Of a stretch of 35,956 nucleotides of DNA, positions 1 through 35,956 are shown piece after piece. Source of the stretch: Xenorhabdus japonica (GTDB lineage: Bacteria; Pseudomonadota; Gammaproteobacteria; Enterobacterales; Enterobacteriaceae); NCBI RefSeq assembly GCF_900115195.1, contig NZ_FOVO01000034.1:1-35956 (forward strand), given 5' to 3'. A program made the position numbers and the translations under genes. The notes below the pieces were generated by a model. That model did no database searches. It worked only from the letters and a program-made list of their open reading frames with translations, and was not told the origin of the DNA. Position 1 is the first letter of the stretch; each line of letters opens with the position of its first letter.

Positions 1-287
1 ACACGAGATTACAAAACACCGAATGAGTTATTTAAAGGAATACCCACTCATTTACTTCGTTCATTACGGTGTTGCGCTTAATATGTGAATCCAAGAACAT
101 TAAGGAGATAAAACCAACTTTATTTAATGATAAATCAAACGAATATTCCAAATTATGCGATATTCCAGCTACAAGCATAATTCGTTAATGATTGTCAAAA
201 ATACCTATGATAATCTACGCCGCTTTTCATCCTGAGCTGTTCATTTGATAGATAATTAACTGTCCAAAATAGGAAGCGAATTTATTT
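1..287. other. Intergenic region upstream of the envelope operon
   Basis: This is AT-rich DNA without a convincing gene. Near its left end, positions about 16-28 (AACACCGAATGAG) recur inverted at about 62-74 (TCATTACGGTGTT), with a one-base gap. This could be a hairpin from a transcript left of the window, or a small repeat. The remainder probably holds the promoter of the gene at 288, but I could not fix -35 and -10 boxes with confidence. Confidence 0.4.
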
Positions 288-1286
288 ATGAACGTAACTA
301 ACACCAGTAAATTGTTAGCCGCTACTCTGTGTCTCGCAACCTCGTATAGCTACGCAGATAGTGAACGTCCACTTTTTTCATTGACCATGTCAGAATCCGG
401 CGTTCAGAAAACGAATAATGATGGTAGCTTATCCCGCTCTACCAAATCTGAATCGCGTATTCTTCCAATTTGGGGTGATGAAGCTCGCGCGAAAGGTTAC
501 GACCTGCCTGAGCCGTTTGGTGTTAGTTATGGTTATATAAATATGCGACAGGATGTTGTTGTGGATAGCATTAAATTTCAGTTCACCAATCCAATGTATA
601 AATTCTTCGAAAATACTAAAATTAATGCTGGTGATACCCGAGAAAAAAGTGAAACCCATATGTTGAAATTAGACACATGGGTTCTACCTTTCTTAAATGT
701 GTATGGTGTATATGGAAAAACCAAAGGTACATCAAAAACTAACCTAGACAGCATTTATCTACCTCCACAAATCTCTATATCAGGTGAACCTGCATGGGAA
801 AACATTCCTTTCGAACTGAACTTCAAAGGGAAAACCTTTGGTGGTGGTGCAACCCTTGCTGGCGGTTACAACCAATTTTTTGCCACATTAGATGCTAACT
901 ATACCCGCACAAATCTGGATATTTTAGACGGAAACATTAGAGCATTAGTTATCACCCCCCGCGTTGGTTATGAATTTGTTTTCGAACCGCTGCTAGCTGG
1001 ACAAGGAAATACTAAGGTTCAAGTCTGGGTAGGCGCTATGTATCAAGATATTACTCAACGTTTTAAAGGAGATGTCAGCGGATTAAATTTACCACCTGAA
1101 CTCGCACTATTTGAGACGATCAAAAGCCAAACAGAAATTAAATTCGATGTAAAACAACATCTTGCCCATAAATGGAACAATACTGCGGGCGTTCGCGTCG
1201 AAGTTACCCGTAATTTTAACGTATTATCTGAAGTCGGTTTCGGCAACAGAAACAGCTTCTTTATTTCCGGTGAGTTCCGTTTTTAA
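288..1286 (+). CDS. Uncharacterised outer membrane beta-barrel protein
   Basis: The 332-residue product starts with a clear Sec signal peptide (residues 1-23, ending SYSYA). The mature part has alternating polar and aromatic segments and ends in Phe-Arg-Phe, the terminal aromatic signature of outer membrane barrels recognised by the BAM complex. I do not recognise a named family. An AGGAAG motif lies about 12 bases upstream of the ATG, a little far for a strong ribosome site. The TAA stop shares its last A with the ATG of the next gene (TAATG), so the two are translationally coupled. It is the first of three envelope genes. An outer membrane location is well supported; substrate and role are unknown. 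Confidence 0.8.
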   Translation: MNVTNTSKLLAATLCLATSYSYADSERPLFSLTMSESGVQKTNNDGSLSRSTKSESRILPIWGDEARAKGYDLPEPFGVSYGYINMRQDVVVDSIKFQFTNPMYKFFENTKINAGDTREKSETHMLKLDTWVLPFLNVYGVYGKTKGTSKTNLDSIYLPPQISISGEPAWENIPFELNFKGKTFGGGATLAGGYNQFFATLDANYTRTNLDILDGNIRALVITPRVGYEFVFEPLLAGQGNTKVQVWVGAMYQDITQRFKGDVSGLNLPPELALFETIKSQTEIKFDVKQHLAHKWNNTAGVRVEVTRNFNVLSEVGFGNRNSFFISGEFRF

Positions 1287-2437
1287 TGTTTGATCTCACA
1301 ATATTCAAAAGGCTGGTGATTTCCAGCCTGCTTATTTTTACCGTTTCATCAGCACACGCTGATATCTTGCCTGATCGGCAAAAAATTGATGGTTGGTTAA
1401 ACGAATTAGGCGGCAGCAACCATTTTGATGACCGCAAGAAAATTGACTGGGGGGTACTACCCGGCCCTTTTTACACCCCTGAAATGGGTGTGGGGATTGG
1501 TGTTGCCGTGGTTGGTTTATACCGCCCAGACAGTTCTGATCACATTAGCCAGACATCTTCATTGGGGCTCAGTGGTTTTGGATCATCAACCGGCGCATTT
1601 GGCCTGAATTTCACCAATTATAATTTTCTTGCCAACGATCAATGGCGGTTATTTGTTTCCGGTACACTGAATAACACTCCAACTTATTATTGGGGCAAAG
1701 GCTATAATGCCGGTAAAGATAATAGCAATAAAGAGAAATACCATTCGCAGGAATTTGATATTCGTCCCCGCTTTCTTTATCGCGTCACCGATGCCACTTA
1801 TATGGGATTAGGCTGGAATTTTTCATCCATCAACGCCAGTAATCCAGATATCGGTGCAAAACGCTATTTTGATCAATCCGTTGGCGGTCGCTCCGTAGTA
1901 AGTTCCGGTGTAAGTGCCTACTTTAGTTATGACACGCGGGACTTCTTGCCCAATGCTCAGCATGGGCAGGCATTTGAGATTGTTTATACCTATTTTTCCC
2001 CTGAGTTGGGTAGCGATCACCGTTTCCATACTACGCAATTGCAGTTTTCAACCTATCACCAGTTATCTGAAAAAATGGTTCTGGCCTTTGATAACTATGC
2101 CCGTTTCAGTGCAGGCGATGTGCCGTGGAATCAGTTATCACTACTCGGCAATGGTCAGCGGATGCGCGGATACTATGAAGGGCGTTATCGCGATAACAAC
2201 ATTTTCACATCACAGTTAGAATTAAGACATAAACTTGACTGGCGCCACGGTGTAGTCGGTTGGGTAGGCACTGGCACATTGGGAAATACCCCTTCACAAT
2301 TGGGGACAAAACATTGGCTTCCTTCTGTTGGTGTTGGCTATCGTTTCGAGTTTAAGCCACGCATGAATATCAGATTAGATTTTGGTGTCGGTAAAGACAG
2401 TACGGGGTTCTACTTTCAGGTCGGGGAAGCGTTTTGA
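1286..2437 (+). CDS. Omp85-type (BamA/TamA-like) barrel protein without POTRA domains
   Basis: The product has 383 residues and a signal peptide of about 25 residues (ends SSAHA). The rest reads as a beta-barrel with features of the Omp85 C-terminal domain. These include an N-terminal barrel segment with PGPFYTPEMGVGIG near residue 59, an RMRGYYEG motif matching the V/M-R-G-F/Y lid-loop signature, and a C-terminal Phe. The mature length of about 358 residues leaves no room for POTRA repeats, so this is a barrel-only family member. BamA and TamA insert or translocate envelope proteins. Barrel-only relatives are less understood and may handle a specific partner, possibly one of the two neighbouring envelope proteins. 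It overlaps the following gene by four bases. Confidence 0.8.
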   Translation: MFDLTIFKRLVISSLLIFTVSSAHADILPDRQKIDGWLNELGGSNHFDDRKKIDWGVLPGPFYTPEMGVGIGVAVVGLYRPDSSDHISQTSSLGLSGFGSSTGAFGLNFTNYNFLANDQWRLFVSGTLNNTPTYYWGKGYNAGKDNSNKEKYHSQEFDIRPRFLYRVTDATYMGLGWNFSSINASNPDIGAKRYFDQSVGGRSVVSSGVSAYFSYDTRDFLPNAQHGQAFEIVYTYFSPELGSDHRFHTTQLQFSTYHQLSEKMVLAFDNYARFSAGDVPWNQLSLLGNGQRMRGYYEGRYRDNNIFTSQLELRHKLDWRHGVVGWVGTGTLGNTPSQLGTKHWLPSVGVGYRFEFKPRMNIRLDFGVGKDSTGFYFQVGEAF

Positions 2438-3567
2438 GATTATTAGTTACCCTGCACCTCTGCTTTTTATTGATGGCATGCCAAAATAAGCCTCACACTG
2501 TTAATTCGGTAAAGCCAGCCCTCGTCAGTGATACTCACGAACAATCGCAGGAAAATTGGGACGCATTACCTCCTATTGCTCCGCCTGAGGGTTTGAGAGC
2601 CTGTTGTGCTTTCGGTTATAACCTTAAGGCTCAACTATGGAATATTCCAATCCCCTTCTACAATATCGACAATATTGTAGAAGCCAAGACATTGGGTGAG
2701 CATCACTACAATAACAGTATTATCGGTGCCAGTGCCGCATTGTTGGGAATAAGCAATGAAAAAGTTGGTCTGCTCTATACCCATAAAGGTGGGTTTATTG
2801 ATATTTCTCATGTGAGGGATACCGCCGACTATACGCTCTATCTGTTCAGCCAGATTAATGCCCATCTTGGTCAAGAGCGGGAGTTAACCCTGAATAATGA
2901 GCTTGCCGCGCGTAAAATTCACTTTTTTGCTTTTACGCCGCCGGAAGATCCTGCTGAACGCTATACACTGAGTGCTTATTTGGCTGCCAAACTCGCTTTT
3001 CAGCTTGCAACCTGGCATGAAATCGCACAATGGTACGGCTATCAATCAGTGCCCGGATTTTCAGAAGGCATTTCGGCTTTTTCTCCGGAAGATCTCTATT
3101 CAAATCTGCTGGGTGCCCGACTGGCATTGACGCTGATCTTGGGGGGACACGCATCTTCTGTGGCGCAGTTCTCAGCCTCCATGGCTAAGATCTTGCCGAC
3201 TGCTTTGCATGAGCTTGGGGATTACCCTAAGTCAGGCACAAAAGAGATGTTTGATAGCATAGATGGCTTATGGTGGAACAGTTATCAACGTATTCCCGAA
3301 AAGTTTCTGGTACTGCAACGAAATTATGATATCCACGATAATCGCTATCCATTAATGCCCTCAGGTAAAGAGAGCGTTGCCTTGCGACTGTCTTTGCCTG
3401 ATCATTATCAGCATTTTTCGTTGGATAAACTGGCTGAATTCCAATTATGGTCAACCAATGAGATGAAAAATCTGCCTATTCCAAAGCAATATTGGACCGT
3501 GAAAGATTTTAAAATGCTGGCGGAAAATGCCCAACGTGAAGATAAGAAACAACTGCTGATCAAATAG
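2434..3567 (+). CDS. DUF4056-like lipoprotein
   Basis: The 377-residue protein begins with a lipoprotein signal: a hydrophobic stretch, then a lipobox Leu-Met-Ala-Cys with Cys16 as the likely lipidated residue. The mature region resembles the DUF4056 family by eye, with a Cys-Cys-Ala-Phe-Gly-Tyr segment near residue 57 and a His-Glu-Ile-Ala-Gln-Trp-Tyr-Gly segment near 195. The second looks metal-site-like, but no enzymatic activity is established here. The start is a TTG that overlaps the previous stop (TTGA), with GGGGAAG just upstream, so expression is probably coupled. With two barrels upstream it likely forms an envelope module. The family call is from memory of the sequence pattern. Confidence 0.7.
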   Translation: MRLLVTLHLCFLLMACQNKPHTVNSVKPALVSDTHEQSQENWDALPPIAPPEGLRACCAFGYNLKAQLWNIPIPFYNIDNIVEAKTLGEHHYNNSIIGASAALLGISNEKVGLLYTHKGGFIDISHVRDTADYTLYLFSQINAHLGQERELTLNNELAARKIHFFAFTPPEDPAERYTLSAYLAAKLAFQLATWHEIAQWYGYQSVPGFSEGISAFSPEDLYSNLLGARLALTLILGGHASSVAQFSASMAKILPTALHELGDYPKSGTKEMFDSIDGLWWNSYQRIPEKFLVLQRNYDIHDNRYPLMPSGKESVALRLSLPDHYQHFSLDKLAEFQLWSTNEMKNLPIPKQYWTVKDFKMLAENAQREDKKQLLIK

Positions 3568-3611
3568 ATAATTATAAAACCTGTCTATTCAATAATATGT
3601 AGAGGAATTGT

Positions 3612-3646
3612 AGAGGAATATACCTAATTGATAGGTGTATACCTCT
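3612..3646. terminator. Hairpin between convergent genes
   Basis: AGAGGAATATACCTA and TAGGTGTATACCTCT form a 15-base inverted repeat with two mismatches around a 5-base loop. It sits between the end of the DUF4056-like gene (plus) and the end of the MarR gene (minus). No strong T-run follows on either strand, so it may be a bidirectional terminator or a transcript-end stabiliser. Confidence 0.5.
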
Positions 3647-3653
3647 ATCCGGA

Positions 3654-4124
3654 TTACTTACCTAATCCCCCCAAAACTCTACGTATTGGGGTATGCTGTT
3701 TAATCAGTTCCTGCAAAACCTCTTTCAATAGCTGACTTTTTCCATTGCCCAATAGCTCCAGCACGCTTTTTTCATGAGATTCAGCCTCGGTCAGCAACCC
3801 TTTCACTACTTTTCGCCCCGTTTCAGTCAAACGTACCAATGTAACACGGCGATCACCGCCACCATTGGAAAAACGAGCTACATACTCCTGTAATTCTAAA
3901 CGCTGTAAAACACGAGTAATAGTCGGCTGTTTGCTCACCGTTTTCTGTGCCAGAAGGCTAATACCAATCGGGCCACTTCCCGCCAACGTCGATAATACCC
4001 GCCACTCCAGTACTGACAGTCCTTGCGATTCAACAATATCATGGAACTCAGAAGAAACTAGCATCCATGCCTGCCCAAGCAGGGCAGGCAAATAATTGTC
4101 AACAAACACTTTTGAATCTGGCAT
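3654..4124 (-). CDS. MarR-family transcriptional regulator
   Basis: From the ATG at 4124 the product is 156 residues, a normal MarR length. A longer frame to 4208 exists, but its extra 28 residues are unlike the family and overlap an unrelated fragment on the same strand, so I reject it. An AAGGG motif lies about 11 bases before the chosen start. The sequence shows the winged-helix core of the family: SVLEWRVLSTL, then the recognition region around VSKQPTITRVLQRLE, then the wing with GGDRRVTLVRLTETG. MarR proteins are dimers that usually repress a neighbouring operon until they bind a small ligand. It is convergent with the envelope operon, so its target is not evident. Confidence 0.85.
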   Translation of the reverse strand: MPDSKVFVDNYLPALLGQAWMLVSSEFHDIVESQGLSVLEWRVLSTLAGSGPIGISLLAQKTVSKQPTITRVLQRLELQEYVARFSNGGGDRRVTLVRLTETGRKVVKGLLTEAESHEKSVLELLGNGKSQLLKEVLQELIKQHTPIRRVLGGLGK

Positions 4125-4171
4125 AAGTTGAACAACCCTTTTTATCTCAGGAAGTTTTTTGTCTTCCGATT

Positions 4172-4384
4172 TTAAAAGGTTCCCCCATGAAAAACACTCC
4201 CACAACAATCATTCAGCCAATATTTTCCTGATAACAGTGAGCCAAATCTCGGAATATGTGTATTCAGCCCAAGTTGTTTCAATATCATGTAGGTTGTCGC
4301 CACAGATGAAGAAATAACAAGCGATCCTACCAATCTTCGATTAGAGCCAAGCAGGACAGAATATCGTTCTATCTACGACTTCTC
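4172..4384 (-). pseudogene. Decayed reading frame of unknown family
   Basis: On the minus strand a frame of about 65 codons ends with TAA at 4172-4174. It opens just after an in-frame stop at about 4369-4371, with no start codon at its head. Its sequence looks protein-like, with segments GSNRRLVGSLVISSS, TTYMILKQLGLNTHI and CGSVFHGGTF. It is probably the C-terminal remnant of a larger gene. I do not recognise the family. It lies among other broken genes, which supports decay rather than a small functional protein. Confidence 0.4.
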
Positions 4385-4398
4385 TTCGATTGACGTTC

Positions 4399-4563
4399 TC
4401 TTACCCAACAATTCCTTCTTTTCGCAATGAAGTAGATGCCTCCGCTTTTCTGTTGAATGCCAGTGGTAAAGTCAGGGGAGATAGTGACTTCTACTTTTAC
4501 AATAATCCTACCGCCGCAGATAACAGCTTGGTTTTGGAAACATCTCACCAAAGCATAGTTATA
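4399..4563 (+). pseudogene. TerD-family (tellurium/stress protein) fragment
   Basis: A plus-strand frame from about 4399 to the TAG at 4561-4563 encodes NEVDASAFLLNASGKVRGDS, then DFYFYNN and PTAADNSLV. This matches the start of the TerD domain (D-x-D-A-S-A-F-L-L, then G-K-V, D-x-D-F-x-F-Y-N-N, S-A-D-G-S-V). The GD-R-TG segment and everything after it are missing, so the fragment covers only about a quarter of a TerD-like protein. It is not expected to function. It suggests that a ter-type stress locus once stood here, or that a piece of one was carried in. Confidence 0.6.
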
Positions 4564-4630
4564 TAGGAATTCTGTAGTTATATAGTATGTAATTTATAAC
4601 TATGAGCGCCCCGAATTAGGGGCGCTATAT

Positions 4631-5257
4631 TCATCCTAAAATTTCATAGAGTCTCTTAATTTCCTTGCTCCATATCTCCTTATTTTTCAGCTTCTGATGT
4701 TTCGGTTTCCGAGCCAAATCCTCTGCCAGATTTTTTTCCAATACCACAATACATTGAAGAATTTTCTCTTCATCCTCTAAATCCGCTAATATTTCTGATT
4801 CATCATGCGTACTTCCCCGATCTCTAGTCAGTTCTTTTTGAGAAGAAATCACTTTTTCATTCAGGAATAGATAATACCCATCGCTGGATGACACTTCTTC
4901 CAGCTTGCCATTTTTAATCAGCAAAAAACGATTGGCGACATTATCAATAAACGCCCTGTCATGCGAAGTAATTAATATCGTCATTCCGTTATTAATCAAT
5001 TAACTTTCCAATTCCATTTTGCCAAAAATATCCAAGTGGTTAGTCGGCTCATCGAGAATCAAAAAATTATGTTTATTTAACTTCAAAATTAAAAACATTA
5101 GTCTGGAGCGTTCACCACCACTTAATCTTATCACCAATTTATTAAAATCTGCATATTCAAAACCTGCCGCAATTAATTGTTGCTTACAGGTGATATCGTC
5201 GATATTAGGCGTGTTATTTCTAACCACATCAAGAAATATACGCCTAAATTCGTTGTT
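4631..5257 (-). pseudogene. Truncated ABC-F ATPase, C-terminal half with in-frame stop
   Basis: Two adjacent same-frame pieces (5003-5257 and 4631-4999) form the second nucleotide-binding domain of an ABC-F protein: signature LSGGERSRLMF, Walker B FLILDEPTNHLD, H-switch ITSHDRAF, then a charged C-terminal tail. A single TAA at 5000-5002 interrupts the frame shortly after Walker B. The first ATPase domain and the interdomain linker are absent. The frame runs directly into the end of the Ail-like gene, so the 5' half was lost by deletion or by the joining event. ABC-F proteins act on ribosomes in translation rescue or antibiotic resistance; this remnant should be inactive. Confidence 0.8.
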
Positions 5258-5835
5258 TAGAAACGATATCCTACACCGATATTAAATCCATTAATGTTAA
5301 GTCGATCTCCACTACCTTTTAATGATGAACCTTCATAGCCAGCATAAAGGCTGAGATTTGGAATGGGATTGACGTCCACTCCAGCACCATAGGCTAACTC
5401 GGTCGATTTATTATCCAGTTTTACAGGATAAAGCATTATTTTTCTATCCTCATAGACGGTTGCCCTCCCGGAAAGCTCGGCTTTTGAATGGGCAAAACCC
5501 AACAATCCATAAACACTTATATAATCATTAACTCGGTAAGCAGGGCCAGCCATCAATGAATAATATTTTAGATCAGCATTGGCTTTCCAAGGCCCGTAAT
5601 CATTATAGCCGCTATGACTTTCACTACTTTTCATATACGTAAATGATCCAATCATACTCACAGGAGAATCCCATTCATAACGGTAGTGAAGATTCACACC
5701 GCGAAGATTTTTAATATCTTGGATTTTACTTTGAGCGTAACCCACTGCGACAGTCTGTGAATCAGCATAAGCGACTGAGCCACACATAAAACCAGATACA
5801 ATTAAAGTTGCAAGAAGCGATTTCTTCATCACCAT
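5257..5835 (-). CDS. Ail/Lom/OmpX-type outer membrane protein
   Basis: The protein has 192 residues, with a signal peptide ending VAYA at about residue 24 and a C-terminal Gly-Tyr-Arg-Phe typical of small outer membrane barrels. Features of the Ail/Lom/OmpX family include VAVGYAQSKIQ at the mature N-terminus, RGVNLHYRYEWDSP, a central YYSLMAGPAYRVNDYISVYG and AGYEGSS near the end. The expected fold is eight strands with exposed loops. Relatives promote host-cell binding and serum resistance in Yersinia; for this copy the role is inferred. AAAGG lies nine bases before the ATG at 5835; an alternative ATG at 5829 is less well spaced. The gene is followed at once by the ABC-F remnant, so its 3' flank is rearranged. 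Confidence 0.85.
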   Translation of the reverse strand: MVMKKSLLATLIVSGFMCGSVAYADSQTVAVGYAQSKIQDIKNLRGVNLHYRYEWDSPVSMIGSFTYMKSSESHSGYNDYGPWKANADLKYYSLMAGPAYRVNDYISVYGLLGFAHSKAELSGRATVYEDRKIMLYPVKLDNKSTELAYGAGVDVNPIPNLSLYAGYEGSSLKGSGDRLNINGFNIGVGYRF

Positions 5836-6283
5836 TAATGATTACCTTTCATGTTTACTAAACGTTTTAACCGTTTAAAGTATAGATAGTTTCTGTAAGG
5901 CCATCGGGTAAAATGCAACAAATGTGAGTAAGGTTTAATTATTAACATTGTATTATCAATATAATTTATAGAAATATTTCATCAAAAAAACCAAATACCT
6001 CCCTTTAAATTCCAGTATCAAGTTGATATCTATTGATATTTATTTTTGATATTGATTCACCACAATATCATTTTTTAAATTGGCTATAATTTTTTCTTTA
6101 ATTTCATTGGTCAACAATAAGGAATAGAATGATAATTGAATTTATATTTCAGGATAAAGTAATCTCTCATAAGATATATCTCGTCAGCTAATACAGGAAC
6201 CGCAACCAACATCCAACAAAAAACACGCCACTATTCTTGATTATCAGTCTCAAACGCCGTACCACTTCACTTAACTAAAGGAA
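5836..6283. other. Intergenic region between divergent ail-like and metY genes
   Basis: About 450 bases of AT-rich DNA serve two divergent genes. Next to the ail-like start there is a repeated CGTTTTAACCGTTT motif at about 5860-5876, which could be part of a promoter or operator. I looked for MetJ boxes (AGACGTCT) before the sulfhydrylase and saw none. No open frame of interest is present. Confidence 0.35.
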
Positions 6284-6289
6284 ATGAGA

Positions 6290-7564
6290 ATGAAATTAGA
6301 AACACTATCCATCCATGCCGGTTACTCACCAGATCCAACAACCAAAGCTGTTGCTGTCCCCATTTATCAAACTACTTCCTATTCTTTCGATGACTCTCAG
6401 CATGGTGCAGATCTTTTTGACTTAAAAGTCGAAGGCAACATTTACTCCCGAATAATGAATCCAACAAACGATGTATTGGAAAAACGTGTCGCCGCTTTAG
6501 AAGGTGGCATTGGCGCGCTTGCAGTTGCTTCTGGAATGTCGGCTATCACCTACGCTATTCAAACCATTGCAAGGGTAGGGGATAACATTATTTCGGTAGC
6601 GAAACTCTATGGTGGTACCTATAACTTAATGGCACACACTTTCCCAAATATTGGGATTGAGACCCGTTTCGTGGCGCATGACGATATTACTGCCATTGAA
6701 GAGTTGATTGATAAGAAAACCAAAGCAATATTCTGTGAATCCATAACCAACCCAAGCGGGAACATTATTGATATCCAAGCACTGGCAGATATTGCCCACT
6801 GGCACGGAATTCCCCTGATTGTCGATAACACCGTCGCCACTCCTTATCTATGCCGTCCGTTCGAGCATGGTGCGGACATTATCATCCACTCCCTGACCAA
6901 ATATATCGGAGGCCACGGTACTTCGATCGGTGGAATCATTGTTGATTCAGGAAAATTCCCATGGAAAAAACATCAAGATCGCTTTGCCATCCTAAGCACA
7001 CCGGATGCCTCATACCACGGGATAACTTATACCGAACATTTTGGTTCCGCAGCCTTTATCGCCCGCTGCCGTGTTGGGCCTCTGCGCAGCACTGGTGCGG
7101 CACTTTCACCATTTAATTCTTTTCTCATCCTACAAGGTCTTGAGACACTGGCACTTCGTATGGAGCGTCATACTGAAAATGCCCTGAAAATCGCCCAATA
7201 CCTGGAAAAACACCCTCAGGTGTCATGGGTTAAATACGCGGGATTGCCGACACACCCAGAGCATGATTTAGCTGTGCGTTATATGAGGGGAAAACCGGCT
7301 TCAATTCTTTCTTTCGGCATTAAAGGAGGAGAAGAAGCGGGCATCCGTTTTATTGATGCCCTGCAACTGATTGTGCGTCTGGTAAATATCGGCGATGCCA
7401 AATCATTGGCTTGTCATCCAGCATCAACAACTCACCGCCAGCTAAATGATGAAGAAATGGTAAAAGCAGGTGTATCACGGGATCTGATTCGCTTATCTAT
7501 TGGAATCGAACACAGTGATGACATTATTGCGGATCTTTCACAAGCGTTGGATGCGGCAAAATAA
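6290..7564 (+). CDS. metY: O-acetylhomoserine sulfhydrylase (PLP-dependent)
   Basis: The product is 424 residues from the ATG at 6290. That start is preferred over the ATG at 6284 because AGGA (6279-6282) lies seven bases before it. It is a Cys/Met-metabolism PLP enzyme: TLSIHAGYSPDPTT at the N-terminus, ASGMSAI, the substrate-loop YSRIMNPTN, and SLTKYIGGHGTSIGG with the Schiff-base Lys at about residue 204. The long insertion typical of O-acetylhomoserine aminocarboxypropyltransferases is present, giving the 420-430 residue size rather than about 390 for MetB/MetC. It converts O-acetylhomoserine and sulfide to homocysteine and acetate, an alternative to the O-succinyl route of enterobacteria. 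It stands alone with a hairpin after it. Confidence 0.9.
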   Translation: MKLETLSIHAGYSPDPTTKAVAVPIYQTTSYSFDDSQHGADLFDLKVEGNIYSRIMNPTNDVLEKRVAALEGGIGALAVASGMSAITYAIQTIARVGDNIISVAKLYGGTYNLMAHTFPNIGIETRFVAHDDITAIEELIDKKTKAIFCESITNPSGNIIDIQALADIAHWHGIPLIVDNTVATPYLCRPFEHGADIIIHSLTKYIGGHGTSIGGIIVDSGKFPWKKHQDRFAILSTPDASYHGITYTEHFGSAAFIARCRVGPLRSTGAALSPFNSFLILQGLETLALRMERHTENALKIAQYLEKHPQVSWVKYAGLPTHPEHDLAVRYMRGKPASILSFGIKGGEEAGIRFIDALQLIVRLVNIGDAKSLACHPASTTHRQLNDEEMVKAGVSRDLIRLSIGIEHSDDIIADLSQALDAAK

Positions 7565-7596
7565 TTATTATTACTGTTTTTATTTATATAGTCAGT

Positions 7597-7626
7597 CATC
7601 GGTATCAATATTTATTGATACCGATG
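7597..7626. terminator. Perfect 12-bp hairpin downstream of metY
   Basis: CATCGGTATCAA and TTGATACCGATG pair perfectly around a 6-base loop. It lies 33 bases after metY and about 90 bases from the stop of the convergent gene. There is no clean T-tract on either side, so it may work in both directions as a weak terminator or as an mRNA end stabiliser. Confidence 0.55.
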
Positions 7627-7718
7627 GGATTATAAAAAAGATGATTTCTTGATTTGTCTTAATCTTACGCAAAAACGAACAGTATTAAACCACCCGTTCT
7701 ACAAATTATTCCTTTAAA

Positions 7719-8996
7719 CTATCCCTTTTTCCTGATAATCCGACGACGTTTATTAAACAGATCCGGCAATATCGTTTGTGATACGCACTGCCACTCAATT
7801 TTATCGATATCAACACCCTGTTTGACAAAATAGTCTGACAGCGCTGATTGGCATTGCTGGAGAATCTCAATGGCACAATCACCTTCTAATTTCAACAACA
7901 ATTCTGTTTGCGTGAGTCGATAATCACTCGTCAGCGGCAGGGTATTGGCTATAATCCGTGAACAAGGATCGGCGAAAACACTCACTATTTCCCCGTCAAA
8001 CGCAGGTAAAATTAACTGATCATCACTACGCCCTTCAACGCGCTCTATCGCCAATGCTGGATTGCCACAAGCACATGGGGTTTTCTTCACCACCAAAATA
8101 TCATCAAGCTGATAACGCACAATTGGCTGAGATTCCCGTGTAAAATCAGTAATGATCGGGTTAAAACGGGATTCATCAATCCATTTTGGCTCTATATGGA
8201 GAAATTCTTCATTAAGGTGCAGGGTTCCATGCAAGCAAGTACACGCCAAGAAACCTTCTGTTGCCTGATAAATTTCTCCCACTTCCCTGAATACGTTCTG
8301 CAACAATTGACGATCCTGCGGCTCCAGCACTTCTGCCACTGAGATCACTTTCGCTGGTAACAAGGACACTTCACCTTGTTGAATTTTCAAGGCGAGCGCC
8401 CGCAGTACTTGAGCAGGAGCCACGATAATCGTTGGTTTATACTCTGCCAACGCTTGCACTTGCTGGTTAAAATCAGCAAACAAATCAAAAAAACGGAAGG
8501 ATATCCAGTGATTATGAACGCTGTCGTAGAGATTGTTTCCTGCCCGTAAAAACAGCGCTACCCGCTCACCGTGAAATAAACCGTTCGGCAGCATTTTGGC
8601 GAGCATAGTTCCAGCCCAAATACTCCGCTCTTTAGGGCTGATAACGAAAATCCCCCGCTGCCCTGATGTGCCCGATGACATTCCAACGCTGAATTTACCG
8701 ACCGTTGGTTTGAAATCGCGTGACTGTTCGCTCAATCTCGCGCACTCCAAGAGCGCATCACGCTTGAGACCTGCCGTATTCATCCGGTCGAAATTTTCCA
8801 TCATGACGGCTTTATTCATGAGCGGATATTCCGCCAACGGTAAATCACTATATGAGGCAAAATAAGGGCTTTTCGCCAGCACCCTGAGCTTGAATTTCAC
8901 TAATTCTCTCGATTGATGTTGTTCAAGCTGCTGTTGGTTGGAAAATTTCCACTGTTTTTTGGCTCGCCAATAGTACCAAAGCGTTTTAAGTATCAT
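7719..8996 (-). CDS. PaaK/F390-synthetase-like adenylating enzyme
   Basis: The 425-residue protein belongs to the phenylacetate-CoA ligase/coenzyme F390 synthetase branch of adenylate-forming enzymes. The phosphate loop is SSGTSG (107-112), followed by YQATEG (243-248), RYQLDD (294-299), a Cys-Ala-Cys-Gly knuckle (308-311) and EGRSDD (321-326). It should activate a carboxylate as acyl-AMP, passing it to CoA or using it internally. The acceptor is unknown, and F420 chemistry is unlikely in this organism. It is the last gene of the operon and overlaps the upstream gene by four bases. In the OleABCD pathway the same slot is held by OleC, an acyl-AMP-forming beta-lactone synthetase from a different branch of the superfamily, so analogous chemistry is possible but unproven. 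Confidence 0.8.
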   Translation of the reverse strand: MILKTLWYYWRAKKQWKFSNQQQLEQHQSRELVKFKLRVLAKSPYFASYSDLPLAEYPLMNKAVMMENFDRMNTAGLKRDALLECARLSEQSRDFKPTVGKFSVGMSSGTSGQRGIFVISPKERSIWAGTMLAKMLPNGLFHGERVALFLRAGNNLYDSVHNHWISFRFFDLFADFNQQVQALAEYKPTIIVAPAQVLRALALKIQQGEVSLLPAKVISVAEVLEPQDRQLLQNVFREVGEIYQATEGFLACTCLHGTLHLNEEFLHIEPKWIDESRFNPIITDFTRESQPIVRYQLDDILVVKKTPCACGNPALAIERVEGRSDDQLILPAFDGEIVSVFADPCSRIIANTLPLTSDYRLTQTELLLKLEGDCAIEILQQCQSALSDYFVKQGVDIDKIEWQCVSQTILPDLFNKRRRIIRKKG

Positions 8997-9799
8997 TCCA
9001 AATCTCCCTCATGGCATAGCTGGATAGGAATCTGCTTTTGGTCAATTTGGTGCAATTTATTCAATGTTTCGTAATAGGCGCGGCTGTCATCCATAATGAT
9101 ATTCGCCAACTTTGCAGGTCCACGCAGTTTACGGTAGTTACTTGGTGACCAAGCCGCATCTCCCGCCAACAATACCCAACCCTGTTCAGTCAATACACAA
9201 AGGCCGAGGTGCCCCGCCGCATGACCGGGCAGTGGAACAATAAACATCTGCTTCTGGCTCTCTGGCACAGCATAACCTTCACCCAATACCGCCAATTCTT
9301 CTGGTAGCGGGCTGGTTTCAAATCCTTCATAAAAACAGGTTCTGGATTCAAAATCTTCTGGGATTAATCCCCGTACAAATGCTTTTTGCAGCGCAGCAAT
9401 ACCTCGTAATTTGCGGGTTTGCTGCCAGCCTTCCCCCGAACAGATGAATTTGGCCTGCGGGAAATCCCGCAAACCAGCGATATGATCACCATGAAAATGA
9501 GAAATAATGATGCCATTAATATCACGCGCTTGGATGCCTGCTTCTTTTAGCTGCATCACCAATGAATCTTTGGTGTCAAAGTAGACTGGAGTGACTGTGC
9601 GATATAACCGAATAACCCCACTACGGGTATGATCGTAAAAATGGCTGGCATAACCGGTATCGAGTAGCCAACGTTTATCATTGCACTCCAGCAACCATGC
9701 ACGAGCCGGAAATTTACATATGCGAAGACTGGCACCTTTCAGTGCCATGCAGCCAGGATGAGTGCAGTATCCTACTTCAAAAACACGCATCTTAACCAT
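8993..9799 (-). CDS. Metallo-beta-lactamase-fold hydrolase
   Basis: The 268-residue protein carries the full dinuclear zinc set of the MBL fold. The motif HFHGDH is at 101-106, His193 lies in PGHAAGH, Asp214 in GDAAW and His263 in the C-terminal Cys-His-Glu. Overall it resembles the AiiA/lactonase-like group, which opens lactones, rather than true beta-lactamases. There is no signal peptide, so it is cytoplasmic. It overlaps both neighbours (8 bases upstream, 4 downstream), so it is made together with the synthase, reductase and adenylating enzyme. In this setting its substrate could be a lactone or thioester made by the operon. That is inference; the metal site is seen directly. Confidence 0.85.
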   Translation of the reverse strand: MVKMRVFEVGYCTHPGCMALKGASLRICKFPARAWLLECNDKRWLLDTGYASHFYDHTRSGVIRLYRTVTPVYFDTKDSLVMQLKEAGIQARDINGIIISHFHGDHIAGLRDFPQAKFICSGEGWQQTRKLRGIAALQKAFVRGLIPEDFESRTCFYEGFETSPLPEELAVLGEGYAVPESQKQMFIVPLPGHAAGHLGLCVLTEQGWVLLAGDAAWSPSNYRKLRGPAKLANIIMDDSRAYYETLNKLHQIDQKQIPIQLCHEGDLE

Positions 9800-10811
9800 G
9801 TGAACCTGCCTGCTGATCTCTCTGTTTCAACCAATTGGCTGTTAAATGAATGCCTTCTTCCATAGTATAAATCGGTGAATAGCCCAGCTCCTCCCGCGCC
9901 TTTGAGTTATCCAGTGTCATGGAATAATAAGCCGCCCCAATACCGTAACGAGTCAGCAACGGCTCTTTTCGGGTGAGTATAGCCATTCCTTCCAATACTG
10001 CCGCAACGCCATACAGAAATGGATAAGGTAATGATTTTATTCGATAACCAAACTGCATCTCGTCAAATAACTGCCCTAAGGTCTTCGCCAGTGGTTGTGG
10101 TTGCTGATTGGTAATGTTATATATCGCCCCGCTTTGTAAACCTTCGCGTTGGGTCGCCAATGACATGGCATGGACAACATTCATGACATAAGTGAGATCT
10201 AAGGCATTCTTACCCCCAGCAGGCAAGGCCATAACACCTTTACTGGATTTAACCTGAGCCAACAAGCGCGGCAACAACACTCGGTCATGTGGGCCAAATA
10301 ACCCACGGGGACGCAAAATAATATAAGTTGTGTCTGGATAGCGGCGAATCAGTTTGAGTATGCACTCTTCCGCCAGGAACTTCGTTCGGGCGTAATCATT
10401 GGCGAAACGCTGGCTACGCTGATTTTCAGTAATATGCTGTTGGTGTGAAAAATTAAAATATACGGCTGGCGTAGAAATATGGACAAATCGCTGGATACCA
10501 CATATTCCTGCCGCCTGCGCCAACATATATGTCGCAGTCAAATTGATACGTTCAAACTCATCAGGATCACCCCAAGGAGAAGATTTGGCGGCACAATGCC
10601 AGACTGCATCACAATCAGACATCAACTCGATTGCTTCATCCACCGTTAGCGTCACCAGTTCAGCACGGCGAAATTTGGCTCCCAATTGAGTTAACAACTC
10701 CCCCGCCTGCGGATCACGCCCGGTCGCCACTACCTTCTCCCCACGCGATAACAGGTAATCAACAGCATTACGACCTAAGCCACTTGTTGCTCCAGTTACA
10801 AGAATTTTCAT
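9792..10811 (-). CDS. OleD-like NAD(P)-dependent reductase (extended SDR)
   Basis: This is a 339-residue extended short-chain dehydrogenase. The nucleotide motif TGATSGLG is at 6-13, the active Ser/Thr region HISTPAVYF at 111-119, and the catalytic Tyr140 and Lys144 in YARTK. The pattern follows the 3-beta-hydroxysteroid dehydrogenase/OleD group: HCAAKSSPWG (72-81), LRPRGLFGP, a DLTYVMNVVHA segment and the C-terminal YYSMTLDNSKAREELGY. OleD reduces a beta-keto acid to the beta-hydroxy acid in long-chain olefin synthesis. The same reaction on the product of the adjacent ketoacyl synthase would make sense. It overlaps the synthase gene by four bases (ATGA). Confidence 0.8.
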   Translation of the reverse strand: MKILVTGATSGLGRNAVDYLLSRGEKVVATGRDPQAGELLTQLGAKFRRAELVTLTVDEAIELMSDCDAVWHCAAKSSPWGDPDEFERINLTATYMLAQAAGICGIQRFVHISTPAVYFNFSHQQHITENQRSQRFANDYARTKFLAEECILKLIRRYPDTTYIILRPRGLFGPHDRVLLPRLLAQVKSSKGVMALPAGGKNALDLTYVMNVVHAMSLATQREGLQSGAIYNITNQQPQPLAKTLGQLFDEMQFGYRIKSLPYPFLYGVAAVLEGMAILTRKEPLLTRYGIGAAYYSMTLDNSKAREELGYSPIYTMEEGIHLTANWLKQRDQQAGSHG

Positions 10812-11806
10812 GGTCTTAAGATCATCTCAGTTAATGAAAGCCCAGCCGCCGTGCCAAGTAACATCACATAATCACGGCCATAATAGCGATCGGTAATCAT
10901 GGCTTCATGCAGAGCACTAGGAATTGATGCTGCGACCTGATTACCGCGATAACGATAAATATTCACAAATCGCTCATCCCTGATATTCAATCTCTTGCGA
11001 ATATGTTTCAGTCCCAAATGGCTTGCCTGATGAGGAACCACGGTGTCAATATCAGACATTTCAAGGTTGGCACTCGCCAGTACACGCTCGGTAAAGCCTT
11101 CAATTAATGAAGCAGTCAGTTTAAACAGTGGCTTACCCTGCATCTGGAACAGAAAATCACTATCTTCCATGCCCGCACGAAGATTCTTACGCGTTCCGCC
11201 AGCCCGGATTTCACATAATTCGAGGCCTTCTGGATAAGTCTCATGTTTATAAGTCACAATCCCGCTCTGCCCATCTCCTCTTTCGACAATCATACATGCC
11301 GCTCCATCACCAAAAATCAGTGAAGACTCCTGATGTGACCAGTCAATACCACGGGAGGCCATCTCTGCGGAGACAATCGCAATACGCCGATATTGTCTGG
11401 TCGCCAACAATCCACTGGCAACACTCAGAGCAGAGATAAAACTCACACAACTTGAATTAATATCAAAACAGGCAGTACCGACCTTTAATTGACTCTCTTT
11501 TAAAATATGTGCGGCGGAATAAGGTAAGGCTTGAATCGGAATTGCAGAAGCTGAAATCAGCAGATCAATTGAATTCGGCTGGATTTGATGTGTTTTTAAA
11601 GTATCATGTAATGCATCTACGGCTAATTTAGCTTGAGATGCCTGATAACCAGAATGATAACGATATTCTATTCCGGAATGCTTTTCTACAAAACCACTCG
11701 GTTTATTTAACTTCAAATCTAAATCGGATGAATACACTTTATTTTCTGGCAAAGCAACGCCAGACGCAATGATCTTTAATTGGATCAATTCATTTGAATT
11801 TTTCAT
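10808..11806 (-). CDS. Ketoacyl-ACP synthase III-like enzyme (FabH/OleA superfamily)
   Basis: The 332-residue protein is a thiolase-fold condensing enzyme. Cys120 in CFDINSSCVSF, His259 in VVPHQAS and Asn289 in RGNQVAASIP form the Cys-His-Asn triad of KAS III and OleA-type enzymes. The glycine-rich C-terminus LLGTAAGLSLTEMILRP is also typical. Primary fatty acid synthesis FabH normally sits in the fab cluster, and this copy heads a different operon, so it more likely condenses an acyl-CoA or acyl-ACP for a special lipid or signal. It is the first gene of a four-gene coupled operon. The upstream DNA has no gene for 1 kb and should hold the promoter. Confidence 0.85.
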   Translation of the reverse strand: MKNSNELIQLKIIASGVALPENKVYSSDLDLKLNKPSGFVEKHSGIEYRYHSGYQASQAKLAVDALHDTLKTHQIQPNSIDLLISASAIPIQALPYSAAHILKESQLKVGTACFDINSSCVSFISALSVASGLLATRQYRRIAIVSAEMASRGIDWSHQESSLIFGDGAACMIVERGDGQSGIVTYKHETYPEGLELCEIRAGGTRKNLRAGMEDSDFLFQMQGKPLFKLTASLIEGFTERVLASANLEMSDIDTVVPHQASHLGLKHIRKRLNIRDERFVNIYRYRGNQVAASIPSALHEAMITDRYYGRDYVMLLGTAAGLSLTEMILRP

Positions 11807-12766
11807 TTTATTATTACTTCCAAGTGTTAATTTTTTGTTTAAATTTATTATCAGAATATAAAGTTAGTTCTGAGTATAGGGTTAGATAAAATAAGTATTT
11901 ATCAGATAGTCGGTCAAACAGGAAGTAGATATTTATGATACATCATATTACTAAATTGAAATATCCAATACAGATGCATGAAAAATAAAATTTTTTCCCA
12001 TCTCACTATTTCGAGGCTATAAATTTTTTTTTAATGAAATTAAAGTACCATGAGATTTAATCATGGAGCTTGTTGTATTTATGTGAAATAAAGATAAATA
12101 TTTATTTACAAATAAACTATCTTAATTTAATCATAAGAAATAGTTTTATTAGTTTTTTATCTCGTTGAAAACTATTTAAATCCAATTATTCAAAGGAAAC
12201 ATCAATTAAATATAAATCCAATATTTTTGGTTATTTGCATCCTTAAATAAAATAAATAACCTCACTCATCAATGTATATATTTAAAAATAAAAACAATTA
12301 GAAGGTTACTCTGAATAATATATTGTTGTTCAAAAAATTATATCAATAAATCAAATGCTATTTGACAGAAAAATGGATGCTTATTAAACAAAATAAAGTT
12401 AAATTCAAATGCAATCAATTGAAAATAAAATTATTTTTAACTTTTGGTTATAATTTTATGTCCTAAAGATAAATTAGAAATGTTTTTATTCTGGGATAGA
12501 GAATTTTTATAAGGAGGCAAGCTTTGGCTTTAGAATAACTCTTTACTAGAGACAGCGAATTAAACATGTTCAATAAGTTAGAATCTGGTTAATCACCCGA
12601 CTAGACGAATTCAGAAAGTATTAATGGTGGCTCGATAGTTAAGCAGCTTTTTTGGAATTTTGCAAAACAGCCAATATTACGCCCCCAGAACAAAAACTAT
12701 TATCCGTTGGATAAGTTTCATCGTTTGGCATCGTAATCAAGTCTTTAAGGAATAATCCTTAGATAT
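11807..12766. other. About 1 kb of AT-rich DNA without a gene
   Basis: This interval between two minus-strand operons is very AT-rich, especially 11820-12480, and I see no protein-like frame. The right part (about 12500-12740) has a more normal base composition and a GGAGG sequence at about 12513. The only frame after it is seven codons long. This subregion could be a decayed gene or IS end, but I could not match it to anything. The left part must contain the promoter of the condensing-enzyme operon. Confidence 0.4.
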
Positions 12767-12790
12767 TAAAAGGGGAAGCAACTCCTCCCC
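12767..12790 (-). terminator. Rho-independent terminator of the pot genes
   Basis: Read on the minus strand, GGGGAGG and CTTCCCC (7 bp, one G-T pair) enclose a 5-base loop and are followed by TTTT then AATA. It lies 24 bases after the potD stop. This is a good intrinsic terminator for the polyamine transporter transcript. Confidence 0.75.
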
Positions 12791-12813
12791 CAATAACTTA
12801 ATTGAATTTCAGA

Positions 12814-13866
12814 TCACTGACCTGCTTTCAACTTTTGGAAATACTCTTCGTACAAGATATTGGCATTGCCAACATCACTCTGCCATTCCCCTTTTTGGAT
12901 CGTGGCTTCATCTGGATAGAGAGATTTATCTTCTGTCATTGCCTTAGGCAGTAATTTTCTCGCTTCCAGATTCGGGGTTGGATAACCAATCTTTTCAGCT
13001 ACTTGTGCAGCAATCTCTGGACGCAGCAAGAAATTGATCAATTTCATCGCACCATCAACATTCTTGGCATTCGCTGGAATAGCCAAGCTATCCATCCAGA
13101 AAATCCCGCCTTCTTTCGGCCAAATAATATCAACAGGTGTGCCAGACTGACGTGCAATATAAGCAGAGCCAGTCCACATCATACCGATATCAACTTCACC
13201 TTCCATAAATGGGTTAGCAGGGTTGTCAGAGTTAAATGCCAGTACATTTGGCATCAGTTTTCTCAGTTCCTGATAAGCGGCGTCAATCTCTTTCGGATCG
13301 GTGGTATTGCCGTAATATCCCAATTTCAGCAACGCCATCTGGAAAACTTCACGAGCATCGTCAGTCAGCACTAAGCTGCTTTTGTACTTTGGTTGCCAAA
13401 AATCAGCCCAAGAAGAAAGAGTTTTTGGATCAATAGAATCGCGATTAACGCCAATCGCCGTTGCACCCCAAATATAAGGGATAGAGTAATCGTTATTCGG
13501 ATCAAAAGACTTATGCAACAAGTTAGGATCAAGATTATGGAAGTTGCTCAGTTTACTGGTATCGATTTTTTGCAACATCCCTTCTTTACTCATTTTTGAG
13601 ACAAAGTAAGTGGATGGAACCACTAAATCATAAGCGCCGTCTTTATAGGTTTTCAGCTTGGTGTACATGCTCTCATTGGATTCATAAGTGGAATAAATCA
13701 CCTTGATCCCAGTTTCTTTAGTGAACTGGTTGAGCAAACCAGGCGGAACGTATTCAGTCCAGTTGTAAAAATACAGCGTTTTGCCATCATTAGCAGCAGC
13801 GGCATTTACTGAACCAATGCTTAATGCCATCATCCCAGCGGCTAACAGATAAAACCACTTTTTCAT
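12814..13866 (-). CDS. potD: Spermidine/putrescine-binding periplasmic protein PotD
   Basis: The 350-residue protein has a signal peptide (1-23, ending SVNA) and a mature part that starts close to the E. coli PotD pattern: TLYFYNWTEYVPPGLL, then STYESNESMYTKLK. Other family landmarks are YDLVVPSTYFVSKM, SIPYIWGATAIGVN and the MMWTGSAYIA ligand-site region. It binds spermidine or putrescine and hands it to PotBC. It is the last gene of potABCD, separated from potC by 222 bases. That gap is longer than between the other pot genes, so potD may also be transcribed from its own promoter. Confidence 0.95.
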   Translation of the reverse strand: MKKWFYLLAAGMMALSIGSVNAAAANDGKTLYFYNWTEYVPPGLLNQFTKETGIKVIYSTYESNESMYTKLKTYKDGAYDLVVPSTYFVSKMSKEGMLQKIDTSKLSNFHNLDPNLLHKSFDPNNDYSIPYIWGATAIGVNRDSIDPKTLSSWADFWQPKYKSSLVLTDDAREVFQMALLKLGYYGNTTDPKEIDAAYQELRKLMPNVLAFNSDNPANPFMEGEVDIGMMWTGSAYIARQSGTPVDIIWPKEGGIFWMDSLAIPANAKNVDGAMKLINFLLRPEIAAQVAEKIGYPTPNLEARKLLPKAMTEDKSLYPDEATIQKGEWQSDVGNANILYEEYFQKLKAGQ

Positions 13867-14088
13867 GTCATATATTCCACGCAGTTAGTGCGTCAGTATC
13901 GTATATAGGCTCTGCATGAACCTATCCCCCCAAAAAAGGCTATTATAAAAGCGACGTTTCATAGGGTAAAGTGACTTATTTCTTGCTGAATAGACGGTTA
14001 TGAAAGAAATTCTGGTTAATCGGGGGAAAAGATTCTATTTTCAATAGAGCAAAAGCGTGGTCAATCTACAATCATGCTTAAAAGAAGA
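13867..14088 (-). other. potC-potD gap
   Basis: These 222 bases lie between potC and potD, while potA-potB and potB-potC overlap. The sequence has a C/A-rich stretch at 13926-13938 (CCCCCC then AAAAAA) and a GC-poor right half. No gene is visible. It may hold a promoter, processing site or attenuating structure that sets the binding protein level apart from the permease, but no specific element could be proven. Confidence 0.35.
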
Positions 14089-14868
14089 TTAAGACTTACC
14101 CGTGCGATCGCGCATTAAAAATTGGCTAATCATCACCAAAACCAACGACATAAGTAACAAAATCGTTGCTAATGCGTTCACTTCCGGCGAAATACCCACT
14201 TTTACCATTGAATAAATCTTAAGTGGCAGGATTTCATAGCTTGGCCCCGTCACAAATGAGGAAACAACCACATCATCCATCGACAGGGTAAAACTCAGTA
14301 ACCAACTCGCCATGACTGCCGGCATCGCCAGCGGCAGGATGATTTTTCGCAGGATGGTCAGTTCACTTGCTCCCAAATCACGTGCTGCTTCCAGCATCTT
14401 GACATCGAAGTCTTTCAGGCGGGAGTAAACCGTGACAACCACAAACGGCAGGCAGAAGGTGATGTGCGAAAACAGCAGCGACCAGAACCCCAGTGAGATG
14501 CCGAGCAGCATAAACAGCACCAATAAGGAAATCGCCATTACGATATCCGGCGACATCATCACCACAAACAACATGCCGCCGACAAACTTCTTGCCACGGA
14601 ATGAGTAACGATACAAAGCCACCGCAGTTAAAGAGCCAATCAAGGTCGCAAACGTAGCGGATGCTACCGCCATCGTCAGAGAGTGGCCTGCCGCTTGAAG
14701 CAGGCTATCATTGGAGAACAGCAGACTGTACCATTCAGTGGTAAAACCCTGCCAGTTAATACCAAAACGGGATTGGTTAAACGAACTTACCAGCAGAATG
14801 ATAATCGGAATATACAGGTAAGCATAAACGATGGTCATGAAGCCACCGCGCAACAGGCGTCTGATCAT
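14089..14868 (-). CDS. potC: Polyamine ABC transporter permease PotC
   Basis: The 259-residue product has six predicted membrane segments. It carries the ABC permease EAA loop at [20 protein letters not shown], which contacts the PotA ATPase. The region after it (SFTLSMDDVVVSSFVTGP) matches PotC closely. With PotB it forms the inner-membrane channel for spermidine and putrescine. The start overlaps the potB stop by four bases. Confidence 0.95.
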   Translation of the reverse strand: MIRRLLRGGFMTIVYAYLYIPIIILLVSSFNQSRFGINWQGFTTEWYSLLFSNDSLLQAAGHSLTMAVASATFATLIGSLTAVALYRYSFRGKKFVGGMLFVVMMSPDIVMAISLLVLFMLLGISLGFWSLLFSHITFCLPFVVVTVYSRLKDFDVKMLEAARDLGASELTILRKIILPLAMPAVMASWLLSFTLSMDDVVVSSFVTGPSYEILPLKIYSMVKVGISPEVNALATILLLMSLVLVMISQFLMRDRTGKS

Positions 14869-15725
14869 TCCAGTTCCACCTTCTTGTTCAATAGCTTAGC
14901 CGCACGATAGTAAACAAATAACATTAGCCCCATTACCAGCGTCAGACAGATGCTAGTCGCCGCTCCAAACGGCCAATCACGGATGTTGAGGAATTGACTC
15001 TTAATCACGTTACCGATCAACAGGTTCTTTGCCCCACCCATCAAATCAGCCACGTAGAACAGCCCCATCGCTGGCAGCAATACCAGCAAACAACCGGCGA
15101 TAATACCCGGCATGGTGAGTGGCACAATAATGCGGATAAACGTCTGCAATTTTCTTGCCCCCAAATCGCGCGCCGCTTCCAGACAGGGTTTATCCAGTTT
15201 CTCAATGCTGGAATAGAGCGGCATCACCATAAACGGCAGCAGGATATAAACCAGTCCTAATACAACCGCTTCAGAGGTGTACATAATGCGCAATGGTTTA
15301 TCAACAACCCCCACCCACAGCAGAAAATCATTCAAATATCCGCGGGTACTGAGAAACATCTTCAAGCCGTAAATACGGATTAACGAATTCGTCCAGAACG
15401 GTACGATCAGCAGGAATAGCATGAGCGGACGCAATTTCTGCGGCATGCGTGCCAAGAAAAAAGCGAACGGATAGCCAATCACCAGACAGCACAACGTCGC
15501 CACAATCGCCATATTCAGCGAATGCAGCAACACCTCGGCGTACAGCGGATCGAACAATCGGGTATAGTTATCCAGCGAGAATACCATCTTCACTAAATTG
15601 GCATCATCACGAGTCAGGAAGCTGGTTCCGATAATCATCAGATTCGGCAAAAAGACGAACAACATCAGCCAAGCGACGATGCCCGTAATGACGATATTCT
15701 GGAATAGCTTACGCGTCTTCTTCAT
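14865..15725 (-). CDS. potB: Polyamine ABC transporter permease PotB
   Basis: I place the start at the ATG at 15725, giving 286 residues beginning [10 protein letters not shown]. This agrees with the E. coli PotB N-terminus; a frame to 15737 adds only four residues. Six membrane segments are evident, with conserved [20 protein letters not shown] near the N-terminus, the EAA loop [20 protein letters not shown] and [15 protein letters not shown]. It pairs with PotC. The start codon lies inside the end of potA (17-base overlap), which implies translational coupling. Confidence 0.95.
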
Positions 15726-16824
15726 CGACCAGCACAACCTCCCAGCTTTCTACCCAAGTCACAGCAATTTTCTGGTTCAAGGAATGGTCAACATCAGGAT
15801 CGTCTTCGTTGAAGAATTCGCTCACCATGACCATCTTGCCATTTTCCATTTCGACCACTGAATCCAGCGTCATGCCCTTGTAATTACGCTCACGAACATA
15901 ACCAATCAGACCCGATACCTGCTCACCGTTGTTGATCTCTTCCACGCGCAGGTCTTCCGGGCGCAGCAATACTTTCAGAGTTTGCCCGACCATCACAGGT
16001 AGCGAAGTGAAAATATCACATTCGTGGCCTTCAACATTAGCGCGTATCCGCTGCTCATCAATACAGTGCAATACTTCAGCATCAAAGATATTGATTTCGC
16101 CGATAAAGCGGGCAACAAACAGGTTCTTCGGCTCTTCATAAATCTCACGCGGAGAACCATCCTGTTCAATGCGTCCGTTACGCATAACCACGATGCGGTC
16201 TGACATGACCAGAGCCTCTTCCTGATCATGGGTAACGAAGATAAAGGTGATGCCGAGCTTACGCTGGAGCGCCTTCAGCTCATTTTGCATCTGCTTGCGC
16301 AATTTGTAATCGAGCGCGGACAGTGATTCATCCAACAGCAGGACTTTGGGTTTATTGACTACCGCACGGGCAATCGCCACTCGCTGCTGCTGGCCACCGG
16401 AAAGCTGGGCAGGTTTACGCTGGGCAAACGCTTCAAGCTGAACCATGCGCAATGCTTCTTCAACACGCGGAGCAATCTCTTTTTCCGGTGTTTTCTGCAT
16501 TCGAAGTCCAAAAGCGACGTTTTCAAATACGGTCATGTGGGGGAACAAGGCATAACTCTGGAAGACCGTATTAACGTGACGGTGTTCGGCGGGAATATCG
16601 GTAATATCCTGCCCTTCCAGTAAAATTTTGCCACAATCAGCATCTTCTAGCCCGGCAATCAGACGGAGTACTGTGGTTTTGCCACAACCGGATGGCCCCA
16701 GAATGGTCAGGAACTCGCCATCATTGATTGTCAGATCGAGCTGTGAAATAACTTGTTTGCCGTCGAAACCCTTATTCAAGGCTTTCAATTCAACAAGTGG
16801 TGTCGGAGAGGTATTCTCAGTCAT
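15709..16824 (-). CDS. potA: Polyamine transporter ATPase PotA
   Basis: The 371-residue protein has Walker A GPSGCGKT (43-50), signature LSGGQQQR (141-148), Walker B VLLLDE (161-166) and the switch His199. The C-terminal OB-like regulatory domain starts near residue 240 and includes [12 protein letters not shown]. It powers spermidine and putrescine uptake through PotBC. It is the first gene of the operon. Length and order match E. coli potABCD (PotA 378 residues). Confidence 0.95.
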
Positions 16825-17139
16825 TTATGCTATCATCTATCCCTTGGAATAATGCAGATAGAACCACCACGGGAAAAGACTGTGTCAGCTAGCAGGAGGC
16901 ATCATTTCTCCGCTAAAGCTCAAAGCCAGTGGCGCCGGTTGAAATTACGAAGCGCGCATGATAAACGCAGTAAGCCCAAATTGAAAGCCGAAACAATGAC
17001 AATATGTCATTTTTTATTATCATTTCACAAATGATAACGCTTCGAACCATCCTGAACTAAATTTAAGCGCTTGAAAATAATTTACTACCAGATGCTTTCA
17101 ATCATTTTTAATCTATTCACACAGCGTATCAGAGAGATA
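16825..17139. other. Upstream region of potA with two dyads
   Basis: No gene is present. Two adjacent inverted repeats stand out. AATGACA/TGTCATT with a 3-base loop (16995-17011) is followed by TTTTATT on the plus strand. TTATCATTT/AAATGATAA with a 3-base loop (17017-17037) is a perfect 9-bp dyad. They lie 170-215 bases before the potA start and could be operators or a small terminator. No known regulator site was assigned. Confidence 0.4.
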
Positions 17140-17266
17140 TATACCCTTCATCTTTCAAGTTGCCTCTTTGTTGGCTACGCTCGCTCACCCCGGTCACATA
17201 GTTATCTATGCTCCCGGGGACTCACTCTCTTGCCGCCGCGATGCAACTTGAAATCCATTGGGTATA
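17140..17266 (-). repeat. ERIC repeat, standard 127-bp form
   Basis: The 127-base element starts with TATACCC and ends with GGGTATA, the imperfect inverted ends of ERIC (intergenic repeat unit) sequences. The core, in reverse orientation, has the GTGACCGGGGTGAG-type block and GCCAAC of the consensus. It sits 21 bases from the stop of eda, between eda and the potA upstream region. ERIC elements are non-coding and can fold into long hairpins in transcripts, so this one may shape the 3' end of the glucuronate operon mRNA. Confidence 0.85.
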
Positions 17267-17287
17267 AGCTTCATAAAAAATATCACC

Positions 17288-17920
17288 TTAGCAGGCATTC
17301 ACTAACGCCGCTGCCTCTCGTGCCAATTTACCTATCTTTTTCCACTCCTTATTTCGGATCAACTGTGCGCTAACCATCCACGATCCACCACATGCCACAA
17401 TTTGTGGGATAGCAAGATAATCGCGAATGTTCTTCACACTGATCCCACCTGTTGGCATGACTTGTAACTGTGGGTACGGTGCCAGTAGCGCTTTAATCAT
17501 CACCATTCCACCCGATGGTTCAGCAGGAAAGAATTTGACAAAATCGATGCCTAATTCCAGCGCTTGTTCGATTGTGCTGGCGTTATTCACGCCGGGAATG
17601 ATCGGGATACCGATTTGCCGGCACGCCTGTACAGTGTTTGGGTTAAGTCCCGGAGAGACAACAAATGTTGCCCCTGCCGCTTTTGCCTGACGAACATGTT
17701 CACCATGAAGTACGGTTCCTGCACCGATCAGCATATCTGGCCGCTCAGCCTTCAGTAGACTGATCGCTTCGGCGGCACGCTCGGTACGAAATGTGATTTC
17801 AGCAATAGGCAGGCCGTTATCTGCTAATGCGTGACCAAGAGGAATGATATCTTTGGCCTCTTCAATGGCTATCACAGGCACGATTTTAATCTGACGCAAA
17901 CGTATCATCATCTCTTGCAT
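17288..17920 (-). CDS. eda: KDPG/KHG aldolase
   Basis: I choose the ATG at 17920, giving 210 residues. GGAG lies nine bases upstream of it, while the ATG at 17926 would leave only three bases. The longer frame to 17998 is inside kdgK. The class I aldolase features are Glu41 in AEITFRT, GAGTVL (66-71), the Schiff-base Lys129 in DFVKFFPAE and PTGGIS (156-161). It splits 2-keto-3-deoxy-6-phosphogluconate into pyruvate and glyceraldehyde-3-phosphate, the last step of the pathway encoded here. It overlaps the end of kdgK by 35 bases. Confidence 0.95.
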   Translation of the reverse strand: MQEMMIRLRQIKIVPVIAIEEAKDIIPLGHALADNGLPIAEITFRTERAAEAISLLKAERPDMLIGAGTVLHGEHVRQAKAAGATFVVSPGLNPNTVQACRQIGIPIIPGVNNASTIEQALELGIDFVKFFPAEPSGGMVMIKALLAPYPQLQVMPTGGISVKNIRDYLAIPQIVACGGSWMVSAQLIRNKEWKKIGKLAREAAALVNAC

Positions 17921-18911
17921 TTTCATTCTCTCCAATTTCGTTCGAATTGAAAAAACGCGCGATAACCCCTTGTGTCGCTGCCTGCGGAATAATCGCACCT
18001 TTATGCTGTATCACCACCCCGGCGAGCTGATGCCCCATTAATGCGGCATCATGAATGGATTTCCCATTTAACCGCCCCGTGATAAAACCCGCATTAAAAG
18101 CATCGCCTGCCGAAGTGGTATCAACGACAGGTGTCACAGGTTGGGTCTTAATAGGTTGTGTGGCATTGCAACTGCTTAAGTCACGATAAAAACAGCCCCG
18201 CTCACCCGCTTTGATAATGGCTTGTTTAACCCCCATTCTTTTCAGGCGATAAAAACTTTCCTCAGTTGAAGTATCGCCCCAGAGACTCGCCTCATCATCG
18301 TCAGTGACTAACGCAATATCAGTGATGGCATACATTTGCTGATAACACTCACGGGCTTGCGCTTCACTTTCCCTCTTTTCATTTCCCCATAAGGCCGGAC
18401 GATAATTACTGTCAAAGAAAATAACCTTCCCTTCAGAAGATAACTGTTTCAAATCAATGAGCAGCCGTTGGCGATCATTTTCCGGCAAAATCGCCAGACT
18501 GATCCCGCTGAGATAGAGCACATCCATGTCCTGCAATTGCTGGCGCAATATGGGGTAATCTGAATGCTGCAAGAGATAACGCGCAGCTGAGTTATTGCGC
18601 CAATAAAGAAACGTGCGCTCACCTTTTTCATCAAGTTGGATCAGATATAAACCGGGCTGACGCACGTTATCACGCAACACTAACGAAGTATTAATGCCTT
18701 CTTGCTGCCAGCGTGAGATCATGCCTTCACTCAAGGGATCTGTTCCCATCACCGTGACGAAATGTACATCAAACATATCGCCTCCAGCGCGAGCCAGATA
18801 GACTGCACTGTTCAACACATCACCGCCATAGCTTTGTGTCATGGCACCAAATGGGATGCCATTCAGCTCAATCATACATTCGCCAATCAGAGCAATTTTC
18901 CGAATCTGCAT
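17886..18911 (-). CDS. kdgK: 2-keto-3-deoxygluconate kinase
   Basis: The 341-residue PfkB-family sugar kinase has GECMIELNG near the N-terminus, the substrate motif YGGDVLNSAVYLAR (28-41) and the nucleotide/catalytic motif DTTSAGDAFNAGF (264-276) with Asp270 as the base. It phosphorylates KDG to KDPG. It is about 30 residues longer than E. coli KdgK (309); the extra C-terminal part is acidic and is where the gene overlaps eda. The start lies three bases after uxaC, with AAGGA eight bases upstream inside uxaC, so it is probably coupled. Confidence 0.92.
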   Translation of the reverse strand: MQIRKIALIGECMIELNGIPFGAMTQSYGGDVLNSAVYLARAGGDMFDVHFVTVMGTDPLSEGMISRWQQEGINTSLVLRDNVRQPGLYLIQLDEKGERTFLYWRNNSAARYLLQHSDYPILRQQLQDMDVLYLSGISLAILPENDRQRLLIDLKQLSSEGKVIFFDSNYRPALWGNEKRESEAQARECYQQMYAITDIALVTDDDEASLWGDTSTEESFYRLKRMGVKQAIIKAGERGCFYRDLSSCNATQPIKTQPVTPVVDTTSAGDAFNAGFITGRLNGKSIHDAALMGHQLAGVVIQHKGAIIPQAATQGVIARFFNSNEIGENENARDDDTFASD

Positions 18912-18914
18912 CCT

Positions 18915-20354
18915 TTAATCCTTCACAGCCTGAAAATAGCGTTTAGCATTATTGAAGCAGATATCCTGAACTATCTGCCCCAGCATTTTTTCATCGTGTG
19001 GAATTTCACCATTTTCGACTCCGTTCCCTAGCATATTGCAGAGAATGCGCCGAAAATATTCATGACGGGTATAGGATAAGAAACTGCGTGAATCTGTCAG
19101 CATACCGACAAACTGGCTTAATAAGCCTAATTGGGAGAGTTGCTCTAATTGACGCTGCATACCGTCTTTTTGATCGTTAAACCACCAGCCCGATCCAAAT
19201 TGGATTTTGCCCCCGATACTTTTCCCATCCTGTGCAAGGATTCCGCCCTGAAAATTGCCAATCATGGTCGCGATCACTTCATTATCACGGGGGTTTAAGC
19301 AATAGAGAATGGTCTTCGGTAATTCATCAGTTTTATCCATCTCATCCAGCAAGCGTGATAATGGGTAAGCGATATGATTATCTCCAATGGAATCAAAACC
19401 GCTGTCTGGCCCTAACAGATTAAACATACGCGTGTTGTTATTGCGCAAAGCGCCAATATGCATTTGCATGACCCAGCCACGCTTTGAATACTGCTTACCT
19501 AACCAAACCAGTACCGCAGTTGTGAATTGTGCTATTTCTAATTCACTGAGTAATTGCCCTTGTCTGCGCTTTTGCAAAATGATATCTAACACGTTTTCAC
19601 TGGGGATCGGCGCATAACGCACATGTTCAATACCATGATCCGATGCCACACAACCGTGATTCTGAAAGTGTTCGAGGCGGCGCTCTAATGCCTTCAATAA
19701 ATCCGTAAAACGCCCGATAACGACATCTGCGGCTTTCCCTAATCGTTCGAGATAGCCACAAAAACCCGACAACTCAATTTTGAAGATTTTGTCCGGACGC
19801 CAGCTTGGTAATACTTGGATAGTAAAGTCTTTATCTTTTGCGATTTTTTGATGATATTCGAGAGAATCAATAGGATCATCCGTTGTTCCTACCATTCGTA
19901 CCTGCATTTGCTGCATAATGCCACGGGCAGAAAATTCAGGCTGAGAGAGTTTCTCGTTCGCTTCATGCCAGATAGCCTCTGCGGTGTCAGGCCCAAATAA
20001 TTTACCTCTCATGCCAAATGGGCGTCGCAATTCCAGATGTGACCAGTGATAAAGTGGATTGCCGATCGTCAGAGGAACCGTTTTTGCCCAGGCAAGGTAT
20101 TTTTCGTAATCACTGCTTTCAGCTCCGGTAATCAGCGCCTCTTCAATCCCTGCCGCACGCATCGCCCGCCATTTATAATGATCGCCCTCCAACCAGATTT
20201 GACCAAGATTGTGGAAACGGCGGTTTTGCGCAATCTCTTTTGGATTGAGATGACAGTGATAATCATAGATAGGCATCAATGCGGCGTAATCATGATAAAG
20301 GCAGCGGGCAACGTCATTATTTAACAGGAAATCTTCACACATAAAGGTTTTCAT
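18915..20354 (-). CDS. uxaC: Uronate isomerase
   Basis: From the ATG at 20354 the protein has 479 residues (E. coli UxaC 470). AGAGGA lies seven bases upstream, so I prefer this start to the frame beginning at 20375. It is an amidohydrolase-fold enzyme: [12 protein letters not shown] (31-42) gives the metal-site His-x-His, and [12 protein letters not shown] and the late [18 protein letters not shown] are family landmarks. It interconverts glucuronate and fructuronate, and galacturonate and tagaturonate. Only the fructuronate branch has downstream enzymes in this window. Confidence 0.95.
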
Positions 20355-20365
20355 TGATATTTCCT

Positions 20366-23023
20366 CTATGGACAAAGAGCCGCAATCGCTTGGCGGGCAC
20401 CAACTTTCAGTAAGTTTTGATAGGCTTTGGTAACGTTATCGACAAATACACGGTTTTTTACTAATTTTTTACCGAAGATCGATTCAATTGATAGTAACGC
20501 TTCCACCACAGCAGCAGAATGGCCATATTCGGCATAAATAGCCGCAAAAGTTTCTTTTAATGGATCACGCACATCAATGGGTTGACCTTGTTCATCCACG
20601 CCACTGATATAACGCATCCAACCCGCCACACCAAGCGCTAAGTAGCGGTAATCTCTACCATAGTCACTATCCTGCACGAGATGCCATTCAATGGAGTCAA
20701 TCATGCGCTGTGGCAATTTCTGGCTGCCATCCATCGCAATTTGCCATGTCTGATGTTTTAACGCCGGATTAGTGAACCGTTCGATCAAGTTATCCGCATA
20801 GGCCACTAAGTCGGTATCTTCTGGCATCGACAATGTTGGGGCTTGTTCATTCAGCATTAGTGCATACACAGCCCGACGATAATCGGCATTTGTCATCGTA
20901 TCGGAGATATGCGCATAGCCACCCAAATAGCCTAAGTAAGCCAGAAATGAATGGGCACCATTTAACATGCGCAACTTCATCATTTCAAATGGTGCCACAT
21001 CGTCCACAAATTGCGCACCGGCAAGATCCCAATCTGGACGCCCATTCACAAAGTTATCTTCAATCACCCATTGGCGAAAAGGTTCGCAGGCAATAGCACA
21101 AGGATCTTCAACGCCCAGCCGTTGGGCAATTTCAGTTAGCGTTTCTGGTGTGGCAGCCGGCACAATACGATCCACCATCGTGCAGGGAAATGTCACTTGG
21201 TTTTCTATCCATTGTGCCAATTTTTCATCCTGCAAACGCGCCAGACTCAATATAGCCTCACGGGCAACATGCCCATTTTCCCGAACGTTATCGCACGATA
21301 AAATTGTCACAGAGGGTAGCTGGCGCTCAAAACGTAATCTTAAGGCCGCAGTGATATACCCTATGGCTGATCTTGGCACAGCAGGATTAGCAATATCTTT
21401 AATAATTAATTCATTATTGGGATCTAAATGCCCTGTCGCGGCATCGGTACAATATCCTTTTTCAGTGATTGTCAAAGAGATGATTGCGACATCAGGGTGC
21501 GCCATTTTTTCGATAATCGCCTGAATGCCATCAATTAATGGGTGCATCCCTTCTTTCATTGAACCAATAATTTTTAATGTGATCCCCTCCTGCCCTTTCT
21601 CTGCGACGGTATAGCGCATGGATTGTTTTTTTAGATTTTCAATCAGTGTGACACTCTGTTTTGACATCAGATTGACAGCACAAATCCCCCAATCACTGTC
21701 TGTTTGCTCTAATACATAATGCGTATAAAGCGCCTGATGCACCCGATGAAATGCACCGCACCCTAAATGCACTATACGGGAAGTCAGGCGTTTGGTTGTC
21801 CAACGAGGGCATGGGACAGAAGTTACCGCATTGACAAGATTTTTTTCCATGATGGCACGATGAATGCCCAACTCAAGGCCACGAATTTCAGCTAATCCTT
21901 TCAGGCGACCGATTGCTGAATAACCAGGGTTCGTTTTCTTTTTCAAATCATCAAGTATTTGATGACCATGATCAGGCCGCATTGGAATAAGGTGATTTTC
22001 ACCCGCTGCCAATCGGCGATGTTCTTCTTCTGCGACCGCTTTGATCACTTCATACATATCCACATCACCGGCAAGATGTGCCGCTTCGTGGAACGTGGAT
22101 GGGTTTTCTTCCCGTAGGGTTGAGCGTAAGTGGAGGAAATAGATACGGGAACCAAATAATTTGATCATCTTTACCAAATCATTATCCGCGCGCACGCCAT
22201 AAGATCCGGTGCACATCGTATAGCCGTTGGCATTACTGTCTACTGTTTCCGCTATCCAACGCATATCCTCTATTGTAGAAACAATGCGTGGCAGACCTAA
22301 GATCTCACGAGGGGGATCATCAGGATGCACGGCCATTTTGATGCCGATTTCTTCCGCAATCGGAATGATCTTTTTCAGAAAATAAGCAAAGTGCTCACGC
22401 AATTTGGCCTTATCAATGTCTGTATAACGTTTTAGGTGTTGGCGAAGTTGTTCTAAGGTATAGCCTTCCTCTGCACCAGGAAGACCAGCAATAATCGTGT
22501 TTGTCAGTTTTTGTTTTTCTTCTTCTGTCATTGAAGCGAAACGTGATTGTGCTTGCACAATTTCATCATCGGGATACTCTTTTTCTGCGGCAGGGCGTTG
22601 CAAAATGTGAATATCAAAAACGGCAAATTCTATTTGATCAAAACGCAACGCTTTTGAGCCATCAGGTAATTCATATTCGAGATCAGTACGTGTCCAATCC
22701 AGAACAGGCATAAAGTTGTAGCATATTGTTTTGATCCCGCAGGCAGCGAGGTTACGCAAGGTTTGTTGATAGTTTGCTATCCATTGATCGTACTCCCCTG
22801 TCTGCGTTTTGATATCTTCATGAATAGGAACACTCTCTACGACTGTCCACTCAAGTTGATTAACTTCAATCAGTGCCTTACGTTGTTCTATCTCTTCGAT
22901 AGACCAGACTCCGCCATTGGGAATATGGTGCAACGCCGTCACAATCCCTGTTGCTCCTGCCTGACGGATATCCGCTAATGAAACAGGATCTTCAGGCCCA
23001 TACCAACGCCAAGTTTGTTTCAT
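20366..23023 (-). CDS. uxuAB: UxuA-UxuB fusion: mannonate dehydratase / fructuronate reductase
   Basis: A single 885-residue frame contains two enzymes that are separate in E. coli. Residues 1-391 are mannonate dehydratase UxuA, with [44 protein letters not shown] and PMRPDHGHQ. From Met392 the sequence is fructuronate reductase UxuB of the mannitol dehydrogenase family, with [28 protein letters not shown] and catalytic Lys683, Asn688 and His691 in [10 protein letters not shown]. UxuB reduces fructuronate to mannonate and UxuA dehydrates mannonate to KDG, so the fusion joins consecutive steps. The joint has almost no linker and lies at a run of seven A (minus strand; plus positions 21840-21846). 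Met392 is where a separate UxuB would begin. A sequencing indel at the run must be excluded. Confidence 0.93.
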
Positions 23024-23038
23024 AACTCCCCCCTATAA

Positions 23039-24337
23039 CTAATTCAAAACTAATTCAGGTAACCATAAACTCAATTGTGGCAGATATGTCACGAGCGCCA
23101 GCGCCGAGATCAGCGCAACATACATTGGGAGCAGTGGTTTTAGTACCTTATCAATACTCACCTCCCCCACAGAGCAACCCACAAATAAAGCACTGCCTAC
23201 GGGAGGTGTACAAATTCCAATGGCTAAATTAAATGTCATGATGATGCCAAAGTGAACAGGGTCGATCCCCATACTCATCGCAACGGGTAAGAAAATCGGC
23301 GTGAAGATCAAAATGGCAGGTGTCATATCCATAAAGATCCCCACGATCAGTAGGATGATATTAATGATCAGCAGGATGGTCAGTGGATTATCAGAAACCG
23401 CCATCAACGTATCCGAAATCAGATACGGCAGATCAGCATTGGCCATTGCCCAGGACATCCCCATTGATACGCCAATCAGCAATAAAACAATCGATGTGGT
23501 AACGGCTGAATCAAGAATAATTTTGGGCAGTTGCTTGAAACTGACTTCACGATAAATAACTACTGCGAGGATAAAGCTGTAGAGAACCGCAATGGCTGAT
23601 GCTTCTGTCGCCGTGAAGATCCCCCCAATAATCCCCCCCATAATCACCACAATCAGCATTAATGACGGTATAGCTTTCCACGCTGTATCAAAAAACTCGC
23701 TCCATGTTGACCGTGGTGCAATAGGGTAGCGCTTCCTCTTGGCAATAATGGCAGACACAATCATGAGTGAAATCCCCATAATAATGCCGGGGATATAACC
23801 CGCTAAGAACAAGGCAGCAATAGATGTCCCCCCCGAAACTAACGAGTACACAATCAAGGTATTGCTGGGTGGGATCAGCAAACCAGAAGGACAAGACGCG
23901 ATATTCACAGCTGCAGACAGCTCAGGATCGTATCCTTCTTTTCTCTGCATCGGTGCCATTGTTCCCCCTACCGCAGCAGCGGACGCCACTGCCGAGCCTG
24001 AAATTGCCCCGAAAAGCATGTTCGCCATAATATTGACGTGCATTAATGATCCCGGCAAACGACCGCCAATCACTTTAGCCAGATTGATCAAACGCGCCGC
24101 AATCCCGCCTTGGTTCATAATATTTCCGGCAAGAATAAAGAACGGGATCGCTAATAAAGAGAAGTTATCGACTCCCGCAGCCATACGTTGCGCAACAACC
24201 GTGATCGCAGATTCCAGCGGCAATGTCATAGTAATGGCGACTAATGAAGATAAGCCGATTGCAAAAGAAACGGGGACACTCAATGCCAGTAATATTGCAA
24301 ATGTGCCAAAGAGTGCGGTAATGACAGACCAATCCAT
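23039..24337 (-). CDS. dctM: TRAP transporter large permease (DctM type)
   Basis: The 432-residue, very hydrophobic protein has about 12 membrane segments and the DctM landmarks LAIPFFILAGNIMNQGG, MLFGAISGSAVASAAAVGG and GLLIPPSNTLIVYS. It is the channel subunit of a TRAP transporter, which imports organic acids with sodium. It lies 24 bases after the small permease and 15 bases before the uxuAB fusion, in the same operon as uronate catabolism. A hexuronate such as glucuronate is therefore the likely cargo, by context. Confidence 0.92.
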   Translation of the reverse strand: MDWSVITALFGTFAILLALSVPVSFAIGLSSLVAITMTLPLESAITVVAQRMAAGVDNFSLLAIPFFILAGNIMNQGGIAARLINLAKVIGGRLPGSLMHVNIMANMLFGAISGSAVASAAAVGGTMAPMQRKEGYDPELSAAVNIASCPSGLLIPPSNTLIVYSLVSGGTSIAALFLAGYIPGIIMGISLMIVSAIIAKRKRYPIAPRSTWSEFFDTAWKAIPSLMLIVVIMGGIIGGIFTATEASAIAVLYSFILAVVIYREVSFKQLPKIILDSAVTTSIVLLLIGVSMGMSWAMANADLPYLISDTLMAVSDNPLTILLIINIILLIVGIFMDMTPAILIFTPIFLPVAMSMGIDPVHFGIIMTFNLAIGICTPPVGSALFVGCSVGEVSIDKVLKPLLPMYVALISALALVTYLPQLSLWLPELVLN

Positions 24338-24361
24338 ACTCTAACCTCTCATCTCCACAAA

Positions 24362-24868
24362 TTAATGACTCTCAGACACCACTGGCGGTTGACCAGAAAA
24401 ATGCTGAAGTATCGAGATCACATCAACCATCGCATAGAAAATCATCAATATTCCGCTAATAGGCAAACATAAATAGATGTATCCCATCTGCCAACCTAAC
24501 GCAGGTGTGATTTGACCATTTCCCAGTGTCGATGAAACAAGAAGGCTGCCACCATAAAGCAGCACAATAGAAGAAAACGAAATGATTGCTGCCTGAATAA
24601 TCAGGCCGATAATGCTTTTCTTTACTCCTGTTAATTTCATGATCAACAGATCGATAGCAAGATGACGACGCTGCCCTGTTGTATATACCGCGCCAATCAT
24701 TGCGACCCACATAAACAGATAACGTGCTAATTCATCTGTCTCAGTGCTCGGTGCACCTAGGACATAACGAGAAATGACCTGCCATGACACACATAAAACC
24801 AGAAAGGCCAGCAGGCAGATTATAAAAAATGCCAAACTTTTATTGGTAATCGCTACAAGGTTTTTCAT
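24362..24868 (-). CDS. dctQ: TRAP transporter small permease (DctQ type)
   Basis: The 168-residue protein has four predicted membrane segments. Family features include WQVISRYVLGAPSTETDELARYLFMW near residues 29-54 (in pieces, VISRYVLG and TDELARYLF) and RRHLAIDL. It is the first gene of the minus-strand operon and partners the DctM-type subunit that follows. Its start is 13 bases from the nearest UxuR-like operator in the promoter region. Confidence 0.9.
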   Translation of the reverse strand: MKNLVAITNKSLAFFIICLLAFLVLCVSWQVISRYVLGAPSTETDELARYLFMWVAMIGAVYTTGQRRHLAIDLLIMKLTGVKKSIIGLIIQAAIISFSSIVLLYGGSLLVSSTLGNGQITPALGWQMGYIYLCLPISGILMIFYAMVDVISILQHFSGQPPVVSESH

Positions 24869-24887
24869 TTATTTTATCCCTGTCATT

Positions 24888-24899
24888 TTGGTTTACCAA
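24888..24899. promoter_or_regulatory. UxuR/ExuR-like operator 1
   Basis: TTGGTTTACCAA matches the TTGGT-N2-ACCAA palindrome known for hexuronate regulators of the ExuR/UxuR type. It lies 19 bases before the dctQ start, so a bound repressor would block the catabolic operon. A uxuR gene lies nearby at 26437. Confidence 0.65.
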
Positions 24900-24968
24900 T
24901 TAAAGACTACATAGACAGTAGAGTCTATACCGATCGCACTAAAGACATTGAAATAACGCCCTGAAGAG

Positions 24969-24984
24969 AGTGAGAGAGATCACA
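24969..24984. promoter_or_regulatory. Probable CRP site in the divergent promoter region
   Basis: AGTGA-N6-TCACA matches the CRP consensus TGTGA-N6-TCACA at 9 of 10 core bases. It stands centrally between dctQ and dctP and could activate both directions, as expected for a carbon-source operon under catabolite control. Confidence 0.55.
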
Positions 24985-24991
24985 AACCAAA

Positions 24992-25003
24992 AAGGTTAAC
25001 CAA
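24992..25003. promoter_or_regulatory. UxuR/ExuR-like operator 2
   Basis: AAGGTTAACCAA contains the perfect dyad GGTTAACC and a full right half ACCAA. The left half is AAGGT instead of TTGGT. It is 33 bases (about three helical turns) from operator 3. Confidence 0.5.
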
Positions 25004-25024
25004 TAATGCCATTTTTTTGTGATT

Positions 25025-25036
25025 AAGGTCGACCAA
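25025..25036. promoter_or_regulatory. UxuR/ExuR-like operator 3
   Basis: AAGGTCGACCAA has the same layout as operator 2, with dyad GGTCGACC and right half ACCAA followed by TTT. It lies about 95 bases before dctP. Its helical phasing with operator 2 favours cooperative binding, by inference. Confidence 0.5.
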
Positions 25037-25129
25037 TTTAATTTTTCCTTTTGCCCAATCAGTAAGATCTGATTATGGTTTGTCCACAGAAAATAACAAA
25101 AATCTACGTTTACCTCTGGAGAATCAAAC

Positions 25130-26122
25130 ATGCAGAATCGCAGACGAATTTTAGACATAGTGACGGGCATAGCGGCTGGCGTCATGTTTATGCTGGGGAC
25201 ATCTCAGGCTTTCGCCGTGACAACCCTAAAACTTAGCCATAACCAGAACCGAGACCATGCTGTTCATAAGGCCATGACCCAGTTCGCGAACGAAGTAAAA
25301 GAAAAAACCAACGGGGAAGTTCGTATTCGCATCTATTCTGATTCTCAATTGGGCAACCAACGTGAATCCATTGAATTGATGCAAAATGGTGCCTTGGATA
25401 TTGCTAAATCTAATGCAGCAGAATTAGAAGCCTTCTCTCCCGCTTATTCCATTTTCAACTTGCCCTATTTATTCCGCGATAAAGCGCACTATCAACAAAT
25501 AATCAATAGCAATATTGGTAAAGAAATCCTAGATTCTAGTCAAACCATGGGGTTTATTGGTCTCACTTATTATGATGCGGGCGCACGCGGTTTTTATGCA
25601 AAAAAACCGATTAGAACGCCTGAAGATCTAAAAGGTTTAAAAATTCGCGTACAACCCAGCCCTACCGCCATTGCGATGGTGAGAAGGTTAGGAGGAAATC
25701 CAACGCCATTAGCTTATGGTGAACTCTATACCGCATTGCAACAAGGCGTTGTGGATGCAGCGGAAAACAACATTACTTCTTTTACGCTAAGCCGCCATAA
25801 TGAAGTGGCAAAATTCTTTTCGCTGGATGAGCATACGATGATCCCTGATGTACTGTTAATATCGAACAAGTCGTTGAATAAATTAACGACTGAACAGCAA
25901 GAGATTGTGAAAAAAGCGGCACTGAACTCCTCAAAATACATGATTCAACTTTGGGAAAAATCAGAACAGGAAGAACATGCTAAAGCAGAAAAACAAGGTG
26001 TTGAGTTTATTGTCGTGGATAAAGCCCTCTTCCAAGACGCGGTAAAACCCCTGTATGACGATATTGCTAAAACGCACCCAGAATTATTCGAAATGGTAAA
26101 TAGAGTGCGTAAAGTAGAATAA
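25130..26122 (+). CDS. dctP: TRAP transporter substrate-binding protein (DctP type)
   Basis: The 330-residue protein has a signal peptide of about 29 residues (ends SQAFA). The mature part shows the DctP pattern: LKLSHNQNRDHAVHKAM, DSQLGNQRESIELMQNGALD, and DLKGLKIRVQPSP with Arg173, the conserved carboxylate-binding arginine. PLAYGELYTALQQGVVDAAEN follows. It binds the substrate in the periplasm and delivers it to DctQM, which are encoded divergently. GGAG lies about eight bases before the ATG. Context points to glucuronate or a related hexuronate as ligand. Confidence 0.92.
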   Translation: MQNRRRILDIVTGIAAGVMFMLGTSQAFAVTTLKLSHNQNRDHAVHKAMTQFANEVKEKTNGEVRIRIYSDSQLGNQRESIELMQNGALDIAKSNAAELEAFSPAYSIFNLPYLFRDKAHYQQIINSNIGKEILDSSQTMGFIGLTYYDAGARGFYAKKPIRTPEDLKGLKIRVQPSPTAIAMVRRLGGNPTPLAYGELYTALQQGVVDAAENNITSFTLSRHNEVAKFFSLDEHTMIPDVLLISNKSLNKLTTEQQEIVKKAALNSSKYMIQLWEKSEQEEHAKAEKQGVEFIVVDKALFQDAVKPLYDDIAKTHPELFEMVNRVRKVE

Positions 26123-26133
26123 TTTTCTATTAA

Positions 26134-26163
26134 AACCACCTATTGTAACAAGAATAGGTGGTT
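26134..26163 (+). terminator. Terminator-like hairpin after dctP
   Basis: AACCACCTATT and AATAGGTGGTT form a perfect 11-bp stem with an 8-base loop, starting 12 bases after the dctP stop. ATATTTC follows, a weak U-tract. It probably ends the dctP transcript before uxuR. Confidence 0.65.
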
Positions 26164-26214
26164 ATATTTCTGGCATTGATGTCTTAGAATACCATCATTT
26201 TTAGTCGATCCATT

Positions 26215-26414
26215 TATACCCTATGGATTTCGCGTTGCATCGCGGCGGCAAGGAAACGACAAATTCGTCGGGAACGAATTTGCCCAGCCAAAGACTGGCC
26301 TCCGGTGAGAGGCAGGAGCCTCTCAGTAATCCCCGGGAGCATAGATAACTATGTGACTGGGGTGAGTGAGCGCAGCCAACAAAGAAGCAACGTGAAAGAC
26401 GACGGGATAGTATA
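26215..26414 (+). repeat. ERIC repeat with an internal ~73-base insertion
   Basis: Ends TATACCC and GACGGGATAGTATA and the block GTGACTGGGGTGAGTGAGCG identify an ERIC element. At 200 bases it is 73 longer than the 127-base copy at 17140. The extra segment (about 26253-26327) is highly structured: CAAATTCGT/ACGAATTTG and TGAGAGGC/GCCTCTCA are perfect stems. ERIC variants with an insertion of about this size are known from other enterobacteria. It occupies the space just before uxuR and makes an open frame that extends uxuR artificially upstream. Confidence 0.8.
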
Positions 26415-26436
26415 TAACCTTACGGCGGCATTAATG

Positions 26437-27183
26437 ATGAACTTTGCAGAATCCAAGCGCCCCTATCATGAAGTAGCCCAATCACTACGTCAGATGATTA
26501 TAGATATGGATTATTCTCCCGGTGATCGTCTACCTACAGAACGTGAAATTGCAGAAAAATTTGGCGTTTCTCGCACCCTTATTCGTGAAGCGTTAATTGT
26601 ATTGGAATTGGAAAACCTCATTGAAGTACGCAAAAGCTCAGGTATTTATATCATTCGACTGCCATGCACTTATCCAAGCGATATAACCATCAATGCCGCA
26701 GGGCCTTTTGAGTTATTACAAGCCCGCCAATTATTGGAAAGCAATATTGCTGAGTTTGCAGCGCTCCAAGTGACTCCGATCGATATTGTCAATATGCGCA
26801 ACGCATTGGAAAAAGAGAAAAATGATCTGATTTCAGGAGAAAGTGAATCCGGTGATAGAGAGTTTCATTTAGCCATCGCACAGGCAACGCATAACAGTAT
26901 GTTAGTTGAATCACTTAAACAATCTTGGACGTGGCGTGAGAATAATCCTATGTGGATGAAACTACATAGCCGAATTGCCAATACTGACTATCGTAAAGCG
27001 TGGTTGAATGATCATCAGGCAATTTTGGCAGCGATGATCAAAAAAGATCCCGCAGCAGCGAAACAAACGATGTGGCAGCATTTAGAGAATGTGAAACAGA
27101 GCTTGCTTGAATTATCAGATGTCGATGATCCTAATTTCGATGGGTATTTGTTTGAGTCTTATCCGGTTGGTATTGGGAAGTGA
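26437..27183 (+). CDS. uxuR: UxuR-type GntR-family regulator of hexuronate use
   Basis: I start at the second of two tandem ATGs (26437), giving 248 residues beginning MNFAESKRPYHEVAQ. The frame stays open back to 26305, but those codons are ERIC repeat sequence and should not be coding. No good ribosome site is visible, so the start is uncertain by one codon. The N-terminal GntR winged helix includes GDRLPTEREIAEKFGVSRTL. The FadR-type sensor domain has GPFELLQARQLLESNIAEFA, and the end FDGYLFESYP is closer to UxuR than to ExuR. In E. coli UxuR represses uxuAB and is released by fructuronate or related uronates. Likely targets are the three operators at 24888-25036. Confidence 0.88.
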   Translation: MNFAESKRPYHEVAQSLRQMIIDMDYSPGDRLPTEREIAEKFGVSRTLIREALIVLELENLIEVRKSSGIYIIRLPCTYPSDITINAAGPFELLQARQLLESNIAEFAALQVTPIDIVNMRNALEKEKNDLISGESESGDREFHLAIAQATHNSMLVESLKQSWTWRENNPMWMKLHSRIANTDYRKAWLNDHQAILAAMIKKDPAAAKQTMWQHLENVKQSLLELSDVDDPNFDGYLFESYPVGIGK

Positions 27184-27369
27184 GTTTGGGGTGTTGGGAG
27201 CATCGGCTCTGTACATGAATGGTGTGTAATTGCTTGTTTTTGTGATCTACTACATATTCTGGGTAGTGCAGTGGCAGAGGCTCTTTCGATGTACTTTGGT
27301 GTGCAACGGATGACACCAGATGGTGGGTTGTGCCTAATTCCGGGAGCGATTACGCTGGTGCTGTCGTAT
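27184..27369. other. Non-coding or decayed DNA after uxuR
   Basis: This part of the 560-base gap after uxuR holds a plus-strand frame that is open for about 60 codons to a TAG near 27373 and reads hydrophobic near its end (IPGAITLVLSYL). It has no clear start or family resemblance. The neighbouring IS remnant suggests it is relic or flanking DNA rather than a gene. Confidence 0.3.
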
Positions 27370-27589
27370 TTGTAGGCTATTTTTGTTGGTATTGTGTCGG
27401 CGAGTAGGGCTCATGATAAAATTCATTCAATATGGTCTTGTGAAAGCGTTCACAGATGCCATTTGTTTGCGGTGACATCGCCTTTGTTTTGCTATGGTCG
27501 ATATCGTTTATAGCCAGGTACAGCGGGTAATCGTGCTACTCAACACGCCTGCAATATTCGGTGCCTCTGTCCGTTAGAATACGTAACAT
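27370..27589 (-). pseudogene. IS481-family transposase remnant
   Basis: The minus strand encodes RILTDRGTEYCRRVE, a stop (TAG where the family has Gln), then HDYPLYLAINDIDHSKTKAM and SPQTNGICERFHKTILNEFY. These are the second and third catalytic regions of the DDE domain of IS481-family transposases (the D in LTDRGTEY and the E in NGICERFHKT). The N-terminal domain and the end of the protein are missing. It marks past insertion activity at the left edge of the restriction-modification island. Confidence 0.8.
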
Positions 27590-27591
27590 TG

Positions 27592-27650
27592 AGAGTTACC
27601 TCTATTCTTTGATTGTAGATTCAGTACCTTTAATCAAAGCAGGTAACTCT
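27592..27650. repeat. Two-tier nested hairpin
   Basis: AGAGTTACCT (27592-27601) pairs perfectly with AGGTAACTCT (27641-27650). Inside it CTTTGATT (27607-27614) pairs perfectly with AATCAAAG (27632-27639), leaving a 17-base loop. TTTTCTTTTC follows on the plus strand. It could be a terminator, a small structured RNA or the end of a mobile element; no family was recognised. Confidence 0.5.
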
Positions 27651-27746
27651 TTTCTTTTCAAATTGAAATGTCAGATCTAGTCTGAGCTAATACACCTAAT
27701 GTTAAAAAAATTTAGCTCACCTTTCTTCTTAGAAGCATAAATCTAA

Positions 27747-28463
27747 CTAAGAGAATTTATCTCCATAAGCCATTAAAAAGTTATCAGAAAAAGCTTCAGA
27801 TTCCACTAAACTATCAGGATCAAGCTTCTTACCAAATTCTTCTTCAATAATTTCTGAAACTATTTTCGGAATCTCTTGATATAATTCATAAATGGCATTT
27901 TCATGATCGGTAATTAGAGAATAAAAAGACTTACCATCAATTACCCTTATATCTTCACGGGCAGGCAAACGAACTTTTACCTGATTATCTGACGGAGTAA
28001 AAGGTTCATTATAGATTTTCTGGCCTTTAGGTAATACTTCTACATAATACCCTGTATATCCCGGTTTATCCTCAATTGCTTTCACTAAATCGCGATAGAT
28101 CTGAACCTTGTGATTTCCCTTTGTTGTATTGTGCTTGTTTTTGATTTCAGCTACCATTTTAAGCCTATCAGCAACAATATCTATTAGATTTCCAACAGGA
28201 AGATTCTCAACACCTGCAACGGATCCCATAATTTTCTCATGTAACGATCCAATAGCATTTTGTTTAGTTTTTTGAATTTGTCGTGCTTTTTCTTGCTGTA
28301 ACCAATCGTCAATACTTATACCTTGGATCAGGGCATCTATTGATGCCGAAAAACAATCAAGGGTATTTCTATAAAGATCTAACTTTTCCTGCTGAGCCTG
28401 ATATACAAGCTTAATATCTGACCTGATAGCGTCTTTTAACTTTTTCCTATTAAATGCCTTCAA
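27747..28463 (-). CDS. Eco47II-like type II restriction endonuclease
   Basis: The 238-residue protein matches the size and pattern of the Eco47II endonuclease family, which cuts GGNCC. A PD-(D/E)XK-type centre is visible at DIVADRLKMVAEIKNKHNTT (95-114), with Asp95, Glu106 and Lys108 as candidate metal and catalytic residues. KGNHKVQIYRDLV follows. The gene is divergent from the methyltransferase, with 146 bases between starts. Specificity is inferred from the family, so GGNCC is probable but unproven. The DNA is more AT-rich than the flanking metabolic genes, fitting horizontal transfer. Confidence 0.75.
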   Translation of the reverse strand: MKAFNRKKLKDAIRSDIKLVYQAQQEKLDLYRNTLDCFSASIDALIQGISIDDWLQQEKARQIQKTKQNAIGSLHEKIMGSVAGVENLPVGNLIDIVADRLKMVAEIKNKHNTTKGNHKVQIYRDLVKAIEDKPGYTGYYVEVLPKGQKIYNEPFTPSDNQVKVRLPAREDIRVIDGKSFYSLITDHENAIYELYQEIPKIVSEIIEEEFGKKLDPDSLVESEAFSDNFLMAYGDKFS

Positions 28464-28507
28464 AATAACCTCCTGACTTAAAAAAGAATATTATGAATCA
28501 AAAATTA

Positions 28508-28552
28508 AATCGATAAAATAAAAATAAAAAATCGATAAAAAAATAGTGGACC
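28508..28552. promoter_or_regulatory. R-M control region: direct repeats and a GGACC site
   Basis: AATCGATAAAA occurs twice, at 28508-28518 and 28530-28540, exactly 22 bases apart (two helical turns). GGACC at 28548-28552 fits the GGNCC target expected for this R-M system. Both lie between the divergent endonuclease and methyltransferase starts. Some type II methyltransferases control their own genes through N-terminal HTH domains or through methylation of promoter sites, so this may be a self-regulation switch. Confidence 0.45.
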
Positions 28553-28609
28553 TAAATAGAATAATTATGTATATTTAGACAGTAATTGGTAACTTATTGG
28601 AAGCGTCAT

Positions 28610-29842
28610 ATGTTTGATGTCCAGAATAATGAACACTTTAGCATAGAAGTATTGGCTGACATCCTGTCCCAATCCAAAACTACTATTGAATCTCGCATAC
28701 GTAAGGGAGAACTAATTATTAATTCTAAAACTGGGCTAATTCATCAAGCCCAAGTTTTACACCACCCTGAGATACAAGGCATTGTTAACTCAAGTTGGGA
28801 CAAAGAGTCCAAAATCACACCAAATCGTGAATACAATTTAGTTGAACTCTTTGCCGGAGGGGGGGGATTAGCGCTAGGTATGGAACAAGCCGGTTTAAAA
28901 AGCATTTTTCTTAATGAATTAGATAAACATGCATGTGCAACATTAAGATACAATCGCCCTAATTGGAATGTTGCTGAAGGCGATATCGGAAAAATAAATT
29001 TTAATCAAATAAAGGAAACAGTGGATGTATTAACAGGTGGATTTCCTTGCCAAGCATTTTCTTATGCAGGAAAAAGCCTGGGCTTTGAAGATACTCGCGG
29101 AACCCTTTTCTTTGAAATGGCTCGGGCAATCAAAGAGCTACAACCCAAAGTTTTTTTAGCTGAAAATGTTAGGGCATTACTCACTCATGATGATGGTAAA
29201 ACACTTTCTGTCATTAAAGATGTAATTGATGAACTAGGTTACGAACTTGTAGAGCCTAAGGTTCTAAAAGCAATTTTCTACAAAGTGCCACAAAAACGTG
29301 AGCGACTAATATTAGTTGGAATACGTAAGGATGTAGCATCAAAAGGCAAATTCCATTGGCCATCCCCTTATAAACGGGTAATGACATTAAGAGATGCATT
29401 TTTCGCTGGTGAGTTATATCAAAACGATGTACCTGAGTCGTTAGGACAAATTTACCCAAAACATAAACGCGAAATCATGTCTGTAGTTCCACAAGGAGGG
29501 TATTGGAAAGATTTACCTGATGAATTACAACGCGAGTACATGAAAAATAGCTATTTCTTAGGTGGTGGAAAAACTGGCATGGCTCGTAGACTATCTTTAA
29601 ATGAACCAAGCTTGACATTAACAACATCCCCAGCGCAAAAACAAACTGAACGTTGCCATCCAACCGAAACGCGCCCTCTCCAAATTAGAGAGTATGCTCG
29701 TATTCAAACATTCCCTGATGAATGGATATTTCAAGGTTCACTGACAGCTATCTATAAACAGATTGGTAATGCAGTGCCTGTTAATATGGCATTAGCATTA
29801 GGCCGCTCACTAGTCAGATTAATGAACAAAATTGAAAGCTAA
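28610..29842 (+). CDS. DNA C5-cytosine methyltransferase (M.Eco47II-like)
   Basis: I start at the ATG at 28610 (GGAAG six bases upstream), giving 410 residues. A frame to 28586 adds eight unlikely residues. The C5-methyltransferase motifs are in order: I in LFAGGGGLALGME, IV in GGFPCQAFS with catalytic Cys147, VI in AENVRALL, VIII in QKRERLILVG, and X in QIGNAVPVNMALA. The first 65-70 residues precede motif I and include a helix-turn-helix-like stretch LADILSQSKTTIESRIRKGE, which may bind the promoter. It should protect GGNCC sites from the neighbouring endonucleases. It is flanked by one endonuclease gene on each side. Confidence 0.92.
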   Translation: MFDVQNNEHFSIEVLADILSQSKTTIESRIRKGELIINSKTGLIHQAQVLHHPEIQGIVNSSWDKESKITPNREYNLVELFAGGGGLALGMEQAGLKSIFLNELDKHACATLRYNRPNWNVAEGDIGKINFNQIKETVDVLTGGFPCQAFSYAGKSLGFEDTRGTLFFEMARAIKELQPKVFLAENVRALLTHDDGKTLSVIKDVIDELGYELVEPKVLKAIFYKVPQKRERLILVGIRKDVASKGKFHWPSPYKRVMTLRDAFFAGELYQNDVPESLGQIYPKHKREIMSVVPQGGYWKDLPDELQREYMKNSYFLGGGKTGMARRLSLNEPSLTLTTSPAQKQTERCHPTETRPLQIREYARIQTFPDEWIFQGSLTAIYKQIGNAVPVNMALALGRSLVRLMNKIES

Positions 29843-29843
29843 A

Positions 29844-29882
29844 AAAGACAAAAGGCTTGCTAATCGCAAGCCTTTTGTCTTT
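29844..29882. terminator. Bidirectional 17-bp perfect terminator hairpin
   Basis: AAAGACAAAAGGCTTGC and its exact complement pair around loop TAATC. A- and T-rich arm ends give U-tracts on both strands. It begins at the last base of the methyltransferase stop and reaches the stop of the convergent second endonuclease at 29881, so it ends both transcripts. Confidence 0.85.
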
Positions 29883-30650
29883 ATTTCATTTCAAATATTT
29901 GAGAAAATTGCTTACCAAAATCCTGCTTACCCAATTTTTCAAAAACATCAAAAATTAGTTTTGTTGTATTTTTTTCTCCTAACAAAAAATCCCAAAACTC
30001 ATCTGCAACTACAGCTTCTTTTCCAGGGATTAAAGGACGAACCTTCCCTTGCTCCTTTTGCCAGAAATTCTTTCCAATATGAGGATTGAATGGAAATGCC
30101 AATAAGCATACTACATTATTTTTGGTCTGAGCCAAGGCACGATACGCATACCAATTAGCTTGAGTAGACATGCATTTTGTTCCAGCGCTAGCATTGATTT
30201 GAGTAGTTTTGATATCTATCAAATATTCTATACCATCTTTTTCAATCCAAATATCAACACCTTCACCTTTTGGCATTTTCTGATATTTATCTACGATAAT
30301 ATTTTCTTTTTTGATAAAATTACAAATTTCTTTATAAAATTCAAATGCCGATACTGTTACAATATTTTTTTCTGTGTTTCGTAATTAGATATAAAATAAC
30401 GAACTTTATCAGGTATAATTGGTACCTTTTCATTCAATCTTTTATGATCCAATATATTGAATCCATTCTCTCTTGCAAATGCTAATGCCAAAGGCTCCCA
30501 CAATTGAGTACCTAAAGAAGTTTCTAAACCACCAATAAGTGAACGAATACGCCTTTCTCTAGGAAATATCTTATCTAAGACATGGCCTACTTTTACTTCG
30601 CCTTTTCCTACTAAAATAGTCTGATATTGATTTTTTAATCGTAGTTTCAA
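29881..30650 (-). pseudogene. Second PD-(D/E)XK restriction endonuclease, frameshifted
   Basis: Two frames belong together. The first (30650 to 30357) encodes IRSLIGGLETSLGTQLWEPL, as seen near the N-terminus of several type II endonucleases. The second (upstream to about 30371, stop at 29881) encodes GEGVDIWIEKDGIEYLIDIKTTQ, with the D...(D)xK active-site pattern, then WYAYRAL and FPFNPH. They join if one base is added in the seven-A run (plus 30365-30371), giving about 256 residues. The start would be a TTG directly after an in-frame stop and without a ribosome site, so the 5' end may also be damaged. I cannot name the family. Its place beside a GGNCC-type methyltransferase suggests a GGNCC or GGWCC target. 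Confidence 0.65.
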
Positions 30651-31205
30651 TTATGCTGGATATATACATAAAAATACCTTAACAGATTTACATAAAAAAC
30701 AATCAATATCATTAAATTCACCTTAAAATCAAGTTAAATTAATTAATTAATTAATTAATTAATTAATAAATTGAGCATTTCATAGCCACAGAAAAAATAA
30801 TGAATAAAAATTAGTATATTCTTAAATTTTTAACCTGGACGAATGCCACAGTTTTACTGATTGAATTACAACAAAAAATCAAAAGCAAATCAGAAATAAC
30901 CACTTATAATAATTTTAAAATCAATATAGGGAAAGCATAAAAAACAATCAAATTTTTTCATTTGTGATACCCAATTATAGTCATTAATTCACCTATAACA
31001 CTATAAAAAATAAATATTAATTAAATTATTTAATATAATTTTTATTAAATACCCTTATCCGATAGAAATACATTTTTTATAATTCATTACCTAGAAAGGA
31101 TTTACAATCATACATAAATATGTCATGATATATTAGACATAAAAATCAATTTATAAATATATTTACTAATAAAATTACATTGGCATTATGTCCCTTCTTA
31201 CTTTT
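30651..31205. other. AT-rich gap with an (AATT)n tract
   Basis: No gene is visible in these 555 bases. The notable element is a tetranucleotide tract of AATT from 30737 to 30767, nearly eight units. The rest is over 75 percent A+T by eye and may contain promoters for the second endonuclease. Confidence 0.5.
30737..30767. repeat. (AATT)7.75 simple repeat
   Basis: The tetranucleotide AATT is repeated without interruption for 31 bases, about 90 bases upstream of the TTG start of the second endonuclease. Such tracts change length by slippage and can vary promoter spacing, but no effect here is proven. Confidence 0.8.
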
Positions 31206-31679
31206 TTAGATATGACAGATATGAATACCTTCAAAATCAATTTCTGCACATAAATAATCTTCACATAACCACTCCTCTATCCTTTCTGATAGCCCCTTAT
31301 AAGATAATCTATATTTACCTACTAAAGAACACTCCCATACAATCAACACCTTCCAATTCAATTTGATTAAAGAGTTAACAACCACTTTATCTCTATTAAT
31401 ATTTCTATTTATTTTTTTTAGCCAAAAATCCCTCCTTGTCACAGGAGGTTTAAATATATAACATTTATGTCCATGCCAAAAACACCCGTGGACAAATAAT
31501 ACTGATTTATACTCATCTATAACAAAATCAGGTTTTCCGGGTAAACCCGAAACTTGTTTTCTATAATTAACATTTAAATCTACAATAATCCTCTCAATTT
31601 TATTTTCTATAGATGTACCACTACTTTTAATTGAACGCATAATCCTGCTTCTAACTTTAGGATCATTTATATTAGACAT
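31206..31679 (-). CDS. vsr: Very short patch repair endonuclease (Vsr)
   Basis: From the ATG at 31679 the product is 157 residues, close to E. coli Vsr (156). AGAGG lies five bases upstream, and the longer frame to 31736 adds residues unlike the family. Conserved parts are DPKVRSRIMRSIKSSGTSIE at the N-terminus, LPGKPDFVIDEYKSVLFVHG with the catalytic Asp, the zinc/active-site block GCFWHGHKCY and WKVLIVWEC. Vsr nicks 5' of the T in T:G mismatches made by deamination of 5-methylcytosine, and is often carried with C5-methyltransferases as here. Its target context should match the neighbouring methyltransferase. Confidence 0.93.
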   Translation of the reverse strand: MSNINDPKVRSRIMRSIKSSGTSIENKIERIIVDLNVNYRKQVSGLPGKPDFVIDEYKSVLFVHGCFWHGHKCYIFKPPVTRRDFWLKKINRNINRDKVVVNSLIKLNWKVLIVWECSLVGKYRLSYKGLSERIEEWLCEDYLCAEIDFEGIHICHI

Positions 31680-31736
31680 AAGAACCTCTTTTTCGAAAAA
31701 ATGATATGATTGACTAATAACAAGAAATTTTTTCAA

Positions 31737-31798
31737 AAATCAGTCAATTCTATGTACATATTTCCCTATCATATATTCTCTAATTTAGCAAAATTCTT
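31737..31798. other. Short gap before MITE copy 1
   Basis: This AT-rich spacer separates vsr from the repeat at 31799. The whole interval from vsr to the racemase (31737-32087) has no gene; it holds the MITE copy and about 150 bases of featureless AT-rich DNA after it. Confidence 0.4.
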
Positions 31799-31933
31799 GG
31801 TCAAGTATTCAATCTATTGATCTAGCAATACACACGATAGCATTCGATTAGTTCAATCGTCTTATTCTACTGGCTTTGTTCGGCATTAAAATTGACTTTA
31901 TAAAACCAGAATACACACATTGAATACATAACC
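31799..31933 (+). mobile_element. MITE-like 135-bp element, copy 1
   Basis: This 135-base sequence recurs in inverted orientation at 35242-35376 with a single difference (CTATTG here, CTGTTG there). Its own ends are imperfect inverted repeats: GGTCAAGTATTCAAT at the left, and the reverse complement of the right end is GGTTATGTATTCAAT (13 of 15 identical). It has no coding capacity, as expected of a non-autonomous element. No target duplication is seen here (AAATTCTT left, CATTCGTA right), unlike copy 2, so one flank may have been rearranged. Confidence 0.75.
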
Positions 31934-32087
31934 CATTCGTATTAGTGATAATTCTCCGAGTTAAGAATTTCAGCATCACTATTTGTTAATCAAAACTCAA
32001 ATTTTAAATTTAGCCTTACATGTTATATTTTTTATTCCCACCACAAAAAATAGTAGAGCTATTTACCTATAGTTCTATTTAATTTCA

Positions 32088-32786
32088 TCAAACATAACTT
32101 TCATCAAAATAGCACCAATCAATTGCGCATCTAACTAATTCTTCCGTAGCATCAATATACCTATCCGTATTACCTTCCCTTTTAAGAATAACCGGTATCT
32201 CACTACACCCCATAATAAATTTTTCAATCCCAACATTTTTAAGCTGAGAAATAACCGATTCTATTAACCAATAAGCCTTTTCTTCATCTCCACTTTTATA
32301 AACTAAAATACTTTCCATAATAACTCCCTGCTGAATATCATCAGGAACCACAAAGTTCACCTTTTCTTTTTCCAACCGAGATTGATAAAGCCGTGCCTTT
32401 ATCGTTCCAGTTGTAGCAAGAATCGCAACGTTGTTAACCCCATCCCTTACGATTTTGTTACAAGTAATTTCAATCATATTCAGAAAGTACATTTTAGTTG
32501 ATGCTTTTAACTCATCATACCAATAATGTGCTGTATTACACGGCATAATAATACACCGTGCTCCCGATGACTCTAATATTCTCAATGCAGCCAACATATT
32601 ATTTAATGGCGATACTCCACCAGAAAGTATACTTTCCGTTCTGTCTGGAATATCAGGAAAAGAAACGGTAATAACAGGAATATGTTCCTGATCTCTGTTT
32701 GCTGGTGTATATTGAATTATCTTTTCCATTGTATCTACAGTTGCGGCCGGCCCCATGCCGCCAAGAATGCCAATTATTTTTTTCAT
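32088..32786 (-). CDS. Aspartate/glutamate racemase family protein
   Basis: The 232-residue protein starts IGILGGMGPAATVDTM. It has both catalytic cysteines of the two-base, PLP-independent racemases: Cys83 in MPCNTAHYWY and Cys194 in MGCSEIPVIL. It should interconvert L- and D-forms of aspartate or glutamate; the substrate preference cannot be read from the sequence. It is divergent from the LysR gene, with 138 bases between starts, and next in line is a GltP-type acidic amino acid transporter. The trio likely handles D- or L-aspartate/glutamate. Confidence 0.88.
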   Translation of the reverse strand: MKKIIGILGGMGPAATVDTMEKIIQYTPANRDQEHIPVITVSFPDIPDRTESILSGGVSPLNNMLAALRILESSGARCIIMPCNTAHYWYDELKASTKMYFLNMIEITCNKIVRDGVNNVAILATTGTIKARLYQSRLEKEKVNFVVPDDIQQGVIMESILVYKSGDEEKAYWLIESVISQLKNVGIEKFIMGCSEIPVILKREGNTDRYIDATEELVRCAIDWCYFDESYV

Positions 32787-32924
32787 ATGCCATCTCCATA
32801 AGTAATCGTTATGATGGCATATAAATTACGGTTCGTGATTGCAATATTTCTATGGCCTATGTTGAATTTGCATAAACTGTTTTATTTATTGATATCAGAA
32901 AGCGTTATTTTGCATGGTGGATTT

Positions 32925-33815
32925 ATGTTTAATAATATTGAGCTAAAATGGTTATATGATGCAGTAATGTTGGAGGAGTTACGAAGTTTTACGCTTGCCG
33001 CAGAACGGAGGAATATATCTCAATCTTCTTTTAGCCGCAGGATTCAGGCTCTTGAGAATGCTGTCGGTTTTGAAATATTTAATCGTAACTCGAATCCATT
33101 ACAGCTTTCGTTGCAAGGAAGAGGTTTTATTGTTTATGTCAGAAATCTTCTTGGTGATATAGAATATCAAATCGGTAAGTTAAAAGGTGGAGAAATATCT
33201 AAATACCGCATTAATATTGCTGCTGCCCACTCACTTTCTATTTCTCTTTTTCCTGAGTTAATTTCCGGTTTTGCAGAGAAATCAGATAAAGTTTTTAATG
33301 TTGAATCCATCAATGTTGATGAAGCGGTTCATAATCTTAAAAACGGTAAAAATGATTTTATTTTGTCTTTCTTTAATGAAGAATTAATGACATCACCGTT
33401 CCTTCATCATAAAGTGCTGGATGCTCAGTTATATCTTGTCTCTGGCTGTGATCCTGATGGTGAGTCATTGTATCATTTGGAAAATACGCCATTGCCGTTG
33501 ATGAAATATACCGATGAAAGTTATATGGGACGCCAGGTAAATCAGTTATTGGAGAAAGATTTCAGGGAGCAGTTCACTTATTTTTGTCTTTCATCCATGA
33601 GCGAACTGCTGAAACGCATGGTACTGGATGGTCATGGCGTCGGCTGGTTGCCGGACTATTCAATCCGTGAGGAACTCAAGAAGCAGAAGCTGTGTTTGTT
33701 GGTGCCAGAGCAAGCTTCGATAAAAATGGGCGTTTTTATTTATCGAACTTACTCCCGCCTCAATCCTTCTTCTGAGCGCTTTTGGCAATATATGAAAACA
33801 CGATGTACCAATTAA
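32925..33815 (+). CDS. LysR-family regulator, HypT/YjiE-like
   Basis: From the ATG at 32925 the product is 296 residues. The frame to 32811 overlaps the divergent promoter region and its extra 38 residues are unlike the family. The N-terminal winged helix (NIELKWLYDAVMLEELRSFT, then SQSSFSRRIQALENAVGFEIFNR) and the C-terminal core (FCLSSMSELLKRMVLDGHGV) follow E. coli HypT/YjiE closely by eye. E. coli HypT answers hypochlorite stress by methionine oxidation. Here the gene is divergent from a racemase and convergent with gltP, so it may control them instead. Whether the key Met residues are kept needs an alignment. Confidence 0.85.
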   Translation: MFNNIELKWLYDAVMLEELRSFTLAAERRNISQSSFSRRIQALENAVGFEIFNRNSNPLQLSLQGRGFIVYVRNLLGDIEYQIGKLKGGEISKYRINIAAAHSLSISLFPELISGFAEKSDKVFNVESINVDEAVHNLKNGKNDFILSFFNEELMTSPFLHHKVLDAQLYLVSGCDPDGESLYHLENTPLPLMKYTDESYMGRQVNQLLEKDFREQFTYFCLSSMSELLKRMVLDGHGVGWLPDYSIREELKKQKLCLLVPEQASIKMGVFIYRTYSRLNPSSERFWQYMKTRCTN

Positions 33816-33835
33816 CCATTCTTCCATCACATCAA

Positions 33836-33855
33836 GAGCCTACTGAGATAGGCTC
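33836..33855. terminator. Hairpin between lysR and gltP ends
   Basis: GAGCCTA and TAGGCTC pair perfectly (7 bp) around a 6-base loop, midway between the convergent stops. There is no T-run, so the terminator function is tentative. Confidence 0.4.
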
Positions 33856-33895
33856 GAAATTGCTGTAATCGCTGAGCAGAGTACAGCAAGTATGT

Positions 33896-35155
33896 TCAAA
33901 TTTCTTGGCGCGGGGCTTCGCCTCCCTGCTTTTCTTCCAACTTAGCAATCACGGCAGTGGAAATACTGTTACCGACGACATTCGTCGCTGTACGTCCCAT
34001 ATCAAGAAATTGATCAATAGCGAGGATGAGCAGGATTCCCGCTTCTGGCAGGCTGAACATCGGTAATGTCGCCGCGACGACCACCACCGAAGCTCGTGCG
34101 ACACCTGCCATTCCTTTGCTCGTGATCATCAGCGTCAACATAATCAAGATTTGTTCTGTCACGCTCAAATCAATGTTGTAGGCCTGTGCAATAAAGATCA
34201 CCGCAAAAGATTGGTACAGCATCGAACCATCTAAGTTAAAGGAATAGCCCAGCGGTAATACAAAACTGGAGATTTTTTTCGGTACGCCAAAGCGATCCAG
34301 CGCGTTCATGGTTTTGGGGTAGGCCGACTCGCTGCTCGCGGTCGCAAACGCCAGTGCCACCGGTTCCTTGATCAATTTCATCAGTGAAAACACGCCATTA
34401 CCGAGGAAGAAGAATCCAACGGCTGCCAGAATCGCCCAAAGTAAAAATAGACCAAGATAGAAGAGACCTATCAGTTTGCCGTAGTCATACAGCAACCCCA
34501 AACCCTGCACAGTCACAGCGGAGGCAATGGCAGCAAACACGGCTATCGGCGCAAATGACATCACATAGTCTGTGATACGGAACATGATGCGTCCCAGATC
34601 TTCAATCAACGTCACGATCGGGCTGGTTTTCTGGCTGTTGTGGCAGATATATGAAAGTGCCGCACCAAAAAATATGGAAAAAATCAGGATCTGTAAGATC
34701 TCATTATTCGCCATCGCAGAAGCGAAGCTACTCGGGAAAATATGGCTAATAAAGCTTTTTAGCGAGAACCCGCTGCTATTCAAACCTGTATTCGTCTCGC
34801 CTTGCTGTGGAATAGCAATATTAAGCCCAACGCCGGGCTGAAATAGGTTAGCCATCAGCATACCAATGCCAATTGAGACTAATCCCGCGATAATAAACCA
34901 TACCATCGCTTTGATGGTGATGCGCCCGACAGAAGATGACCCGCCGATTGACACAAGCCCAGTAACAATCGTGGCAAATACGAGTGGCGCGATGATCATT
35001 TTTATCAAGCGTAAGAATACATCGGTGATGATATTGATATAGGAGGCAACTTCTTTTGTCTGGTTAGCATCAAGATAATGATGAAATCCCCAGCCAGTAA
35101 TAATCCCCAGTAGAATGGCGATAATGATTTGCTGCATGAGCTTTTGCCTATTCAT
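33896..35155 (-). CDS. gltP: Dicarboxylate/amino acid:cation symporter (GltP type)
   Basis: The 419-residue protein has the DAACS family layout: eight membrane segments plus two re-entrant hairpins. The first hairpin shows the serine-rich ATASSESAYP, segment 7 shows LGYSFNLDGSMLY (the NMDGT-like sodium motif), and segment 8 shows DQFLDMGRTATNVVGNS. These bind glutamate, aspartate or C4-dicarboxylates with protons or sodium. E. coli GltP (437) is the closest well-known relative I can name; GltT or DctA are possible alternatives. It sits inside the MITE-flanked segment with a racemase, fitting acidic amino acid use. Confidence 0.88.
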   Translation of the reverse strand: MNRQKLMQQIIIAILLGIITGWGFHHYLDANQTKEVASYINIITDVFLRLIKMIIAPLVFATIVTGLVSIGGSSSVGRITIKAMVWFIIAGLVSIGIGMLMANLFQPGVGLNIAIPQQGETNTGLNSSGFSLKSFISHIFPSSFASAMANNEILQILIFSIFFGAALSYICHNSQKTSPIVTLIEDLGRIMFRITDYVMSFAPIAVFAAIASAVTVQGLGLLYDYGKLIGLFYLGLFLLWAILAAVGFFFLGNGVFSLMKLIKEPVALAFATASSESAYPKTMNALDRFGVPKKISSFVLPLGYSFNLDGSMLYQSFAVIFIAQAYNIDLSVTEQILIMLTLMITSKGMAGVARASVVVVAATLPMFSLPEAGILLILAIDQFLDMGRTATNVVGNSISTAVIAKLEEKQGGEAPRQEI

Positions 35156-35504
35156 AATGACCTCTTATTTTTCTATAAATATTGAAGGCAGCCGTGAACA
35201 AATATTTACATTTTTTTAACCTTTGATGAAATGCAAATGAAGGTTATGTATTCAATGTGTGTATTCTGGTTTTATAAAGTCAATTTTAATGCCGAACAAA
35301 GCCAGTAGAATAAGACGATTGAACTAATCGAATGCTATCGTGTGTATTGCTAGATCAACAGATTGAATACTTGACCCAAATGAAAGATGCGGTATGCAGA
35401 AGATGCATGGCTCTATTGGGATAGAAATTAATTCCGAAAATTAAATCCATTACTTTATCTATAAAGATATTTTATTGAACTCTGCCATAAATGGAGACTA
35501 ATCT
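35156..35504. other. Gap after the gltP start holding MITE copy 2
   Basis: These 349 bases contain the gltP promoter region (left), the MITE copy at 35242-35376 with its target duplication, and about 120 bases without a clear gene. The right part may be the lost end of the AbiEii-like gene, but I could not restore its frame. Confidence 0.45.
35234..35384 (-). mobile_element. MITE-like element, copy 2, with 8-bp target duplication
   Basis: The element (35242-35376) is the inverted counterpart of the one at 31799. It is flanked by CAAATGAA on the left (35234-35241) and the identical CAAATGAA on the right (35377-35384). A perfect 8-base duplication is the mark of transposition and defines the ends exactly as GGTTATG...TTGACC. 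The transposase that moves it is not in the window. Families with 8-bp duplications and GG-starting ends, such as ISL3 or IS1595, are candidates only. Confidence 0.8.
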
Positions 35505-35825
35505 TTAGAAAAACGTTTTACTAAATACCGCCATTTGGACAATATATTTTCTTATACCCTTTCGCTTAGAACGAGAATACTGAGCTTTTGTAAATTCAGG
35601 TCTTGGCACCAATTTGATATAAACATCTTCCGACATTCGATTAAGTGATATTCCTGCCTTTGCCAAAGCAGTACCACCAGCAACTATTAATTGATGTGAG
35701 TCAAATGCTAACGATCTAATTAAATGTAAAAGTTCAACAATGTAGTGATCTTTTTCCACTATAGAAGTAGATTCAATACCTAATGCATCAGCTACATCAA
35801 CAAACAACTCCGTTAAGTTATCCAT
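35505..35825 (-). pseudogene. Truncated AbiEii-like nucleotidyltransferase
   Basis: The 106-residue frame contains VEKDHYIVELLHLIRSLAF, then LIVAGGTALAKAGISLNRMSEDVYIK. This is the nucleotidyltransferase core of the AbiEii/AbiGii toxin family (usual motif GGT-x-L-x-K...R-x-S-E-D-x-D). The second acidic residue of the pair is changed (EDVY instead of the usual EDVD), and the protein stops after about 100 residues, while the family is around 250-300. It is most likely inactive. Type IV toxin-antitoxin AbiE systems block phage growth. The gene starts eight bases after an unknown gene at the window edge. Confidence 0.7.
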
Positions 35826-35833
35826 TTAAGTGC

Positions 35834-35956
35834 TCAAGAAAAATTAATTACAAATTGTTCTCCATAACCGTCCAATAGCGTATTTAGCTCATCCTCCATT
35901 GTGTCCTGAGTCCAGGTGATAAAACGTCGCCAGTGATATTTGGCTTGTTTCCAAAC
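35834..35956 (-). CDS. C-terminal end of an unknown gene (partial)
   Basis: A minus-strand frame enters from the right edge and ends with TGA at 35834-35836, giving 40 visible residues including KYHWRRFITWTQDTMEDELN and LLDGYGEQFVINFS. I do not recognise it. It lies eight bases before the AbiEii-like gene in the same direction. AbiEi antitoxins usually occupy this place, but the visible part does not prove that. Confidence 0.45.
   Translation of the reverse strand, partial: VWKQAKYHWRRFITWTQDTMEDELNTLLDGYGEQFVINFS

What the first reader, a model, noticed from the sequence alone, without database searches (positions are those of the whole stretch)
7719..11806. Four-gene condensing operon resembling OleABCD but with an MBL hydrolase and a PaaK/F390-type ligase
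Four overlapping genes encode a KAS III-like condensing enzyme with a Cys120-His259-Asn289 triad, an OleD-like reductase, an MBL-fold hydrolase with a full zinc site, and a PaaK/F390-synthetase-like adenylating enzyme. Seen directly: the motifs and the 4-8 base overlaps. Known: OleA condenses acyl-CoAs, OleD reduces the ketoacid, OleC makes a beta-lactone and OleB (an alpha/beta hydrolase) removes CO2. Inference: this operon runs a related condense-reduce-activate sequence to a new lipid, lactone or signal, with the MBL enzyme replacing OleB or opening the product. A biosynthetic role in insect or nematode association would fit the likely host.
Basis: partly seen in the sequence, partly recalled or inferred. 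Interest (0 to 1): 0.85.

Follow-up and report, generated by a model that had tools for sequence, protein, structure and literature searches.

The report
Widespread orphan lipid-assembly operon
Four overlapping genes encode enzymes that look able to join, reduce, activate and release fatty-acid building blocks; related bacteria, including some E. coli, carry the same gene set, and its product is unknown.

Summary
In detail: four overlapping minus-strand genes (11806-7719; overlaps 4, 8, 4 bases) encode a KAS III, an OleD-like SDR, a lactonase-fold MBL hydrolase and a PaaK-fold adenylating enzyme (TIGR02304), with catalytic residues kept and strong purifying selection. The window is Xenorhabdus. 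The set is a real but patchily distributed unit: 55 of 59 loci picked by the ligase carry all four genes, in Pseudomonadota, Bacillota and Fusobacteriota; 671 of 5426 complete E. coli genomes hold most of a seven-gene version.

The OleABCD reading is only partly right. The synthase lacks OleA's base glutamate (Leu/Ile in 56 of 56) and scores highest, among solved structures, with MxnB/CorB, which join two acyl chains into pyrones. The reductase lies outside the OleD clade, though OleD is its closest named family. Ligase and hydrolase show no sequence match to OleC- and OleB-like proteins.

Recurrent partners elsewhere (desaturase, fatty-acid hydroxylase, PAP2, glycosyltransferase, ATP-grasp, GNAT, Rieske) suggest a fatty-acyl product with interchangeable tailoring. 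Two Burkholderiales genomes appear to split the pathway between KAS-ATPgrasp-GNAT-Rieske and desaturase-SDR-MBL-ligase-hydroxylase. Substrates and product are unknown; my open-access paper searches found no description of the set.

The parts
10808..11806 (-). KAS III condensing enzyme (332 aa), FabH-derived, closest solved relatives MxnB/CorB; triad Cys120-His259-Asn289
   Evidence: ORF; PDB best hits MxnB 155.7, Aquifex FabH 137.1, CorB 125.4 bits; profile; trees; residues
9792..10811 (-). extended SDR reductase (339 aa), closest named family OleD (2-alkyl-3-oxoalkanoate reductase)
   Evidence: NF042422 159.2 bits, cut-off 580; invariant S113/Y140/K144; tree outside the OleD set
8993..9799 (-). 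metallo-beta-lactamase-fold hydrolase (268 aa) with complete two-metal site; fold of the AHL-lactonase/4-pyridoxolactonase type
7719..8996 (-). PaaK-fold ANL adenylating enzyme (425 aa), TIGR02304 'F390 synthetase-related protein'
11807..12770 (.). AT-rich intergenic stretch in front of the operon. Some other Xenorhabdus loci have the operon's PAP2 phosphatase gene upstream of the KAS; no trace of it in this window
   Evidence: PAP2 upstream of KAS in 6 of 15 named Xenorhabdus loci (2 of the 15 have under 400 bases upstream), best tblastn E in the window 0.1; PAP2 in 8 of 30 genus genomes, none in G000
12771..12791 (-). terminator-like hairpin after the upstream potD gene, so the operon may have its own promoter
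   Evidence: consensus scan, 7 terminator-like sites found against 4.7 (sd 2.2) in shuffles; promoter-like sites 13 against 14.7

Best explanation
The operon encodes the core of an uncharacterised fatty-acyl (lipid) biosynthetic pathway. The KAS loads an acyl group on Cys120 and makes a C-C bond to a malonyl- or beta-ketoacyl-thioester; like MxnB/CorB it has no OleA-type base, so it needs an already acidic or decarboxylating nucleophile. The SDR reduces the resulting 3-oxo group to 3-hydroxy. The lactonase-type MBL opens a lactone or cleaves a (thio)ester of the product to give the acid. The PaaK-type ligase adenylates a carboxylate for transfer to CoA, an amine or an alcohol. In other bacteria the same core is extended by desaturases, hydroxylases, PAP2 phosphatases, glycosyltransferases, or ATP-grasp/GNAT/Rieske enzymes that diversify the lipid; Xenorhabdus keeps the four-gene core, sometimes with PAP2. 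SHOWN: gene set, conservation, catalytic residues, folds and families, neighbours. INFERRED: substrates, order of steps, a lipid product.
For: Catalytic residues of all four enzymes are conserved and the genes are under purifying selection. All four co-occur in 55 of 59 loci. 38 of 44 non-Xenorhabdus loci carry at least one accessory gene looked for; since the accessory references came from 17 of these loci, the fairer count is 22 of the other 27. Over the 44: ATP-grasp 14, PAP2 10, FA_hydroxylase 10, FA_desaturase 10, Rieske 10, GT4 7, PAP2_C 6, GNAT 6, sulfotransferase 3, GT21 2, DUF3419 1 (families). The two Burkholderiales genomes without KAS beside SDR-MBL-ligase hold an operon-type KAS elsewhere with ATP-grasp, GNAT and Rieske. 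KAS profile: MxnB 322, CorB 309.5, best FabH 264.7, PqsD 168, OleA 116-124 bits. PMC5724707 (passages) reports two acyl tunnels in MxnB; PMC4578411 (passages) reports Val in place of the base glutamate in MxnB/CorB. Folds.
Against: No substrate or product is known. A FabH-derived KAS may simply do decarboxylative malonyl condensation; the window KAS is only 32.6% identical to MxnB, 29.7% to CorB and 24-28% to five FabHs. MxnB/CorB attach in an unresolved position, with long-branch warnings, in trees with few reference enzymes, and PMC4578411 places them inside the FabH clade. Ten well-conserved columns side with FabH against MxnB/CorB, 14 the other way. Six of 44 non-Xenorhabdus loci have no accessory gene of those looked for, nor has this window. 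No ACP or exporter is among the four genes. The split pathway in Burkholderiales could also be two remnants of two clusters. A lipid product rests mainly on neighbours in other species.
Confidence: 0.6

Rival explanations
1. [quoted passage not shown]
For: OleD is the closest named family of the SDR; the number and kind of steps look alike; the MBL has a lactonase-type fold, so it could open a beta-lactone.
Against: OleA's glutamate is Leu/Ile in 56 of 56; OleA is far from the KAS (26.9 bits to the OleA of L128; 116-124 bits by profile); SDR outside the OleD set; no sequence match of ligase to an OleC-like or MBL to an OleB-like protein; the tailoring partners elsewhere are not expected for an olefin.
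Confidence: 0.1
2. A PQS-like small signal route: the ligase makes an aryl- or acyl-CoA, KAS III extends it with malonyl as PqsD does, the SDR reduces and the MBL acts as a thioesterase as PqsE does.
For: The same three enzyme kinds (ligase, KAS III, MBL) meet in pqsABCDE (recalled); the best structural matches of the ligase include aryl-acid ligases.
Against: The PqsD entry scores 168 bits against 322 for MxnB; the MBL model is nearest to lactonases, PqsE not being among the rows shown (not decisive); desaturase, FA hydroxylase and PAP2 neighbours fit a membrane lipid better.
Confidence: 0.13
3. A duplicated FabH-type start module: the KAS makes 3-ketoacyl-ACP from an unusual starter and the SDR a 3-hydroxyacyl chain, feeding ordinary lipids with an odd chain.
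For: KAS is FabH-derived with 178-200 bits to FabH models; Cys-His-Asn fits malonyl decarboxylation.
Against: Below the cut-off of each of the 11 NCBIfam models matched; separated from five FabHs 100/100 when OleA is left out, 90/60 with it; does not explain ligase, MBL, ATP-grasp, GNAT and Rieske partners.
Confidence: 0.12
4. A catabolic operon that activates an acid, opens a lactone and degrades the product.
For: The MBL has a lactonase-type fold and PaaK itself is catabolic (recalled).
Against: A KAS III with intact triad is normally a synthetic enzyme; no thiolase or hydratase among the four genes; neighbours elsewhere are lipid-tailoring genes.
Confidence: 0.05

Closest known systems
TIGR02304 'F390 synthetase-related protein' (NCBIfam)
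   Same: The ligase is a full member, 570 bits against a cut-off of 251.9.
   Different: The name reflects similarity; my searches found no paper on the function of the family.
MxnB / CorB, pyrone-forming ketosynthases of myxopyronin and corallopyronin
   Same: Closest solved relatives of the KAS by profile; Cys-His-Asn triad; hydrophobic residue where OleA has Glu; invariant Gln92 shared with both and with none of four FabHs and the OleA compared.
   Different: 29.7-32.6% identity; the operon adds a reductase, ligase and MBL.
OleABCD olefin pathway
   Same: Reductase is OleD-like; condense-reduce-activate logic.
   Different: KAS not OleA-like, MBL instead of OleB, SDR outside the OleD clade, ligase without sequence match to an OleC-like protein.
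PaaK-type ANL ligases (PaaK1, NatL2, AjiA1, ClxA)
   Different: 17-20% identity over the aligned part; far below the PaaK cut-off (25.1 of 646.3 bits).
AHL lactonases and 4-pyridoxolactonase (MBL fold)
   Different: 20-25% identity; far below the curated cut-offs (57.4 of 325 bits at best).
pqsABCDE (PQS synthesis)
   Same: Ligase, KAS III and MBL together (recalled).
   Different: An SDR is added; KAS nearer MxnB than PqsD.

Membership tests
TIGR02304 F390 synthetase-related family | Score above the curated cut-off (251.9 bits) | tested here: met
   570 bits
OleABCD | OleA base glutamate reaching into the partner's active site | tested here: not met
   Leu/Ile in 56 of 56 rows, Glu in the OleA control from L128
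OleABCD | Reductase in the OleD equivalog | tested here: not met
   159.2 of 580 bits; separate side of a 100/98 branch
OleABCD | OleC-type ligase | tested here: inconclusive
   No phmmer match at E 10 to a protein of L129 that I took as OleC-like by its place beside an OleD-like gene and its size, without a family scan
OleABCD | OleB alpha/beta hydrolase in the set | tested here: not met
   The hydrolase is MBL-fold; no alpha/beta hydrolase among the four genes
Housekeeping FabH | Above FabH model cut-offs and the genome's only KAS III | tested here: not met
   177.6 of 292.1 and 199.8 of 249 bits; a second KAS III at G000:C66 that groups with E. coli FabH
MxnB/CorB pyrone-forming KS | Triad plus hydrophobic residue at the glutamate position | tested here: met
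   the literature rule from PMC4578411 (passages)
MxnB/CorB pyrone-forming KS | Falls in one clade with MxnB and CorB | tested here: inconclusive
   Same side of the branch from FabH (90/60 with OleA; 100/100 without); position inside unresolved, long-branch warnings, few reference KS
MxnB/CorB pyrone-forming KS | Joins two acyl chains; two substrate tunnels | not testable with these tools
   Needs a dimer structure and an assay
PaaK CoA ligase | ANL fold of PaaK type | tested here: met
PaaK CoA ligase | Phenylacetate-CoA ligase equivalog | tested here: not met
   TIGR02155 25.1 of 646.3 bits
Quorum-quenching lactonases (AiiA, AttM) | Lactonase-type MBL fold with metal ligands | tested here: met
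Quorum-quenching lactonases (AiiA, AttM) | Above curated cut-off | tested here: not met
   54.9 of 375 and 47.9 of 390 bits
PQS pathway | PqsD-type KAS and PqsE-type MBL | tested here: inconclusive
   PqsD entry 168 bits by profile; PqsE not among the PDB matches or fold rows of the MBL

The most novel reading that the evidence does not exclude
The four genes are the core of an undescribed class of bacterial two-chain lipids: KAS fuses two fatty-acyl chains through a C-C bond (as MxnB/CorB do), the SDR makes the 3-hydroxyl, the lactonase-type MBL opens a lactone intermediate, and ligase, ATP-grasp and GNAT attach a head group or third chain, giving ceramide- or diacylglycerol-like lipids with exchangeable heads (sugar, phosphate, sulfate, amino acid) in E. 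coli, Fusobacterium and nematode symbionts alike.
Probability: 0.25. Interest if true: 0.88.

Novelty: new variant of a known kind. Interest (0 to 1): 0.58.

Why it matters
A core of four catalytically complete enzymes, kept together in three phyla and present in about one in eight complete E. coli genomes (671 of 5426 with at least 80% of the seven-gene stretch), has no product that my searches could find. Its small size and intact form in Xenorhabdus, with no desaturase or hydroxylase beside it, make it a good place to find the core product by deletion and by expression in a laboratory strain.

Tried and rejected
Membership in OleABCD, housekeeping FabH, and the PaaK, AHL-lactonase and OleD equivalogs was tested and at least one defining feature of each was not met. 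Insect-association as the purpose was dropped because of the host range. A search for a fatty-acid hydroxylase in the window's genome found none, nor a PAP2 of the operon type. PDB searches with the GNAT, ATP-grasp and FA-hydroxylase partners gave nothing significant. Promoter matches are at the level of shuffles. PqsE is not among the rows shown for the MBL, which excludes nothing.

In print: searches for F390 synthetase-related protein, TIGR02304, F390 synthetase, CoF synthetase, putative adenylate-forming enzyme, and combinations of partner names showed no paper on this gene set in the open-access library; subscription papers are not held, and searches returned mostly unrelated papers. Of the 10 papers holding 'F390 synthetase' I looked at passages of four: PMC2649909 proposes glycerol attachment for such a gene in D. 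psychrophila; PMC9823363 lists a kiwifruit-canker mutant with reduced virulence score; PMC5467263 and PMC5501837 only list the annotation (the latter, in an Acinetobacter, among genes changing with phenol). The others were seen as listings. Whether these proteins belong to TIGR02304 was not checked.

The plain Foldseek searches with the ligase model were not accepted; only VIA-align second looks ran, which cannot exclude families they do not list.

Counting limits: the 59 loci were chosen by me among loci with a ligase. L045 (an archaeal relative at 30%, no KAS, SDR or MBL match), the short stretches L001-L022, L046-L054, and L078-L108 were left out unless extended later. For the f44 genomes I extended 14 of the 33 with a match. 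In the neighbour table SDR or MBL is not shown at L058, L066 and L074, and SDR, MBL and KAS at L060; I take the first three to be lost to longer overlapping ORFs, and for them the four-gene call rests and, for L058 and L066, on the public annotation. The trees leave out near-identical or partial rows. That the PDB rows counted as OleA and PqsD are those enzymes is partly recalled (their titles say 3-oxoacyl-[ACP] synthase III and PQS biosynthetic enzyme; 3S23 is named OleA in PMC5724707).
Full report
WHAT IS THERE. The window lies in a Xenorhabdus genome (nearest named loci X. anantnagensis and X. yunnanensis, ligase 96% identical; contig G000:C80). Four minus-strand ORFs run from 11806 down to 7719 with overlaps of 4, 8 and 4 bases. 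They are a KAS III, an extended SDR, an MBL-fold hydrolase and a TIGR02304 adenylating enzyme. A terminator-like hairpin follows the upstream potD gene at 12791-12771 (such sites are only mildly more frequent here than in shuffles), and about 960 AT-rich bases separate it from the KAS start. Downstream lies a convergent O-acetylhomoserine sulfhydrylase gene.

IS IT A REAL UNIT. Over 15 named Xenorhabdus loci the median dN/dS is 0.078, 0.059, 0.061 and 0.071 for KAS, SDR, MBL and ligase. In the genus, 21 of 30 genomes hold the ligase, and the short stretches fetched for all 21 show MBL and part of the SDR beside it. Of 59 loci chosen by the ligase, 55 have all four genes on one strand within 6 kb. 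The misses are L041 and L042 (no KAS nearby), L065 (no KAS) and L060 (ligase alone); an archaeal relative, L045, with none of the other three was not among the 59. The loci cover Enterobacterales, other Gamma-, Beta- and Alphaproteobacteria, Bacilli, Lachnospiraceae and Fusobacterium. Distribution is patchy: even draws gave a match in 3 of 369 genomes of the class, 10 of 398 of the phylum and 4 of 297 of one other order, but 33 of 143 in another. In E. coli 672 of 5426 complete genomes match the seven-gene version and 671 hold at least 80% of it in one place. In the one chromosome read it lies between narI and tRNA-Tyr genes: KAS, SDR, MBL, ligase, PAP2, FA_hydroxylase, FA_desaturase. Proteins similar to the MBL, KAS and ligase are also listed from Serratia, Cronobacter, Citrobacter and the P. 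syringae group, without gene context.

THE ENZYMES. KAS: Cys120, His259 and Asn289 are invariant in 56 of 56 rows. The column of OleA's base glutamate is Leu (31) or Ile (25); it is Glu in the OleA taken from near an oleD gene, Phe or Ile in four FabHs, and Val in MxnB and CorB. Gln92 is invariant in the family and in MxnB and CorB, and absent from the four FabHs and the OleA. By profile the best solved relatives are MxnB and CorB (322 and 309.5 bits; best FabH 264.7; PqsD 168; OleA 116-124). With the single window sequence the order is MxnB 155.7, Aquifex FabH 137.1, CorB 125.4. Trees put the family and MxnB/CorB on one side and FabH on the other, with weak support when OleA is included (90/60) and full support without it (100/100). 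The place of MxnB/CorB inside is unresolved, and the program warns of long branches. Of columns at least 70% conserved in 36 family rows, 14 are shared with MxnB and CorB and no FabH, 10 with at least four of five FabHs and neither MxnB nor CorB, and none with OleA alone.

THE NEIGHBOURS. Among the 44 non-Xenorhabdus loci, 38 carry at least one of the accessory genes looked for, within about 8 kb and on either strand: ATP-grasp 14, Rieske 10, PAP2 10, FA_hydroxylase 10, FA_desaturase 10, GT4 7, PAP2_C 6, GNAT 6, sulfotransferase 3, GT21 2, DUF3419 1. Six have none. The references came from 17 of these loci; of the 27 others 22 carry at least one, with GT21 and DUF3419 in none of the 27. The most telling case is a pair of Burkholderiales genomes. 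Their loci DES-SDR-MBL-ligase-FA_hydroxylase-PF10118 (with PAP2 labelled in one of the two) lack a KAS, but both genomes hold an operon-type KAS elsewhere (269.1 and 263.3 bits; their other KAS III matches score 123-130) in a run KAS-ATPgrasp-GNAT-Rieske. This suggests that the two accessory sets serve one pathway, in 2 of 2 genomes tested, though remnants of two clusters could look the same. In Xenorhabdus the operon's PAP2 is upstream of KAS in 6 of 15 named loci (2 of the 15 have under 400 bases upstream). It is found in 8 of 30 genus genomes, all 8 among the 21 with the ligase, and not in the window's genome. No FA_hydroxylase was found in the window's genome.

HOW IT MOST LIKELY WORKS. 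C-C bond formation by KAS, reduction of the 3-oxo group by the SDR, lactone or ester opening by the MBL and carboxylate activation by the ligase is the simplest reading of four complete enzymes. That the product is a fatty-acyl lipid is inferred from the tailoring genes elsewhere. Chain joining is possible, since the closest characterised synthases join two chains and form lactones (PMC5724707 and PMC4578411, passages read), and a lactonase-type partner would fit; neither is shown. PMC4578411 itself places MxnB and CorB inside the FabH clade. The order of MBL and ligase could be the reverse. Against the reading stand the modest identities and the absence of accessory genes here.

VERDICT ON THE FINDING. 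Observation confirmed; interpretation partly supported. It is a widespread, patchy orphan biosynthetic core rather than an OleABCD relative.

LEADS. P. syringae-group ligases about 61% identical to this one are listed, and a transposon mutant of P. syringae pv. actinidiae in a gene called coenzyme F390 synthetase is given virulence score 2 among 91 reduced-virulence mutants (PMC9823363, passages). Whether that gene belongs to this family was not tested.

Noticed in passing
window 20366-23023 (-): One 885-aa ORF holds a mannonate dehydratase (UxuA) joined to a mannitol-dehydrogenase/UxuB-like half, beside glucuronate isomerase, a KDG-kinase-like gene, a TRAP transporter and a GntR regulator: a hexuronate cluster with an apparent fusion.
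   Followed up: no
window 27747-29842: Eco47II-type restriction enzyme next to a C-5 cytosine methyltransferase.
   Followed up: no
L142 3001-9882 (E. coli chromosome): Seven-gene version of the operon between narI and tRNA-Tyr; matches in 672 of 5426 complete E. coli genomes; no function found in my paper searches.
   Followed up: partly
L140 and L141: Operon-type KAS with ATP-grasp, GNAT and Rieske genes at a second locus in two Burkholderiales genomes; preceded by a small ArsR-like ORF (judged by eye, not tested).
   Followed up: partly
L060, L065 (large Pseudomonas plasmids): The ligase alone, or MBL plus ligase, lies on two plasmids of 972 and 904 kb without the KAS beside it, with an ATP-grasp-like match nearby (weak in L065).
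   Followed up: no
window 1286-2437 (+): Weak match to the Omp85 outer-membrane family (85.4 of 200 bits) between two ORFs without NCBIfam matches at E 1e-10.
   Followed up: no
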